From a bacterium (GTDB lineage Bacteria; SZUA-182; DTGQ01): a DNA stretch of 64,000 nucleotides. A program made the translations under genes and the position numbers. The DNA lies in NCBI GenBank assembly GCA_040755755.1, contig JBFLZW010000049.1, positions 62,001 through 126,000 on the forward strand, written 5' to 3'. The notes beneath the pieces were generated by a model. It worked only from the letters and a program-made list of their open reading frames with translations, did no database searches and was not told where the DNA came from. Positions 1 through 64,000 of the stretch are shown here, in pieces; positions within the stretch are counted from its first letter, which is position 1; each line of letters opens with the position of its first letter.

Positions 1-188
1 ATGAATTTCACGATCGGGCTGTACTCCTCGCTCAGGGCATGGCACACGGAATAACTGTTGTCCGGGCTTCCGTCATTCACCAGAACAATCTGCAGTCCTT
101 CAGCCCCCATGGTGGCGATGAGCTTGTCAACCAGCCCCCTGATTGTCCGGGCACCATTATATACGGGGATAACTATGGTGATCAGCAT
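1..188 (-). CDS. Family 2 glycosyltransferase, N-terminal part (cut by window edge)
   Basis: Reading the minus strand from the ATG at 188 gives an open frame running off the window start. It begins MLITIVIPVYNGARTIRGL and continues with QIVLVNDGSPDNS. The hydrophobic strand with IPVYNG and the later VNDGSPDNS are the nucleotide-binding hallmarks of GT-A fold family 2 glycosyltransferases (family knowledge). These enzymes move a sugar from a nucleotide- or lipid-linked donor to polysaccharide or lipid acceptors at the cytoplasmic face of the membrane. Only about 62 residues are visible, so the acceptor and any membrane segments are unknown. No neighbour in the window belongs to the same operon. 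Confidence 0.85.
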   Translation of the reverse strand, partial: MLITIVIPVYNGARTIRGLVDKLIATMGAEGLQIVLVNDGSPDNSYSVCHALSEEYSPIVKF

Positions 189-318
189 AAGTTTTTATCC
201 TGTATTTTCCTGCCCAATTATACCAGTATGGAATGAAATAACCAAGAAAATAAAGACTTGGACACAGGGTAATATTTCACCCCGGTGAGAATGGGGGGGA
301 AAGAGCCTCGCCCGGACC

Positions 319-1389
319 TCAGCGAGGCTTATCGATTTCGAGAATGTCCGGTTTTCTCGCTAACACGGTCAGAAAGGCTTCCACTACTTCAGGATCAAAC
401 TGTGTTCCGCAGCAGCGCTGTAATTCCGAGATAGCATACTCCAGGGTCTGAACCGGTCTGTAGGGCCGGTTGGAAAGCATGGCATCGAGCGAATCCGCTA
501 CTGCCAGAATCCGTGAGGCCCGGGGGATTTTATTTCCTTTCAGTCCATCCGGATATCCTTTCCCGTCCCAGCGCTCATGATGGTGCTCGATAATTGCCAT
601 CTCAGGCTGCAGGAGGCGAAGGTGCTTGAGCACCTTGGTACCCAGGACCGGGTGTTGTTTTATTTCGGCGAATTCCTCATCGGTGAGGCGGCCTGGTTTG
701 TTGAGGATGGCATCGACTATTCCTATTTTTCCGATGTCGTGGATCAGGCCCGACTGTTTCACCTGATCGACTTCCTCGCGGGAGAGGCCCATTTGTTCGG
801 CGATTTCAACCGCATACTTCGTTACCTTCTGGGAATGCCGGTAGGTGTAGGGATTCTTCAATTCGATCAATTCACATAAGGCCTGAATCATGTTGATGTA
901 TTCCCTTTTGAAGAATTCCTCTTCCAGGGAAATCTGCATTTCCCGCGTGCGGTCTTCGTTCCCGCTTTTTTCCCGCTCTGCAAGGATTTTTTCAAGCCGC
1001 TCGTATAATTGGCAGATATTATATGGCTTGGCAATAAAATCATTAGCACCTAACCGGTAGGTTTCCACATTCCGTTCATAGGTACCTACGCCGGTAATGA
1101 TGACTACCGGCAGATTCCTGTTCTGCTCCCGGATTTCCTGAAGTGTTTTAATACCATCAATCCCTCCCGGCATGTTGATGTCCAGCAGCACAATATCCGG
1201 ATGACATTCCGGTATTAATTTGAGACATTCCTCTCCACTCGAGGCCAGAAGTACATCGTATTGAGTTTTCAGAATACCACTGAGTACTTCCCGATCCTCC
1301 TCACGATCATCGACGATGAGCATAAGCGGGGCGCTCCGACTCTCCCTCTTCACCCTGGTATCTCCTTGTATGGGATTGGTAATGTTCAT
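319..1389 (-). CDS. Response regulator with HD-GYP domain (c-di-GMP phosphodiesterase)
   Basis: This 356-residue protein has a receiver domain at about 22-140 (acidic pair VDD near 27, phosphoacceptor Asp70 in LLDINMP, conserved Lys in AKPY). A HD-GYP domain follows at about 165-340. The metal-binding HDIGK, the HHHERWDG stretch and GYPDGL are all intact, so hydrolysis of cyclic di-GMP is expected. The start ATG overlaps the stop of the upstream sensor kinase (ATGA, 1386-1389), showing co-transcription and pointing to that kinase as the phosphodonor. The likely role is phosphorylation-controlled lowering of c-di-GMP. The partner kinase ends in a PilZ domain, so the pair could form a feedback loop (inference). 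Confidence 0.93.
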   Translation of the reverse strand: MNITNPIQGDTRVKRESRSAPLMLIVDDREEDREVLSGILKTQYDVLLASSGEECLKLIPECHPDIVLLDINMPGGIDGIKTLQEIREQNRNLPVVIITGVGTYERNVETYRLGANDFIAKPYNICQLYERLEKILAEREKSGNEDRTREMQISLEEEFFKREYINMIQALCELIELKNPYTYRHSQKVTKYAVEIAEQMGLSREEVDQVKQSGLIHDIGKIGIVDAILNKPGRLTDEEFAEIKQHPVLGTKVLKHLRLLQPEMAIIEHHHERWDGKGYPDGLKGNKIPRASRILAVADSLDAMLSNRPYRPVQTLEYAISELQRCCGTQFDPEVVEAFLTVLARKPDILEIDKPR

Positions 1390-2966
1390 TGCTGCTCCTC
1401 AGACTGCCGGACGGCTGAAAAAGCCGGTTCCGTTCTTTCACCACAATGGTGTGCGGGCAAGAAACGGTCCACATCTCTTGCCGATTCCATCCATTTTTTA
1501 ATATATTCCTGATTCTCTCTACCAATATCGATAAATTCCAGACCCACATCATACGGCAGGCTGTGGCGGCCATAGATTTCCTGAGTCCAGGTTACCTTTC
1601 CCAAAACCGGAATCGGAGGGGAATCATCCGGCAATTTCACAAACAGTTTCATGAATTGATCTGGCGAAATATATTTTTGACAGGACAAGCGAAGGCCGCT
1701 GGCGCTGATATCCCTGGCTATCAGCATCTCGGTTTGGGGTATGCGGTAAACTTCAACCGATGCCGCCAGTTGCCGGCGCGATTCTCTTCTCTCCAGCGGC
1801 AGCCGCACTATAAAGGATGCCCCCTTTTCACGCCCGGCAACAACCTCCACACTCCCGCCATTCAGGGCAATGAAGTGCTCGACAATCGACAATCCCAGCC
1901 CCAGTCCCCTCTTATTTCCGGAAGTCATAAAAGGGGTGAATATGGTATCCCTGATTTTCTCGGAGATGCCCTTGCCGGTGTCGCGCACGGAAATTTTCAC
2001 TGACTGGTATTCCTTTTCCGTGACAAGAGACAATTCCTTCTTCTCTTCCCCTTCCATAGCCTCGATGGCATTCTGGATAAAATTTACAAACACCCTGGTC
2101 AGTTGTTCAGGCTCACCCGCGACGAGTATCTCCTCAGGATGATAATGGCGCCGCACATCGATCGCCTTTTCCCGAAGAGGCACCGAGCAGATCTCAAGGA
2201 CCTGGTCCAGAAGCTGATGAAGCGGGACAGAGCCGGTCTTCGACCTGACAGGACGAACATATACCAGCAGGTCTTTAATAATGGCTATCGCCCGGCTGAT
2301 CTCTTTCTGGGCAATGGGGAAGAACCTGTCTGCCACGTCCGCTCTTACTGCCTCCCTCCACCGGGAGTCCTGGTCCAGGAGCTGGAAAAATACATTGATG
2401 TTATTCAATGGGCTGTTTAAATCGTGGGCAACCTGGAGTGCCATTTTCCCCCAATTCGCGTAGATACGCTCTTCTATTATCCGGGTATAAATCCTGATCT
2501 TATCAATGGCAAAGGCTGCCTGACCGGCTATTTCCTTCAGGGCTTTTAACTCTCCCCGTGAGTAATGCGTTCCATCCGGTTTTTGGCCCACACTCAACAG
2601 GCCGCTGATATCGCCATCGTCAGCCCTTAAGGCCAGGCAGAGCCGGGCACCGAGATTTTCCAATTCCCGAAGCTCTTTCCCCTTGGCCGTACGGCATTTC
2701 GAAGCGGGCAAATCCCTCTGTGTCAGGAAATTTTTGCCGGTGGACAGAAACCACTGGACAATTGCCCCATCGATATCCGGCATGCGATCTTCCGCAATAT
2801 CCAGATTTCTCTGGGCCTGGAGTACAAATTTTTTGCTCTTCGGCTCTTTCAGCACAAGCGATACAGGACACGAAAGAAGCTGATGAACCGCTTCGATGAG
2901 GAAGTCAGCCATGTTCCGGATGTCCATGTGCTGGTGAATGCCCTTGACGATGTCTGCTGTCTTCAC
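1386..2966 (-). CDS. GAF-type sensor histidine kinase with C-terminal PilZ domain
   Basis: Cytoplasmic sensor kinase. A GAF-like region is followed by a dimerisation/phosphoacceptor domain (AHDLNSPLNNI, His about residue 181), an HK ATPase domain (QNAIEA, DTGKGI, GLGLGLSIVEHF) and a C-terminal PilZ domain of about 105 residues. The PilZ motifs are RRESRR and DISASGLRL (the DxSxxG motif), so c-di-GMP binding is plausible. PilZ at the end of a kinase is unusual. The start is uncertain. The frame is open up to an ATG at 3131, but that extension translates a dispersed GC-rich repeat (2997-3038) and is unlikely to be coding. I chose GTG 2966; ATG 2927 is another option. The stop overlaps the HD-GYP regulator start by 4 nt. 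Confidence 0.85.
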   Translation of the reverse strand: MKTADIVKGIHQHMDIRNMADFLIEAVHQLLSCPVSLVLKEPKSKKFVLQAQRNLDIAEDRMPDIDGAIVQWFLSTGKNFLTQRDLPASKCRTAKGKELRELENLGARLCLALRADDGDISGLLSVGQKPDGTHYSRGELKALKEIAGQAAFAIDKIRIYTRIIEERIYANWGKMALQVAHDLNSPLNNINVFFQLLDQDSRWREAVRADVADRFFPIAQKEISRAIAIIKDLLVYVRPVRSKTGSVPLHQLLDQVLEICSVPLREKAIDVRRHYHPEEILVAGEPEQLTRVFVNFIQNAIEAMEGEEKKELSLVTEKEYQSVKISVRDTGKGISEKIRDTIFTPFMTSGNKRGLGLGLSIVEHFIALNGGSVEVVAGREKGASFIVRLPLERRESRRQLAASVEVYRIPQTEMLIARDISASGLRLSCQKYISPDQFMKLFVKLPDDSPPIPVLGKVTWTQEIYGRHSLPYDVGLEFIDIGRENQEYIKKWMESARDVDRFLPAHHCGERTEPAFSAVRQSEEQQ

Positions 2967-2996
2967 GTCAGCTACCTTTACTCCACTCCTCCCCCT

Positions 2997-3038
2997 TGAG
3001 GCAGGGAGCCCCTGTGGCAGGGGAGGCTGGGTGGGGGT
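2997..3038. repeat. Dispersed GC-rich hairpin repeat
   Basis: The segment contains GGGAGCCCCTGTGGCAGGGG. It resembles sequences at 15030-15057, 36040-36062 and 54265-54290, where AGCCCC, CTGTGGCAGG or GGGCTCCC occur. It lies just upstream of the likely start of the PilZ kinase and would be translated only if the far upstream ATG were used. It is probably an intergenic mobile repeat rather than coding. Confidence 0.6.
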
Positions 3039-3412
3039 GATGGTTATTATCACCCCTCCTTTCGAGAAAAAGAAAATGAGGAACGTCTGTCCATGAACGA
3101 TTGCACTGATCGTCATAGTTATCGGCCACACTGGTCAAAAACTTGTTGGAAAGATTTGCAGGGAGCATGACAGATATCGGAGACGCAGGGGACATGAATC
3201 ACTCAAGGTGCCAAATTTCCGGGCAGTTACGGAAAATAGCGTAAAAAAATACAGAAGTTGCCTGCATAATGCGCCGAAAAGATTTTCAACAATGCTTATA
3301 CCCCTGTATGATGAGGTATGTCTTTCGGATTTCATAGGAAAAAGAATGCAGGCTGTTTTATAAAACCAGTTACCGGCAATTACCGTTACCTTTGCAAGGA
3401 GAGACAAAAATT

Positions 3413-4588
3413 TTGGCGGATCGGAGAGAAAATGAGCTGAATTACCTGGAATATCCTATCCTGCTGGTCGATGACGATCATATGGTATTGGAGTCCCTGC
3501 AGATATATCTTGAGGACAATTTCTCGTTAGATACTGCTGATGATCCGGAAAAGGCTCTTGAGATGATGCAATCCAAAGAGTATGCAGTGATCATCTCCGA
3601 TCAGCGGATGCCTAAACTGGAAGGTTGTTCTCTGTTAGCCAAAGCACGAGAGATATCTCCACGCAGTATCAGAATACTGATTACCGGATATACGGATCTT
3701 GAGGCTGCAATTGAGGCTATCAACAAGGGCGAAATATACCGCTTCATTCCCAAACAGGTGTCGAGTGAAGATAAGGAAATATTAATCAAACAGGCTGTCG
3801 AGCTGTACCATATCCGGGAAGAACGGGACCGGCTGCAGAAAGAAAATGAGCAGATGCTCAAAAAGCTTGCTGCCCAGCAAAAGCTGTCCGCTATCGGCCA
3901 TTTCGGCCTCAGGCTCAATGAGTGGTTATCGTCGCTCATAGGAGGTTTAACCAGACAACTGGGGGAAAAAAATCTCGATAAAAACCTGACCCTCCAGCTC
4001 AGCAGGCTCAAATCTCTCATGCAGAGGATTGACGAGGTATACCGGCTTACCGATTTTGATATTCCCAGGCTCCAGACGCAAATGGAATTCGATGATCTTA
4101 ATCAGGTGGTTCTTCTCTCGATAGATTATACCAGAGCTTTTATCAAAAGAGGGCTTCGCCCGGATTGGCAAGGGATCAAAATCAATACTACCCTGGATGC
4201 CACACTTCCCAGACTCTATATGGCCAAGGGAGCCGTACAGATCGCCATTGAGGAACTGCTGATCAATGCCAAGGAGGCTATCGAGGAAAACCGTCTGGAT
4301 AAGAGCAATTTCACTGAAGAAGGGATTATTGAGCTTAAGAGCTGGCATGAGACCCGTCAGGGAGAAAATCGCGTCTACCTGACAGTCACCGACAATGGCT
4401 GCGGGATAGACCCGGAAAACCTGCAGGATATTTTCAAACCCCTTATGAGCATCAGTAAGTATCCGGTTGACCGTCCCGGGATCGGGCTCAACATCGTCGA
4501 GCAGGTAATGGCTTTCCATAACGGGCTGGTCCATGCAGAAAGTACACCGGGTCAGGGATCAAAATTTACCCTTGAATTCAGTGGGTGA
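3413..4588 (+). CDS. Receiver-HATPase protein with H-box lacking histidine
   Basis: About 391 residues. A receiver domain comes first (LLVDDD; phosphoacceptor Asp63 in IISDQRMP; ITGYTD; Lys in FIPKQ), then a coiled-coil linker and a kinase-like ATPase domain (EELLINAKEAIEE, TDNGCGID, RPGIGLNIVEQ). Where kinases carry the phosphoacceptor HE pair after a conserved AxG, this protein reads LRLNEWLSSL, so Glu170 occupies the His position and the following Pro is absent. Autophosphorylation in cis therefore looks impossible; it may be a receptor, a scaffold or an ATP-dependent output. TTG 3413 is preferred because AGGAGA lies 10 nt upstream; an upstream in-frame TTG at 3392 includes that ribosome site. 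It is divergent from the PilZ kinase operon. Confidence 0.85.
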   Translation: MADRRENELNYLEYPILLVDDDHMVLESLQIYLEDNFSLDTADDPEKALEMMQSKEYAVIISDQRMPKLEGCSLLAKAREISPRSIRILITGYTDLEAAIEAINKGEIYRFIPKQVSSEDKEILIKQAVELYHIREERDRLQKENEQMLKKLAAQQKLSAIGHFGLRLNEWLSSLIGGLTRQLGEKNLDKNLTLQLSRLKSLMQRIDEVYRLTDFDIPRLQTQMEFDDLNQVVLLSIDYTRAFIKRGLRPDWQGIKINTTLDATLPRLYMAKGAVQIAIEELLINAKEAIEENRLDKSNFTEEGIIELKSWHETRQGENRVYLTVTDNGCGIDPENLQDIFKPLMSISKYPVDRPGIGLNIVEQVMAFHNGLVHAESTPGQGSKFTLEFSG

Positions 4589-5063
4589 TCTTCAAAAGAT
4601 TCAAGATGCTATGCCCTTTAATCGATAGCTGTCTATCTAAATCGATCGTTTACTTCTCTTGTTTCCAAAGCAATTCCATATCATATCTATGCAGTACTAC
4701 ACACTTAACTCCAGACTGATTTTTATACACAGATGACCTATTATTTTACATTTTAACCCCCGTCATACACGGAGATTCCATTGAAATTCCAATTTGAATT
4801 GCGTACATTGAATTGATAGACTTTTACGAATTCGCCTCCATGAGAAATGAAGAATATATAGTTAGCTTTGGCCTTATTTTTGCATGTTCTTCCAATAATG
4901 GTTAAGAGAGAGGCTAATAATGCTTAATCCTATGGACCCTGGAAAATCGATAAGCGCCTGTTAATAGTAAATCTAAACGAATGCAATACATTCACATTAC
5001 TGTGAAGGGTTCTATACAACAATGTGTGAAACAAAAGTAATAAACAGAGAGAAGGGAATTTCT
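4589..5063. other. A+T-rich intergenic region before the PilZ-ACP operon
   Basis: About 475 bases without a convincing gene or terminator. The sequence turns A+T-rich here and marks the left edge of the A+T-rich island. A promoter for the five-gene operon should lie in this stretch, but no clear -35/-10 pair stands out. Confidence 0.5.
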
Positions 5064-5744
5064 ATGCAGGATAATATGTCTCTTCAAGGGGTAGAGTCAT
5101 CAGAAAGACGCCGTTATCAAAGATTAGTGAGGAAACTTCCTGTCTATTTCAATATATATGAAGATAAGCGGAATAATAAATCTCATACGAGGTTTAGTGC
5201 GCAAACCCAGGACATCGGATTAGGGGGGGTTGCCTTTGATACTATTATTGAAGATATAACCTTGGCCAAAGAGTTAACCGAGAAAAGAACAGGATTAAAT
5301 CTTAATATCCATCTCATTGAAAAAAATAGTGAAATTGCTTCCAAGGCAAACATTGCCTGGATTTTTAACCTCAAGGGATTGCCTATCAAGACCAAATATG
5401 TACTAGGCTTGAATTTTGTTGATATGGGTAAGGCTGAAAGGGATATTCTTTCCACTTATCTCAACGAGATGATTTCATTTCAACGTGAAGAGTCAGCCAA
5501 GAATCGGCAAAGGATTAAAAAGACCTTGGCTCAAATAGCAAGAGTAAATGAAAATTCGTTTTCAGAAGATACACTTATTCGTGAAGAACTTGGAGTTGAT
5601 TCTCTCATGGCCATGGAGACCCTTGCCGTTATAGAAACGATATATGGAATAGAGATTGATGAAAGCAGGGCTTTTGATGTAGTAACGGTAGCCGATATGA
5701 TGGATCTCATTGAGGAGTATTTACATAAGAATAGCACATATTAG
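5064..5744 (+). CDS. PilZ domain-acyl carrier protein fusion
   Basis: The N-terminal half (about residues 12-135) is a PilZ domain: RRRYQR matches the arginine-rich c-di-GMP motif and TQDIGLGGVAF fits the D-x-(S/G)-x-x-G motif. The C-terminal 75 residues are an acyl carrier protein: IREELGVDSLMAMET has the DSL phosphopantetheine site (Ser180, or Ser194 from the earlier ATG), followed by the helix IYGIEID and TVADMMDLIEEYL. The fusion would let c-di-GMP control an acyl carrier in the cytoplasm (inference). It is the first of five genes packed within 0-6 nt of each other. ATG 5064 has GAGAAGGGA 5-13 nt upstream; ATG 5022 is an alternative. No phosphopantetheinyl transferase is in the window. 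Confidence 0.9.
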   Translation: MQDNMSLQGVESSERRRYQRLVRKLPVYFNIYEDKRNNKSHTRFSAQTQDIGLGGVAFDTIIEDITLAKELTEKRTGLNLNIHLIEKNSEIASKANIAWIFNLKGLPIKTKYVLGLNFVDMGKAERDILSTYLNEMISFQREESAKNRQRIKKTLAQIARVNENSFSEDTLIREELGVDSLMAMETLAVIETIYGIEIDESRAFDVVTVADMMDLIEEYLHKNSTY

Positions 5745-5750
5745 ATTATT

Positions 5751-6857
5751 ATGGAAAGAAAGATATTTATCACCGGTGGTACTGGGTTTTTAGGATGGTA
5801 TCTGGTCAAGAGTCTTTTAAAGGATAGAGATGTAAGCCTTGTCTTATTAAGCAGATCACAAGAAGGTCGCTCTGCTCAGTCCCGAATGGAAAAGTTACTC
5901 AGAGATAACTATAATGAAGCAGAATATAATAAATTAAAAGATCGCATTGAAATTGTAGAAGGGAGTATCACCCAGCCAAACTTAGGTATGAGTAATGAAC
6001 AGTCACAACGGCTGGCAGAGGAAATAACTTCTATTTTCCATAGCGCAGCTCTTTGCGACTTTAATGTGCCATACGAAAAAATAGAAAAAGTAAATGTCAC
6101 CGGCACCCAAAATTTATTAAATTTCGCTTTAATGTGTCGGAGCAATAAATCGTTTGAAGCCGTCAACCATATAAGTACAATCGCTGTCTCCGGCACTTAT
6201 CAGGGGACATTTTTTGAAGACTCTTTAGATGTGGGGCAAAGTTTTAAGAATACTTATGAGCAAACCAAGTTTGAAGCGGAAAAATTAATCCACGTATATA
6301 GAGCTAAGGGGTTAAATATAAATATTTTCAGGCCCAGTATTATTGTTGGAGATTCTCAAACAGGATATGCGGTCAATTTTAGAGTCCTATACCAGCCTAT
6401 TCATATTCTTTCTTTAGGAATTTACAAACAAATTCCAGCAAAAGGAAGTATAAAATATAATATTGTACCAGTGGACTTTTTAGCTGATGCTATATGTCTC
6501 ATTGATAATAGAAGTCATCCTTATAACCAGACTTTTCATATGACAAATACCCATGAAGTAACGGGAGATTTTATTTTTCAAACAGCCAGTGAATATTTTA
6601 AGTATCCCGATCCAGAGAGAATACCACTGGATGCATTTGATATGAGCACATTGAGAGGCTTTCGGAAGCTGTTGTTATCACCTTATATCCCTTATCTTAA
6701 TCATGACAATATCCTCTACGACAACAAACGGGCCATGGATATTCTGCAAAAAAATTCTTTTCAATGGCCCAAGGTAGATAAAAAATTTTTACACACACTC
6801 TTTAAATTTTGCTTTGATATTAACTTCATAACCCCTCCAAATGGATTGATGACATGA
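5751..6857 (+). CDS. NAD(P)-dependent thioester-reductase-like SDR
   Basis: A 368-residue extended short-chain dehydrogenase of the NAD_binding_4 / thioester reductase type. It begins with the Rossmann motif FITGGTGFLG, carries HSAALCDFNVPYE and VNVTGTQNLL, a Ser/Thr region HISTIAVSG and the catalytic YEQTK (YxxxK), then FRPSIIVGD. Family members release acyl chains from carrier proteins or CoA as aldehydes or alcohols using NAD(P)H. It starts 6 nt after the PilZ-ACP gene, so the carrier-bound acyl thioester encoded next door is the natural substrate (inference). Its stop overlaps the next start by 4 nt. Codon use is A+T-rich like its neighbours. A sugar epimerase role is less likely given the operon. 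Confidence 0.85.
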   Translation: MERKIFITGGTGFLGWYLVKSLLKDRDVSLVLLSRSQEGRSAQSRMEKLLRDNYNEAEYNKLKDRIEIVEGSITQPNLGMSNEQSQRLAEEITSIFHSAALCDFNVPYEKIEKVNVTGTQNLLNFALMCRSNKSFEAVNHISTIAVSGTYQGTFFEDSLDVGQSFKNTYEQTKFEAEKLIHVYRAKGLNINIFRPSIIVGDSQTGYAVNFRVLYQPIHILSLGIYKQIPAKGSIKYNIVPVDFLADAICLIDNRSHPYNQTFHMTNTHEVTGDFIFQTASEYFKYPDPERIPLDAFDMSTLRGFRKLLLSPYIPYLNHDNILYDNKRAMDILQKNSFQWPKVDKKFLHTLFKFCFDINFITPPNGLMT

Positions 6858-8353
6858 ATCTATCCTCTTTGATAAAAAGGGTGGCGAATGCGTACCCTGA
6901 AAAGCTGGCTATCATTGAAGATGAAGAAAAAATTTCATATCAGCAGTTGTGGCAAGAGATAGAATCGTTGTCAAATGCCTTGAAATTAATAGGCATAAGA
7001 AAGAATACCAGAGTCGCTATTATTCTTCCTAATTGTAAAGAATTTATTTATAGTTTCCTCGCCCTTCTCAATATCACTGCCATCGCCGTGCCTTTGAAAC
7101 CCCAAATGACATGCTGGGAACTTAACGGAATTTTTAAAAATTGTACTCCTAAAGCCTTGATTCTCACTCCGAGCCTTCTCAATAAGATACTTGGTGAAAA
7201 ACCTTTCCTTTTAAAAAATAAGATAATAATTCTTAAGGAAGAAAAACATGAAATACGAATCATGGATAAGAATGGGTACTTGGAAAATGTAACGTTACAT
7301 ACTTTTTGCACTCTTCTTAAGATGGGAAAAGAACAAGGCACTCGAAAGAGGAGAATACAAACTCCTCCAAGACAGGTAGCCAGTATTAATTATACTTACC
7401 GTGGCTATGGTTATCCACTGGGTGCAATGCTAACTCATAATAATTATATCCATGGTGCATATAATTATATCAGACACAGGAAATCATCACCTGATGAAAC
7501 AGTTCTTTTAGTTTTACCTTGTAACCATATTCTCCCTTTAGTAGGGTGCATTTTAGTACCCTTGCTTGTTGGAGGTAAGATAGCTCTATTAGATAGCTAC
7601 AGCCCAAAGCATATCCTTCGGGCTATCTCATCGTTTAATGTAAACATCCTGGTCATGGTGCCAACATTATTCCATATATTAGTAAATTATTATAGAAACG
7701 AAAAGCACGATATATCTTCTTTAAAATATGGAATATCAGGCGGCAGTTTCATGCACTTTCAACTTAGTAAGCTCATAAAAGACAAAATGAATCTTGATAT
7801 TATACAAGGATATGGATTGACCGAATGCCAACCTGTAACTTGTAATTTTTTAACTAATAATAAACCAGATACATTGGGTTTCCCACTTCACAATGTCCAA
7901 ATAAAAATCATAGATGAGAAAGAAAATGATTGCGGAACTGATAGAATTGGAGAAATTCTGATAAAAACGTCACAAACTATGCTAGGGTATTATAGAAACA
8001 AGAGTGATACAAAAAAGGTTATTAAAAATGGCTGGTTTTATTCTGGAGATTATGGAAAATTAGATGAAGATGGTTATCTCCATTTTAAGGGGTTAAAGAA
8101 AGATATTGTAAAGGTAGGTGGTAACGTTATTGACCTTTTGGAAATTAAAAAATGCATATTATTTATTGATGGAATTAAGAATATCATTTTTGACATACAA
8201 GATGATGATTTATGGGGATCTAAGATAAGGGTTAATCTATGGGTTGATAGTAATTGTGTAAATTACTCATCTAATGACGTAAAAAAATTTCTCGGAGAAT
8301 ATTTAAGCTTATATAAAATTCCTAGCGAAATAATTATTTGGGAAAATAAATGA
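6854..8353 (+). CDS. Adenylate-forming (ANL) enzyme with degenerate ATP loop and no A10 lysine
   Basis: This 499-residue protein aligns along acyl-CoA synthetases/AMP ligases: QGYGLTECQPV (A5), GWFYSGDYGKLDEDGYLHF (A7) and KDIVKVGGNVIDLLEIK (A8) are clear. The phosphate-binding A3 motif, normally YTSGTTGxPKG, reads YTYRGYGYPLG, losing Ser, both Thr and Lys. The protein ends at LYKIPSEIIIWENK, before the A10 lysine needed for adenylation. It may be a non-catalytic acyl-binding partner, do only the thioester half-reaction, or belong to a subfamily with another loop. Start and stop both overlap neighbours by 4 nt, so translational coupling with the ACP and reductase genes is expected. The natural partner is the ACP encoded two genes upstream. 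Confidence 0.85.
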   Translation: MNLSSLIKRVANAYPEKLAIIEDEEKISYQQLWQEIESLSNALKLIGIRKNTRVAIILPNCKEFIYSFLALLNITAIAVPLKPQMTCWELNGIFKNCTPKALILTPSLLNKILGEKPFLLKNKIIILKEEKHEIRIMDKNGYLENVTLHTFCTLLKMGKEQGTRKRRIQTPPRQVASINYTYRGYGYPLGAMLTHNNYIHGAYNYIRHRKSSPDETVLLVLPCNHILPLVGCILVPLLVGGKIALLDSYSPKHILRAISSFNVNILVMVPTLFHILVNYYRNEKHDISSLKYGISGGSFMHFQLSKLIKDKMNLDIIQGYGLTECQPVTCNFLTNNKPDTLGFPLHNVQIKIIDEKENDCGTDRIGEILIKTSQTMLGYYRNKSDTKKVIKNGWFYSGDYGKLDEDGYLHFKGLKKDIVKVGGNVIDLLEIKKCILFIDGIKNIIFDIQDDDLWGSKIRVNLWVDSNCVNYSSNDVKKFLGEYLSLYKIPSEIIIWENK

Positions 8354-9738
8354 TAGATAATCAAAAATTAAGGAAAAACCTACCGAAATTACAATTGGCT
8401 CTAATTTCTCCAGCCTCAAATGGTTTAAAAATGAACTTGGACCACATATATCTGGTATCTCAAGAGAAGATTGCTGAGAAAATTCCATCGCAGTATTTAT
8501 TTTCTCCTTTTTCCCGCTGGTCTGGAATGGGTTTGGGATTGTTAATAATTAGTGCATTAACTCCAGATATTTTCCAAATAGATTTAATAGACGAAAATAT
8601 AAAGGATATTGACTTTAACAAAAAGTACGACTTAATAGCTATCTCTTTAATAACACAACAAGCACCTCGGGCATATATTATCGCGGATTCTTTTCGTGCA
8701 AAGGGAATACCTGTCATCCTAGGTGGAATTCATCCAACAATAATGAAAGATGAAGCAAAGGCACATGCTGATTCAATTATTATTGGAGAAGCAGAAGAAT
8801 TATGGACAACAGTAATAGAAGATTTTTTAAATAAAGACCTCAAAAGTATTTATTATTCTAACGATTCCGTCGATTTATCAAAGTCACCTATACCCAGATA
8901 CGACCTACTTGATTTCTCAAAGTATAAGATCGCTTGGATACAAACGACACGCGGATGTCCACATGGTTGTGAGTTTTGTGCAGCATCAAATATATTCGGA
9001 AAAAGGTATAGGCATAAATCTATTCAACAAGTAATTAACGAAGTTCAATATATAAAGAGGCTTACTAATATTCAGATTGGATTTGCAGACGATAATATGT
9101 TTGTTAATAGAGAGTTTTCATATACATTGTTAAAAGAACTAAAAAAGTTAAATATTAACTGGATTACTCAAACAGATATATCCGTTGGAGAAGATGACGA
9201 GTTATTGGAATTGTTAAGAAAAAGTGGATGTAATTCACTATTTATTGGATTTGAAAGCCTATCTAAAAGAAATCTGACTTCTGATGATCGAGAGAATTGG
9301 AAGTTAAAATATATTGATAATTATGCAACACTTATAAAAAATATTCAGTCTTATGGGATAGGTGTTTTGGGTGCTTTTATATTGGGCTTTGATGAAGATG
9401 AAGAATCTACTTTTAATGAGTTAGCTGAATTTATCATTAGTAATAACTTATATGCCTCTCAATTGACTATTTTAACTCCCCTTCCTGGTACCAGATTAAG
9501 AGAAAGACTTTTAAGAGAAAATAGAGTAATATCTAGTGATTGGAATCGTTATACTTTCCTTGATGTTAACTTTATCCCAAAACGCATGTCACCTCAAAGG
9601 TTACAAGAAGGACTATATGAAGTTTTCCAAAAGGTATACGATAGAGAAGTTAGGATAAAAGTTGCCCAGCATTTTAAAAAAATATATCATGATTTAAGGC
9701 ATGATCCCGGAGAGAAAGTGCAAAAGTCTAGGAAGTGA
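8350..9738 (+). CDS. B12-binding-type radical SAM enzyme
   Basis: The protein has 462 residues. The N-terminal part resembles a cobalamin-binding Rossmann domain (YDLIAISLITQQAPRAY, VILGGIHPTI, IIIGEAEELW). The radical SAM core follows, with TTRGCPHGCEFCAAS giving the CxxxCxxC iron-sulphur motif at about residues 204-211, then FADDNMFVNREF and FIGFESL. Class B enzymes of this layout methylate or rearrange unactivated carbons in lipids, antibiotics and tetrapyrroles. Here it probably tailors the acyl product of the operon (inference). Its start overlaps the ANL gene and the kinase gene begins 5 nt after its stop. G+C is very low; one 60-base line (8761-8820) counts to 20 G/C. Whether it really binds B12 cannot be told from the sequence alone. 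Confidence 0.87.
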   Translation: MIDNQKLRKNLPKLQLALISPASNGLKMNLDHIYLVSQEKIAEKIPSQYLFSPFSRWSGMGLGLLIISALTPDIFQIDLIDENIKDIDFNKKYDLIAISLITQQAPRAYIIADSFRAKGIPVILGGIHPTIMKDEAKAHADSIIIGEAEELWTTVIEDFLNKDLKSIYYSNDSVDLSKSPIPRYDLLDFSKYKIAWIQTTRGCPHGCEFCAASNIFGKRYRHKSIQQVINEVQYIKRLTNIQIGFADDNMFVNREFSYTLLKELKKLNINWITQTDISVGEDDELLELLRKSGCNSLFIGFESLSKRNLTSDDRENWKLKYIDNYATLIKNIQSYGIGVLGAFILGFDEDEESTFNELAEFIISNNLYASQLTILTPLPGTRLRERLLRENRVISSDWNRYTFLDVNFIPKRMSPQRLQEGLYEVFQKVYDREVRIKVAQHFKKIYHDLRHDPGEKVQKSRK

Positions 9739-9743
9739 AATAA

Positions 9744-12700
9744 ATGCCTATATACTCAATCCTGCCGTTAATTTCAAGTTTAATGGTGTTATTTGTAGGC
9801 ATATTTATATTTTTCAATAACCGAAAGTCGATAATAAATATAAGTTTTGCTTTAGAATGTGGTAGTGTATTTTTATGGCTTTTTGGGTATTTTCTGATGT
9901 ATTCCACCCAAAATAAAATATTTGCTTTGTGGTGTGCTAAATTTATTTACACTGGGGTAGTTTTTATACCAACATTTTTTTACCATTTTACTGTTAGTTT
10001 CATTCATAGGGAAAAGACAAGAAGAAAGTTAATTAATTTTTGTTATATATACAGTTTTATTTTCCTATTTTTATTATATTGTACGAATTATTTAATAGTG
10101 GGATTACATAAATACTATTGGGGCTATCAAACCAATGTTGGTAAAATACATAATTTATACTTTTTAATATTTGTAATAATTTTTTCCCTAGGTTTTAAGG
10201 AATTAATCATAATAGCAAAAAGATTAAAAGGTGGTCAAGAATATAACAGGTTAAAGTACGTTATTACTGCGTATGTAGTAGCTTTACCTGCAATGACAGA
10301 TTTTATTCCAAACTATGGCATAGAATTCTACCCGGTCGGTTCGATATTTATCGTCAGTTGGATATCACTTATTGCCTATTCCATTGTCAAACATCAACTC
10401 ATGGACATTGAAGTAGCCATAACTCGTGCAACTACCTTTGCCTTTGTGTATGGCATTACCTTTGGCTTGCCATTTGTAGTATTCTCCCTCTTTAAGGAGC
10501 AATTCCACTCTTTATACATAAACTATCCCTGGTCAATACCTACAAGTTTAATGGGATATGCAGCACTGGCCACCATTACTCCATTTATTTATATCAGATT
10601 AGAACGAAAGGCTTATTATACCTTATTTGGTGACTATTCTGGCCAGTTGCAAGTACTTAGTGAGACAAGTAGAGAAATAATAGAAAAAGGATTTGAGAAT
10701 GCTATTGAATTAGCTAGACTTATACCAACTCATATTATGAAGTTCTATGAGAATACCATGCGGCAGAAGGTGAAGAATGTCTTTTATTTACTCAGAGAAG
10801 GAGGAAATTTCACTATCTTTTATGAAAATGTCAAAATCGAAAACTCCCTTGGAGCCATGAAAATAAATTATGAAAACCCTCTGATTAAGTGGTTTACAAA
10901 CGTTAGAAAGCAGTTGGTTCAAGAGAGGATTATTAAGATTGATGACAATCATTCACTAAAGAAAGAAGATATTGAATCCTGGCTGCAGGACATTTCGGGA
11001 AAAGAAAAATTCCAAGATCTGCGCAGAGAGTTACTAGCCCTTCTCGACGAAATAAACCGCCTCAATGGCGCTATTTTCTTCCCCAGCTACTACAAGGACG
11101 AATTAATGGGCATATTAGCCTTGGGTGAAAAGCAGAAGGGCATTTACCGGCCAGAGGAGTTGAAGGTCTTTCATACTATGGCGGAAAATGCCGCCATGGT
11201 TTTCAAAGGTTCCCAATTGACTGCCTCGGTCGTAGAGGCAGAAAATATCAAAAAGCTTGAAAAGGCTAAGTCGGAATTTTTTGCCAATGTCAGTCATGAG
11301 CTTCGCACGCCGCTTACCAACATTATCCTGCCTATTCAGAATGTACTGGAGAAGATCGGGCACAAGATAACTCCGGAGAACCGAGAGGAGAAGGAGTCCA
11401 TCCTGCGCAATGCTCACAAGCTGCTCAAGCGTATCAATGAGATATTGGACATATCGAAGCTCGAATCCGGCAAGATGCAACTGGAGGTGAGCCTCCGGGA
11501 TGTTAACAGTATTCTGGAGGATATTGTGGCTGTCTCTTCAATTGGGGCTAAGGAAAGGGGGATTAGTCTGCTCTTTGTGCCGGACAATACCATTCCCAAA
11601 ATTTACGTAGATACAGAAAAAATAGAGAAAGTATTTTCAAACCTGGTCAGTAATGCCTTAAAATTCACTCCTCCGCAGGGAAAAGTGGAAATCAGGACCA
11701 GGGAGGCAGCAGATTACCTGGAGGTGATTGTCAGCGACACGGGAATTGGCATTGCCCAGGCAGACATTCCCTGCATCTTTGAAAGATTCCGGCAACTTGA
11801 CGGCTCAAGTTCCCGGAAGTATGAGGGAACAGGCATTGGCCTTTCCCTGGCCAGGGAGCTGGTTGAATTGCATCATGGATCTATTGAGGTAGCCAGCGAG
11901 TTGAACAGGGGGACTACCTTCACGGTCCGATTACTCAAGGGGAACGATCATTTCCCAAAAGGTGTAATCCGGCAAGAGCTGGAAAAGCCCCATATAAGTG
12001 ATGGATTTGCGGAACGCAGAATTATTGGCGAACACCAGAAGGCTGACCGGAGAGAGGCTGACAGACGGAAAATGAGCTCAGTGGACAGGGTTTCTATTGA
12101 CCTGTTGCAGCTTCAATTCTCCGATATGCTGCCTGGCCGGTCTTTGCCTCGGGCTGCTCATGACGCAGCAGGTAAAGCTCATGGAAATGGCGGGCTTCAT
12201 GCGTCTGTCGGATCTGCTGAATCTGCCGGGAAAGAGACTATCCTGATTGTCGATGACAATAGAGATCTGGCCGCTAATATTGCCCACTGTTTTACCCCAG
12301 AGCACCAGGTATCCATAGCTTATGATGGAAAGCAGGCATTGGAAATGATTGCTAAAGAGCCTCCAGCCCTTGTCATTTCGGATGTCATGATGCCTGAAAT
12401 GGATGGCTACGAGTTGTGTGGGAAGATTAAGTCCAGCGAGCGGACGCAGCATATTCCGGTTATTCTCTTAACCGCCAAGGCGGCTGTTGAAGACAGGATA
12501 ACCGGCCTGAAACAGGGTGCCGATGAATATCTTGCCAAACCGTTTAATGCCAAGGAATTGATGGCTGTTGTTGACTCCCTGTTAACCAAAAAAGAGCTTC
12601 AGGCGCAATTAAACAAAACCAACCAGGAATTGAAAAAAGCCCTGCATGAGCTGAAAGAGACCGAGGCTGAGTTAGTACATACTGCAAAACTGGCGGCGGT

Positions 12701-13421
12701 AGGACAACTGGCTGCCGGTGTGGCGCACGAGATTCATAACCCGGCCTCGGCCATAGACAATTGCCTGCAAATAATAGCCAAAAGGGTAGAAAAGGTCACC
12801 AGCAACAAGGCGACGTTCGAGGAAATATACCCTGACCTGGCCAAGGCTCTTACCCTGGGAAAGACCTCGTTAGGCAGGGTCCAGAATATTGTGGATTCTC
12901 TCTTGGGATTCTCCCGCAAGAACAGGGAAGGATTCAACTTTGTGGATATCCACACCGGAATCAACGATACTCTTTCCCTTCTCGATCATCAATGCAGGGG
13001 CATGATTCAAATTCATAAGGAATTCGGACAGATTGAAAAAATCGAGGTTGATTTGCAGCAAATCAATCAGGTTTTCATGAACCTTCTCTCCAATGCGATT
13101 CACGCCATCGAGGCCAAAAGGGCAAAAGGTGCAGATTGCGGAAATATCTGGATATCCACTGGCATCGATGGAGAAGATGTGATTATCAAGATCACGGATG
13201 ACGGCATGGGGATTTCCAAATATAATCTTGATAAGATCTTTGATCCCTTTTTTACCACCAAGGAGCTGGGAAAAGGCACTGGCCTGGGGCTCAATATCAG
13301 CTACCGGATCATCAAAAACCATAATGGCGATATTTCTGTGGATAGTAAGGAAAACGAGGGGACTACCTTTACCCTCAGGATCCCCAGGCGGATGGGGCAG
13401 GGAGCAGCCGGGGGAGTATAA
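9744..13421 (+). CDS. 7TM double-kinase hybrid sensor (7TM-GAF-HisKA-HATPase-REC-HisKA-HATPase)
   Basis: A 1225-residue membrane sensor. Hydrophobic segments fill the first 290 residues (HisKA_7TM-like), then a GAF-like region to about 495. Kinase core 1 has [10 protein letters not shown] (His518), NALKFTPP and DTGIGI. A receiver lies at about 832-950 (IVDDN, Asp880 in [17 protein letters not shown]). Kinase core 2 has [11 protein letters not shown] (His995), [19 protein letters not shown] and [11 protein letters not shown]. Two complete kinase cores around one receiver suggest an internal phosphorelay or dual input. It is the last gene of the PilZ-ACP operon, GGAAG precedes its ATG, and it may sense the operon's product (inference). 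Base composition changes inside the gene: A+T-rich to about 10,400-11,000, G+C-richer afterwards. Confidence 0.9.
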
Positions 13422-13708
13422 TTTTCACTCATATTGGTAAGACAACACATTAATATTTCTCCCCTCTATAGGATTTTCACTTCGCTAAAGGCATCAGATC
13501 CAAACAGTGTGATGGCTACCATATATGAGCGATAATTTTTTATTTATGCCCGGATTACAATGTAACTATAAAGATACCAACCGAATTCATGGGCAACCAG
13601 TGCCGAAAGCTATTATATATCGCCTTGTTACCAAAACAGGTCGAATTTTCAGAATCTCTACTCCATATCCGGGACTCGAGTGGGAACAACACAGGCACTG
13701 GGGGGCAC
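13422..13708. other. Intergenic region upstream of the FadL-type gene
   Basis: About 290 bases with no convincing gene. The frame of the porin is open back to 13589, but the signal peptide starts at 13709, so this stretch is read as leader and promoter. No clear terminator for the kinase operon was found. Confidence 0.4.
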
Positions 13709-15001
13709 ATGAAAAAACTCTTGACAACTCTGACCGCTGCTTTTTACCTTGGCACAGTTACTTTTTCTCTTTGTTGCATTGGAGTACGGCAAAGTTGTGC
13801 GAACGGGATTTATGTGGATGGCACGGGGCCGGTTTCCAATGGACGAGGAGGAACGAATATCGCCCATAGTGACAATGGAACCGTCATTCACGACAACCCA
13901 TCCGCTTTGGCTGCGCTGAAAGGGAAACGGCTCGAAGCGTGCTTTGATTTTTTAGTTCTCCCCATGAGCTATCGAGATCCGCAGAATGACGAGGATGGGA
14001 AAAACCGCCTTTTACTCCTGCCGTCATTCTCGTACAGTCAAAAAATGCCTCAGCGTCCCTTTGGAATAGGTTTCGGTGTTTACACCTCTGCCGGGTTCTC
14101 GACGGAGTATCGCTTGGTTCACCCTGCTTATGGAAAACAAAAGTATGCTTCCGATGCCTCGATGACGAAAATGCTCCTGGGTGTGGGCTGGCAGATGACG
14201 AACCAATGGTCCCTTGGCCTTGGGGCAGGACCTGCTTACAGCAGGGTGGCATTTGAAGAGCCGTACACGTTTCAGACCGGCATTTTCCGGGAACAATCTG
14301 TTCTGGTCGATATGAAAGGGGACGATTGGGCCCTGGCCTGGAATCTGGGAGTGCAGTGGCACATAGTGGACAGTACAACTTTAGGGTTAGCCTATGTCAA
14401 TCAGGACCGGTTTCATCTCCGGGGTGATGCGGATATACAGGGCTTGCCCCTCAGCGATCCCACCGCTCATTACCAGGCCGCGTATGATTTCAAGTGGCCC
14501 CAGACCCTTGGCCTGGGAATAACGCATCGGTTCAACACTATCCATAAAATTTCGACAGATGTCATGTGGATAGACTGGTCTTCGGCCTTCGATGAACTGA
14601 CCATAAAACTTACTGATGGTGATAACGCCGAACTGAATGCCGTAGCCGGAAATTCAGTCCAGGATGTGTTCCCGCTCCATTGGAAGGACAGCTATGCTTT
14701 CCGGCTGGGTTATGAATATCTGTGGACTCCGGTCGATACCTTGCGGCTTGGCTACGCCTACAACCTGAACCCCGTTCCGGATTCCACACTTACTCCAATG
14801 ATTCCCGGCATCATGACACACCTGGTGTCCTTCGGATATGGGCATACCTGGGATAAATGGGCCTTTAACGCAGCCTATATTTACTCGTTTGGCCCACGGC
14901 AGTCAGTAGGCAATAGTAAAATTATCGGCGACGATTACGACCAGAGCTCTACTCGGATCAGTGCTCATTTTCTCTCTGTTGGAGCTCAGTACCAATTTTG
15001 A
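13709..15001 (+). CDS. FadL/OMPP1-family outer-membrane transport protein
   Basis: A 430-residue beta-barrel. ATG 13709 starts MKKLLTTLTAAFYLGTVTFS, a signal peptide whose likely cleavage follows SCA. The mature N-terminus NGIYVDGTG, NGRGGTNIAHSDNG and HDNPSALAALKG match the FadL signature of a Gly-rich hatch and an NPxAL motif. Many alternating strands end in a C-terminal QYQF typical of barrels recognised by the BAM machine. Family members carry long-chain fatty acids or hydrophobic aromatics across the outer membrane. It follows the acyl-pathway operon on the same strand, so a role in uptake or exchange of a related lipid is possible but unproven. GGGGGG precedes the start. A hairpin lies after the stop. 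Confidence 0.88.
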   Translation: MKKLLTTLTAAFYLGTVTFSLCCIGVRQSCANGIYVDGTGPVSNGRGGTNIAHSDNGTVIHDNPSALAALKGKRLEACFDFLVLPMSYRDPQNDEDGKNRLLLLPSFSYSQKMPQRPFGIGFGVYTSAGFSTEYRLVHPAYGKQKYASDASMTKMLLGVGWQMTNQWSLGLGAGPAYSRVAFEEPYTFQTGIFREQSVLVDMKGDDWALAWNLGVQWHIVDSTTLGLAYVNQDRFHLRGDADIQGLPLSDPTAHYQAAYDFKWPQTLGLGITHRFNTIHKISTDVMWIDWSSAFDELTIKLTDGDNAELNAVAGNSVQDVFPLHWKDSYAFRLGYEYLWTPVDTLRLGYAYNLNPVPDSTLTPMIPGIMTHLVSFGYGHTWDKWAFNAAYIYSFGPRQSVGNSKIIGDDYDQSSTRISAHFLSVGAQYQF

Positions 15002-15029
15002 AAGATGGACGAACATTATGTTCTCGTAA

Positions 15030-15057
15030 AGGGAGCCCCCTGTCACAGGGGCTCCCT
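15030..15057. terminator. Hairpin between convergent porin and carbonic anhydrase genes
   Basis: AGGGAGCCCC (15030-15039) pairs perfectly with GGGGCTCCCT (15048-15057) around an 8-nt loop. No T-run follows. Its position after the FadL stop and before the convergent carbonic anhydrase stop suits a bidirectional terminator, but it also resembles the dispersed repeat at 2997-3038. Confidence 0.5.
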
Positions 15058-15101
15058 GCCAACCCTCTTCTCGCAAAAGCCCATATCATCTTCGTTAAGG
15101 A

Positions 15102-15767
15102 TTACTCCTTGCTGACCTCCACCACACCGGTATCGAGATCATATCGAGCCCCGACAATCATCAGCTTGCCATCTTTGACTAACTCGGCCAGAACCGGTTT
15201 CGAGGTCTTGAGCTGCTCGACAACCATGTCGATATTGGCCCTGGTTGCGTTTTCCACCTTATCGCCGGGCTGGTCTTTTACCTTCTCTACAGCCGGTTTG
15301 ATGGCTTTAACGACTGCGTCGATATGGCCGGGGGCTTTGCCGCCACCCTCTACCGTAGCAGTTACCGCGCCGCATTTCTCATGGCCAAGCACCATTATCA
15401 ACGGCACGCCCAGATGTTCCGCTGCATATTCAATGCTTCCCAGGGCCAGGTCATCGACCACATTGCCGGCTACCCGAACTACGAACAGATCTCCGAGCCC
15501 CTGATCGAAAACGATTTCCGGTGGCACCCGTGAATCCGAACAACTGAGGATAATGGCAAAGGGGTGCTGACCTTTGACAAGCTCCGTGCGGCGCTCCGGC
15601 GTCGAATTGGGATGGGCAAGCTTGGCGGCAACATATTGCTTGTTTCCAGTCATCAGAATCTGAAGGGCCTGATCACCGGTTATTCCGGATGCTTCTTTAG
15701 CTGCTGCTGTACCGAAAACCACTAATGGCAGTATCCAGGCAATGATAAAAGACCTCACTATCTTCAT
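15102..15767 (-). CDS. Beta-class carbonic anhydrase, exported
   Basis: A 221-residue enzyme with signal peptide MKIVRSFIIAWILPLVVFGT, probably cleaved after AAA, so it should act in the periplasm. It interconverts CO2 and bicarbonate. Zinc ligands and partners are intact: Cys76-Ser-Asp78-Ser-Arg80, then His129 and Cys132 in GHEKCGAV. The strand FVVRVAGNVVDD matches the family core. AAAGGAGCG sits upstream of the ATG. The gene stands alone, convergent with the FadL gene. Exported beta carbonic anhydrases are less common than cytoplasmic ones and suggest bicarbonate supply or pH control in the periplasm (inference). Confidence 0.93.
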   Translation of the reverse strand: MKIVRSFIIAWILPLVVFGTAAAKEASGITGDQALQILMTGNKQYVAAKLAHPNSTPERRTELVKGQHPFAIILSCSDSRVPPEIVFDQGLGDLFVVRVAGNVVDDLALGSIEYAAEHLGVPLIMVLGHEKCGAVTATVEGGGKAPGHIDAVVKAIKPAVEKVKDQPGDKVENATRANIDMVVEQLKTSKPVLAELVKDGKLMIVGARYDLDTGVVEVSKE

Positions 15768-16250
15768 AGTGACCGCTCCTTTCCTTCCTCTTGAATTTTT
15801 CTTTCCGGATTTTCAAAAACCTTGGTTTTCCTCAAAGCCACCTCCGGTAACACCTTGATAATGGCATCTTATAACAACACCTTACACCAACTCCAGACAA
15901 TACCATCAGACGACACAGCGCAGATAAACCGCTCACTCCCGCGAGCTTCTTTTCTCCCTGCTATCACCCCCTTTCCGGTGGCCCCTGCCCTGGGCTGAGC
16001 CTGAATCCATCCAATAGTTCACCCCGATATCCGCACCCCAGTCCTCTCCCCAAATTCATAATCTTAAACAGTCATTGTGCAATGTAACATTGTCGAGTTA
16101 ACTTCCTGTTTCGGAAGGTTTTTCAATATACCCTGATTATCTTTCATTTTCAAGAAGATATTTTCAGGAAAAGTTGTTTCTGCTCAGGCTGTTGATGTTG
16201 CTGTTTCTGTTTCCGGTGCGGTTGTCGAAGCAGGGCATAAGCGGTGGGGA
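15768..16250. other. Intergenic region with one copy of a 51-bp repeat
   Basis: About 480 bases without a supported gene. It holds the carbonic anhydrase promoter region and the 16055-16105 repeat described separately. Nothing else recognisable was seen. Confidence 0.5.
16055..16105 (+). repeat. 51-bp dispersed repeat, copy 1
   Basis: The segment starting TTCATAATCTTAAACAGTCA matches the reverse complement of 35850-35900 at 43 of 51 positions by hand count. Both copies are intergenic. It may be the end of a mobile element or a conserved regulatory site. Confidence 0.7.
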
Positions 16251-18416
16251 TCACCCGAAGGCTTGGGAAGGTCCATCCATGCCTCTTATTACCTTATACA
16301 ATACCTCACTCAGTTCTTTCGTTTCATACGGCTTGGTAACTACCCCCTTGAAGCCGTACTTCCGGTATTCAGTCATTATGGGATCATCGGAATAACCGCT
16401 TGAGGCAATTGCCCGGACATCAGGGTCTATCTCAAGCAGCTTCTGAACGGCCTTTTTGCCTCCCATGCCTCCCGGGACAGTTAAATCCAGGATAACGGCG
16501 ACAAAAGCATCTTCTGATTCCTTTGCTTTCCGGTAGAGGTCTATCGCCTCCTCACCATTGGCGGCAAATTCAACCCTGTATCCGAGACGGGTCAGCATCT
16601 GTCCGGCCATGTTTCTAATCATTTGCTGGTCATCCATAACCAAAACCTTCCCCCAGCCGGACCGGAATTTTTCCTCCCTGATACCTTTGGCAATAGCGGC
16701 CTCTGCCTCCAAGGCAGGAAGATAGATGTGGAAAGTCGTTCCAACTCCTACCTGGGATTCCACCTTGATATATCCTTCATGTTTTTTAATAATCGAATAG
16801 GCAATGGCCAATCCAAGACCAGCCCCTTTTTGCTTGGTGGAAAAATAAGGATCAAATATCCTGGATAGATGCTCTTCCGGTATTCCGACTCCCTCGTCCT
16901 GGATCGATATCTTGACGTACATTCCTTTTTTCAGCGGCAGGCTGATGTCAGGATCAACGATCACATTTTCTGCCCATACCCTGATTCTGCCGCCTTCAGG
17001 CATAGCCTGCGCAGCATTGATAATCACATTATTGAGAGCCTGGCTGATCTGCCCTTCATCTATTTCAGCCCGCCAGAGATCATCCGGTATACCCAGTTCG
17101 CTGGTCACCTGAGAGCCGCTCAAGGCAAAGCTGACCGCATTATTCAATACCTTTGAGACTGAAGTGACCTTCCTGATCGGCGCTCCGCCTCTGGCAAAGG
17201 TAAGTAATTGCTGAGTAAGCCTTTTCGCCTGATATGAGGCGCTCTTTATTGCTTCCAGTAATTCAGAAGCATTGCCTCCATATCCACTGATCTCCAGTTC
17301 CAACAAAGACAAATTACCTATGGTAACAGCCAGTAGGTTGTTGAAGTCATGAGCGATGCCACCGGCAAGAATACCGAGAGATTCAAGTTTTTGTACCTTG
17401 AGCAGTTCCTTTTCCATTTTCTTGCGCTCGGTGATGTCACGGACGCAGGCCGTCACTGCGGGCTTCCCATGATACTGGATAACCCCAACAGAGAATTCCA
17501 CGTCCTTGATAGTCCCATCCTTACTCAGCAGTTTCGCTTCGTAAAAGGAAGGAACGGGCAGCCCCTGAAGGCGCAGCCTGTGCCTCTGGATAATCATCTC
17601 TCTGCATTCAGGAGCCAGTAAATCCGCGAAAGGCTTGCCGAGTAATTCCCCCAGAGAATAGCCGGTCAATGTCTCCGTAGCCCTGTTAACGAATTTCAGG
17701 ACTTCATCCTGGACGATAACCACCCCGTTCTGGGCGTTTTCCACCAGCGTTGAGTACTTGGCTTCGGATTCCCGAAGCTCTTCGGCGGATTGCCTGAGCT
17801 CCTTTTCCTGTCTGTCTCTCTGGAGCCGGGCATGGAGGACGGGAGCAATGTAGTTGGCGATGGTTTCCAGCATTGTCTGGTCCTCCAGCGTATAGTCGGT
17901 TGCCTTGTTGGCGACCGCCAGAAGACCGATAAGCTTCTGTCCATGGATGATGGGGACGATCAGTGTCTTTACTATGGGAACATGCCCTTCGGGTACGGGG
18001 AGCGGCTTATTTGACCAGAGCGTTTTCCTTTCCAGGAGAGACTGACCCCAGAGACCGCCCCATTGATCATGGGGAAAAAGGATATCCTTATGAGGCACCT
18101 GACACTGGTCCCAGATATCTCTGGTCATTGAAGGGCAGACCATGTTCCCCTCCTGGTCGATATATCCGAAGAACCCGTATTGGCTGCCGGTATTCTCCAA
18201 AACTACCCGCAGCACTTTCGAATACATCTCATCATCAGGAGTAGTAAGAAAAATCGAGATGATCTCATTCCTGATGCTCAACTCTCTCTTTGACTTCCTG
18301 AGCGCCTCTTCCGTATGCCGATGTTCAGCTTCGCGCATTTCCAGTTCAGCGATCCGCTGACGTAACCCCGCCTCTTCTTCAAGAAGCTGCTCTCTCGTCT
18401 TTTCTTTATTTGGCAT
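16251..18416 (-). CDS. Hybrid sensor histidine kinase (coiled coil-GAF-PAS-HisKA-HATPase-REC)
   Basis: A soluble 721-residue kinase. The N-terminus is a charged coiled coil, followed by a GAF domain at about 50-200 (GFFGYIDQEGN, LIGLLAVANK) and a PAS domain at about 215-330 (YSTLVENAQNGVVIV, ending in DITERKKMEKEL). The kinase core has GGIAHDFNNLLAV (phosphoacceptor His), NVIINAAQAMPEGG, DEGVGIPEEHLSRIFDPYF and GAGLGLAIAYSI. The C-terminal receiver has VLVMDDQ, the acceptor Asp in VILDLTVPGGMGG, and TKPY. This is the HDFNN class of kinases common in environmental Proteobacteria. No partner regulator is adjacent. AGAGGGG precedes the ATG. The input is unknown; GAF and PAS suggest a small ligand or redox cue. 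Confidence 0.93.
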   Translation of the reverse strand: MPNKEKTREQLLEEEAGLRQRIAELEMREAEHRHTEEALRKSKRELSIRNEIISIFLTTPDDEMYSKVLRVVLENTGSQYGFFGYIDQEGNMVCPSMTRDIWDQCQVPHKDILFPHDQWGGLWGQSLLERKTLWSNKPLPVPEGHVPIVKTLIVPIIHGQKLIGLLAVANKATDYTLEDQTMLETIANYIAPVLHARLQRDRQEKELRQSAEELRESEAKYSTLVENAQNGVVIVQDEVLKFVNRATETLTGYSLGELLGKPFADLLAPECREMIIQRHRLRLQGLPVPSFYEAKLLSKDGTIKDVEFSVGVIQYHGKPAVTACVRDITERKKMEKELLKVQKLESLGILAGGIAHDFNNLLAVTIGNLSLLELEISGYGGNASELLEAIKSASYQAKRLTQQLLTFARGGAPIRKVTSVSKVLNNAVSFALSGSQVTSELGIPDDLWRAEIDEGQISQALNNVIINAAQAMPEGGRIRVWAENVIVDPDISLPLKKGMYVKISIQDEGVGIPEEHLSRIFDPYFSTKQKGAGLGLAIAYSIIKKHEGYIKVESQVGVGTTFHIYLPALEAEAAIAKGIREEKFRSGWGKVLVMDDQQMIRNMAGQMLTRLGYRVEFAANGEEAIDLYRKAKESEDAFVAVILDLTVPGGMGGKKAVQKLLEIDPDVRAIASSGYSDDPIMTEYRKYGFKGVVTKPYETKELSEVLYKVIRGMDGPSQAFG

Positions 18417-18437
18417 CGTAATGCCCCTCTGAAAACA

Positions 18438-18609
18438 TGTTAGATTTCGCTACCGGACACTTTTTTTCAATTCCTGTAATCAACCGCGAATGCACACGAA
18501 TAGACGCTAATAAATTCTTTTGATTTGCCTTCATTATCGAGTCCTCTTTGTTCAGTTCGCGTTCATTCGCGGTTGTTACCTCAAAAGTGTCCGGTAGAGA
18601 GTGTTAGAT
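18438..18609. mobile_element. MITE-like element with terminal inverted repeats and 8-bp flanking direct repeat
   Basis: TGTTAGAT occurs at 18438-18445 and again at 18602-18609. Just inside, CTACCGGACACTTTT (18450-18464) is inverted as AAAAGTGTCCGGTAG at the right end (18583-18597). A second inner inverted pair, AACCGCGAATG (18482-18492) and CATTCGCGGTT (18564-18574), completes a palindromic unit of about 155 bp with no coding capacity. The structure fits a non-autonomous transposable element with a target-site duplication. Confidence 0.65.
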
Positions 18610-18720
18610 ATATTTTCGGATATTAATAACAAATATATGCTAATTGGCTTGACTAATGGTATCTGAGTACAGGCCGGGCTGCGGGAATTATCCAGCCAGA
18701 TGGATGCTGCTTTCCCTGGA

Positions 18721-18766
18721 GGAGAGCGGCGTCTTGCCGCCGCACTCCAAAGCGGCTGACGCCGCC
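18721..18766 (-). repeat. GC-rich palindromic repeat family, diverged copy
   Basis: The reverse complement reads GGCGGCGTCAGCCGCTTTGG and on to GACGCCGCTCTCC. This matches the copies at 22086-22130 and 35795-35839 with several substitutions. It is intergenic. Confidence 0.65.
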
Positions 18767-18834
18767 GAGACGAGCAAATGTATTCGATAGTCGCTAATGA
18801 AGAGCAAATGTATTTGATGTCGCTTACGGAAAGG

Positions 18835-18855
18835 GGTGGGGCTTTTCGCCCCACC
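18835..18855 (-). terminator. Hairpin downstream of the Fe-S/GTPase/ATPase cassette
   Basis: GGTGGGGC (18835-18842) and GCCCCACC (18848-18855) form a perfect 8-bp stem with a TTTTC loop. It is about 50 bases past the stop of the last minus-strand gene. On the minus strand it is followed by CCTTTCC rather than a long T-run, so termination is only probable. Confidence 0.45.
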
Positions 18856-18908
18856 AAATACCGCTCGCGATCTGGGTGCCGATCCTATAAGGCTCTGTGT
18901 ACTTTAAC

Positions 18909-19589
18909 TTATCCTATCCATAACCCTTCGATGCGCACCCTCAGTCCATCCCTGGTTTTGCCAAGGGTGTTTACCAGACCGCAATGCCGCCATTGGAGCA
19001 TACAGTACCTTGGCTGGAAGTAATACCTCCTGCCGATCTGAAGCTCTGCTCTGCTGTAGTGGACCAGGCCCTCGTAGGCGGTGGTGTTATAGTACCCGAT
19101 ATTGATGCCTTTCTCTCTGGCCAGCATTGGCCCGACCACGCACCAGATCACCGTGCCGTTAAAATAATCGGGCTCTTCGACCACAACTCCGACGTGGCTG
19201 ACCGGGCATCCGCATGAGATCCAGCCAGGCCGGCCATAAAGGACATCGCCCTTCTTGAGGCCGAGCCTCTCCACGTTCGCCGGGTTGAACAGAATAATCG
19301 TTTCCCTTGGCCCTGCTTCTCCCGGAAATTTGTCCAGAATAAAATCATATTCCCGGCCAAGGTTATCCTTCCAGGTAATATCCTCCGCCTTAAACTCCCG
19401 CGTTCCTGCTCTTGCTTCTGCTTCTGCTCCTGATATAGGCTGTCTGTCCGATTCTCCGGTGAAGACGCATCTTCTGAGAGCCTGGGGATTTTTCGATACG
19501 ATTTCGGAAAATGCCTCGCAGGTTTTCAGTCCGCAGAGACCACAATTTTTCCCTGGTAATTTGGCCATTATTTCTGATGTTGTTTGCAT
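18909..19589 (-). CDS. Fe-S cluster-binding protein of unknown function (CODH/ACS-type 4Fe-4S motif)
   Basis: A 226-residue protein opening with LPGKNCGLCGLKTCEAFSE and a later Cys in RRCVF. This CxxCxxxxC...C layout is the four-iron binding motif (PF04060) found at the N-terminus of corrinoid iron-sulphur and related proteins. The remainder is unrecognised; it contains further Cys (WISCGCPVSHVG, WCVVGPM, PRYCMLQWRHCG) and many aromatics. It is the last of three minus-strand genes after a GTPase and an ABC-type ATPase, spaced by about 40 nt. That context suggests building or activating a metallocentre (inference). The substrate cannot be named from the sequence. Confidence 0.8.
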   Translation of the reverse strand: MQTTSEIMAKLPGKNCGLCGLKTCEAFSEIVSKNPQALRRCVFTGESDRQPISGAEAEARAGTREFKAEDITWKDNLGREYDFILDKFPGEAGPRETIILFNPANVERLGLKKGDVLYGRPGWISCGCPVSHVGVVVEEPDYFNGTVIWCVVGPMLAREKGINIGYYNTTAYEGLVHYSRAELQIGRRYYFQPRYCMLQWRHCGLVNTLGKTRDGLRVRIEGLWIG

Positions 19590-19628
19590 TTTTCATTCTC
19601 CTCTCATTATCCCGGCAACTCTGTTCAG

Positions 19629-20327
19629 CTATTCTCCCCGGTAAAATATATCCGATTCCAGAGGCCGCAATACCCCGAAGTGGGCCTCTTTCCCGATATC
19701 CTTTTTGCCCACACAGATCGTGCAGGTCCCTACCGGAGGATTTCCTCTCAGGAAGGAAGGCTCCCTCACTTCTTCCATTCTCTCTATCCTCCTCACTATA
19801 TGGTCGATATTGATGCCATGCAGGGCATCGGTTTCGATCACGGTCACACCCGCCGTATCATTGATGTTGGCTCTGAACACTTCCCGCTCGGCCTGAGATA
19901 CCAGGTCGATTTTGGTGACTACGGCTACATCAGCCAGCGACAGCATGGGGCCGATCTTCCTGGGCAGGTTTACGCCGCTGGTCGATTCCAGAACAACCAT
20001 GCCCATTGAGCTTTCGATGTAAGGCGAACACCTCAGGCACAGGCCCGCCGTCTCCACAAAGAGCATCTCGGCCCCGGTTTGCTCAGCCCACCGCAGGGCA
20101 TCCCCAAGGACCACCACATTGCAGTGGTCCGGGCATAAATCCCCTGAATAGACCTTTCTGGCAGGGATTCCATACTCCAGAGCGAATATCTCATCCTCGT
20201 CAGCGAACTGGACATCGATTTTTAAATAAGCCAGCTTATGTCCCCTGGCAAGAAGCCTTCTGATCACCTGCTTCAAGACGGTTGTTTTCCCACTCGTGGG
20301 TGGTCCGGCACAGATAATGGCTTTCAT
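19629..20327 (-). CDS. P-loop GTPase of the CobW/HypB-like group
   Basis: A 232-residue soluble protein beginning MKAIICAGPPTSGKTTVLKQ, a Walker A loop. It has FVETAGLCLRC as the switch/Walker B region, TKIDL as the base-recognition motif and a C-terminal CTICVG (CxxC). Relatives of SIMIBI class (HypB, UreG, CobW) insert nickel, cobalt or other cofactors into enzymes. The CxxC and the CPDHC and CLRC motifs suggest metal binding. It lies between an ABC-type ATPase gene and an Fe-S protein gene. Its start is preceded by three tandem copies of an AGGAGAATRA ribosome-binding sequence (20331-20360). Which cofactor it handles is unknown. Confidence 0.82.
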   Translation of the reverse strand: MKAIICAGPPTSGKTTVLKQVIRRLLARGHKLAYLKIDVQFADEDEIFALEYGIPARKVYSGDLCPDHCNVVVLGDALRWAEQTGAEMLFVETAGLCLRCSPYIESSMGMVVLESTSGVNLPRKIGPMLSLADVAVVTKIDLVSQAEREVFRANINDTAGVTVIETDALHGINIDHIVRRIERMEEVREPSFLRGNPPVGTCTICVGKKDIGKEAHFGVLRPLESDIFYRGE

Positions 20328-20330
20328 GGT

Positions 20331-20360
20331 TTATTCTCCTTTATTCTCCTTCATTCTCCT
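20331..20360 (-). promoter_or_regulatory. Triplicated Shine-Dalgarno sequence before the GTPase gene
   Basis: On the minus strand three 10-base units AGGAGAATGA, AGGAGAATAA and AGGAGAATAA lie in tandem, ending 3 nt before the ATG at 20327. Each unit contains a complete AGGAG. The closest copy is well spaced; the others could act as standby ribosome sites or be a slippage-prone expression switch. Confidence 0.7.
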
Positions 20361-20376
20361 TTACGTTCACCATAAA

Positions 20377-21183
20377 TCAGGCGATATATCCTAATGCCCG
20401 CAGCCGCTCCTGCAGGTCTCTTTCCTCAAGGCGGCTTCCCGCCCGTATTTGTGTCCTGAATCCGAGCAGAAGATCATCGAGCTTTTTGATCTCCTCGGCG
20501 ACCCGTCTCTCTTCATCTCCGGTGGTAATCAGGTCCTGCATGGCGCCGGCTTTCATGACGATTCGAAAATCAGAAAGAAGGGTGATTCTGGGATCATGGG
20601 TGACGAAAATAAAAATCTTTTTATACTGTTTGAGGAGCTCCAGAGCCTTGGTCCGGTGAATACCGGCATTTTCGATTTCATCGAGCAGGATAATCGGTGA
20701 ATTTCCGATAATGACCGCATCAGCTATCAGCAAAGCCCTGGTTTGCCCGCCAGAGAGCTCGGTCATGGCGCTATCCATGATAATCGGCTCTCCGGTGAGC
20801 AAATTGGCAAATTCCAGGGTCTCCTGGATGGTGGATGAAGGCGAGGAGCCGCTTTGCCGTATTCGTACATGGATATCGAGAAACCGCTGCACGGGGAGAT
20901 CCGAAAGGAAATTGGTGTGCTGGGTAATCAGGGCAATCGGATTCCTGGATGGATCTTCCATGTACGATTCGGGAGGAACATCACCATTGATGAGTATTTT
21001 CCGATGAGAAGGCGTATTCCGATTGGCAAAAAGAGCGATATCGTTGATCAGAGTTGTCTTCCCCGATCCTGTAGGCCCCACGATACTTACCACATTGCCC
21101 ATCGAAAGTGTTACCTGTTCGACTTTATCCCTCTGGCCGGTTTTCCCCTGGCCGCCGATAATGGTAATTTTTTCTATGTCCAT
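20377..21183 (-). CDS. ABC-type ATPase without a transporter partner
   Basis: A 268-residue ATP-binding cassette protein. Walker A GPTGSGKTT, the Q-loop in ALITQHTNF, signature LSGGQTRALLIADA, Walker B IILLDEIE and the H-loop Asp/His in FVTHDPR are all intact. No permease lies nearby. The next genes encode a GTPase and an Fe-S protein, so a non-transport, energy-coupling role in cofactor or protein assembly is more likely than import (inference). The C-terminal 60 residues form a charged helical tail. ATG 21183 is chosen because AAAAGGAG lies just upstream, inside the extension that an ATG at 21204 would translate. Confidence 0.85.
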   Translation of the reverse strand: MDIEKITIIGGQGKTGQRDKVEQVTLSMGNVVSIVGPTGSGKTTLINDIALFANRNTPSHRKILINGDVPPESYMEDPSRNPIALITQHTNFLSDLPVQRFLDIHVRIRQSGSSPSSTIQETLEFANLLTGEPIIMDSAMTELSGGQTRALLIADAVIIGNSPIILLDEIENAGIHRTKALELLKQYKKIFIFVTHDPRITLLSDFRIVMKAGAMQDLITTGDEERRVAEEIKKLDDLLLGFRTQIRAGSRLEERDLQERLRALGYIA

Positions 21184-21323
21184 ACGATAATCTCCTTTTC
21201 TCATCCATTCACTGATAAAATCGCATCGCTACACTCTTATAGCACTCTGATCGGAGTGTCAGGAAAGAAAATACTATTGCCATGTGACCGAAGGTAGTTT
21301 AATTCGAGGAAAAGGTCGAATTA

Positions 21324-21378
21324 AGTGGTCAGTGAGGGAAGTGGCCAGTGGCCAGTGGTCAGTGGCCACTGGTCAGTA
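21324..21378. repeat. Imperfect tandem GTGGTCAGT repeat
   Basis: Repeated AGTGGTCAGTG / AGTGGCCAGTG units lie between the ATPase and glycosylase genes. The same short motif family recurs at 44541-44597 and 49365-49411, always intergenic. The units are partly self-complementary (GTGGCCAC), so they can form hairpins. Confidence 0.75.
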
Positions 21379-21408
21379 AAGACAAGGTACTGCTGATAAC
21401 CTCTAAAA

Positions 21409-21972
21409 ATGGGGATTTCTGGTGAGCTTATGCAGAAGCTGGCAGACCGAATCAAGTCCTGTGACTATTGCCAACTGAGCGGCGGCAGGCCGGTTCCAGG
21501 TGAAGGTAATCTGGAGGCAGATATCATGTTCATTGGAGAAGCACCGGGCAGGCAGGAAGAACTGGCAGGCCGTCCCTTTGTAGGAGCAGCCGGGAAACTG
21601 CTCAACCAGCTTCTGAACGGTATCGGCCTGAAGCGGGAGGATGTCTATATTACCAATGTAATTAAGTGCCGCCCCCCGGAAAACCGCGATCCGCTTCCAG
21701 AAGAAATAGAAGCATGCAGAGGGTGGCTTGATGAGCAGATAAAACTGGTTAGACCCAGGCTAATTGTACTTCTTGGGCGGCATGCCTTGAATCGCTTCCT
21801 GCCAGGGTTGAAAATATCGAAAGTTCACGGACAGCCTCATCAGCAGGAATTGGCCGGTCTTGGATCGTTTATCTTTTTCCCCATATACCATCCGGCTGCC
21901 GCCCTCTATAACAGGGCCATGCGAGAGCCGCTGGAGGAGGATTTCAGAAAAATACCGGGCCTTTTGGCTTGA
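21409..21972 (+). CDS. Family 4 (4Fe-4S) uracil-DNA glycosylase
   Basis: A 187-residue DNA repair enzyme that removes uracil from DNA. Motif A is GEAPGRQEELAGRPFVGAAG and motif B is HPAAAL, both as in thermophilic-type family 4 enzymes. Four cysteines expected to hold the iron-sulphur cluster are present: SCDYCQLSG, IKCRPPENRDP and EACRGW. Length is normal for the family. It is a single gene, flanked by repeats on both sides, with no obvious ribosome site directly before the ATG. Confidence 0.93.
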   Translation: MGISGELMQKLADRIKSCDYCQLSGGRPVPGEGNLEADIMFIGEAPGRQEELAGRPFVGAAGKLLNQLLNGIGLKREDVYITNVIKCRPPENRDPLPEEIEACRGWLDEQIKLVRPRLIVLLGRHALNRFLPGLKISKVHGQPHQQELAGLGSFIFFPIYHPAAALYNRAMREPLEEDFRKIPGLLA

Positions 21973-21986
21973 CAAGGTTATCATTT

Positions 21987-22034
21987 GGGGAGAGGGCCGG
22001 GGTGAGGGGCTTATTGGTTAGTAGCATAAGGTAA
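21987..22034 (+). repeat. Dispersed repeat shared with 35975-36024
   Basis: The core GGGGAGAGGGCCGGGGTGAG is followed by a nearly identical TTGGTTAGTAGCATAAgGTAA tail in both places. The shared part continues beyond the GC-rich core, so this is copied DNA and not simple composition. Confidence 0.75.
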
Positions 22035-22085
22035 TGACATTAGATTGAATGGCACTTACAGAAGCCAAGTTGGAGCTCATCCACC

Positions 22086-22130
22086 GCGGCGGCAGCCGCT
22101 TTGGACTGCGGTGGCACGACACCGCTTTCC
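22086..22130 (+). repeat. GC-rich palindromic repeat family, copy 2
   Basis: Starts GCGGCGGCAGCCGCTTTGGA and ends CACCGCTTTCC. It is nearly identical to the reverse complement of 35795-35839 and related to 18721-18766. Confidence 0.75.
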
Positions 22131-22214
22131 TCGTCGTGGGTATGCCAGGCAGGTGATGTGCCGGGATTGGCGGTAGTATACGAGGATGTTTGGTATTGTG
22201 GTATGTCAGAAGGT

Positions 22215-22244
22215 GCACCTTTGCAGTGAGCACTGCAAAGGTGC
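22215..22244. other. Perfect 14-bp hairpin
   Basis: GCACCTTTGCAGTG (22215-22228) and CACTGCAAAGGTGC (22231-22244) are exact inverted repeats separated by two bases. There is no T-run. It lies 256 bases before glgA and could be a protein-binding palindrome or part of a repeat. Confidence 0.6.
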
Positions 22245-22499
22245 TTCCGCAACGGCAGTATTGAGCCATCCGCAAGGAAAGTGGCCGCCGGATTATCGTC
22301 AGTCCAGGAGAAGGAAATATGAGAAGGATTGACCATGTCCTTCAGGTGTTCTTTCCCTGAGTTGCTTTTCCGGGAAAAAGCCAGATCAGCAGATCCCTTT
22401 GACAATAAATCCCTTTGACAATCTCGGTCAATACCTTTACAATAGGCTCCAATTATTGATTCAACAGATTGATTCACAAGGATATTTTAAGGAGTTTTC

Positions 22500-23720
22500 A
22501 TGAAAATTGCCATTCTAACGAATGAGTATCCTCCTTATGTCTACGGAGGGGCCGGAGTTCACGTACAGTATCTTTCCCGGGAGTTGGCTGAGCTTGAGGA
22601 AAAAAGGCACACGGTCAGGGTCCTTTGCTTCGGGGATCAAAAGAAGCATGTCGAAAACATGATTGTGGAAGGGTTTCAGCCATCCTGGGATGTCCCCCTT
22701 CAGGATCCTCGCCATAAAAGGTTGATGGATACTCTCCTGAAAGACATGGTCATGACCGGATCGTTGCCTGAAGCGGACATCGTTCACTGTCACACCTGGT
22801 ATACTCATTTTGCAGGCTGCCTGGCCAAGCAGCTCTTCAATGTTCCGCTGGTTCTTACCACGCATTCTCTCGAGCCCCACCGGCCCTGGAAAGAGGAGCA
22901 GATGGGCTCGGCTTACAAAGTCAGCACCTGGCTGGAGCACAACGCCTATCGGATCGCCGACGGGGTCATTGCCGTGTCCCAGGCCATGAGGAGGGACGTC
23001 CATGAGCTTTATCAGGTCCCCTGGGACAAGATTCAGGTCATTCCGAATGGCATCGATCCGGATCAGTATAAGCCCGCTCCTGATCCGGCTGTGCTTGCCG
23101 CTTATCAAATCAATCCTGAACAGCCATTTATTCTCTTTGTAGGCCGGATCACCCGGCAGAAAGGCATTGTTCATCTGGTCCGGGCAATCCAATATCTTAA
23201 GCCGGGCATCCAGGTGGTACTCTGTGCCGGTGCTCCTGACACCGAGGAAATCGGCCGTGAAATGACTCAGGCAGTCGAAGCGGCGCGATCGCAGACCCGG
23301 AACAGAATTATCTGGATACCGCAGGTGCTTGCGGTTGATCAGGTTATCAGCCTCTATACGCATGCGGCGATCTTTGTCTGCCCATCGGTTTATGAGCCGT
23401 TCGGAATTATCAACCTCGAGGCCATGGCCTGCGCAACTCCGGTTGTCGCTTCTAGCGTGGGTGGAATCACCGAAGTGGTCGTTCATGAAGAAACCGGCCT
23501 CCTGGTGCCCTTTGAGCCCCGGGATCCCGGTGACTGGGAGCCGCAGGATGCGGACAAATACTCGCAGGATCTTGCTTCTGCGGTCAACAGGCTTCTGTCC
23601 TCGCCGGAAAAAATTAGCCGGATGGGAGAGAATGCCAGAGCCAGAGTGGAGAAATACTTTAGCTGGAAGAGCGTGGCCAGCCGGACCCTGGAATTTTACC
23701 GGAAGCTGATCAAGGGATGA
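22500..23720 (+). CDS. glgA: Glycogen synthase-like GT4 glycosyltransferase
   Basis: A 406-residue GT-B fold enzyme. The N-terminus ILTNEYPPYVYGGAGVHV carries the glycine-rich loop of glycogen synthases. HCHTWYTHFAG, TTHSLEPHRPWK and IPNGIDPDQY follow, then the C-terminal donor domain with FVGRITRQKG and the EX7E stretch YEPFGIINLEAMA. The overall pattern fits the actinobacterial-type GT4 GlgA/GlgM group that elongates alpha-1,4-glucan or makes maltose-1-phosphate from ADP-glucose. No other glycogen gene is in the window, so the acceptor is unsure. AAGGAG lies 7 nt before the ATG. A cell-wall or sucrose-type GT4 enzyme is an alternative. Confidence 0.85.
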   Translation: MKIAILTNEYPPYVYGGAGVHVQYLSRELAELEEKRHTVRVLCFGDQKKHVENMIVEGFQPSWDVPLQDPRHKRLMDTLLKDMVMTGSLPEADIVHCHTWYTHFAGCLAKQLFNVPLVLTTHSLEPHRPWKEEQMGSAYKVSTWLEHNAYRIADGVIAVSQAMRRDVHELYQVPWDKIQVIPNGIDPDQYKPAPDPAVLAAYQINPEQPFILFVGRITRQKGIVHLVRAIQYLKPGIQVVLCAGAPDTEEIGREMTQAVEAARSQTRNRIIWIPQVLAVDQVISLYTHAAIFVCPSVYEPFGIINLEAMACATPVVASSVGGITEVVVHEETGLLVPFEPRDPGDWEPQDADKYSQDLASAVNRLLSSPEKISRMGENARARVEKYFSWKSVASRTLEFYRKLIKG

Positions 23721-23750
23721 GAGGTGACAAAACTTCCGGCCCGCAAAATA

Positions 23751-23776
23751 GCTTACCCATCTTGAGGATGGTAAGC
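23751..23776 (+). terminator. Hairpin after glgA
   Basis: GCTTACCCATC (23751-23761) pairs with GATGGTAAGC (23767-23776) with a single bulged C and a TTGAG loop, about 30 bases past the glgA stop. There is no strong T-run. Confidence 0.45.
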
Positions 23777-23860
23777 CCATCCAATCCCTCCCCCCTTGAG
23801 GGCTGCATCAGTAAGATATGCACCGGGAAAAGTGCTGTAATCGGCATCCTCCTACAGCGG

Positions 23861-24751
23861 TCACCGTGCCTGGGTCAGGTACTTGACTGCCGAAAGGGCT
23901 GCCACCTGGCCCTCGCCTGCTGCCTTGCTGATCTGATAGGGCGGGCCGGTGCAGTCACCGGCGCAGAACAGGCCGGGGACATTGGTATGCATATCCTTAT
24001 TAACCTGCACATGATGTTTATCCATAGCTACACCGGGCAGCAGACTGGCCGGGGATGCCCCCTGGCGGAAGATGAAAACTCCATCCACTTCCCGGTCATC
24101 CAGCCCCTGGGCAACGATGCGGATCCCCCGGGTTGTTCGCTCCAGTCTCTGGATACTGGCTTTGGGATAAACCTCCGGGAGTGACTCTCTGGCAGAGCAG
24201 GCATAGGTGGCATAAAAAATCACCTGTGCACCATAATCCTGCCGCAGGCTTACGGCTTCTGGTTCTCCTTCGGGAGTCTCGGCGATAACCCCCACGCTTT
24301 TTCCTGCGTACAGCAGGCCATCGCAGGTCAGGCAATAGCTCACCCCCCGGCCGAGGAGCGCTTCTTCTCCGGGTATCTTCTTTTCGTAGACAATACCCAG
24401 AGCCAGAAGCACTGCCCGTGCCCGGTAAACCTTTCCATGGCCATAAATCTGAAAGGCATAGGCATCCCGCGTAATTTGGAATACCCGCTCCCTGTGTACC
24501 GGAATCTGAAGAGCCGAAAGATGATTGACAAAGCTTTGGGCCAGCTTTTCTCCCCCGATGATTCCCAGGCCGGGGTAGTTGGCAATCCGGCCATAGCCCC
24601 TTACCTTTTCCATCGGGGGATGCTGGTCCATCAGCAGGAAATCGGCCTTATGGCCTGCGGCGGTGATGGCTGCCGAAGTCCCGGCAGGTCCGGCACCGAT
24701 AATGATCAGATCGTGCTCTTCCGGGAGCAGAAATTGAGGCACGGGAGACAT
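23861..24751 (-). CDS. Thioredoxin reductase-family flavoprotein lacking the NADPH motif
   Basis: About 296 residues. The FAD-binding N-terminus has LIIIGAGPAGTSAA, and the redox-active site is Cys140-Leu-Thr-Cys143-Asp (SYCLTCDG). The C-terminal GLFCAGDCTGPPYQISKAAGEG completes the FAD site. In normal enzymes the NADPH domain starts GKxVxVxGGGDSA and later has HRRxxxR. Here these read GKSVGVIAETPEGEPEA and YATYACSAR, so NADPH binding is doubtful and another donor such as ferredoxin or F420 should be considered (inference). ATG 24751 is chosen, with TTG 24757 possible. It is coupled to the upstream disulfide oxidoreductase gene, its probable electron acceptor. Confidence 0.88.
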   Translation of the reverse strand: MSPVPQFLLPEEHDLIIIGAGPAGTSAAITAAGHKADFLLMDQHPPMEKVRGYGRIANYPGLGIIGGEKLAQSFVNHLSALQIPVHRERVFQITRDAYAFQIYGHGKVYRARAVLLALGIVYEKKIPGEEALLGRGVSYCLTCDGLLYAGKSVGVIAETPEGEPEAVSLRQDYGAQVIFYATYACSARESLPEVYPKASIQRLERTTRGIRIVAQGLDDREVDGVFIFRQGASPASLLPGVAMDKHHVQVNKDMHTNVPGLFCAGDCTGPPYQISKAAGEGQVAALSAVKYLTQAR

Positions 24752-24753
24752 GA

Positions 24754-25386
24754 TCAAGCCCGCAGGAGGTAGTCGATAAATTCCTTTTCCGGCAGTGCCC
24801 CCTCGAATTGAACCGTCTCGTTGATCACCACCTTGGGGACGCCGTAAACCTGATATTTATTGATCAGGTGGGGGAATTCACTGGCATCAATCATTTCGGC
24901 GGTAATAAACTCGTTTTCAAAGGCCAGTTGATGGGCTGTCCTGACAGCATGAAAGCAGTAAGGACAGGTGAGGGTCACCAGAACCTGAATGCGGGCAGGT
25001 TTCTTCCAGTCCTGAATCCTTTTCCTGCTTTCCGCTGACAGTCCTGAGTCACCCCGGGAGACCATCACGATCGTGTCCAGAAAAGAATTAAATTCGTAGC
25101 CGCCAGGTATTCCGTAAAACCGCAGGCCATAATCCTTCTCCCCCATGACTACGGTAGCCGGAATCATAGTAATCTGATAGCGTTCCACTTCAATCCGGTT
25201 TTTCTGGAAATCAAAAACTTCAAAATCGATCTTATCGGACAGGGAAGCAAGCTCCTCACTCAGAGTGCGGTTTTCATGGCAGAACTGGCATTCGAATTCC
25301 TGGGTAAAGGAAATAATCTTCACCTTCTCCTTCAATCCGGCAAACCGCTCCCTGACCTTATTCGTTACCTGTGAATCTAATAGCAT
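24754..25386 (-). CDS. Double thioredoxin-fold protein disulfide oxidoreductase (glutaredoxin-like)
   Basis: A 210-residue cytoplasmic redox protein made of two thioredoxin folds, each with a CxxC: Cys33-Gln-Phe-Cys36 in the N-terminal unit and Cys141-Pro-Tyr-Cys144 in the C-terminal one. cis-Pro motifs (MIPATV, GVPKVV) follow each. This is the PDO layout known from thermophiles and anaerobes, which receives electrons from a thioredoxin reductase and reduces protein disulfides or peroxiredoxins. The flavoprotein gene downstream starts at its stop codon. ATG 25386 has AGGAGA 9 nt upstream; the frame is open further upstream to 25503 but without a better site. Confidence 0.9.
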   Translation of the reverse strand: MLLDSQVTNKVRERFAGLKEKVKIISFTQEFECQFCHENRTLSEELASLSDKIDFEVFDFQKNRIEVERYQITMIPATVVMGEKDYGLRFYGIPGGYEFNSFLDTIVMVSRGDSGLSAESRKRIQDWKKPARIQVLVTLTCPYCFHAVRTAHQLAFENEFITAEMIDASEFPHLINKYQVYGVPKVVINETVQFEGALPEKEFIDYLLRA

Positions 25387-25789
25387 GGGTAAAATCTCCT
25401 CATTTCGCCAGTGTGGAAGATGCCAACGCCGGTGATTATCCGGACGGCGGCTGCTGATCATTAATCGGTAGAATGTGGTCCTGCGGATTACCCACTGAGG
25501 CATTTCCCCGAAGATGTACCTGCTTATACCGATAAGAAAATCGATACCCGATCAGGTATCAGAAATCTTCAACCTCCAATTCCTGTTCCCGTTCCTGATA
25601 AATCCTGTTCATCTCAAGCTCTCAGGCAAATTTGGCAGATATCCGGGCAGATTACTGGAGAAGCGGTCATCTTCCGGAAAAAACACACCTGAGTTTCTCC
25701 CGCATATTCAGGTTTCCAATGTTATCTTATCTGAGGCGGTAATAGCTGCCCATCATTTAAACCCCTGTAAAGCGAAGGAGTCTTGGCTT

Positions 25790-28700
25790 ATGAGGAAAAA
25801 GAAAAAAAGTGTTCTGGTCAGCCTTGTGGCCGGTTTTTCAACAGCCCTCCTGATTTATGGCTGTGGGGGGGGCGGCGGAGGCGGCGGGAGCAAAAACAGC
25901 GGCGGAGGCGGAAGCTCTCCTCAGCAGACCACCGTTACCCTGAGCGGAGAGGTCTACGATGATATTCTGGAAGGAGCGACCGTTTCAGTTTATCGGACCG
26001 ATCCCAATCATCCTATCGTCCAGGCCGTGACCGATCCCAATGGAGCTTACCAGGCCCAGGTCACGGTAGACACCGGTACGGACACCGTCTATATCAGAGC
26101 CACCGGCGGGAAATTTGCCGATTCCGGCGAGGAATTCAATGGCAATCTCTATGGCGTGGCTCCGCTGAAGGATGCGGTGAATAATTCCCTGAAGGCCCAT
26201 CTGAATCCTGTCACCTCCCTGCTGCGGTCCTATCTGGCCCAAACTCCGGGGACCACCATGGAAGATGCCCTGACCCGTCTGAGGGCCAGGCTGAATCAGA
26301 TCGATGCCAATGCTCCGGACGATCTTGCGCGAAGTGACCTGACCCGGCTCAGCAGCGGGAACGCCCTGGTCCGGAGGGTCAGCAACCTGCTGAGTTATCA
26401 GGTAAATCAGGATGATCCGAATGTAAGCGACATTGACCGGGTGATCGGCCGCATTGCCGCTGGCTGGCTGCCCGATGCGGGCAGGCTGAGGCAGTCTCTG
26501 GAACTGGCCGAGAATGCGGTCAGGAACGGAAAAGGGGAGTTGACCGGCAAGGTAATCGATCTTTATACGGAAAACCCTGTTCAGGGAGCGACGGTCAGTA
26601 TCCGGGGAACCGCCTTCCGCAGCCAGACAGATGCGGAAGGGAATTTCTTTTTCCGCAGGCTGCCCACGGGCATGGATCTGATTGTCGATGGAGAAGCTCC
26701 CGGATACGCCAGCACCCAGGAGGTGGTCGAAATCCCCTGCCTCGAGAAGAACCAGGGGGTGATTATCAAACTCAAGGCAGTCACTTCGCGGGTGCAGCTC
26801 GATCTGGATAAGGGGATTTTGGCCCGCTACAATGCACGGGCCCGGAACATGGCCGATGGCGGAATCCAGGTTTCCACGCCGGACAGCTCCGTGGTCATGA
26901 CCATTCCCCTCAATGCCCTTGGCCGGATCCGGAATCATCTGTCCCGGCAGAGGCGCTATAGCGGCACTGAAGAAGATCGCATCGTCTATGTCAATATTAC
27001 TCCGGTTGATCCTTCTCTTGAAATCGAAGCCTTTCCCGGAGACTTTACCACCAGCGATCCCAATGCGGCAGGAGAGAATGAGGGCAGGCAGAGAAAGCTG
27101 GAATCCGTGGTTTTGGGAGAATTCTCGTTGCAGTATGAGGATGGCACTCCGGTTACCGGCCTTGATCTGGGAGAGGGAGTGGAGATCAGGTTTCGCCTCC
27201 CCGATTCCCTCCAGAAACTGTACCGGCAAAAATATGACCAGGGAGAGCGCACCATTCCCTGGTATGCCTATGATCCGAATGACGGCATCTGGGAGCGGTC
27301 CGCTCAGCCGTCGGAGTTGATCCTGGTGGATGACACCCTGTATGCGGTGGCCAGGGCCACCCATTTCAGTTGGTGGAACGTGGACTGGCCGGTGGAAACC
27401 CACGGCTGCATTCGCGGCTGGGTGTGGCGGGACGGCCTGCCGCTGGCCGGAGCACATATCCAGGCTACCGGCATCGATTATCAGGGGCAGAGCTTTGCCA
27501 TGACCGACCCGAACGGCTACTATGAAGTTACGGTCAAAAAGGATGCCTGGTCCAGGATCACTGCCCTGTTCGGTGATCATGAGGTCAGGGACCCCAACTC
27601 CATTTACGTGGATTTGCAAAAAGCCGAGGGCTGCAAGCGGGTGGATATCAATTTCCACCTGGTGAACATTTGCGGACGGGTGATCAACAGCCAGAATAAC
27701 AGCGGAATTCATGGTGCCTATGTGTATGCTGATGCCGGAATCGGGAAATTCACCGATCCCAATGGGGAGTTTCATCTGATTTCTGACCCCAACAGCATCC
27801 TGAAGCTGAAAATTTCCTATACCCATAACCGGATCGATTATCGTGTCACCAGGGATGTGGAGATCCGAAGCGAGGATCTGTGTGAAGACCACAAGGTCAT
27901 TATTCCCCTGAACCTGTCACCCCAATATGTGAGGGGGTTGGTGACCATTATCGAAGACGGGGTGAAAAAGCCTCTGTCGGGCAGGGAAGTCAAAATAGCC
28001 GCCAGCAATGGATTCACGACAGTGAATGACAAAAGCGGCTTCTATGAGGTTGCAGCGGAGAGGGGCACCAGTCAGCTCAATGTCACCTACCGCTACTATG
28101 CCCGAAACGGAACCTATCTGGAGCAAAATCGCACCTTTTCCTGGCCGGACCCGGACACTCTCCAGGGTGATCCGAACGTGACCTTTGAAGTGCGGCCCGC
28201 CTATATCTATGGAACCGTGACCGACCTCACGAGCGGCAGTCCGGTTGGCGATGTCCGGATATCGACCACGCTGGGCACCTATACCCTGTCTGACAGCGAC
28301 ACGGGAGAATATGAGCTGGAAGTACCGGCAGATGCCAGGTTCGAGGCCGTAGCCCGGCTGGTTATACCTGCGGCAGGAATCGTGGAGGAGGACCGCAGGC
28401 AGGTCGTGACCGACTTTTCCGACCAGAGCAGGATATTGGTAAACTTTACCCTGGACAGCAGAGTGGCCAGGATCGCCGGTAAGGTCACGGAGCTTGGGAC
28501 CGGCAGTCCGCTGCCCTATGTTTCGGTCATCAGCGAGTACAAAAACCGCGCCACGACCGATGCCGAGGGCAACTTTACCCTGGTCGTGCCGGACAGGCAG
28601 ACGGACGAGATGGTGCAGGTGGCTTTTACCTGTGACGGCTATAAACCGGAATTCCGGGAATTTCAGACTCCGGAAAACCGGGGGGACACGATCAATGTTC

Positions 28701-30433
28701 AGGTAGAGCTTTCCCAGCCCAATTTCCGCCCAATCATTCAGAAGGTGGATATTCAGCCCGGCCTTCGGGTCTGCTGGGGAGGGAATCCCGATTCGACCAC
28801 AGTCACCCTGAATATTACCGCCCTGGATAGTAACGGGGACCACCTGACCTATCAGGTCATAGCCGAACCGGCGGCGGTGGCCAGTGATCCCAACCGCTTC
28901 ACCTGGAAGGCCCCATCCATTGGTCAGCATTCGCTGACCGTGCAGGTATCGGACGGAAAACCGGAAGAAAACGGCCTGGCCACGATCCGGCTGCCGATTG
29001 AGGTGGTCGAGTGCAGCGAGAACCGGCCTCCGGTAATCCTGTATATGGTACCGAGGAAATCGGCGACCGGCACTCCCGGAGAAACGAAAGGATTTGAAGT
29101 TACAGCCTACGATCCGGATGGAGACCTTTTGAGCTACCAATGGCAGATCTTCAAAAAACCACTGGCCGATCAGGATCTCAGCTCCGGCTGGTCATTATCC
29201 AACCCAACCGGCAGGAGCACCAGCCTGACCATTCCCACTGGCCTGTTTGACGGCCTCGATGCCAGTGAGCCTATTGAATTTGCTGTCCGGGTGACCGCAA
29301 CCGACAGCGGCGGCAAAAAAGCGGAAAAAGAGACATCTCTGACCGTAGTGGCCAATTATCCGCCGGTGATCAGATCCTGCAAGGTCGAACCCAACCAGTG
29401 CATCCTGGGGGACAGCGTCAAGCTGTTTGCCCTGGCTGCTGACCTTGATGGAGATAACCCGCTGGTCTATACCTGGTCCTGCAAGGATGTCACCATCGGC
29501 ACCGATCCGAATATGGTCTGGACCCTGCCCGATGATCCAGACTATGTCGGCGACCTCGACATCAAGCTGACTGTCCGGGACAGTGATCCTGCTCACCCGC
29601 AGTCGGTCAGCCAAACCCTGCGGCTGGTGGTCGGGGCCAACAATGCCCCCCTGATTACAGCCATGAGCGCTGCCAAGACACAGGTTCTGCCCGATGGAGA
29701 GGTAAGCATACAGGCTGCGGTGTCTGACCCCGAAGGCAGGCCGCTCTCCTATGCATGGTCCTGCACTGCCGGAGAAATTGTAACCGGCCAGGGCTCGTAC
29801 GCCATCACCTGGAAAGCTCCCCCCTCCACCGGCGACCACACCATTTCCCTCAAGGTCAGCGACGGATTGCGGGAAAGCACCAGGAGTGTCACCATCCAGG
29901 TGGCCACCCTGACCGTTGAGGCAGGGGAAAACCGGGCAGCTCTGCTGGCAGACATAACCAGCACGCCGATCGACCTGAACGGGCAGGTGGAAATCATCCC
30001 GGAAGGTGAATCCTATACCGTAAGCTGGACAATCGATCCGGCGAGCATTCCCGAAGGAGCCACCCCGGCACTGACTTCTCCCGCTGCCCTCAGTACGCAG
30101 TTCACCACGAATGCACCGGGCAGGTATCACCTCTGGCTGACCGTGACCATGACTGCCAACAGCCAGATTTCCAGGCAGGACGATCTGTGGGTGCAGGTGG
30201 ATGAGCTGGCACCGCCCACGGTTTCCGGGGTGGTGAAAGACGCTCAAGGGGCGCCTGTCCCCAGGGCAGCCGTCGAGATGTACGATATCAACGGCCCCCA
30301 GGTCTGGGACCGGAAGACGGCCACCGACGATTACGGCTATTACGAATTCAGGGACGTTCCACCGGGGACCTATTACGTGATCGTCGCCCGTGATGGATAT
30401 TTGCAAATGACTCGGATAGTTACTATTCCCTGA
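25790..30433 (+). CDS. Giant surface lipoprotein with carboxypeptidase-regulatory-like and Ig/PKD-like repeats
   Basis: A 1547-residue exported protein. It starts MRKKKKSVLVSLVAGFSTAL with the lipobox LIYGC (Cys25), followed by a Gly-rich linker. It then has successive carboxypeptidase-regulatory-like units (LSGEVYDDILEGATVSVYR, LTGKVIDLYTENPVQGATVS, VSGVVKDAQGAPVPRAAVEM) that each end in a DPNGxY- or DAEGNF-type turn. Between them lie PKD/cadherin-like domains (PVILYMVPRKSATGTPGE, NAPLITAMSAAKTQV). The Asp-Pro-Asn turns are repeated many times. It should sit in the outer membrane as an adhesin or scaffold; no catalytic motif is visible. ATG 25790 has GAAGGAG upstream. A second giant lipoprotein follows 31 nt after the stop, so the two form an operon. 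Confidence 0.85.
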   Translation: MRKKKKSVLVSLVAGFSTALLIYGCGGGGGGGGSKNSGGGGSSPQQTTVTLSGEVYDDILEGATVSVYRTDPNHPIVQAVTDPNGAYQAQVTVDTGTDTVYIRATGGKFADSGEEFNGNLYGVAPLKDAVNNSLKAHLNPVTSLLRSYLAQTPGTTMEDALTRLRARLNQIDANAPDDLARSDLTRLSSGNALVRRVSNLLSYQVNQDDPNVSDIDRVIGRIAAGWLPDAGRLRQSLELAENAVRNGKGELTGKVIDLYTENPVQGATVSIRGTAFRSQTDAEGNFFFRRLPTGMDLIVDGEAPGYASTQEVVEIPCLEKNQGVIIKLKAVTSRVQLDLDKGILARYNARARNMADGGIQVSTPDSSVVMTIPLNALGRIRNHLSRQRRYSGTEEDRIVYVNITPVDPSLEIEAFPGDFTTSDPNAAGENEGRQRKLESVVLGEFSLQYEDGTPVTGLDLGEGVEIRFRLPDSLQKLYRQKYDQGERTIPWYAYDPNDGIWERSAQPSELILVDDTLYAVARATHFSWWNVDWPVETHGCIRGWVWRDGLPLAGAHIQATGIDYQGQSFAMTDPNGYYEVTVKKDAWSRITALFGDHEVRDPNSIYVDLQKAEGCKRVDINFHLVNICGRVINSQNNSGIHGAYVYADAGIGKFTDPNGEFHLISDPNSILKLKISYTHNRIDYRVTRDVEIRSEDLCEDHKVIIPLNLSPQYVRGLVTIIEDGVKKPLSGREVKIAASNGFTTVNDKSGFYEVAAERGTSQLNVTYRYYARNGTYLEQNRTFSWPDPDTLQGDPNVTFEVRPAYIYGTVTDLTSGSPVGDVRISTTLGTYTLSDSDTGEYELEVPADARFEAVARLVIPAAGIVEEDRRQVVTDFSDQSRILVNFTLDSRVARIAGKVTELGTGSPLPYVSVISEYKNRATTDAEGNFTLVVPDRQTDEMVQVAFTCDGYKPEFREFQTPENRGDTINVQVELSQPNFRPIIQKVDIQPGLRVCWGGNPDSTTVTLNITALDSNGDHLTYQVIAEPAAVASDPNRFTWKAPSIGQHSLTVQVSDGKPEENGLATIRLPIEVVECSENRPPVILYMVPRKSATGTPGETKGFEVTAYDPDGDLLSYQWQIFKKPLADQDLSSGWSLSNPTGRSTSLTIPTGLFDGLDASEPIEFAVRVTATDSGGKKAEKETSLTVVANYPPVIRSCKVEPNQCILGDSVKLFALAADLDGDNPLVYTWSCKDVTIGTDPNMVWTLPDDPDYVGDLDIKLTVRDSDPAHPQSVSQTLRLVVGANNAPLITAMSAAKTQVLPDGEVSIQAAVSDPEGRPLSYAWSCTAGEIVTGQGSYAITWKAPPSTGDHTISLKVSDGLRESTRSVTIQVATLTVEAGENRAALLADITSTPIDLNGQVEIIPEGESYTVSWTIDPASIPEGATPALTSPAALSTQFTTNAPGRYHLWLTVTMTANSQISRQDDLWVQVDELAPPTVSGVVKDAQGAPVPRAAVEMYDINGPQVWDRKTATDDYGYYEFRDVPPGTYYVIVARDGYLQMTRIVTIP

Positions 30434-30464
30434 TCATATCTCTTGTTCAAGAAAGGAGAACAGC

Positions 30465-33400
30465 ATGAGAACCTGGAAAAAATCGTGGATGTTTCTACTG
30501 CCCCTGATATTCCTCCTTGGGCTGGGATGTTCCCCAAAGAGCGATCAACCCCAAAGCACGGGAGATGCACGGCAACCGCAGGAAGAGCGGGTTCTTCTGA
30601 GCGGTAAAGTCACTACCAATGGAGGTTTGAAGGAAGGAGTCTCGATTACCGCTACCAGCATCGACTATACCCCCGCTGCCCTTGAATCAGGCGCATCCGG
30701 GCCATATACCACCCAAACCGACAGGGAGGGGCAATACAGTATGCTCCTGCCCGCAGGTACGTATAATGTGATGGCCTCCGGAGAGGGGCTCCAGAGGTCG
30801 CTCCGGAGCAAAGTGCGGCTTTTGGACGGAACCACTACCCTGGATTTCGTCCTGACAGCCACCGGGGATCTGACAGGACGGATCACCTATCATACCAGCC
30901 CGCAGGAAGGAATTGTGGCCTTCCTGTACGGGACGCAATTCATGGCTGTCACCGATCAAAGCGGAAATTTTACGATCAGGGGAATTCCCATCGGCACCTA
31001 TCAACTGGGTATCATAGTTCCGGACGATAGTGAAGGTGGCGGGCCTTTTCCTCTGGCCGGACTGGTGTCGATCGATGCCGGATCGACCAGGAACATGGGG
31101 ACCATCGAGGGAACCGATATCGAGCAGTTTGCCTCCGTCGATTATGTGAGCCCGGATAAACTCGAGGCGAGCCATGACCCCGATCATCCGATCCTTATCA
31201 ATCGCCATGAGCTGTTCAGTCAATGCGAGTATCGGCACGAGGGACTTATGGTGAAATTCAACCGGGAAATGGATGCTCACTCGGTCGAGGGAGCAATCCA
31301 GATCGATGTCCCGGAAACATTTGCTGCCCGAAACATTCACTGGGTGTACGAGTGGGGATATTATCAGTATGAAAGGGAGCAATACCACGACTATTACAAT
31401 GGCAGCTCTTATCCTGGCCCCATTGAGCTGCGTTTTCATCCCTCACCCTGCCACCTGACCATTACGCCCAGGGACGAGAACGATAAGCCCGCTTTCCTGA
31501 AGATGCCGGTTGGAAAGTATGTCGTTCGCATTGCCCAAGCGGCAAAGGATAAATATGGCAATACCCTGTATCGCCCCTATACCTATTCATTCGAGATACA
31601 GGAAATGATACGCTGGGCAGTCAATGGCCGGTTTCTTCCCGACGGGGCTGCCGGAATCGATGCCGCAGGAGGCATCATGGCCCGGTTCAGCAACCTGATT
31701 GACCATGATTCAGTAAATCTATCTACAGATCTTACTATCTCTCCGGAACTGACAGGCAAAGAGGTTTCCTGGTATAAAGACGGTATCCTTGTCCGCGGGC
31801 AGTTTGCCGAGGGAACTGAATACACCATCGGATTAGGATCAGAATCAGCGCCGGTCAGGACTATCTATGGTGATCCGGTCATCGACCCCGCCGATCCGGG
31901 TGCTCAAACGCTCAACATCCGGTTCACCACCGCCGCTCCCAAGGTTGCCGCCATGATGCCCAGGCATGACAGTCAGGGATATGGCATCCATGAGCCGGTG
32001 ACCCTGGTTTTCAACACCATAACCGACCGCGATTCCGTGGAGAAGCATATCCACGTGTATAACGATACCGATGGTACCGAGATTCCTGCCTGGCAGGGTG
32101 ATAACAGCCCTTCACCGGCATTCAGGCTGGACTGGGTGGAGCCGGAGGTAGAGGGGGAGACGGATTGGTATAATTATAATTACGATTCCTGCTGCAGTGA
32201 TTACGAAGGCTGCGAAGACTGCAAACAGGATCAGGAAAACAGCCAGAGTGCCTGCCCAAGAGGGGTTGGCGATCATCTCATCATCCTCTTCCCCCGGCAG
32301 TATGACCACGTCTACCGGGTCGAGGTGGATGGCGATGCCCTCTCCTCACGGGGCAGCAACATTGCGGCCTTCTCCGGCTCGTTCCGGACCAGAATCCCCC
32401 GCCTGGTGGAGCAGAGCATAGGAGATGGGGAGACCCTGCACGACTGGGGTATGGAGAATATCTGGCTGAGGTACAACACCGGAATCGATATTTCCGGAGC
32501 CGATATAGTCCTGACGACCGCGGATGGGGAAACGATTCCACGGCAGATCAAAACCTGGAACAATAATGAGCTTCAGATCATTCCCCAGAGACTGCCTCAG
32601 AATACCAGCTTTACCCTCACCCTGCAAAACATCAAGGCCGATGACGGCACGGCGATCCCGGACAAGATTCTTCAATTCTCCACGCCGAATCTGACGATGG
32701 TGGATTCCGAGCCGTGCAACGGCCAGATAAACTACCTGCTGGAGCCCGATGGCAGCAATTTCTTTGTCACCATCAGGTTCAGCGGTTCTCTGACCGAAGA
32801 TATGAAACAGGCCATCGAGAACAGCACCGAGATCATCGGCCGCTACTATGGCCCGGATGTGGACCCTGCCAGTGTACCCCAGAACTATCCGCTGCCGATG
32901 TTTGTCTGGTGTACCTGGAAATTCGGCTGGAGCCAGTTGCGGATAGCCTTTACCATGGACCCCTGCGCCAACTACCGGGTCCACTGGAACACCGATCCTG
33001 CCACCAATGCCATTCTGTACGATGATGACCTGAATCCTGAAACCGCAGCCGTTCCCTTCCTGCGTCCGAATCAGGATATTGTCTTTACCACCGCCTGCCC
33101 GGCAGATGGGCCGATGCTGCCGAAATTATTATACCGCACCGATCCGCCGGAGGGCAGCACGGAGGTGAGCCTGGATTCTGATGTCAGTCTCTATTTTGCC
33201 TTGCCAAACCTTGGCCCTGCATGGTGGAATAATTCCGGCAAAGTTTCCCTTGAAGTCTGGGCTGGCGGGAATCGGCTGGCAGATAGTGATTTTACAGTCA
33301 CTTCTGTGTTCTGGATCTATGATTGCCCGAATGGGCATAGTGATTCAATGGGCAACTGGATTTGCGATGGATCATCGTCCCAGCCTGGCAGTCGTATTAC

Positions 33401-35417
33401 TTTCTCCTTCAACCGCTTGCAGCCATCTACCACCTATCAGATCAAGGTTACGGATGTCTATATAGATCCGTGCTATTCATACTATGACAATGGTACGCAG
33501 TATTCCGCTGATAACCTGCCGCCACTCGAATGGAATATCCCCTATACCTATACCTTTACCACGGAGCCGTCCAGGATCAGAGTGGAAGTGGACAACAGGG
33601 CTGGAATACTGACCTTCTTTGCCGATTCGGATTACTTCAAGATTTCGGACCTGGAGGATCCGAGTATCATATTACTCCAGCCGGATCTGCGCACAGGCGG
33701 TCAGTGGGAAGTTTTCACCGATCAGCCCGATTCAGGCTATGCCAATAAGGCGGTACTGCATTACCGTCCGGTTCAGTATGCCCTGATCAAGATTCAGGCT
33801 CTGAAGGCTCTGGACCGCTGGACTCCGGAGACCACCGGAGAGGGAACGGAAACGGTGACTGTCTGGAACCTGGCTGGCACGTATGCCAATACTCCCGGCA
33901 AATGGGTCTTCCCCGTCAGCCCGGATATTACCCTTCCCAAGCTGGAAAGAGTCGAGCCGGTAAATGAACATCCTGGATATATCCGGCTGTTCTTCAATGT
34001 AGATATGGATTCTGAAACTGCGATGGATATCAGCCATTACCGGATTACCTGGGTGGGTGAGGGCGATGTGACCTCGGAACTGGAAGTTCTCAAGGTTCTG
34101 GATTATCAATGCCTGGAAAGCAACAACTGGGATCCCAATAAGTGCGATCCTGCCTCCGGACCGCCCGTCATGTGCAGTGAGGGGCAGATAGTGCTGAAGA
34201 CCGCCGGGCAGGACTTTGTTGAGTATACCCTGCAGGTGACCGGAGTGAAGAAGTATACCCGCAATTATGAGATTCTGCCGGAAAATGGAATTGCCACGTT
34301 CCCCGGAAAGCCGGATACCGGTCAGGTAGTGGATGCCTGTGCTCTTGAAACCGTCCACGACATCCGCAATACCAATATCAATGGCTGGGACTGGTATAAC
34401 TGGATGGTACGGGCCAAAAAGTTCGCCATCCGGTTCAATAAATCTATGAATCCGGACGCGACCCGGATAGGGGAAGAGATAACGATCACTCCCCGCTATT
34501 CGACGGGGAGCGTCCCCAACTGGATTGAACAGGACTGGTATGATAGCGATACCATCACGGTGATTACCCATTACTATGAGGGGATTTCCTCCAACAATCC
34601 TCCTGCTGAGTTTGATATTACGGTAACTGAAAACTGCAAGAATGCCGATGGACACCCTCTGACCAATACCCCTGTCTCTTTCGATAGGAATGCCCCTGAT
34701 CCGGATATGGTCAATCCAATCGTATCGCTTGCCCTTGACAGCACAACTGATCCGGCTAACCCTGTGGCCAGGGTCATGGTTGACTATTCTTCTCAACCCG
34801 GCGTCCCTGAAGAGCTGGCAAGTTTAGCGGGAAACTACCGGCTGGTTGATCCCGACCTGGTCACTGCTCCTGAGGGAGAACCCAATGGAGCTTTGGATTG
34901 CGCGGGGAACCTGGTAACCGTAGACTTTGTGGACACCACTAACTGGCCAAACTGCACCCTTACTCTCAGCAAGCCTCCGGCCAAGCCGAACGTGATCTTG
35001 GTCTATTCGGGAATTCCCAAACCCTCGGTGCCAGCATGGTTCCCGATAGAAGCGCTGAAGGATGTAGGATATTCGCGGACTTCGTATCTACCTCCTGACT
35101 GTAATCCCCAGCCTGCCGACAATCCTCCGACAGTCTCGATATCATCGCCATCGGATCTTCAACCCTATAGCCCTGCTGATATCATCACGTTTGCAGCTAT
35201 CGTTTTCGATCCCGATCCTCAAGATGCATCTTTCCCTCCAGAGAGGATTGTCTGGACAGATATGAGTGAGCCGATTGGAACAGGAATGTCCTTTGACACT
35301 ACCTTGCAGGAAGGAACTCATCCAATAACCGTAACGGTAACGGACAGTACAGGTAATGTGGAAAGTGCAAGTGTGACCATCACGGTCCAGAGTTCCAATC
35401 CACCACCAACCCCCTAA
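30465..35417 (+). CDS. Giant surface lipoprotein with SbsA-type Ig (Big_5) domains
   Basis: A 1650-residue protein beginning MRTWKKSWMFLLPLIFLLG and a lipobox LGLGC (Cys22). A carboxypeptidase-regulatory-like unit comes first (LLSGKVTTNGGLKEGVSITA). Several SbsA/Big_5-like Ig domains follow, recognisable by MVKFNREMD, LVFNTITDRD, IWLRYNTGIDIS, LRIAFTMDPCANYRVHW and AIRFNKSMNPDATR. A Ca2+-binding-like Cys/Asp-rich stretch occurs near residues 570-590 (SCCSDYEGCEDCKQDQ). The C-terminal unit is PKD-like (PPTVSISSPSDLQ, HPITVTVTDSTGN). It follows the other giant lipoprotein and has AAAGGAGAA upstream. Its role is probably structural or adhesive at the cell surface (inference). A strong hairpin lies after the stop. 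Confidence 0.85.
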   Translation: MRTWKKSWMFLLPLIFLLGLGCSPKSDQPQSTGDARQPQEERVLLSGKVTTNGGLKEGVSITATSIDYTPAALESGASGPYTTQTDREGQYSMLLPAGTYNVMASGEGLQRSLRSKVRLLDGTTTLDFVLTATGDLTGRITYHTSPQEGIVAFLYGTQFMAVTDQSGNFTIRGIPIGTYQLGIIVPDDSEGGGPFPLAGLVSIDAGSTRNMGTIEGTDIEQFASVDYVSPDKLEASHDPDHPILINRHELFSQCEYRHEGLMVKFNREMDAHSVEGAIQIDVPETFAARNIHWVYEWGYYQYEREQYHDYYNGSSYPGPIELRFHPSPCHLTITPRDENDKPAFLKMPVGKYVVRIAQAAKDKYGNTLYRPYTYSFEIQEMIRWAVNGRFLPDGAAGIDAAGGIMARFSNLIDHDSVNLSTDLTISPELTGKEVSWYKDGILVRGQFAEGTEYTIGLGSESAPVRTIYGDPVIDPADPGAQTLNIRFTTAAPKVAAMMPRHDSQGYGIHEPVTLVFNTITDRDSVEKHIHVYNDTDGTEIPAWQGDNSPSPAFRLDWVEPEVEGETDWYNYNYDSCCSDYEGCEDCKQDQENSQSACPRGVGDHLIILFPRQYDHVYRVEVDGDALSSRGSNIAAFSGSFRTRIPRLVEQSIGDGETLHDWGMENIWLRYNTGIDISGADIVLTTADGETIPRQIKTWNNNELQIIPQRLPQNTSFTLTLQNIKADDGTAIPDKILQFSTPNLTMVDSEPCNGQINYLLEPDGSNFFVTIRFSGSLTEDMKQAIENSTEIIGRYYGPDVDPASVPQNYPLPMFVWCTWKFGWSQLRIAFTMDPCANYRVHWNTDPATNAILYDDDLNPETAAVPFLRPNQDIVFTTACPADGPMLPKLLYRTDPPEGSTEVSLDSDVSLYFALPNLGPAWWNNSGKVSLEVWAGGNRLADSDFTVTSVFWIYDCPNGHSDSMGNWICDGSSSQPGSRITFSFNRLQPSTTYQIKVTDVYIDPCYSYYDNGTQYSADNLPPLEWNIPYTYTFTTEPSRIRVEVDNRAGILTFFADSDYFKISDLEDPSIILLQPDLRTGGQWEVFTDQPDSGYANKAVLHYRPVQYALIKIQALKALDRWTPETTGEGTETVTVWNLAGTYANTPGKWVFPVSPDITLPKLERVEPVNEHPGYIRLFFNVDMDSETAMDISHYRITWVGEGDVTSELEVLKVLDYQCLESNNWDPNKCDPASGPPVMCSEGQIVLKTAGQDFVEYTLQVTGVKKYTRNYEILPENGIATFPGKPDTGQVVDACALETVHDIRNTNINGWDWYNWMVRAKKFAIRFNKSMNPDATRIGEEITITPRYSTGSVPNWIEQDWYDSDTITVITHYYEGISSNNPPAEFDITVTENCKNADGHPLTNTPVSFDRNAPDPDMVNPIVSLALDSTTDPANPVARVMVDYSSQPGVPEELASLAGNYRLVDPDLVTAPEGEPNGALDCAGNLVTVDFVDTTNWPNCTLTLSKPPAKPNVILVYSGIPKPSVPAWFPIEALKDVGYSRTSYLPPDCNPQPADNPPTVSISSPSDLQPYSPADIITFAAIVFDPDPQDASFPPERIVWTDMSEPIGTGMSFDTTLQEGTHPITVTVTDSTGNVESASVTITVQSSNPPPTP

Positions 35418-35424
35418 CCGTCCC

Positions 35425-35452
35425 AGTAAGGAGCCGGTGGCGGCTCCTTACT
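35425..35452 (+). terminator. Perfect 12-bp hairpin after the giant lipoprotein operon
   Basis: AGTAAGGAGCCG (35425-35436) and CGGCTCCTTACT (35441-35452) are exact inverted repeats with a GTGG loop, starting 8 bases after the stop codon. Followed by ATACTATT rather than a T-run. Confidence 0.7.
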
Positions 35453-35499
35453 ATACTATTGGCCGGAGGTGGATCAATTTTAAACTGATTCGTTATGTA

Positions 35500-35533
35500 G
35501 TCCGGAAAGAGGGGACAACCCCTCTTTCCGGAC
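35500..35533. other. Perfect 15-bp hairpin with ACAA loop
   Basis: GTCCGGAAAGAGGGG (35500-35514) and CCCCTCTTTCCGGAC (35519-35533) pair without mismatch. There is no T-run. Lying about 50 bases past the terminator hairpin, it could be a second terminator, an RNA-stabilising stem or part of a repeat. Confidence 0.65.
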
Positions 35534-35715
35534 GTATCATTGATGAATCGGGATGAACAATCATGAAGCTCTTCTTGCCTGACAAATTAAAAACCCCGGC
35601 GATATCTCAAATAATTGACAGATACCATGCTTCATGGTAATTATGGGATCATGATTGGGGGGAATAGCACTTATAGAATGAACCATGTGGTTAACCCTGG
35701 GAGGGATAAGGACCG

Positions 35716-35839
35716 TAGCGGTAGCTACTTTGGAGTGCGGACGCAAGAGGCCGCTTTCCTGGCACACCGCATACCCCGGCATGCCGCACGCCAAGGAAAG
35801 CGGTGTCGTGCCACCGCAGTCCAAAGCGGCTACCGCCGC
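35716..35839. repeat. 124-bp imperfect palindrome containing GC-rich repeat copy 3
   Basis: The left arm (GCGGTAGCTACTTTGGAGTG...CCGCTTTCC) and right arm (35795-35839, GGAAAGCGGTGTCGTG...GCTACCGCCGC) are inverted copies. Inner arms CCGCAT and ATGCCGC extend the pairing to the centre. The right arm is nearly identical in reverse complement to 22086-22130. Confidence 0.7.
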
Positions 35840-35849
35840 AGTTGCAGTT

Positions 35850-35900
35850 GATATTAACTTGACAATGTTACATTACTCATTGACTGTTTAAAATTATGAT
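35850..35900 (-). repeat. 51-bp dispersed repeat, copy 2
   Basis: The reverse complement matches 16055-16105 at 43 of 51 positions. It abuts the 124-bp palindrome, so the two may travel together, although copy 1 has no palindrome beside it. Confidence 0.7.
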
Positions 35901-35948
35901 CTTACCCTTGAGGAAGAGAGTAGCGATTTTCTCCCTTACCCTCTTTGA

Positions 35949-36160
35949 GGGCAGCTTTTCTCCCTCGCCCCTCTGGGGAGAGGGCCGGGGTGAGGGGCTA
36001 TTTTGGTTAGTAGCATAAAGTTAATACCACTGACTTTGAGGTGAGGAGCCCCCGATGGGCTCCCTGTATGACAGATGAGGGACCAGAATGGTTGCCGTAT
36101 CAGACACCCCCTCACCCTAACCCTCTCCCCCTCAAAGGGGGCGAGGGAGAAAAGCTGCCC
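35949..36160. repeat. Inverted-repeat-bounded element
   Basis: The left arm 35949-35998 (GGGCAGCTTTTCTCCCTCGC and on) is the reverse complement of the right arm 36107-36160 with a few differences. About 110 bases between them include the TTGGTTAGTAGCATAAAGTTAA tail shared with 22012-22034. No coding capacity. It lies just upstream of a small ORF. Confidence 0.7.
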
Positions 36161-36193
36161 CGGAGTAAGGAGAAAGAAAAGGAAGGGGTATCC

Positions 36194-36343
36194 TTGAACC
36201 AATACATCCTATTTTTTCTCAGCCGGGCTGTTACTGAAGAAGACATTGAAGGCCAGCGTGCTCAATTCGAGGCCATGCGTACACGATATCCGGTCAAGGA
36301 TGCAGAAGAAGCCCTCCAGAATCTCCTGAAGCAGAGGGATTAA
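36194..36343 (+). CDS. Small hypothetical protein (49 residues)
   Basis: A short frame from TTG 36194, with GGAAGGGG 5 nt upstream, gives a 49-residue protein beginning with NQYILFFLSRAVTEEDIEGQ after the initiator. It is acidic and helical with heptad-like spacing (AQFEAMR, AEEALQNLLKQ). An ATG at 36041 is in frame, but that extension translates the dispersed inverted repeat and is not believable. The FlgO-like lipoprotein gene starts 15 nt after the stop, so co-transcription is likely. The function is unknown, and the possibility that it is not expressed remains. Confidence 0.45.
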   Translation: MNQYILFFLSRAVTEEDIEGQRAQFEAMRTRYPVKDAEEALQNLLKQRD

Positions 36344-36358
36344 CAAGAGAGAAAACCG

Positions 36359-37012
36359 ATGCGGCGATTAAAATCATGCTTCTTTTTCCTAACGGCCCTC
36401 TCCCTCGTCCTCTTCCTCTTGCCGGGGTGCTCTTCCCTTCCCACTACCATACCCACCATGGCCCGGCCTTTCCCGGATGCTCATGGCTCCGCGCTTCTGG
36501 ATACGCTGGTGCATGACATCACCAGCGAGCTTTCAACCGTCTCTCCGGAGGAATTCTCTCCTGACAAACGGCTCCTGATCGCCACGTTTGTGGATTTGAA
36601 CGACCTGCGGAAGACTTCGGCCTTTGGCCGCCTTCTTTCGGAGCGGCTGATGACTTCCATGGGTGATCTTGGCTTTACGGTCATCGAGATCCGGAGGGGG
36701 GGCAGTGTCTATGTAATCGACAATGAAGGTGAAATGGTTTTAACCAGGAATGTCAGGGAGATTCCTGACACTATTCATGCCGGAGCAGTCATCTACGGGA
36801 CCTATCTGGTATCGGAGCGGGAAGTTTTGGTAACTGCCAGAATCGCCCGGTCTTCGGACTTTCGGATCTTGAAGAGCTGGAACGGAAGGGTTTCCAGGAC
36901 TGCCTTTATCGCCGGGCTCCTTGAAGATGACAACCGGCAGCCCGATGGGACTGATGGGCCTGGTGAGATAGATGATGAGATAGAGGTATATGAGCATCTA
37001 CCGGCAGAATAG
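36359..37012 (+). CDS. FlgO-family outer-membrane lipoprotein
   Basis: A 217-residue lipoprotein: MRRLKSCFFFLTALSLVLFL then lipobox LPGC (Cys24). The mature part has the FlgO pattern: LLDTLVHDITSEL, an early strand LLIATFVDLNDLRKTSAFGR, then LLSERLMTSMGDLGFTVIEIR, and later AGAVIYGTYLVSEREVLVTA before RSSDFRILKSW. FlgO proteins of Vibrio sit in the outer membrane and help motility; many non-flagellar relatives have unknown envelope roles. No flagellar gene is in the window. The acidic tail (DDNRQPDGTDGPGEIDDE) is extra. The next lipoprotein gene begins 31 nt downstream. Confidence 0.85.
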   Translation: MRRLKSCFFFLTALSLVLFLLPGCSSLPTTIPTMARPFPDAHGSALLDTLVHDITSELSTVSPEEFSPDKRLLIATFVDLNDLRKTSAFGRLLSERLMTSMGDLGFTVIEIRRGGSVYVIDNEGEMVLTRNVREIPDTIHAGAVIYGTYLVSEREVLVTARIARSSDFRILKSWNGRVSRTAFIAGLLEDDNRQPDGTDGPGEIDDEIEVYEHLPAE

Positions 37013-37043
37013 CTTTTCTTTGAAGGGGGGTGTGCTCTGAGGG

Positions 37044-37677
37044 ATGGGGAAAAAGGGTCTGGCTCTTCTGGCTGTCGTCAATTTCTGGCTTGTTGTATCA
37101 GGATGCTTCGCTCTGCGCAGGGAGGCGGGCGGAGGAAGGGGCTTTCGATCGAATATCAATCTCATTGTCGCTCCCCGCAAGTCTTCCAGCCGGGGGGTGA
37201 AGGCTGCATTGGCTTTCTCCGCACCCATGCCGTATCCTTCTGCGGTCCTTGCTTCGGAATGCATGGCCATCTTCCAGAGGGCTTTTGTGGAGCAGAGAGT
37301 GTTCAAGGTCATCACGCGGTTTTCCGCTCAGGGCGAGCCGGTGGAAGCTCTCATGGAGCTGGCCAGAGAAAAGGGGTTCGATTTTCTGGTGCAGGGAACG
37401 GTGACGGATTTTTTTTTGCCCAGGGGGCCGAGACATCCCGGGTTGCGGTTTCCCTCAAAGTCTACAACCTGAAAACCCGGGCCACCATCTGGTATCTTGA
37501 CTGCCTGGCCAGGGGTTCCGGGCGTGAGGAGATGGATTGGATATTCTGGAAAAGTCCGGCCCACGAGCCGCCACCTCCTGATGCCTTATTGGCCATGCTG
37601 GCCCGGGATGTAGCCAGACTTATGGCCACACGAGGAAGGGACGGAAAGAAGAAGCTGCGGAAATGGTCGAGAGCTGA
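37044..37677 (+). pseudogene. Frameshifted CsgG/FlgO-like lipoprotein
   Basis: The frame from ATG 37044 gives a lipoprotein N-terminus (lipobox LVVSGC, Cys21), then SNINLIVAPRKSS, VLASECMAIFQRAFVEQRVFKV and GFDFLVQGTVTDFF. At a run of nine T (37409-37417) the frame changes: the original frame stops at 37472. The +2 frame continues with FFFAQGAETSRVAVSLKVYN, TRATIWYLDC and LLAMLARDVARLMATRG. Ten T would join the halves into one CsgG/FlgO-like protein. It may be a sequencing or assembly slip, a true pseudogene, or a transcriptional slippage site. The downstream frame has no natural stop and runs antisense through the next gene, so the end given is approximate. Its mirror-image neighbour has the same kind of break. 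Confidence 0.7.
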
Positions 37678-40600
37678 GCAGCAAAGACCGGATAAAGCAA
37701 AATCCCTCCCCTACCTTCTCCTTCTCTTTCACCTGCTGGATATCGCTTGTCCTGGTGACGGTAATGGCCGAGTAGCCGGTCGGGGTGCCGCTCTCGTTGG
37801 CCAGCCTGAAAACAAAGCGGTTTTCTCCTTCCCGGAGGCTGCTTTGATACCCGACCGTGGACTGGCCGCTATACGATGGCAAAAGGGCATTATTGATGGT
37901 CAGGGTCGATCCGCGGGCAGGCTGATCCATCTGCAGAACAATGTGGATGGTATCTTCCGTGGTGGTATAGGTAGTGCTGTCGGCGACAGGCTCGACAATG
38001 CGCATGATCCCGGTGTAAATGGCCAGCAGGCCGTCGCGGTCAATTTCCTGCCCGGATTCGTCAACCGCCTGATATTCGATCGGGTTCTCTCCCAGGCTCA
38101 ATTCAACCGAATCGGTCCAGGGAAGGTTGACAAGACCGGAAGAAGGATGATCGCCGGACTGAAAAGGGATTTCGGTTCTATTTCGGTAAATCCTTCGGGT
38201 GGTAAAGGGGGTTTCTCCTTCAACCATGAGGGCAGGTGTCTGGAGAATCAGGACCTTTTCAACCGGGTTGTCGATCCGGAACCTGGCCAGCGATGGATCG
38301 ACCAGGTATACCTTCAGAAAGTCCAGGCCGATCAGCTCACCCGAAGCATCATAGGCCATGATGTAAAAGTCGTTTTCCCATCCCGCCAGATCGACCTCCT
38401 GCTCCCAGACAGGGCTGCCTGCTGTATAGCCAGTCAGGCTCCGGCCATTGATCTTCACTGCCGAGGGCTGCGGTTCTTCCGGGGTCGGGAGAACGGTTCC
38501 GCTTAACAGGAGTTTTTTTTTCCCGTAACATAATCCTCTTCGACCGTAGGCCGGGTGATTTCCAGAACACCTGAATTGGTAATAATGATTTCATCCCTGC
38601 CCAGGATGTCGTTGTTGAGGTCATAGGCCAGAACGGTAAAGGTCGTTTTCCCCAGCGGCAGGGAGGCATTATACGACCAGACCGTGGTATTGGCCTGATA
38701 ACCGGAAAGCACCTGGTCGTTGACCAGTATCTCGGTGGTGTCGGGTGAGGTCTTTCCTCCGAGGAGAACCTGCTTTCTTTTGGTCTGATAGGTGGGGGCA
38801 TCGGTGGGCTGGGTAATGAACAGATCGCCAAAGCTCTGGCTGAACAATATGGTTATGGAATCGGTCCCGATTTCTTCACCCTGGGCATTATAGGCCGCAA
38901 CCACAATCTGGTTTTCCCCTGTTTCCAGAGAGATGGTGGTGGACCAGTTGTCACTTCCGGCCTGATATCCGGAAATGGTCTTTCCGTTGACACGGATCTG
39001 GCTGGTGCTGGAAGGAGTATCGCCGCCAAGGCTGAGTTGCTGATTCTCGGCGGTATATTGGCCGCTTTCGGTCGGCACTTTGATTATCAGAGTCTTATCC
39101 ACGAATCCCGGCTGATAATTGATCGTGATGCCGGTTTCGCCAAGGAGGTTCCCAGCGATATCAAAGGCTTTGAAGGTAAAGTTGTTATCTCCCATAGCCA
39201 GCGTCAGGGAGGAAGTACTCCAGGAGACGGAGCCGGGAACATACCCGGCCAGGGGTATGCTGTTCATGGTCAAGGAGCTGGTCGATGAAGGGGCCTGCCC
39301 GCCGATAGATATTGTGGACTGGCCGGTCTGGTAATAACCGCTCGATGCAGGATTGATAATAGTGAGAGATCCCTCTCCCCCTCCTCCCTGGGTGGAGAGA
39401 ATGGACAGGGAATCTGTCCCGACCACTTTTCCGGAGCCATCTTTGGCCGTAAAAGAAAAAAAATTGATTCCCTGGTGAAGACTGGCCGATGTCTCCCAAC
39501 TGGTCTGGCCGCCTGAATAACCGCCAATCCTCACTCCATTGCTTTCGATAGTCGCTGTTTCAGGGGCCGTCAGCCCTCCTATGGTCAAATAAGCGGCCTG
39601 GGTCTCATAAGTGTCTGCATCCGCAGGATTGGTGATTTTAAACTTACCGGCAGAAGTTACCACGATCTTAATGCTCGATTGGCCAATACTCTTGCCGTCC
39701 TTATCGAGAGCCGAAGCATTGACGATGTTTTCTCCTATCTTCAAAGAAATGCCCGTGTACCAGCTCAGATCTGCGGGCGTGTAAGCGGAAACGGGCTTTC
39801 CCTGAACCGTCACCGAACCGGTATTCTGTGGCGTGATGCCGGAAACGGTGATCGAGGAGCGGGAGGTATACCAGGTTCCCTCATCGGGGGTGATGGGAGA
39901 AATGAAGGTAAATTGGATTTGTCCTTTAGTCAGGGTAATGTTTTTAACCAGCGCATCCCCCGGAGAGAAGACGACGTTTTTCTCGAGGTATGAATTGTAA
40001 TTTCCTTTTACGGCCACCAGGGTATAGGTTCCTTCTATGACACCGGGCAGAGAGTAATTTCCTGAAGAGTCGGTCAGTGTCTGAAAAAAAATTTCGGGCT
40101 GGAGTCTGGAAACCAGACCCACGAGAGCGCTGGGCAGCCCCCCCTTCCCGGATTCGGATACGGTACCGGAGAGGGAAGCGAGGGACATCGTCGAATCCGA
40201 GACAGGAATAAAAAGGCTGTTGGCCGCAGTACCGATATTGACGCCCTGGGAGGAGGTTGAAGAGGCATGCTGATAGACCATGGTGCCGGGCAAAGAGGCG
40301 GGTTTCCTCAGCACGGTAAAGGTGGCGGTGAAAAGCTCGCTGCCGTGAGGGATCACCCGGTCATTGAAGCCGATTACCATTACCCTCAGCTTGTTGTCCC
40401 GGATCAGGTTCGAATACAGTGTTTTTTTGTTCTGCATGTCCGACGAGACTTTCACATCCCGGTCAGGAGAAATGGAGAGGATTTCCTTATCGAACAAAAT
40501 GTCGGTCATAATACCGCCAATAAGCTCGTTATCCATATCGATGAGCATGAACCGTAAACGGACCCCGTCTCCGGGGCTGATTGACCGGCTCCCGGTGTTG

Positions 40601-40716
40601 ACCGGCTCCATGCTCATCTTTATGGCCACGGCTGCATGGGTGGAAGAAATTCCCACGGAAAGCAGAAAAATCAGTGAAAGAAGGAAATATAAGAGGGGGA
40701 TATCCCCTTGTTTCAT
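37586..40716 (-). pseudogene. Exported cohesin-like/Ig-repeat protein with homopolymer frameshift
   Basis: Read from ATG 40716 (AGAGGAG upstream): signal peptide to about THAA, a cohesin-like domain (PGDGVRLRFMLIDMDNELIG, FTATFTVLRKPA), a carboxypeptidase-regulatory-like unit (LSGTVSESGKGGLPSALVGL) and an array of about 90-residue Ig-like repeats marked by TxxGY(x)xG and GENxxxxxAxDxxG. The frame ends at 38503 just after nine A (38513-38521 on the minus strand). An overlapping frame continues the sixth repeat (KINGRSLTGYTAGSPVWEQE) and two more repeats to a stop at 37586. One extra A would restore a single protein of about 1040 residues. The intact part looks functional, so slippage or a sequence error is at least as likely as decay. 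Confidence 0.75.
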
Positions 40717-40916
40717 GCGTCAATTCTCCTCTTGATCTGCAAATCTTCCCGGATTTCACCTCATCATTCCTTATCGGTTACTGCTCCCTTGCGACATCGG
40801 ATGTTTCTGCCGGGAAGGAAGTTCTCCTGGCTCCTGCCCCCTGGATCCGAAGGATCAGGAAAAGAAAGTCGATAGAGAAGGTAATAAACCAGAAGGAGTG
40901 TTTGCCCACCGTGCTC

Positions 40917-41381
40917 ATGGAATTGAAGGAAATCGGCGTAGTAATCTCGGAGATTAAAAGATTTACCCAGGTGCGTCATCTGCAGCGGAACGGATGGACC
41001 GCGGATACCTGCCAGATCAAGCTGAAATCACACTATAAACGAGGTCTGGGCGGATTGGAGGGATTCTCGCGGGTGATCATTCTGTATTGGATCAGCCAGC
41101 ACAGGCTGTGGAAAATGCCCAAGGACAATCCCAAGCCCAAGCGAGTTAAAATCTTTGCCACCCGCATTCCGGTCCGGCCCAATCCTATCGGCCTGTCGGT
41201 GGTTGAGCTGCTCGATTTTTCTCCTGAAGATGGCACCCTGACCGTCAAAGGACTGGATGCCATTGACGGCACGCCAATTCTGGATATCAAACCTTACCTT
41301 CCCCATTTCGACAGTTATCCTGAAGCCACCGTGCCGGAGTGGATCGCCAGGTATCTGAGAGATGATTTCTCCGGAGAGTAA
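40917..41381 (+). CDS. trmO: TrmO/TsaA-like tRNA methyltransferase
   Basis: About 154 residues of the TsaA/YaeB family. Motifs: ELKEIGVVISEIKR at the start, GLEGFSRVIILYWI, then TRIPVRPNPIGLSVVELL and KGLDAIDGTPILDIKPYLPHFD, the family signature. The Escherichia coli enzyme N6-methylates t6A37 of tRNA-Thr using SAM; here the substrate is assumed by homology. There is no conserved N-terminal extension, and the frame is open upstream to 40674 without support. ATG 40917 and GTG 40911 are both possible; GGAG lies 12 nt before the GTG. It stands alone on the plus strand, divergent from the Ig-repeat gene. Confidence 0.85.
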   Translation: MELKEIGVVISEIKRFTQVRHLQRNGWTADTCQIKLKSHYKRGLGGLEGFSRVIILYWISQHRLWKMPKDNPKPKRVKIFATRIPVRPNPIGLSVVELLDFSPEDGTLTVKGLDAIDGTPILDIKPYLPHFDSYPEATVPEWIARYLRDDFSGE

Positions 41382-41471
41382 CTGTGCAGGCTCTAAGTAC
41401 ATCAATTATTTTTGACTTCTATCCGAAAAGTAAGATATACTGTAGATATGGTAGCCAAGAGAGAAGGTAAT

Positions 41472-41807
41472 ATGCCAGAGCAAAATGAACCGAAACCGGA
41501 GTACTTCGAAAAGTACCTGGAAATGAGATTCCAGCGTATCGATGAGGCCATTATGCATATCGACCAAAAGGTCGCGCATATTGACCAACGGGTAGAACAT
41601 ATTGACCAACGGGTAGAGTATATCGACCAAAAAGTAGAGACAATCAAAGCTGATAACCAGACAACCCGCCGATGGGTAATCGGCACGGTAGTAGGGACGG
41701 GCCTTGTTGTGCTCTTTGGCATGGCTGCTATTTTCCTTTCCTTCGCCCAAATCCAAACATCATGGATGCAGCAGGTAATTTCTTTCGGGCTCAAAGCGAT
41801 AAAGTAA
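41472..41807 (+). CDS. Small coiled-coil single-pass membrane protein
   Basis: A 111-residue protein starting MPEQNEPKPEYFEKYLEMRF, with GAGAAGG before ATG 41472. The middle is four tandem seven-residue repeats of the form H-I-D-Q-(K/R)-V-(A/E), encoded by four 21-bp units at 41556-41639. These make an obvious coiled coil. A single hydrophobic segment follows (WVIGTVVGTGLVVLFGMAAI). The layout recalls short coiled-coil membrane proteins of DUF1640 type, but no function can be assigned. Repeat number could vary between strains. ATG 41412 is in frame but has weaker support. Confidence 0.65.
   Translation: MPEQNEPKPEYFEKYLEMRFQRIDEAIMHIDQKVAHIDQRVEHIDQRVEYIDQKVETIKADNQTTRRWVIGTVVGTGLVVLFGMAAIFLSFAQIQTSWMQQVISFGLKAIK
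41556..41639 (+). repeat. Four tandem 21-bp coding repeats
   Basis: Four units beginning at 41556, 41577, 41598 and 41619 share CATATYGACCAAMRGGTMGMR-like sequence, the middle two differing only at the last base. Each encodes one heptad of the coiled coil. Confidence 0.85.
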
Positions 41808-41847
41808 CCCGCCGTTTCAACTATAAGCATAGCATTGGTGCATATAT

Positions 41848-43260
41848 TCAGATCCTGTCTGCCCTGATCAGATTGGTGGTCCCGGCCTCCTTGAGCGGCA
41901 GACCGGCAGTAAAGATCACGATATCGCCGCAGCAAACCCATCCATTGCTTTCGGCTATCTGCTTGGCCTGCAAAATCATGTCATCCAGGTCGGAAAAATC
42001 GGGCAGGAGAAATGGATGGACGCCCCAGGAAAGCTGGAGCCTGCGTTGCGTGGAGCTGTGCCGACTGAAGGCCAGAATGGGGACCTGGGGCCGGTATTGG
42101 GCAATCAGCCGGGCTGTCTGCCCTGATTCCGTAGGGGTAATGATCGCCCTCGCTCTCAGGTAATAAGCCATGTCATTACTGGCCTGACTGACAGCCTCCT
42201 CGATAGTCAAGGGCTCACAGCCTGCCTTCGGCTCCAGATTCCTCCAGAAGGGAAAGCTGTTTTCCGCCTCTCTGATGACGTTGGACATGACCTGAACGGT
42301 TTCAACAGGATATTTCCCCGCAGCCGTCTCTTCGGAAAGCATCAGGGCATCGGAACCATCGAGTACGGCATTGGCTACGTCCGCAGCCTCAGCCCGCGTA
42401 GGCCGGGTATTTTCCACCATGGATTTGAGCATCTGGGTGGCCGTAATGACCGGTTTCCCTGCCCGGTTGGCCTTTCTGATGAGCTGCTTCTGGATAGCCG
42501 GAACCTTCTCCAGCGGAATCTCAACCCCCAGGTCTCCTCTGGCAATCATGACTGCGTCGGCAACCTCGATAATCCGGTCGAAATTTTCAACCGCACTCCC
42601 CTTTTCAATCTTGGCGATAAGATTGGTCGAAGCACCTGTTTGCTTCAAAAGACTTTTGGCCTGACAAAGGTCTTCCGCTGTCCGGACAAAAGACAGGGCT
42701 GCAAAATCCACCCCCTGCTCGATCCCCCAGCGAAGATCCTCTTCGTCTTTGCAGGTAAAAGCGGGAATGGATGAAGTATCTCCCGGCAGATTGATTCCCT
42801 TGTGAGAGGCAAGAGTTCCCCCGATCACCACCCGGCATTCAACTTCATTGAGCCTTGTGGCAATAACTTCCAGTTGGATGCTTCCATCTGCCAGGAGCAG
42901 GGCATCTCCGGCTTTCATGCTCTGAATCATCAAAGGGTAGTTTACCGATACCCGGTAAGCATTTCCTTCCACCGGCTCCGTAGTCAGGATAAAGATGTCT
43001 CCCTGTTTGAGCAGAATTTCTCCTCCGGCAATGGAGCCGATTCGAAGCTTTGGCCCTGCCAGGTCCTGCAAAACAGCCACCGGCTTTCCGAGGGCATGCG
43101 ATATCGACCGAACAAGGTCCAGGGTCTGCCGGTGCTCCTCCCTGGTTCCATGAGAGAAGTTGAGGCGGGCAACATCCATCCCTGACCGGATCAGCTTCTC
43201 CAGAACATCCGGGTTCCGGCTGGCAGGCCCGATAGTACAGATAATCTTCGTCCTTCTCAT
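41848..43260 (-). CDS. pyk: Pyruvate kinase
   Basis: A 470-residue glycolytic enzyme making pyruvate and ATP from phosphoenolpyruvate and ADP. The N-terminus [15 protein letters not shown] and RLNFSHGT are diagnostic. The active site stretch [24 protein letters not shown] and [20 protein letters not shown] is complete, followed by [18 protein letters not shown]. The C-terminal allosteric domain includes [15 protein letters not shown] and ends in TNLIRADRI. Its start overlaps the tyrS stop by 4 nt and GGGAGAAGAA precedes it, so it is translationally coupled to the tRNA synthetase. This pairing with tyrS is unusual but probably only a shared transcript. Confidence 0.97.
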
Positions 43261-44483
43261 TTCTCTTCTCCCTGCCCTGCTTTGACCTTTAAAAATTTCC
43301 TCTTCCCGACCTTGATCACCCGTTCTCCATCTGCGGCAAGCTCCAGATTTTCATCGACCACCCGCTCACCGTCGATACTGACGCTTCCCTGCTTGATCAA
43401 TCGGCGTGCCTGGCTGCTGCTGTCCACCGTGCGGGAATCGACCAGGATCCGGACAAGCCATACCCGGCTGCCCGGAGCGAGCGTATATTCAGGAACTTCA
43501 TCCGGGATCTCCTTTCGCTGGTGAACAGCTTCAAAATGCTCTTCCCCTGTCCTGGCAGCCTCGGCTCCATGATATTGCCTGACAATATAGGCGGCCAGGT
43601 CCTTTTTCGCATCCCGCGGGTTCATAATTCCTTCGGCCATTTCCCGCCGCAGCCTTTCAATGTATGAGGCCGGATGGTCGGTGAGCAGGTTGTAATACCG
43701 GATCATCAGATCATCGGAAATGGACATGATCTTGCCGTACATCTGGTCAGGATCCTCATCGATGCCGATGTAGTTGCCAAGGCTCTTGCTCATCTTCTGT
43801 ACCCCGTCGGTTCCTTCGAGCAGGGGCATCATCATGACCACCTGGGGGGATTGCCCCCAGTCCCGCTGCAGATCCCTTCCCACCAGCAGGTTAAATTTTT
43901 GATCCGTTCCCCCAAGCTCTACATCGGATTGAAGCATGACCGAATCATACCCTTGAATCAGGGGATACAGAAACTCGTGGATGCTGATCGGCATGCGGCT
44001 GGCAAACCGCCTGGAGAAATCATCCCGCTCCAGCATCCGGGCTACGGTCTGCCGGGCGCAGAGCTTAATCAGCCCCTCGGCGTTCATTTCGGACATCCAC
44101 CGGCTGTTGAAGGCCACCGTGGTCTTTTCCCGGTCCAGAATCTTGAAAATCTGGCGCTGATAGGTCTCGGCGTTCTTTATCACCTCGTCCCTGGTCAGGG
44201 TTTTGCGGGTTTCCGATTTGCCGGTAGGATCACCGATCATGCCGGTGAAATCGCCGATTAAAAAAATCACCTCATGGCCAAGCCGCTGAAAATCCCGCAG
44301 CTTCTGAACCAAAACCGTATGCCCCAGATGTATATCCGGGGCCGTGGGATCAAATCCAGCCTTGATCCGGAGGGGCCTGCGGGTTGCCGCCGACTGCTCC
44401 AGTTTTTTCAGGAGTTCATCCTCAGAAATGATCTCCACCGCACCTTTGGTGAGTATTTCCATTTGTTCTTTTGGAGTTAGCAT
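43257..44483 (-). CDS. tyrS: Tyrosyl-tRNA synthetase, TyrRS-Z type
   Basis: A 408-residue enzyme that charges tRNA-Tyr. The HIGH motif appears as HLGH ([16 protein letters not shown]), the KMSKS motif as [13 protein letters not shown], and a C-terminal S4-like RNA-binding domain reads [21 protein letters not shown]. Length and the insertion of the [17 protein letters not shown] loop fit the TyrZ group. ATG 44483 gives the natural N-terminus [14 protein letters not shown]; the frame is open back to 44582 through a dispersed repeat. No T-box leader is visible upstream. Confidence 0.96.
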
Positions 44484-44540
44484 AGTCTTTCTTCTCTGTT
44501 TATAGTCCTTAATGTCAGGAAATGTTAATGAGGAGATATC

Positions 44541-44597
44541 AGCCACTGATCCATAGATCAGTGGCCACTGATCACTGACCACTGACCACTGGCCACT
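44541..44597. repeat. Imperfect GTGGTCAGT-family repeat
   Basis: GATCAGTGGCCACTGATCAC followed by TGACCACTGACCACTGGCCACT. Same family as 21324-21378 and 49365-49411. Palindromic (CAGTGGCCACTG). Confidence 0.75.
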
Positions 44598-44613
44598 TTT
44601 TTCCTGTCCTGAT

Positions 44614-45132
44614 TCACTGGCTCTTTGTCACCGGCTCTGTCGGGGCAGGTTGGCCTGTTACCCAGCGGGCCGGGCATCCGGCCAGTTCCTTGCAGGATCG
44701 GCAGCCAAGACAGGCATGTTCGGTCAAAAGGCCGGTAATAACCAGCACAAGCCCTGATCCCAGCCAGAGGCTTGCAGAATCCCTGATGAAGATGATCCGC
44801 CATGCTGCTCCGCCAAGGGGGAAAAGGCCGATGGGCAGCAGGAAAACATTGTGCCAGATGCCTTCGGTAAAGGCATGGCAGGTATCCTTGCGGTAGAGCA
44901 GGCCTGCCAGGAGCCCGAAACCGGTACTGCACCGCCGCCCGTGGTAGTAGCACCGGGTGCAGCGAAGGGCGGGCATAATCATGGTAGCTGCGGCCAGGCA
45001 GTAGAAGCCATACAGGAGGGCCAGGCTGTAATGCAGCCCCCCGAGGATCCACAGTCCGAGGCCGAGGAGGCTCAGGTTGAACATATTGCGCAGGATGGGG
45101 ACATAGATCGGATAATTCTCTACTTCTTTCAT
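44614..45132 (-). CDS. Cys-rich integral membrane protein of unknown function
   Basis: A 172-residue protein with about four hydrophobic helices ([60 protein letters not shown]). Two cysteine clusters flank the helices: [18 protein letters not shown] after the second and [18 protein letters not shown] near the C-terminus. The spacing (CxxC, CxxCxxxxxC) suggests iron-sulphur or zinc binding, or a redox role at the membrane. No family was recognised. The cytochrome gene upstream ends 93 nt away on the same strand, so a shared electron-transfer function is possible but only by context. Confidence 0.6.
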
Positions 45133-45225
45133 ACCCTCACGGAAAAACCGGAAGCCAGGAGCCGAAATGTGGTTTTTCCCTCCTGGCTCATGAATTCTGA
45201 CTACTGTTCACTCTTCACCGGCCAC

Positions 45226-45681
45226 TTATTTACCTGCCGATTTTCCTGGCGGCGATGGTAGAGAGTGGGCGTCAGGGGCAGTCGGATCTTTCAGGGTGGA
45301 GAGATATTGAACCAGAGCTTCAATATCCGCATCGGTGGGATCTTCCTCGAACATATCGATCCGTGGTTCCTCAAAGAGATGAGCTTTCAACCACGCCCGC
45401 AGGCTTGCCTGATCCCGGTGAACGGCTACTCCACCCAGATTCCTCGAATTATTCAGCGGTTTGCCTTTTCCGTCTCCGCCTTGTCCGTTGAGCACGTGGC
45501 ACAGCAGGCAATTTACCTCATCGAAGATTTTTTTCCCCGCTGCTATCTGCTGGGATACCTGTTTGCTGGCATTCTGTGCCCCGTCGGCATCCGAAATGAT
45601 CCCTCCGATAAACAGCGCAGTTGTCAAAAGCATGAGATTGAGAATAACCAGTTGGGAAACTTTGGTGGACCGAAATTGCAT
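45226..45681 (-). CDS. Monoheme c-type cytochrome
   Basis: A 151-residue exported protein. The N-terminal hydrophobic stretch LVILNLMLLTTALFIGGII is a signal or membrane anchor. A single heme motif follows, Cys58-Leu-Leu-Cys61-His62, with an extended GQGGDGKGKPLNNSRNLGG loop and a helix ALVQYLSTLKD that closes the cytochrome fold. Met in IDMFEED may be the sixth ligand. Its likely place is the periplasm, carrying one electron between membrane complexes. AAAAGGAGAT precedes the start. The Cys-rich membrane protein follows on the same strand. Confidence 0.88.
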   Translation of the reverse strand: MQFRSTKVSQLVILNLMLLTTALFIGGIISDADGAQNASKQVSQQIAAGKKIFDEVNCLLCHVLNGQGGDGKGKPLNNSRNLGGVAVHRDQASLRAWLKAHLFEEPRIDMFEEDPTDADIEALVQYLSTLKDPTAPDAHSLPSPPGKSAGK

Positions 45682-45790
45682 AGATCATCTCCTTTTCCTG
45701 AAGAACAACGGGGTAAATAACCGATCTGTCTGCAACCCTCTTTAGTTATACTTATCTGAATACAATAGATACCATCCTCTTGGTGATTTG

Positions 45791-47566
45791 TCAAGGCTTC
45801 CACACCAGGGTCTCGTACAGCTTTTTGTAGATTCCTCCCTTGAGCAGCAGTGTGCTGTGCGTCCCTTCCTCAGCCACCCTTCCCTTATGCAGGACAAGAA
45901 TCTGGTCCGCATCGGTGATGGTGGACAATCGATGGGCAATGATAATAGAGGTACGGTTTCGCACCAGTTTTCGAAGAGCATCCTGGATCAGGCTCTCGGT
46001 CTCGGAATCGATGCTGGCCGTGGCCTCATCCAGAACCAGGATATCCGGACCGCCCGCCAGTGCCCTGGCAAAGGCCAGGAGCTGTTTCTGCCCGGCAGAC
46101 AGGGTATTTCCCCGTTCGGTCAGTACCTGCTGATAGCCTTCCGGGAGCTGTTCGATAAAGGTGCTGGCATTTATATATTCGGCAACTTGCTGGACTCTCT
46201 TCAGGCTGACAGCCGGGTTTCCCAGGGTTATGTTATGGAGAATGGTGGTTGAAAACAAAAATGCATCCTGCTGAACCATTGCTATGGCCGATCGAAGCTC
46301 CTTGAGATCATACTCCCGGATATCCACGCCATCGATCAGGATCCGGCCCTGCTGAAAATCATAGTAGCGGCCCAGGAGATTGACGATAGAGGTCTTGCCC
46401 GCTCCTGTTGCCCCGACAATGGCCAGGGTCTTCCCCCGCGGCAGACAAAAAGAGATATCCTTCAGGATATAATTTTCCCCTTCATAGGCAAACCAGACCC
46501 GATCGAAGATAATCTCTTTCTGCAAGCCGGGAAATGGCCGCGGGCTGACTGACACCCTAACCTGCTGCCGGGTGTCCAGCAGGCCGAAAATCCGCTCCGC
46601 CGAGGACATGGTGGCCTGCAGCACGTTATATTTCTCACTCAATTCCCTGACCGGGCGAAAGAACCGCCCCATATACTCGATAAAGGCTACCAGAAGGCCG
46701 ATAGTCAGGGTGCCCTCAAAAGCCCTGACCCCCCCGTACCAGATAATCAGGGCGGTTGAGACCGAGGCCAGAATCTCGATAAAGGGGAAAAAGAGGGCAT
46801 AGTAGAAAACGGCCCTCAGATAGGCATCCTGGTGTTCGCGGTTGATCCGGTCAAAGTGGCCGAAGTTTTGCTTCTCCCGTCCGAAGAGCTGCACTTCTTT
46901 CATCCCGGTAATATTTTCCTGCAGAAAGGAATTGATCCGGGCGATTTTTTCCCGGGTATCCCGGAATGCCTGCCGCACGCCGGTCCTGAATTTCAGGCTG
47001 GCTGCAACTACCAGGGGGAGAATAGAGAAGATCACCAGGGTCAGGCGCACATTCATCCAGAGCATGACCAGGAGAATACCGAGCAGGGTCAGAACGTTCC
47101 CCAGCACCATCAGGATCCCATCCGACAGCATCTCGTTGATGACCTCGACATCGCTGCCGATCCGGGTCATGATCCTCCCTACCGGATACCGGTCGAAGAA
47201 GGAGAGGGAAAGAGACTGGACATGGTTGAACAGTTCCATCCGAAGGTCACGGATGACCCGCTGTCCGAGCAGTTGCGTGGCATAGCTCTCCAGAAAGCTC
47301 AATAATGACCTGAGCACAAGAGCCAGCAGGAAAATGACGCAGATCCGGGAAAGTCCGGTAAAATCCCCTGCTTTGATATAAGTATCGATGGCGATTTTAA
47401 CCAGATAGGGGCCGACAAGCTCAAGACCTGCGCCCGCAAGGAGAAAAATCAGGGTTGTGGCCAGAAGGAGCCGGTAGGGGACAATGTAGTGCAAAAGCCG
47501 TCGGATCAACTGCCAGTCGTAGATTTTCCCCGCTATTTCGTCAGTCGGGAACTGTTGATCGTGCAT
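45791..47566 (-). CDS. ABC exporter half-transporter, catalytically canonical partner
   Basis: A 591-residue protein with six N-terminal transmembrane helices (LLHYIVPYRLLLATTLIFLL onwards) fused to an ABC ATPase. Walker A GATGAGKTSIVNLLG, signature LSAGQKQLLAFARAL, Walker B ILVLDEATASID and the H-loop AHRLST are intact, with the catalytic Glu present. It lies 8 nt after a second half-transporter gene, and together they should form a heterodimer like BmrCD/YheIH or TM287/288 exporting lipids or drugs. The N-terminal GKIYDWQLIRRLLHYI soluble segment is typical of this partner. Its AGGAGG ribosome site lies inside the end of the preceding gene. Confidence 0.93.
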   Translation of the reverse strand: MHDQQFPTDEIAGKIYDWQLIRRLLHYIVPYRLLLATTLIFLLAGAGLELVGPYLVKIAIDTYIKAGDFTGLSRICVIFLLALVLRSLLSFLESYATQLLGQRVIRDLRMELFNHVQSLSLSFFDRYPVGRIMTRIGSDVEVINEMLSDGILMVLGNVLTLLGILLVMLWMNVRLTLVIFSILPLVVAASLKFRTGVRQAFRDTREKIARINSFLQENITGMKEVQLFGREKQNFGHFDRINREHQDAYLRAVFYYALFFPFIEILASVSTALIIWYGGVRAFEGTLTIGLLVAFIEYMGRFFRPVRELSEKYNVLQATMSSAERIFGLLDTRQQVRVSVSPRPFPGLQKEIIFDRVWFAYEGENYILKDISFCLPRGKTLAIVGATGAGKTSIVNLLGRYYDFQQGRILIDGVDIREYDLKELRSAIAMVQQDAFLFSTTILHNITLGNPAVSLKRVQQVAEYINASTFIEQLPEGYQQVLTERGNTLSAGQKQLLAFARALAGGPDILVLDEATASIDSETESLIQDALRKLVRNRTSIIIAHRLSTITDADQILVLHKGRVAEEGTHSTLLLKGGIYKKLYETLVWKP

Positions 47567-47574
47567 GGCAGGTT

Positions 47575-49341
47575 TTAATCTTCCTCCTCAAGCTCCTGCC
47601 TCAGTAACTGCTTCTGATAGGTTTGGGCATAGAGACCGTTCAGGTTAATCAGTTCCTCATGGGTGCCCGATTCCACGATCCTTCCCTGCTCAAGAACATA
47701 GATCCTGTGGCAGTCGCGCACCGCGGACAGCCGGTGAGCAATGATCAGGCAGGTCCGCCCTTTGATCACCGGGCGGATCTTCTGCAAAATCTGATGTTCA
47801 GTTTGCAGGTCCACACTGGAGAAAACATCGTCGAAGATTAAAATCGAGGGTTTGCGGATGAGGGCCCGGGATATGGCCATCCGCTGCTTCTGCCCCCCGG
47901 ACAGAGTGATACCCCGTTCGCCGACCACGGTTTCGAATTGGTCGGGAAAGCCTTCGATATCGTCCAGCAGGTGAGCGAAAAAGGCCGCTTCCCTGACCAG
48001 ATCGGGATTTTCCTCAGCCAGGCTGAAGCCGATATTCTGCCTGATCGAGTCGGAAAAGATAAAGGTCTCCTGGGGAACATAGCCAATACCTTCCCGAAGC
48101 TGTTGTAAGGGAATCTGTTTGATCGCATGGCCGTCGATCCTGATCTCACCCCCTGAGACATCATACAGCCGGGGAATGAGATTGACCAGGCTGCTTTTGC
48201 CTGCCCCGGTCCTGCCGACCAGGCCGATCGATTCACCCGGCCTGATCCGCAAGGTTATATCCGAAAGGACCGGGGGGCCGTCGGGAGTATAGGCAAAATC
48301 GACATGGTCAAATTCAATTTCCCCCCGAAAGGGGCCATCGAGACTGCCGATGGTCTGCGGAACATCGCGGATTTCAGGCTCGATCCGCAGCACCTCGTTG
48401 ATGCGGCCCATAGACACCGCTCCCCGCTGAAAGAGATTGATCACCCACCCAAGAGCCACTGCCGGCCAGAGCAGCAACCCCAGGTAGCCGATAAAGGCAG
48501 CCAGGCCGCCAATGCTCATCTTTCCGTGGATAACCTGAGCCCCTCCGATCCAGAGGATCAGCAGCAGAAAAAACCCGGTCAGAAAAGCCATCAGGGGGTG
48601 AAAGAGCCCGCCGACCTTGGCCAGTTGCATATTCCTGTGCAGATAGACGTCATTGGCCCGCTGAAACTCCCGGCCTGTCCACTCTTCTCTGGCATAAGCC
48701 TGAATGATCCGGATGCCTGAAAAATTTTCCTGGATCTGGGTGTTGATCAGGGAAAATTGTTCCTGCACCGCCTTGAACCGGATATGAAGGTGCCGGGAAA
48801 TTTGCATGACTGCCAGAGAGACCAGGGGAAAGAGGATGACGATCGACAGGGTCAACTGCCAGTTGGTGGCGATCATGAAGCCAATGTCCAGGGGGAACAG
48901 AATCAGGGTATGGACCAGGTACATGATCCCGGGGCCGAGCAGGTTACGGACGGCGTTCAGGTCATTGGTCGCCAGCGACATCAGGTCCCCGGTCCGTTTT
49001 TGCTGAAAAAAGGAGAGGGAGAGGGTCTGAAGGTGTGCGAAAAAGTCATTCCGCAAAAGATACTCCACCTTCCGGGAAATGCCGATCAGGGTATTGCGCA
49101 TCCAGAACCTGAAAAAACCCTGGATGAGAGCAAAGAGAACGATCAATCCGGCATAGCGCAGCACCAGGGACGGTTCGATCCCGGCCCTGATACCGTCAAT
49201 CGCCTTCCTCAATACCCAGGGGATGAGCAGGGTGAAGATACTGGTCAGAAGAAGAGAAATAAAGCCAAAAACATAGGCCACCTTGAACCGGAGAAAATAT
49301 TTCTTCAGACTGGCCAGCTCAGCAAGTGATTCAAACTTCAT
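47575..49341 (-). CDS. ABC exporter half-transporter, degenerate-site partner
   Basis: A 588-residue protein with six transmembrane helices and an ABC domain: Walker A GRTGAGKSSLVNLIPR, signature LSGGQKQRMAISRAL, H-loop AHRLSA. Walker B reads ILIFDDVFSSVD, where Asp replaces the catalytic Glu. This substitution is characteristic of the degenerate subunit in heterodimeric exporters such as TM287 and fits the canonical partner encoded next door. The pair should use one active and one regulatory ATP site. AGGAGAG lies upstream. The substrate is unknown. The neighbouring bshA and fxsA genes do not decide it. Confidence 0.93.
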   Translation of the reverse strand: MKFESLAELASLKKYFLRFKVAYVFGFISLLLTSIFTLLIPWVLRKAIDGIRAGIEPSLVLRYAGLIVLFALIQGFFRFWMRNTLIGISRKVEYLLRNDFFAHLQTLSLSFFQQKRTGDLMSLATNDLNAVRNLLGPGIMYLVHTLILFPLDIGFMIATNWQLTLSIVILFPLVSLAVMQISRHLHIRFKAVQEQFSLINTQIQENFSGIRIIQAYAREEWTGREFQRANDVYLHRNMQLAKVGGLFHPLMAFLTGFFLLLILWIGGAQVIHGKMSIGGLAAFIGYLGLLLWPAVALGWVINLFQRGAVSMGRINEVLRIEPEIRDVPQTIGSLDGPFRGEIEFDHVDFAYTPDGPPVLSDITLRIRPGESIGLVGRTGAGKSSLVNLIPRLYDVSGGEIRIDGHAIKQIPLQQLREGIGYVPQETFIFSDSIRQNIGFSLAEENPDLVREAAFFAHLLDDIEGFPDQFETVVGERGITLSGGQKQRMAISRALIRKPSILIFDDVFSSVDLQTEHQILQKIRPVIKGRTCLIIAHRLSAVRDCHRIYVLEQGRIVESGTHEELINLNGLYAQTYQKQLLRQELEEED

Positions 49342-49364
49342 GATTCAAGATACTCTCCTTTTTT

Positions 49365-49411
49365 CTGACCACTGACCACTTCCTTTACTGGCCACTAACC
49401 ACTGGCCACTT
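49365..49411. repeat. Imperfect GTGGTCAGT-family repeat
   Basis: TGACCACTGACCACTTCC followed by ACTGGCCACTAACCACTGGCC. Third copy of the family at 21324-21378 and 44541-44597, between bshA and the ABC operon. Confidence 0.7.
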
Positions 49412-49417
49412 TCTCTA

Positions 49418-50542
49418 TCACTCCTGCATAATCTGCTGGTAGTACTGTTCATATTCAGCCACTTTATCCTGTTCTGAAAACCGGCTTACGGCCAGATACC
49501 GCCCCCGCTCTCCGAGCTGGCGGCCGAGCTTTTCATCTTCCAGGATCGACAGGGCAAACCGGGCCATAGACTCGACATCTCCCTTATCGACCAGAAAGCC
49601 GCTTTGTCCGTCTTCGATCACTTCAGGCAAGCCCCCAACACGGTAAGCCACTACCGGCACCTGGCAGCTCATGGCCTCGAGTGCGGCCAGACCGAACGAC
49701 TCGATTTCCGAGGGAAGTAAAAATACATCGGTGATATTCAGGATTTTCTGAACAGAACCGACAAATTTCAGGAAATGCACCTTTGCCGAAAGCCCCATTT
49801 CGAGGGCAAGTTTAACCGAGGTCGGCGTTTCCGGTCCGTCTCCCACCATCAGCAGCACGGCAGGAATTCGACGCTGAATGAGCTGAAAAGCCTCCAAAAC
49901 GTCCGGAATCCGCTTGATTGTCCGAAAGTTTGAGATGTGAGTGATGATTTTCTCGCCGCAGGGAGCATATTTTTTTCTCCCTGCCAGACTTTGTGTTTTT
50001 ATAAAGGTGCGGGTATTGACAAAATTGTGGATCACCCTGATGGGCCGGGAAAATGCAAACTCCTGCCGGGTAGTTTCAGCAAGATAATGGGACACGGCCG
50101 TTACCCCGTGACTGATTTCCAGCCCGAACCGGGTGATGCTCCGGTAGGAAGGATCCATGCCGACCAGGTTGACATCCGTGCCGTGCAGGGTGGTGATGAT
50201 CCTGGCCGGATAGTCGTCCAGGGCTTTAAGTGCCAGATAGGCGGCCATAGTATGCGGCACCGTATAATGGGCGTGGATGATTTCCAGACCATATTGTTGA
50301 ATCACCTCGATGATTTTTGCGGCCAGAGCCAGCGTATAGGGAGGAAACCTGAACAGCGGATAGGAAACGACCTCCACCGGATGAAAGGTGATTCCCCGGC
50401 TGAGCCCTGCCTGCAGGCGCACCGGAAGATGATAGCTGATGAAATGTACCGTATGCCCCCGGTCGGCCAGGAATTGACCCAGCTCCGTGGCTATAACCCC
50501 GCTCCCCCCATAGGTCGGATAGCAGACAATGCCGATATTCAC
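49418..50542 (-). CDS. bshA: N-acetyl-alpha-D-glucosaminyl L-malate synthase, BshA-type GT4
   Basis: A 374-residue GT-B enzyme. The N-terminus IGIVCYPTYGGSGVIATELG is the BshA hallmark, with HAHYTVPHTMAAYLA, TTLHGTDVNLVG, GVTAVSHYLAE and VIHNFVNT after it. The C-terminal domain has MVGDGPE and the EX7E stretch SEIESFGLAALEAMSCQVPV. The reaction joins malate to UDP-GlcNAc, the first step of bacillithiol, a low-molecular-weight thiol. No bshB or bshC is in the window. GTG 50542 is the start, preceded by AGGA. An Fxs-type membrane gene lies 34 nt upstream on the same strand. A generic GT4 role cannot be fully excluded. Confidence 0.87.
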   Translation of the reverse strand: MNIGIVCYPTYGGSGVIATELGQFLADRGHTVHFISYHLPVRLQAGLSRGITFHPVEVVSYPLFRFPPYTLALAAKIIEVIQQYGLEIIHAHYTVPHTMAAYLALKALDDYPARIITTLHGTDVNLVGMDPSYRSITRFGLEISHGVTAVSHYLAETTRQEFAFSRPIRVIHNFVNTRTFIKTQSLAGRKKYAPCGEKIITHISNFRTIKRIPDVLEAFQLIQRRIPAVLLMVGDGPETPTSVKLALEMGLSAKVHFLKFVGSVQKILNITDVFLLPSEIESFGLAALEAMSCQVPVVAYRVGGLPEVIEDGQSGFLVDKGDVESMARFALSILEDEKLGRQLGERGRYLAVSRFSEQDKVAEYEQYYQQIMQE

Positions 50543-50576
50543 AGGATATTCCTACTGGTGATAAAAAATGGTCACG

Positions 50577-50963
50577 TTATCGGTGAATGAAAAAAGTACT
50601 TTCAATTTTTCGCTGAAATCTGGAGCGCAGATACCTTTTTATGAGATTCCGAGTTGGCGGGATCAGAAGAGCAAAACCAAGGGCATCGGTCAAAAGCCCC
50701 GGCGTAAGCAGCAGGAATCCTCCAATCAGAATGCATATTCCATTTAAAAGCTCATCGGAAGGAAGATGCCCGCCGGCCAGCTCCCTCCGGATTCGGCTGA
50801 TCACTCCAAGCCCCTGGTGCCTGGCAAGAGCCGCCCCCACAATACCTGTCATGATAGTCAGCAGGATAGTATTGAGCGCCCCGATCATGGTGCCGACCTT
50901 GATGAGCAGGGCAAGATCAATCATCGGCACAGTGATGAAGAGAATCAACAGCCAGAAAAACAT
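50577..50963 (-). CDS. fxsA: FxsA-family membrane protein
   Basis: A 128-residue inner-membrane protein. MFFWLLILFITVPMIDLALL begins the first helix with the conserved PMID/E motif, and VGTMIGALNTILLTIMTGIVG and RHQGLGVISRIRRELAGG follow. ILIGGFLLLTPGLLTDALGF is the strongly conserved FxsA signature. It matches the family's normal length. The E. coli homologue reduces exclusion of phage T7 by F plasmids when overproduced; its normal function is not known. AGGGAGA lies before the ATG. It is upstream of bshA on the same strand. Confidence 0.92.
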   Translation of the reverse strand: MFFWLLILFITVPMIDLALLIKVGTMIGALNTILLTIMTGIVGAALARHQGLGVISRIRRELAGGHLPSDELLNGICILIGGFLLLTPGLLTDALGFALLIPPTRNLIKRYLRSRFQRKIESTFFIHR

Positions 50964-51089
50964 GGTATATCTCCCTGCTTTTTCCTTATCAGCCTCAGTG
51001 CGTAGTATAGCATCAATGGGCAGCAGTAAGCAAATGTTATGATTCGAGAAGCCTGGAGCCTGTCGGAGGGGCGGGTTTCTTTATGAGAC

Positions 51090-52670
51090 TCAGCCGATGA
51101 ATTGCTCAAGCTTGAGTAAAAAGCCGTAGTTGAGCCTGGCAGCAAAATCTGCGACTTCCGGTGACAGGCTGGGCTGCCTGTCTGCAAGCTCACTCAGCTC
51201 CTTGAATTCATCCCTTACCTGCCGCAGATCCTCCGGCTCCAGAGTGATAAGGCCATGCATGACGATATCGATCGAGGACTCAAGATCGCTGTGCGAATGC
51301 AAAAGAGAGAGCTTTCCATTCCGGGCCATGCCCTCCAGAGAGAGGAGAAAGCCAATCCGGTCAACGGACTGGTCATTCAGCACCCGGCTCAGGTAAGAGG
51401 AAATGGCCTGGAAAAGAAGGTAAGTCTGACCCTGCATCAGGATGGGCTTTGGCCCATAATCCCACCGGGGATATTCCTGACCGTATTTCAAATCACCGGG
51501 GGGCGAAATTCCTGGCAGGAGATAGACTCCTGAGAGAGTTATCCTTGCCTCATGGGACCTGTCTTCCGCTATACTTACAACCTTACCCATCTGGCAGATC
51601 AGCGGATACCTTTTGAGAGAATCATCCAGGATATTGGCCGGATTCGCGTCAAGGCTTTCAAAGTCGCCGGTCTGAGGTTCAGCGAGAATCACTTCCTGGA
51701 AATTACTGTCCGGGGAAAAGGAAATCATGGCGTGACCCGAAGGCGGAGGAGCAGAACGTTCCCTCTTCGGAAGGTAGGGAGTCAGGGTGGTGTACAGGAC
51801 GGCAGGGATCTTGTTGCAGAGCTTCTTTCTCTCCTCCCTGGTTTTTCCATCGGAGAAAAGAAAACGAAAATAGTGCTCATCTTCCATGTGTACCTCGCCG
51901 GGATAGAGCAGTAAATAGACCCTTTGCGAAAACTGAGAACAGTCGGATTTATCCTTTTCATACCGCCTCCAGTTTCTGTTGTCCGCCGCATACCTGCTGA
52001 AGAGGAATAAAAAGAAGTTGGTCCTGGCCTCCGTATTGGTGAAACAGGGCCAGATATAGTAATCGGGGTAGAACAGGTCAATTTCCTGATAAGCTGTTTC
52101 ATACTCCCTCGTGCGAAAATAATCCGCAGACATACCTCTTCGGTTGAGTACCCTGAGAGCAGCCAGTAAATCTGCCGGTATGTTCTCTTTGGCAGACGCA
52201 GACGAAAGATCGGCCTTCTTCAGGGTGTAGCTATGATCGAGCGTATCGTAGTCGGCAATATCGGCCAGACTGGTTTCAGGAGGGGAATCGCCGGAGATAC
52301 CGGAAATATCCGACTGGTTGACCTGGTTGGGATGATGGGCAAAAGAGCCATCCGGAGGGATCCTTTCTTCTTCTCCCTGGACGCCGGGGCCTCGATGCCG
52401 GGGAAGAGAGAAAAATTTGCGCAGTGCCTCCAGGGTTTGCGGGTCCGGCCTTTGTGCCCTTCGTTCCGGTGATCGTCCGGGCAGTGAATAAGGGCCTGCC
52501 CCCTGCCGGGAAACATCGCCTGTGCCTGGTTGCCTTCCGGCAGCATCCTGGAGAAAATCTTTCTCTCTACTCTTGAGCAGGCTCAAGAGAGTGAATGAAG
52601 CGCCCGCTCCCAGGAAGAACAGAAGGCTGATTAATGAAATCAGTCCGTGCCGCTGAGGATGGTTCGTCAC
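51090..52670 (-). CDS. Exported or membrane-anchored protein, possible NlpC-like Cys/His motif
   Basis: A 526-residue protein not recognised as a known family. GTG 52670 with AGGAG upstream. One N-terminal hydrophobic segment (LISLISLLFFLGAGASFTLL) suggests an anchor, followed by a Pro/Arg/Gly-rich linker to about residue 110. The conserved-looking part holds KDKSDCSQFSQRVYLLLYPG and SGHAMISFSPD. A Cys in DCSxF and a later His in GHAMI recall the NlpC/P60 or CHAP cysteine peptidase layout, but no third residue could be fixed. The last 120 residues are acidic and helical. It may act on peptidoglycan in the envelope (inference, weak). Real coding is likely from length and a good ribosome site. 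Confidence 0.6.
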   Translation of the reverse strand: MTNHPQRHGLISLISLLFFLGAGASFTLLSLLKSREKDFLQDAAGRQPGTGDVSRQGAGPYSLPGRSPERRAQRPDPQTLEALRKFFSLPRHRGPGVQGEEERIPPDGSFAHHPNQVNQSDISGISGDSPPETSLADIADYDTLDHSYTLKKADLSSASAKENIPADLLAALRVLNRRGMSADYFRTREYETAYQEIDLFYPDYYIWPCFTNTEARTNFFLFLFSRYAADNRNWRRYEKDKSDCSQFSQRVYLLLYPGEVHMEDEHYFRFLFSDGKTREERKKLCNKIPAVLYTTLTPYLPKRERSAPPPSGHAMISFSPDSNFQEVILAEPQTGDFESLDANPANILDDSLKRYPLICQMGKVVSIAEDRSHEARITLSGVYLLPGISPPGDLKYGQEYPRWDYGPKPILMQGQTYLLFQAISSYLSRVLNDQSVDRIGFLLSLEGMARNGKLSLLHSHSDLESSIDIVMHGLITLEPEDLRQVRDEFKELSELADRQPSLSPEVADFAARLNYGFLLKLEQFIG

Positions 52671-52894
52671 TTGACTCCTCGTCCTGTTTGCCCTGTTTTA
52701 ACTCGACGACCTGCCGAAAAATATGGTCACTGTTACCAGATAGTAATATATAGAGCAACTATTGTCAACTCCTCAATCCGGCGACAAATCACCGATTTAT
52801 TGAGAAGGATAACAACTATGCCGCCAGGTTTTCGTACCTGCGCGGGTGCCGATTTTCATTATTACGCCGGGCAAGGGGAATTGAAACAATAGTT

Positions 52895-53401
52895 ATGGAA
52901 GAGCCAGTCAGGAAGCTGATCGAGGGGATCGTGTTCTTTATACCCAGAGCTTTGACGAGCCTGCTTATTTTCCTCCTGTTTTTGCTTGCCAGCACTATAG
53001 CTGCCAGAATCATTGGCCGGATTTGCCGGAAAAGTAATTTCAGGAAGGACATTCTCATCCTGATACAGAGAATAACCAAAATCGCCTTGCTGGGTTTCGG
53101 AGCAGTCACCGCCCTTGGAACGGCAGGTATCGATATCTCTGCTTTAGTTGCCGGTCTGGGGCTTACGGGTTTTGCCCTCGGATTTGCCTTCAGGGATATT
53201 CTGTCCAATCTCCTGGCAGGAGTGTTGATTATCATTTTTGCCCCTTTTCATCAACATGACCACATTTCGGTGGCCGGCCTCGAGGGGACAGTGATTGAAA
53301 TTGACCTTCGATACACGACCCTGGAGGCCGAAAATCGCAAGATTCTCATACCGAACTCCACGCTTTTCACCAATGCGATCATCGTCATGGGGAGTCAATA
53401 G
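52895..53401 (+). CDS. Short MscS-type mechanosensitive channel
   Basis: A 168-residue membrane protein with three hydrophobic segments. It carries the pore helix GLGLTGFALGFAFRDILSNLLAG, the Gly/Ala-rich pattern of MscS, and the start of the beta domain (HDHISVAGLEGTVIEIDLRYT, IPNSTLFTNAIIV). MscS channels open under membrane tension to release solutes. The protein stops right after the beta domain, where E. coli MscS has another alpha/beta domain of about 100 residues. A premature end or a naturally short form are both possible. AAGGGG precedes the ATG weakly. It is divergent from the exported protein gene. Confidence 0.88.
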   Translation: MEEPVRKLIEGIVFFIPRALTSLLIFLLFLLASTIAARIIGRICRKSNFRKDILILIQRITKIALLGFGAVTALGTAGIDISALVAGLGLTGFALGFAFRDILSNLLAGVLIIIFAPFHQHDHISVAGLEGTVIEIDLRYTTLEAENRKILIPNSTLFTNAIIVMGSQ

Positions 53402-53567
53402 GGAGAAGATATATTACCAGACACATTTTACTGGATATCTATTTCCTATTTTTCTTACGGATTTCTTGCTAATTTTTAACTGATTTTTGCCGAAAAGTAT
53501 CTACCCGATTTTAGCCTATTCATCGAGGAGAGAAAAGAACACAACTTGAATAATAAGGAGAAGAAAG

Positions 53568-54164
53568 ATGGCCTTACGGAAACAGGCAACCGACCTTTGT
53601 GTCTATCAAATAAAAGTAACCCTCATGGACATCGAGCCGCCTATCTGGAGGCGGGTCCAGATTACCAGTGATACCACTCTCAAGAAGCTCCATGAGATCC
53701 TGCAGGCAGTGATGGGCTGGACCAATTCTCATCTCCATCAGTTTATTATCGGAGGAAAATATTATGCCGAACCCGATCCTGAGTATGATCCTGAAGTAAA
53801 AAACGAAAAGATGATAAGATTAAGCCAGGTCATTTCCGGGGTAAATGACAGGTCTATCTATGAGTACGATTTCGGCGACAATTGGGAGCACGAGCTTCTG
53901 GTCGAAGAGGTTCTGCCCGTATCCGATGGGGTGAGATACCCTGTCTGCCTCGATGGCCAGCGGGCTTGTCCGCCGGAAGATTGCGGAGGTATCCAGGAGT
54001 ATAAACGTTTTCTGGAAGCCATTCTGAACCCGGACCATCCTGAGCATGATGAGATGCTTGACTGGGTAGGAGGGTCTTTTGATCCGGAGGCTTTTGACCT
54101 GAATGAAGTCGGTCGAAAAATTGAAAATATGCTTCTCAAGGATTCGGGAATCAATAAGCTGTAA
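53568..54164 (+). CDS. pRiA4b ORF-3-like protein
   Basis: A 198-residue protein of the PRiA4_ORF3 family (PF07929). Motifs are YQIKVTLMDIEPPIWRRVQI, LKKLHEILQAVMGWTNSHLHQF, and YEYDFGDNWEHELLVEEVL. CLDGQRACPPEDCGGIQEYK carries the family's Cys pair and the later DEMLDWVGGSFDPEAFDLNE. The family is found on plasmids and chromosomes and has no proven biochemical role. AATAAGGAGAA lies before the ATG. It is flanked by short intergenic stretches and convergent with the secreted phosphoesterase gene. Confidence 0.93.
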   Translation: MALRKQATDLCVYQIKVTLMDIEPPIWRRVQITSDTTLKKLHEILQAVMGWTNSHLHQFIIGGKYYAEPDPEYDPEVKNEKMIRLSQVISGVNDRSIYEYDFGDNWEHELLVEEVLPVSDGVRYPVCLDGQRACPPEDCGGIQEYKRFLEAILNPDHPEHDEMLDWVGGSFDPEAFDLNEVGRKIENMLLKDSGINKL

Positions 54165-54341
54165 GGTTATCATCCTCATTTGGCTTACTCGAAATACCGC
54201 TCGGCGAAAAAAAGCTCCACCCCCTCCATTTGCTCACCTCTTTGGGGCTCTGGGAAGAAGTCTTAGAGCCCCTGTGGCAGGTGAGGGGCATCATCTTATG
54301 CAGATTATGCAGAAAGCTTAAGGTATAACCCACCGGCAAGA

Positions 54342-56006
54342 TCAGGAAGGCGGAAAGCCTGATGCGGCATGAACGTCCACAAAGATGGCATTGGAGTAAA
54401 ACCACAGGTCTGCCCAGGCGTCTTCGGGGCTGTTGGAGGAGAGGTCTCTCAAGCTGTCACGCAGCGGATTTCCTTCCTCATCTGTTTTATCCGTGATGCC
54501 CAGGCCGAGATTTGTGCCTCTCAGCCGAAAGTACCTGTCTTTGTCGATATTATCCAGTGAGTATTCGATCGTCTTCCAGCCTGTCTTATCTTCTTTCCAG
54601 TCTGATTTCGAAAACCGGGCTATCACCCGGGCACTCCGGTTCGTGGCTCTGCAATAGGCGCTCCTGTCCTGTGGATCGATCCTGCCGGTCACATCACCGG
54701 CGATCAAATCGATGTGGTCAACCCGCACAGGATCGTTATGATGGTTGAACGCCGGGCTCCTGAACCGGATAGTGACCAGCAGCCTGTCACCTTGAGCAGC
54801 TTTCAGTGTCTGGCCCATGAAGGCAAGACCGCCGCGGCCTTGCAGGTTAAAATCAAGCCCATCGATGAGATCTCCCAGGACGCAGAAGGAATTGCCTGAT
54901 CTCAGGCCATCGACGAGCTCCTCGAGTGAATACCGGTTATCGTCGTTTCTGTCCTGGACAAAGGTATAGTTCCTGGCATATTCACCCGGCCAGAATCCCC
55001 TGGTGGTGTTATGAAAGTCCGAGTTGGCAAAGACCGACCAGACACGGCCTTCGCCCAAGAGCGCATCCCACAGCCCGCCTACCTGGGCTGTATACCAGCC
55101 TGCTCCTCCGTAGGTTCCGTCTCCGTCGGACTGAATACTGTAATCGCCGCGTATCGCTGCCTTCTGATGACCGGGAATGCCTTCAAAGCCGAAGGCCACA
55201 TCCGGGGCTGCATTATTGAGATCGCGAAAATGAGCAATGTCATAGCTGCGAAGGCGCTCAGGGTGAGCGGGAATAAGCCAGCTCGTGTGCGGGTAGTTGG
55301 CCTGAAGCCAGGCAGCAGCAGCTACAGCGTCCCGATGGCCATGCTCTCTGGAGCACAGAATCTGCAAGGGCGAGCCGCTGCCATTCCGCTTGGGCAGACC
55401 ACGGCTGGTATCCTGATCCTGGTGATCGAACATATACTCAAAATCGCTGATCGCCTGGCCATCACTGCTGATTATGCCCACCAGACAGTGTTCATGGCCG
55501 GGGATGTTCCACTCAAGGCCCGAAGCTATCAGTTTATCCGGATAGGCGGCCCGCAAGGCCAGGATCTTTGGATAGGCATAATCCCTGAGATTTTGCCATC
55601 GCCACATGAGCCGGTGACCATCACTGAATGTCGGATCACCCAGGAAAAGAACCCCCAGGCTGGGATCATCCCAGTATATCTTATCCTCATTCCACCTGGA
55701 AGTGCCACCATGCTCGGAGTTGGCCTGCCAGTCCAGGCCGAAGTGGAAGCCCTTCGATATAACCTCATTTATGCTGAAGCTGCCATCCGTATACAAGGTA
55801 TGTTGGTGAAAATCACCGGCCATCCACCGGCCATTGTGTTGAGTCACCTGCTTTTGCCTCTTTTCAGCCGGACGTTGTCCCTGTGCCGAAGAAGCGGTCA
55901 GAGTGGATCCTGCCAAAGGAATAGCAGGAAGCATGAGGAGTGCCCCAAGGGAAAAGAGGATGATTCTTCTCAAAGCCATGAAGTTTCTTTTCTGATGAGA
56001 GTGCAT
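54342..56006 (-). CDS. Secreted PHP-domain phosphoesterase
   Basis: A 554-residue exported protein. After a hydrophobic N-terminus (RIILFSLGALLMLPAIPLAG) comes the PHP metallo-hydrolase motif DFHQHTLYTDGSF, with NSEHGGTSRW, then HPERLRSYDIAH and NSDFHNTTRGFW giving the expected His/Asp metal ligands. Large insertions with WRWQNLRDYAYPKIL occur between ligands. The C-terminal 160 residues resemble a beta-rich domain. PHP proteins hydrolyse phosphoesters; the substrate is unknown. Because of the signal peptide it acts outside the cytoplasm, unlike most PHP enzymes. ATG 56006 is used; ATG 55979 is an alternative. The gene is convergent with PRiA4_ORF3. Confidence 0.82.
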   Translation of the reverse strand: MHSHQKRNFMALRRIILFSLGALLMLPAIPLAGSTLTASSAQGQRPAEKRQKQVTQHNGRWMAGDFHQHTLYTDGSFSINEVISKGFHFGLDWQANSEHGGTSRWNEDKIYWDDPSLGVLFLGDPTFSDGHRLMWRWQNLRDYAYPKILALRAAYPDKLIASGLEWNIPGHEHCLVGIISSDGQAISDFEYMFDHQDQDTSRGLPKRNGSGSPLQILCSREHGHRDAVAAAAWLQANYPHTSWLIPAHPERLRSYDIAHFRDLNNAAPDVAFGFEGIPGHQKAAIRGDYSIQSDGDGTYGGAGWYTAQVGGLWDALLGEGRVWSVFANSDFHNTTRGFWPGEYARNYTFVQDRNDDNRYSLEELVDGLRSGNSFCVLGDLIDGLDFNLQGRGGLAFMGQTLKAAQGDRLLVTIRFRSPAFNHHNDPVRVDHIDLIAGDVTGRIDPQDRSAYCRATNRSARVIARFSKSDWKEDKTGWKTIEYSLDNIDKDRYFRLRGTNLGLGITDKTDEEGNPLRDSLRDLSSNSPEDAWADLWFYSNAIFVDVHAASGFPPS

Positions 56007-56314
56007 TACCGGTATTTTGTCCTTTCTTTCCTATTGCTTTCCCCATATGAAAGCCAGACCAGTTTCGCCAGGGTGATGGGAACTGCTTTGATGGTTCAGT
56101 CAGTTCAATACCTACTGATGTATAAACTAAAAATGTTAGGAATTTATGAGCCGTTATCGATGACTTTAGCACGCGATGTAAAATGTCTGGAAAATTTTTG
56201 AAATTTTCCACAACATAGGGTAAACTATATCATATATTATACTATACTATACTTCTTATCGGTGAGAGATCCAATTTTGGGTCAACCTGGATGATACCTT
56301 GGGGAGAGTAAAAA
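56007..56314. other. Divergent promoter region
   Basis: About 308 bases between divergent genes. GGAAAATTT (56189-56197) and AAATTTTCC (56201-56209) form a perfect palindrome with a TTG centre, and an A/T-rich tract ATATCATATATTATACTATACT (56227-56252) follows. The palindrome may be an operator and the tract a promoter for the plus-strand gene. Both are inferred from sequence only. Confidence 0.5.
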
Positions 56315-56719
56315 ATGCAACTGAAAGTGAATAATGGAATAGCAAAAAGGATTATTCAGTATGAATTTCTTGGATTTGGGGTTGCCATGATTCTCTTATG
56401 GCTCGATGAAATATTCGATCTTCCCCATGTCTGCGGCGGCCCGCCGACACCCATAAACTGGCAGGAATGTCTTTTGGAAACGCTGTACGTTGTTGCGTTA
56501 GCCATACCCGTAATCCTGGCGACAAAACGATTTTTGGCAAGGATTAAATACCTGGAAGGCTTTATCCGCGTCTGTTCATTTTGTAAAAAGGTCCGGGTGG
56601 GCAATGAATGGATTCCCATTGAACGATTCCTTCAGAATCATTATTCCGAGACGGAATTTTCCCACGGTTTGTGCGCTGCATGCATGGAAAAGCACTATGG
56701 TATATCTGCAGATGACTAA
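56315..56719 (+). CDS. Two-helix membrane protein with C-terminal zinc-ribbon motif
   Basis: A 134-residue protein. Two hydrophobic helices (YEFLGFGVAMILLWL; TLYVVALAIPVILATK) are followed by IRVCSFCKKVRVGNEWIPIE and SHGLCAACMEKHYGI. This paired-CxxC cassette (CSFCKKxR..W...E.....SHGxCxxCMxKxY) is seen at the end of many PAS-type signalling proteins in Deltaproteobacteria, where it probably binds zinc. Here it is attached to a membrane anchor without a kinase, so it may be a stand-alone sensory or adaptor module. GGGGAGAG precedes the ATG. The gene has its own promoter region. Confidence 0.8.
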   Translation: MQLKVNNGIAKRIIQYEFLGFGVAMILLWLDEIFDLPHVCGGPPTPINWQECLLETLYVVALAIPVILATKRFLARIKYLEGFIRVCSFCKKVRVGNEWIPIERFLQNHYSETEFSHGLCAACMEKHYGISADD

Positions 56720-56839
56720 CGCCGGGGCATTCTCATCACTCGATCTCCCGTATCTTTTTGGGGAGAACTGAGCATATTCCTGTCTCGTGAGGAAACATCC
56801 TCATGAACGAAATGGCGAGGGATATGATAGTGTCAAGGG

Positions 56840-57112
56840 TCAGGGCAACCCCCGTTCGATATCCCGTAACCATATAATCAGGGCTTGAGCGGCTTCTGAT
56901 TGATTCGAATAGCTCCAATCCCCACTGACTTGTAATTCGATCTTTTTCTCTGTGCCGGTAACAGGATCAATTTGATAGCAGGAATACGACTTCTCACCCA
57001 TATCGTAGCCGGTATTCCTCTTTTCAGAGGCAGGTCCTTGAGCTGCCTGTTCAATGAGTCTCTTTTTCTCTGCCAGGAGGGCCGGGGCGATAGTTTTGAA
57101 CTGAATAGTCAA
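56840..57112 (-). CDS. Hypothetical protein (90 residues)
   Basis: A 90-residue frame from TTG 57112. The sequence contains KKRLIEQAAQGPASEKRNTG and DPVTGTEKKIELQVSGDWSY followed by QSEAAQALIIWLRDIERGLP. It is moderately charged and has a plausible mixed alpha/beta pattern. The ribosome site is weak (GATGGAA). No family was recognised. It may be real because its amino acid composition is sensible and its frame has no shadowing gene; otherwise it is noise. Confidence 0.4.
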   Translation of the reverse strand: MTIQFKTIAPALLAEKKRLIEQAAQGPASEKRNTGYDMGEKSYSCYQIDPVTGTEKKIELQVSGDWSYSNQSEAAQALIIWLRDIERGLP

Positions 57113-57578
57113 ATATTATTCCATCATTCAGGCGTTTCCCCTGCCGGCTGTCTTTCCCATCTCCCAAGTCCCCTCTTTTAATCCCTTTGTATCTTAAGTA
57201 TATCAAATTAATAAAATAAAAATATTAGAATATAGCGGTATTTTCCCTCGAAACAGTCGATATACAGAGTAGCCAATGACACTGTCCTCAGGGTGACAAC
57301 CTGTTATGTCCAAATATTTTAAGTATTTATTGAATTATATTTAATATCAATAATATCCCTCAGACAGACTTTTAAAATAGGGTAGATTTTATGGGCGGGA
57401 TTCTTCCTCCCGATAATGAGAAAGGAGGTGATCCATTCGATTTAGCGATAAAAATAAATGATATGAAGGCCAACCCTGAATTACAAGTATAGTATTCTTG
57501 ATCTACAGGAGGGACATAAGAAAAGGAGCACTTAGAGATGTGATTATCTCGTATATTTTTCTTGAGGAGACATGTCTT
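57113..57578. other. A+T-rich leader of the peroxidase gene
   Basis: About 465 bases without a supported gene. An A+T-rich stretch (57185-57360) with TTGAATTATATTTAATATC probably contains the promoter. GAGGAGA precedes the ATG at 57579. No riboswitch was recognised. Confidence 0.45.
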
Positions 57579-59816
57579 ATGAAAAGGAAAGTGTTCGCAG
57601 TACACGATGTAAGAGGGTTATTAGCAGTAGCTCTTGTTTTCATTCTGCTTATGCCAAGCCTGGCATGGTCAGTAGAGCCTCCCCCATCTCTGAAGACAGT
57701 GCCGCTTCCGGAGATTCCCAATCTCGATCAATTCATAAAAGACCAAAATGCTGCCATCCAGTTAGGTAAGGCATTATTCTGGGACATACAACTGGGAAGT
57801 GATGGTCAGGCCTGTGCAAGTTGCCATTTCCAGGCTGGGGCAGATCCACGGATCAAGAATCAGATTACTCCAGGGCTTCCTGATGCGCGATTTCCCGGCG
57901 GGGATACTAACTTTGGTAATAATCCGGTTACCGGGAATAGAGATTACCCGCAATTTAGCCCAAACTATACCCTGAAAGCAGAGGATTTTCCTCTCACCAA
58001 ACTGGCTGATCCGGATGATCCTAACTCCATCATTGCCGACACCAACGATGTCATCTCCTCCCTGGGAGTTTTTTTGGCCAAGTTCTTGTCAACAATTCCA
58101 TTTTCTTCGAAAGAAAAAAATATTCCTCAAAATGATCCGGTTTTCAGTGTCGGCTGTAAAAATGTACGGCGAGTAGAGCCAAGAAATACACCTACTGTCA
58201 TCAATGCAGCCTTTAATTTCACTAACTTCTGGGATGGAAGAGCCAATAATATCTTTAATGGGGTAAATCCCTTTGGGGCTTCAGACCAGAAAGCCAGGAT
58301 TTATGTGAATAACAACGGAAAACTTCAGCAGGAAATCGTTCGGCTGCAAAACTCAAGCCTGGCTTCTCAGGCAGTTGGACCACCGTTAAGCGTGTTTGAG
58401 ATGTCCTTCCAGGGCCGTGAATTTGCAAATATCGGCAGGAAGATGCTCTCACTCACGCCTCTTGGAAAACAAATGGTTCATCCGGAAGACAGTGTGCTGG
58501 GGCCTCTTTCCAGGGCCAGATTGGATGCCTGGGGAAGACTTGTTGGAAATCCTGGCCTCACTGTTTCCTATGCTACTTTGATCAAGAAAGCCTTCTATAA
58601 TAAATACTGGGATTCAACCCAACCGATTACCCTGGAAGAATATATCTACCAAAACCCGGATGTAGTACGATCGATGAGATCTCCGCTCAGCATAGGCACT
58701 GGCTCAATTGGAAGGGGTACACAGAAAGCAGCGTTGAGGAATTCCCTTGACCTCGGCATCGGTTCAATGGAATGGGGATCACGAGGAGCCTCCCTGGGGA
58801 GCTACGCAGTTTTGGGTATCGGCAGCACTCTAGGCAGGAATTCACTTCCATCGCTTTCTGGAGATAAGTTCACCCAGATGGAAGCCAACTTTTCTCTCTT
58901 CTTCGGGCTTGCCATTCTCATGTACGAACGCACTCTTATAGCCGATGACACTCTCTATGATCAGTATCGGGAAGGGAGAGCCGAATTGACTCCATTGCAG
59001 CTTGAGGGATTGGATATCTTCCTGAATAAGGGTAAATGCATCAATTGTCATGGCGGTGCTGAATTCACGAACGCCTCTGTCAGCAACACCAAAGATAGCC
59101 CTATTGAACGGATGTTTATGGCGGTTGGTGAAGCTTTTTATGACGACGGCTTCTATAATATCGGTGTCAGGCCAACCCTTGAGGATAGTGGAAGGGGGGG
59201 AAATGATCCCTTTGCCTCTCCTCTCTCATTCTCACGGCTTGCGTTTCTGAAACGGGGAATAAATCCGCCTCCCGGTCTGCAAAGTCCTGTGCGGCAGATC
59301 GTGGGCGATTTCGGTGACTTTATCCCGGACCTTCCGTGTCCAATCCCCTGCGATCTCAACAGGGTAGCTGTAGATGGCGCCTTTAAGACACCGAGCGTGC
59401 GGACTGCAGAGCTTACCGGGCCTTATTTCCACAATGGAGGAAAGGCAACCTTGCGCCAGGTGGTTGACTTCTACGACCGGGGAGGAGATTTTGCCAGATT
59501 CAACATTCTCAACCTCGATCCTGATATTCAAGAGCTTAATCTGACCGAGCAGGAAAAAGAGGCTCTGGTGGCCTTTATGCTCACCCTTACCGACGAGCGC
59601 GTTAAGTTCCAAAAGGCACCTTTCGATCATCCCCAGCTTTTTGTTTCTAATGGACAAAAAGGAGACGGGGAAAAGGTTATAGGTAATTCCGACAGGTATA
59701 CCCGTCTCGGTTTCATGGAATCTGATATTATCCTGGAGATTCCTGCAGTAGGAAAAAATGGCAGCAGCGAACCAATTCAGCGATTCCTGAACCTGAATCC
59801 TTTTCAACCCGAATAA
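57579..59816 (+). CDS. Oversized diheme cytochrome c peroxidase family protein (MauG-like)
   Basis: A 745-residue exported protein: signal peptide MKRKVFAVHDVRGLLAVALV ending near AWS. The first heme motif is Cys79-Ala-Ser-Cys82-His83 and the second is Cys487-Ile-Asn-Cys490-His491, the pattern of bacterial diheme peroxidases and MauG relatives. LGKALFWDIQLGSDGQACAS, ALRNSLDLGIGS and FKTPSVRTAELTGPYFHNGG (the C-terminal family motif) are visible. Typical family members have about 330-400 residues; here a long middle insertion includes a Gly/Ser-rich stretch (SIGTGSIGRGTQ, SLGSYAVLGIGSTLGRNS). It may reduce peroxide or oxidise proteins in the periplasm. GAGGAGA precedes ATG 57579. A terminator hairpin lies downstream. 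Confidence 0.87.
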   Translation: MKRKVFAVHDVRGLLAVALVFILLMPSLAWSVEPPPSLKTVPLPEIPNLDQFIKDQNAAIQLGKALFWDIQLGSDGQACASCHFQAGADPRIKNQITPGLPDARFPGGDTNFGNNPVTGNRDYPQFSPNYTLKAEDFPLTKLADPDDPNSIIADTNDVISSLGVFLAKFLSTIPFSSKEKNIPQNDPVFSVGCKNVRRVEPRNTPTVINAAFNFTNFWDGRANNIFNGVNPFGASDQKARIYVNNNGKLQQEIVRLQNSSLASQAVGPPLSVFEMSFQGREFANIGRKMLSLTPLGKQMVHPEDSVLGPLSRARLDAWGRLVGNPGLTVSYATLIKKAFYNKYWDSTQPITLEEYIYQNPDVVRSMRSPLSIGTGSIGRGTQKAALRNSLDLGIGSMEWGSRGASLGSYAVLGIGSTLGRNSLPSLSGDKFTQMEANFSLFFGLAILMYERTLIADDTLYDQYREGRAELTPLQLEGLDIFLNKGKCINCHGGAEFTNASVSNTKDSPIERMFMAVGEAFYDDGFYNIGVRPTLEDSGRGGNDPFASPLSFSRLAFLKRGINPPPGLQSPVRQIVGDFGDFIPDLPCPIPCDLNRVAVDGAFKTPSVRTAELTGPYFHNGGKATLRQVVDFYDRGGDFARFNILNLDPDIQELNLTEQEKEALVAFMLTLTDERVKFQKAPFDHPQLFVSNGQKGDGEKVIGNSDRYTRLGFMESDIILEIPAVGKNGSSEPIQRFLNLNPFQPE

Positions 59817-59887
59817 ATTATCAGGTTTTCAGGATGCCCTGAATTGAGCCCAGCACAAGGTTAATACTTCATTCTTGGTGAGTAATA

Positions 59888-59921
59888 CCTGCCTTGCAGG
59901 AGTAATATTCTGCAAGGCAGG
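59888..59921. terminator. Bidirectional hairpin terminator
   Basis: CCTGCCTTGCAG (59888-59899) and CTGCAAGGCAGG (59910-59921) form a perfect 12-bp stem with a 10-nt A+T-rich loop. It lies between the convergent peroxidase and PflX-type genes. Confidence 0.75.
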
Positions 59922-59944
59922 CTCTCTTCAAATGAGCCACTATT

Positions 59945-60814
59945 TCAAAACTCCGGGGTATATTCGGCGGAATTCGAATCCAGGTCCTGGAGAAATCCAT
60001 TCTCAAAGCCAAGGTCGAGGAAGTATTCTTCAACCTCCCGGTATTCCTCCGGGGTAAGCCGCCGGTTGAGTTCAGGCACTTCGCTGGCCCGATGGACCGG
60101 GTAATACTGGGACATCAGGGAGATATACCTGTGGGTCCCCAGATTGTCCGCAATCCAGGCGAGGACTTTTTTGCTGTTTTCTACCTGGCCGGGCAGAATC
60201 AGGTGACGGATAATCACTCCCCGCTGCATGATCCCCTCCTGGTCGAAGACCGGATCACCAACAATTTTCTGCATGGCCGCTATGGCCCGGCAAGCGTGGT
60301 GAAAGTAGTCAGGAAGCCGGGAGAACCTGACCGCCAGATCGTTGTCAGCATATTTAAGGTCCGGGAGAAACACATCCACCAGGCCGGACAACTCCTCAAT
60401 GACCGACTCTTTCTCGTAGCCATTGCTGTTCCAGACAATGGGAAGGTTAATTTCCTGCTTAAGCCGGGGTAGAATCCTCAGCAGGCGGCCTGAGTAGTGG
60501 GTGGGCGAGACCAGGTTAAGGTTATGGACCTTCGATTCTTCGACAAATTGCCTGCACAGTCCGATAAACTCCTCATCAGAGTAGATTCCGCCAGGGGGAT
60601 TCAGTTGAGAAATCCGGTAGTTCTGGCAAAAGAGGCAGGCGGCATTGCAATGGGAAAAGAAAACGGTCCCGGAGCCCCGCTGGCCGCTGATGCAGGGCTC
60701 TTCCCAGAAATGGGCCATAATCCGGGTAACTTTCAATTCTGCCGGAGCCTTGCAGATCCCAAGCCGGGACACCCGGTCCACCCGGCATTCAAATGGGCAG
60801 CAATCACATTTCAT
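59945..60814 (-). CDS. PflX/COG1313-type radical SAM protein
   Basis: A 289-residue protein. The N-terminal Cys cluster CDCCPFECRVDRVSRLGICK and IMAHFWEEPCISGQRGSGTV are the COG1313 signature. The radical SAM motif is CNAACLFCQNYRIS (CxxxCxxC). Then NLVSPTHYSGRLLRILP, VWNSNGYEKESVI and DVFLPDLKYADNDLAVRFS follow. Relatives resemble pyruvate-formate-lyase activases but lack a defined target. It is the last gene of a four-gene minus-strand operon, 8 nt after the AlbA_2 protein gene. TTAGGAAG precedes the ATG. Function stays open; an activase for an unlinked glycyl-radical enzyme is one option. Confidence 0.88.
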   Translation of the reverse strand: MKCDCCPFECRVDRVSRLGICKAPAELKVTRIMAHFWEEPCISGQRGSGTVFFSHCNAACLFCQNYRISQLNPPGGIYSDEEFIGLCRQFVEESKVHNLNLVSPTHYSGRLLRILPRLKQEINLPIVWNSNGYEKESVIEELSGLVDVFLPDLKYADNDLAVRFSRLPDYFHHACRAIAAMQKIVGDPVFDQEGIMQRGVIIRHLILPGQVENSKKVLAWIADNLGTHRYISLMSQYYPVHRASEVPELNRRLTPEEYREVEEYFLDLGFENGFLQDLDSNSAEYTPEF

Positions 60815-60822
60815 GATACTTC

Positions 60823-62340
60823 CTAATTATTCTCTTTCCCCAGACCCTTGGTGGTAATAACATATTTTTGCTTCGGGCTCCTGGGTTTATCCGGCATAGT
60901 CATGGTAATGAGACTCTCCTTCATGAGTGGATAAAGATAATTGGCCAGGAAAGTCTCCCGATGTTTTAAATTCAAAAAGGACATCATTTCTTTAATGGTT
61001 CTCTCCTCTCTGCAAAAATCCAGGAGCTTCAGCTTGTCCGGTACTTGTCCGGTACTTGTCCGGTACTTGTCCGGTACTTGTCCGGTACTTGTCCGGTACT
61101 TGTCCGGTACTTGTCTGAATTCGGCATGGCCGAGCTTCAAATCCACACCTTCTGTTCCAGATTTCTTTCTGAATTGAACTTGAAAAGCATAGCCAACCTC
61201 TCGGAGTACAAGCTCAATTTCCGGATAGTTCAAAAGCTCGCCTTGCATCTTTTGAATACCTGTCCCCCATGCCTCGATCACTTTTATATCCTTGAAAATG
61301 GGGGCTAAGATACGATTTCTAATCTCCGATCGGCCCGTGCCCAGTTTTTCAATCGGCATGGTTTCCGGTAGCGGACCGGGGCTGGTGATCTCCAGCATAT
61401 CATCAAAAATAGCTATTTTGATGTCACTGCCGAGAATGGCATAATCTCTGTGAATTATGGCGTTACCAATAGCTTCACGGATGGCTTCGAGAGGGTACTC
61501 CCATCGATCCTCCCGATAGACTTCACCAATACGAGAGAAAAGTGCGATATTCTTTTTAATAAAGGCCAGGCAAGGTTCCACTGCTGCATAAATAGGACCA
61601 TCAATACTCATCTGGTCCAAAAATACTCTTGTATCTGTCCCTTTAAAGCGGGCACATTCAATTTTTGCATAAGGGAAAAGGCGCTTGCGAACAGGGGAAT
61701 CCGATAGCAGAACAGCCGCATGTGTTGGGTAAAGTTGGTCCCTTTCACAGCAAAGGAGTCCCAGGTTTTTAAGCTGCTCATTATTATCCAGGGGCCTGCC
61801 AGTTGCCTTTTGGTAGTCTATTCTAAAACTATCGAGATTAATCTGCGGGTAAGAAAGGTCATAGACCGGTATTGCATCGAAAGAGATTTTCCGCCGCTGC
61901 CGTTCCAGCTCTTCCAGTATCTCCTGAGACGCTTGTCTATTTGTGGAGCCAATACGGACATAGGTTCCCTGATGTTTACCCTTTGCTTTAAGATAGTATG
62001 GCTTATGCGAGCCAGGGAAGATTTCTACTACCAGCAGATTTTTCCCCTCTGCTGCCTGAATGTAGATCTCCGGAATTATGGTTGGGGCGCATTGGCTGAA
62101 AATATGGTTCGAAATACGCTCTTCCAGGGGAAAAAGCTCATCGTCCGGAATGCCGATGATCTGTCTGGGATCACTGCGCACGCCAAAAACAATTTTTCCA
62201 CCTGCACCATTGGCGAAAGCTATTGCGGTTTTAGCCACGTGATTACCCTGGGGGAACCCCTCTTTAAATTCCAGACGCCGGGATTCCGGTAATTCCCAAA
62301 ATGGTGGAGATGAATCTTGAGGGGAATGCATATCCTTCAT
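60823..62340 (-). CDS. AlbA_2/Schlafen-like ATP-binding protein with 11-bp tandem repeat
   Basis: A 505-residue protein. The N-terminal AlbA_2 (divergent AAA-4) domain has ESRRLEFKEGFPQGNHVAKT, AFANGAGGKIVFGV and YVRIGSTNRQA. A HATPase_c_4-type segment follows (ALREAIGNAIIHRDY-like AIREAIGNAIIHRDYAILG, LEITSPGPLPE, RNRILAPIFKDIKVIEAWGTGIQKM). The C-terminal third contains 11-residue repeats VPDKYRTSTGQ and a winged-helix-like tail. The family acts in transcription control and phage defence, but roles are mostly inferred. The start is ATG 62340 (or GTG 62343), overlapping the rlmI stop. Loss or gain of one 11-bp unit would shift the frame and truncate the tail. Confidence 0.87.
   Translation of the reverse strand: MKDMHSPQDSSPPFWELPESRRLEFKEGFPQGNHVAKTAIAFANGAGGKIVFGVRSDPRQIIGIPDDELFPLEERISNHIFSQCAPTIIPEIYIQAAEGKNLLVVEIFPGSHKPYYLKAKGKHQGTYVRIGSTNRQASQEILEELERQRRKISFDAIPVYDLSYPQINLDSFRIDYQKATGRPLDNNEQLKNLGLLCCERDQLYPTHAAVLLSDSPVRKRLFPYAKIECARFKGTDTRVFLDQMSIDGPIYAAVEPCLAFIKKNIALFSRIGEVYREDRWEYPLEAIREAIGNAIIHRDYAILGSDIKIAIFDDMLEITSPGPLPETMPIEKLGTGRSEIRNRILAPIFKDIKVIEAWGTGIQKMQGELLNYPEIELVLREVGYAFQVQFRKKSGTEGVDLKLGHAEFRQVPDKYRTSTGQVPDKYRTSTGQVPDKLKLLDFCREERTIKEMMSFLNLKHRETFLANYLYPLMKESLITMTMPDKPRSPKQKYVITTKGLGKENN
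61037..61113 (-). repeat. Seven tandem 11-bp repeats inside the AlbA_2 gene
   Basis: The plus-strand unit TCCGGTACTTG occurs seven times without interruption, starting at 61037, 61048, 61059, 61070, 61081, 61092 and 61103. Eleven is not a multiple of three, so three units encode one 11-residue repeat. Each unit gained or lost changes the reading frame. Confidence 0.95.
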
Positions 62341-63530
62341 CACTCAGCAACCTTTTGTAAAACAAAAAATTTCAGGTACCTGCCCTCCGGAAAGCTCAGG
62401 TTATAGGGGTGGTCGTGCGGCTGCACGGTAGCGGCCAGCACCTTCACTATGCACCGGGCATTGACCGCGGACTGGTGAAGAATCTTGATAAAGGTTTCCT
62501 CATCGATGTGGGTGGTGCAGGATGAGCTTACCAGGATGCCCTGGGGGGGCAGCTTTTCCAGGGCTTTGGAATTGATGGTGGTATAGGCCCTGATGGCGTT
62601 TTTGACCTGCTCCTTGTTCTTGGCGAAGGAGGGCGGGTCCAGGATGATCAGGTCATATTCATCAGAAGGCATGCCCTTCAGGAACTCGAACACATCGTGC
62701 TCGATAAACTGATGTTTTCTGGTATTGACCCGGTTAGCCTCAAAGTTCTTTCTGGCATATTCTATGGCTTTTCCGGAGATATCCACGCTGGTCACTCCTC
62801 TGGCCCCGGCCAGGGCTGCATAGACTGAAAAGCCTCCGGTATAGGCAAAGCAGTTGAGAACCTGCCTCCGCCGGCAGAATCTGGTCACAAGACTCCGGTT
62901 TTCCCGCTGGTCGAGGAAAAAGCCGGTCTTCTGGCCCTCCACGAAATTGACCCAGAATGCGATACCGTTTTCCCGAATGAGCACCTCCCTGAGGTCCTCC
63001 CCATACAGGAGCTGTTTGGGCTGGGTTTTCAGCCCCTCCTTCCGGCGAACGCCGACATCGCTTCTTTCGTAGATGGTCCTGGGCTGAAAAACCTCCCTGA
63101 GTGCCTCCACGATCGCGTCCCGCAGCCTGTCCATACCCACGGTATGGAGCTGGACCACCAGCACATCCGCGTACTTATCGACAATCAGGCCGGGCAGAAG
63201 GTCGCTTTCGCCAAAAACGACCCGGTAGGAATCGGTGTCCGGGGGGAGAAACTCCTCCTTGGCGTTTCGCAGCGTCTGGATTCTGCGCTGAAAAAAAGCG
63301 CGGTTGATCTCTTCATCCTGAAAGCTTAAGACTCTGACCCTGATTTCCGAGTTTTTATTGTAATAGCCTGTTGCCAGAAAGCGGTTCTGCTGGTCATAAA
63401 TCCCGCACACCGCTCCGTTGACCAGACCTTCGGATACTTTCACAATGCCCCGGGAGAATATCCAGGGATGTCCGGCCTGGAGGTTTTTCACCCGTTCGTT
63501 TTTAATAATAACCGGCAACTTAGGAGACAT
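62340..63530 (-). CDS. rlmI: RlmI-like 23S rRNA methyltransferase
   Basis: A 396-residue protein of COG1092. The N-terminal PUA-like domain starts PVIIKNERVKNLQAGHPWIF. The SAM domain has LNCFAYTGGFSVYAALAGAR (motif I), DLIILDPPSFAKNKEQV (motif IV), and VSSSCTTHIDEETFI (motif VI, with a conserved Cys). E. coli RlmI makes m5C1962 in 23S rRNA; other members have different targets, so the site is assumed. The stop overlaps the next gene's start. The AMMECR1 gene ends 5 nt upstream, so all lie in one operon. Confidence 0.87.
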   Translation of the reverse strand: MSPKLPVIIKNERVKNLQAGHPWIFSRGIVKVSEGLVNGAVCGIYDQQNRFLATGYYNKNSEIRVRVLSFQDEEINRAFFQRRIQTLRNAKEEFLPPDTDSYRVVFGESDLLPGLIVDKYADVLVVQLHTVGMDRLRDAIVEALREVFQPRTIYERSDVGVRRKEGLKTQPKQLLYGEDLREVLIRENGIAFWVNFVEGQKTGFFLDQRENRSLVTRFCRRRQVLNCFAYTGGFSVYAALAGARGVTSVDISGKAIEYARKNFEANRVNTRKHQFIEHDVFEFLKGMPSDEYDLIILDPPSFAKNKEQVKNAIRAYTTINSKALEKLPPQGILVSSSCTTHIDEETFIKILHQSAVNARCIVKVLAATVQPHDHPYNLSFPEGRYLKFFVLQKVAE

Positions 63531-63535
63531 GCATC

Positions 63536-64000
63536 TTACTCGGACTCGGAAAAAACAATGGCCTGATAGATCTCCACTCTGGTTTTCGGGTTTTTCCAGG
63601 CATCGTCGGGCAGACCGGCCTTCTGACAGAGACTCTGGAGGAAGCTTTCCTTATCCGGCAACTGCTCCCAGACCTGGGGGAGGTAGGTTGCCCGGTGCCA
63701 TCCCTGGCTCAGTATCACACCATCCACCCCCGGCCGCAATTGCCGCTTCAGGTCCTCGGCGTCAGAGAACTTGATTTGCCTGGGCAGAGTGAGGATGCTG
63801 ATTTCTATCTCGATCTGATCCAGCTCACTCATGCTCAGCGGGGAAAATCTGGGATCGCGGAAGGCTGCATTGAAGGCATTTTCCTTCACGCAATCGCACA
63901 GCCGCTGTTCAGGAGAAATCGTGCCGATACAGCCGCGCAATTGTCCCTTCTTGTGGAGGGTGACAAAGCAGCCCCGCTTCTCCTGAAGATAGGGCGAAGG
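63536..64000 (-). CDS. AMMECR1-domain protein, C-terminal part (cut by window edge)
   Basis: The frame runs through the right edge of the window. It reads SPYLQEKRGCFVTLHKKGQ, then LRGCIGTISPEQRL, the LRGCIG motif of AMMECR1. Later it shows AAFRDPRFSPLSMSELDQIE and LRPGVDGVILSQGWHRATYLP, LPQVWEQLPDKESFLQSLC. The TTG at 63940 that begins a shorter frame is internal. AMMECR1 proteins occur with a MEMO-type protein and a radical SAM enzyme in the AmmeMemoRadiSam set; the radical SAM gene at 59945 is of another family. The gene is the first visible one of a minus-strand operon. Its function is not established. Confidence 0.93.
   Translation of the reverse strand, partial: PSPYLQEKRGCFVTLHKKGQLRGCIGTISPEQRLCDCVKENAFNAAFRDPRFSPLSMSELDQIEIEISILTLPRQIKFSDAEDLKRQLRPGVDGVILSQGWHRATYLPQVWEQLPDKESFLQSLCQKAGLPDDAWKNPKTRVEIYQAIVFSESE

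Follow-up and report, generated by a model that had tools for sequence, protein, structure and literature searches.

In the DSF/Rpf neighbourhood, an acyl-ACP enzyme, an ANL protein and a hybrid kinase lie together with a REC-HD-GYP regulator that acts on c-di-GMP (PMC4504480). A different assembly, the ladderane-type cluster, has been described without a receptor kinase, and a histidine kinase is not mentioned in that description (PMC2649909). With regard to perception, BtsS shows that a 7TM kinase of bacteria can act as receptor for a small molecule (PMC10653868). The locus considered here, in a 64,000-nucleotide stretch of bacterial DNA (the window), brings a carrier protein, a thioester reductase and a 7TM receptor kinase into a single operon (Table 1).

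Operon layout and domain composition

The four proteins named in the initial annotation, a PilZ-ACP fusion, a thioester-reductase-like SDR, an ANL enzyme and a B12-type radical SAM enzyme (rSAM), are present where it placed them, as judged by Pfam matches and motifs. Their genes are tightly packed, with 6 nt between fusion and SDR and overlaps at the two later junctions (-4 and -4 nt). The operon had been taken to end at 9738, but a gene for a 7TM hybrid histidine kinase begins 5 nt beyond the rSAM gene, and one for a FadL/TodX porin comes after it. The grouping exceeds chance, as the same gene set is found again in other phyla. In the divergent pair, the GAF-histidine kinase-PilZ gene overlaps the HD-GYP gene, the product of which has intact HDIGK and HHERWDGKGYP motifs. 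Both genes have host GC and, like the REC-histidine kinase gene, are tied to the cassette by position only; the REC-HD-GYP protein is a putative member of the circuit.

Table 1. Features of the cassette and its flanks (window positions)
Feature	Position	Strand	Basis
REC-HD-GYP response regulator, RpfG-like architecture, divergent neighbour	319..1389	-	PF00072, PF13487
GAF-histidine kinase-PilZ protein, divergent neighbour	1386..3131	-	PF02518, PF07238, PF13185
REC-histidine kinase, directly 5' of AT-rich island	3392..4588	+	PF00072, PF02518
AT-rich island	4550..11050		composition profile; per-gene GC and GC3
PilZ-acyl carrier protein fusion	5064..5744	+	Pfam PF07238 + PF00550
SDR thioester reductase (NAD_binding_4)	5751..6857	+	PF07993 E 7e-63
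ANL-fold protein, replaced A3 motif (TYRGYGYPLG), without A10 lysine	6854..8353	+	PF00501 E 6e-69; motif comparison
B12-binding radical SAM enzyme, DUF4070 C-terminus	8350..9738	+	PF04055, PF02310, PF13282
7TM hybrid histidine kinase, 1225 aa	9744..13421	+	PF16927, PF00512 x2, PF02518 x2, PF00072
7TM receptor module of hybrid kinase	9744..10433	+	43% identity to L151, L153 7TM modules
FadL/TodX outer-membrane porin	13709..15001 (ORF open from 13589)	+	PF03349 E 7e-46

The frame of the fusion is open from 5022; the start at 5064 is preferred, and the purine-rich AGAAGGGA lies directly 5' of this ATG. That one protein joins a PilZ domain to a complete ACP is borne out by matches above the Pfam cut-offs to both PF07238 (residues 28-148, E 1e-6, 29.5 bits vs 22.5) and PF00550 (residues 163-230, E 1e-10), and by the motifs RRRYQR, DIGLGG and LGVDSL, the last containing the phosphopantetheine serine (DSL). 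The assignment of the PilZ motifs to the c-di-GMP-binding type stands in part: RxxxR is kept, with E28, R30 and R34 invariant in alignment A5, whereas DIGLGG departs from (D/N)xSxxG, glycine replacing the serine. The structural model of the fusion, of low overall confidence (pLDDT 63), matches the PilZ folds of YcgR, Alg44 and MrkH, the matched YcgR and Alg44 structures being c-di-GMP-bound. Binding of c-di-GMP by the window domain is predicted to be likely.

The SDR belongs to PF07993 and carries the TGxTGFLG and YxxxK motifs of thioester reductases. Among solved structures it lies closest to reductase domains for carrier-bound thioesters, namely the R domains of MxaA, CAR, NRPS and a type I PKS, and the SDR is therefore expected to release the acyl group from its carrier as an aldehyde or alcohol. 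The ANL-like protein retains the PF00501 fold, as annotated, but an ordinary acid-activating role is weakened: TYRGYGYPLG stands where A3 would read TSGTTGxPKG, and the protein ends before the lysine of A10 (PRTxxGK), as do five relatives. TYRG.G.PLG replaces A3 in all six cassette members; the ANL proteins of L047 and L048, two loci outside this group, retain both motifs. Judging from these motifs, free-acid activation should not be assumed. The CxxxCxxC of the rSAM enzyme is present in TTRGCPHGCEFC.

The kinase runs 7TM-HisKA-HATPase-REC-HisKA-HATPase, its receptor module matching PF16927 at E 3e-11 (44.2 bits vs a cut-off of 28.6). The module is modelled with high confidence (pLDDT 95.7), and its best PDB matches in Foldseek are GPCRs (E about 1e-3, TM-score 0.4-0.65); the model also places a beta hairpin between helices 4 and 5, a feature common to many GPCRs. 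This likeness may be one of topology only. The literature searched gave no ligand for HisKA_7TM. The initial annotation had missed this kinase, and since a receptor kinase belongs to the operon, a signal is the likely product.

Composition separates these genes into two groups. An AT-rich island, in which GC is 0.26-0.38 compared with about 0.50 in both flanks, carries the fusion, SDR, ANL and rSAM genes together with the part of the kinase gene that encodes the 7TM half, and its boundary falls inside that gene just after the 7TM module; the C-terminal part of the kinase and FadL have host-like GC. The window FadL is 58% identical to the FadL of an rSAM-HK-FadL trio in G002, a family relative. 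The composition is consistent with horizontal transfer of this copy, and insertion of the cassette beside a resident FadL and kinase fits the AT-rich island, the host-like kinase C-terminus and porin, and the FadL match in a relative. Among 11 relatives, none has a close full-length counterpart of the C-terminal half of the kinase, and a domain swap is therefore read from composition only. An assembly joint within the kinase gene is an alternative account of the GC boundary; the open frame counts against it.

Recurrence of the cassette and its receptor

A search by rSAM returned mostly paralogues, and the SDR was thus taken as the query in a scan of GTDB genomes plus 334 Omnitrophota genomes, with neighbourhoods typed by profiles built for this analysis. 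The gene content, order, domain make-up and composition of the cassette, and its conservation across phyla, were read directly from the sequences. In Omnitrophota, L151 has the order FadL-ACP-ANL-SDR-rSAM-7TM kinase-RR-?-RR/HD-GYP, L155 the same order through RR-?-RR, where the contig ends, and L153 the order 7TM kinase-ACP-SDR-ANL-rSAM-7TM kinase-?-HD-GYP. Further loci are L069 (rSAM-SDR-7TM HK) and L075 (SDR-ANL-7TM HK-RR-HD-GYP). The window cassette proteins are all closest to those of L151/L153/L155, at about 40-57% identity (ACP 47-51%, SDR 43-47%, ANL 43-44%, rSAM 53-57%, 7TM 39-44%), and the SDRs group together in the tree (SH-aLRT 91). An SDR relative of 43% identity, in the order rSAM-SDR-7TM kinase, occurs in an unrelated small phylum. 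In a second variant, found in Omnitrophota and Nitrospirota, KS, FabG and FabZ, often with a CrtI-like flavoprotein and a nitroreductase, replace ANL and rSAM. A REC-HD-GYP regulator lies in the neighbourhood in the window, L084, L233-L235, L151 and L152, and L177, L203 and L216 each have a direct fusion of the 7TM module with HD-GYP. The early suggestion that the operon modifies acyl groups to yield a small lipid or signal is supported by this recurrence across phyla beside 7TM kinases and c-di-GMP phosphodiesterases.

Over loci with enough downstream sequence, mostly from Omnitrophota, a same-strand 7TM receptor lies within 8 kb downstream of 35 of the 36 SDRs that reach 300 bits and of 1 of the 15 that score lower (Fisher p 2e-10). 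The 300-bit split is partly hindsight, because six cassette members had served to train the profile behind these scores (6 of the 35 associated SDRs trained it, the remainder did not). All four high-scoring Nitrospirota loci (L084, L233-L235) read SDR-(CrtI)-7TM HK-HK-REC/HD-GYP, and the 7TM receptor is absent from all six lower-scoring SDR loci of that phylum. The KS-KS-SDR loci with low scores (most of L179-L221) were regarded as a different, receptor-free subfamily and put aside. In a mirror-tree test the SDR co-evolved no more closely with the 7TM module than with the kinase core (r 0.22 vs 0.24), a weak and non-specific signal that was consequently not used as evidence.

The partners thus recur together, as the initial annotation had proposed to check, but around stand-alone ACPs: those of the Omnitrophota cassettes all stand alone, and conservation of the fusion itself is not supported. 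No second PilZ-ACP protein was found among 60 relatives, then a spread of 386 genomes, where the other matches were to ACP only, nor among the plasmids searched, so that within the sequences searched the fusion is confined to this lineage, the class of which is thinly sampled (nine genomes, this one included). A literature search on PilZ-ACP fusions found no relevant paper. Some link of PilZ or c-di-GMP with the enzymes nevertheless survives in other loci: besides the three 7TM-HD-GYP fusions, a PilZ-methyltransferase fusion lies directly before the SDR-7TM kinase in L169 and upstream in L171. In L178 a lone PilZ protein lies farther from the cassette. The PilZ domains of these three loci keep both RxxxR and (D/N)xSxxG.

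A model of acyl signalling and its alternatives

Taken together, these data allow a model in which the window holds a horizontally acquired acyl-signal cassette, whose reduced acyl signal is made on the ACP, sensed by the 7TM kinase and wired to c-di-GMP; its probability is put at roughly one in two. This model proposes that an acyl chain would be carried on the ACP domain, where the B12-radical SAM enzyme may modify it and the ANL-like enzyme may handle it, before the thioester reductase would free the product as an aldehyde or alcohol. The product could then cross the outer membrane, possibly via the FadL porin, a role that is plausible because FadL takes up long-chain AHLs in rhizobia (PMC9938287), and the 7TM module of the kinase encoded alongside would sense it. 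Kinase output may reach c-di-GMP through REC-HD-GYP proteins, and the PilZ domain on the carrier could let c-di-GMP feed back on signal synthesis. Every chemical step, the identity of the ligand, the nature of the signal, c-di-GMP binding and the direction of gating are what we infer from the genes. The wider form of the model, an apparently undescribed signalling system shared across phyla in which a modified acyl chain leaves its dedicated carrier through the reductase as an aldehyde or alcohol, a GPCR-like 7TM receptor reads it, and c-di-GMP serves as both output and PilZ gate, is put forward tentatively and is considered rather unlikely in full.

The product could instead be a membrane lipid or hydrocarbon, since the KS/CrtI variants resemble ladderane-type lipid clusters. 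In such a specialised pathway, the main rival and itself rather unlikely, fatty aldehydes or alcohols from the reductase would go into an unusual lipid, and the 7TM kinase would sense membrane state or lipid level for homeostasis. KS, FabG, FabZ and CrtI-like partners occur in many loci, a plsX-fabH-fabD-fabF run ends in SDR-7TM HK at L160, L163, L173 and L177, comparable FAS/CrtI/radical-SAM clusters have been discussed in connection with ladderanes and with polyunsaturated hydrocarbons (PMC2649909), and Omnitrophota are reported to carry clusters of the ladderane type (PMC9902471). However, the cassettes of the window and L151-L155 are without KS, acyltransferase or head-group enzyme and have only one carrier, and the output side is repeatedly c-di-GMP turnover.

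An accessory locus of the surface-polysaccharide or exosortase type, in which the acyl group would decorate an exopolysaccharide under a PrsK-like kinase, is improbable. An rSAM-ACP-ANL set does adjoin Wzz-like and kinase genes in probable polysaccharide clusters of the same genome (L047) and of G001 (L048), with an ANL close to TIGR03098 (512 bits vs a cut-off of 592). The cassette ANL, however, scores only 167 bits on that model and is without the canonical motifs that L047 keeps, and there is no glycosyltransferase among the operon genes. The weak match of cassette kinases to PrsK (TIGR02916, cut-off 300) falls below that cut-off, at 88-162 bits for L151, L153, L069 and L084, and the model is not among the window kinase's best 25 matches. 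There is an equally small chance that a recently acquired cassette is non-functional as a unit here, the chimeric kinase and fused PilZ domain being accidents of insertion. The sharp GC change within the kinase gene, the missing full-length relative of its C-terminal part and the uniqueness of the fusion would fit such an origin, but all frames are open, the 4-nt overlaps are kept, and the SDR, rSAM, ACP and HD-GYP motifs examined are intact.

Relation to known systems

Should the acyl-signal model hold, it would add a second, unrelated chemistry to the few acyl signals tied to c-di-GMP, in phyla with little described cell-cell signalling, for which a literature search gave nothing matching; a search on thioester reductases plus HD-GYP kinases likewise found no paper. 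HisKA_7TM receptors would gain a candidate class of ligands, and the fusion would be a carrier protein under direct second-messenger control.

The SDR shares sequence family and NADPH-SDR motifs with the R domains of MxaA, NRPS and CAR, which act on carrier-bound thioesters, but it stands alone as a protein, its ACP being free-standing or fused to PilZ. An ACP with a B12-radical SAM enzyme recalls the ladderane-type clusters (PMC2649909), as do the Omnitrophota variants with their KS, FabZ and CrtI-like enzymes; the window operon, however, is without the FabB/F paralogues (KS) and CrtI-like enzyme present in its KS-type relatives. BtsS likewise has a 7TM sensor fused to a kinase, but is of the LytS type and binds pyruvate, in contrast to the HisKA_7TM kinase of the window (PMC10653868). 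In BcsA and Alg44, a PilZ fold with RxxxR is also attached to biosynthetic machinery, whereas here it sits on the acyl carrier itself. By analogy, the closest functional parallel would be DSF/Rpf (RpfF-RpfB-RpfC-RpfG), which also places an enzyme for an acyl-ACP-derived signal, an ANL protein, a hybrid kinase and a REC-HD-GYP regulator in one neighbourhood. Membership in that system was rejected, no RpfF-type crotonase being found among the operon proteins. Synthase and receptor are unrelated, and the window system is therefore not a member: its synthase is a thioester-reductase SDR and its receptor is 7TM (PF16927), whereas DSF/Rpf uses a crotonase and a 5TM receptor, and it has an ACP of its own, to which a PilZ domain is joined, as well as a B12-radical SAM enzyme.

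Altered motifs in ANL-fold proteins

Judging from sequence, the ANL-fold proteins of the window, of the Omnitrophota loci holding the closest cassette relatives (L151, L153 and L155) and of L075 and L204 may constitute a non-adenylating ANL subfamily: they conserve a substitute motif resembling (N/F)YTYRGxGxPLG, and the A10 lysine is absent from them.

Additional cassette proteins

In the Omnitrophota cassette, the two response regulators flank a conserved protein of 77-85 aa, with no Pfam match for the copy searched (L151). In several loci, a shorter second 7TM kinase (~550 aa) adjoins the SDR or ACP.

Coordinates of the features discussed
Feature	Location
ANL-fold protein	window 6854-8353
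77-85 aa protein	L151:4024-4263
77-85 aa protein	L152:3928-4185
77-85 aa protein	L155:13053-13286
Shorter 7TM kinase	L165:6490-8136
Shorter 7TM kinase	L153:9278-10960
Shorter 7TM kinase	L173:9360-11018
rSAM-kinase pair	G000:C49 ~23.2-27.3 kb (L060:5192-9281)
rSAM-kinase-FadL trio	L057:2342-8162
1348-aa protein	L074:1-4047

Cassette components elsewhere

The window's contig carries a second rSAM-histidine kinase pair upstream of the window, and in the relative G002 a FadL porin comes after such a pair, this trio occurring without ACP or SDR. In G003, from the same family as the source, a 1348-aa protein ending C-terminally in an ACP-thioester reductase precedes an oxidoreductase and then a FadL that shares 51% identity with the FadL of the window. 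Genes for rSAM, ACP and ANL proteins also adjoin Wzz-like and tyrosine-kinase-like genes, which are probably part of polysaccharide clusters, in the source genome (L047, G000:C83) and in G001 (L048, G001:C90); at both loci the ANL motifs are canonical.
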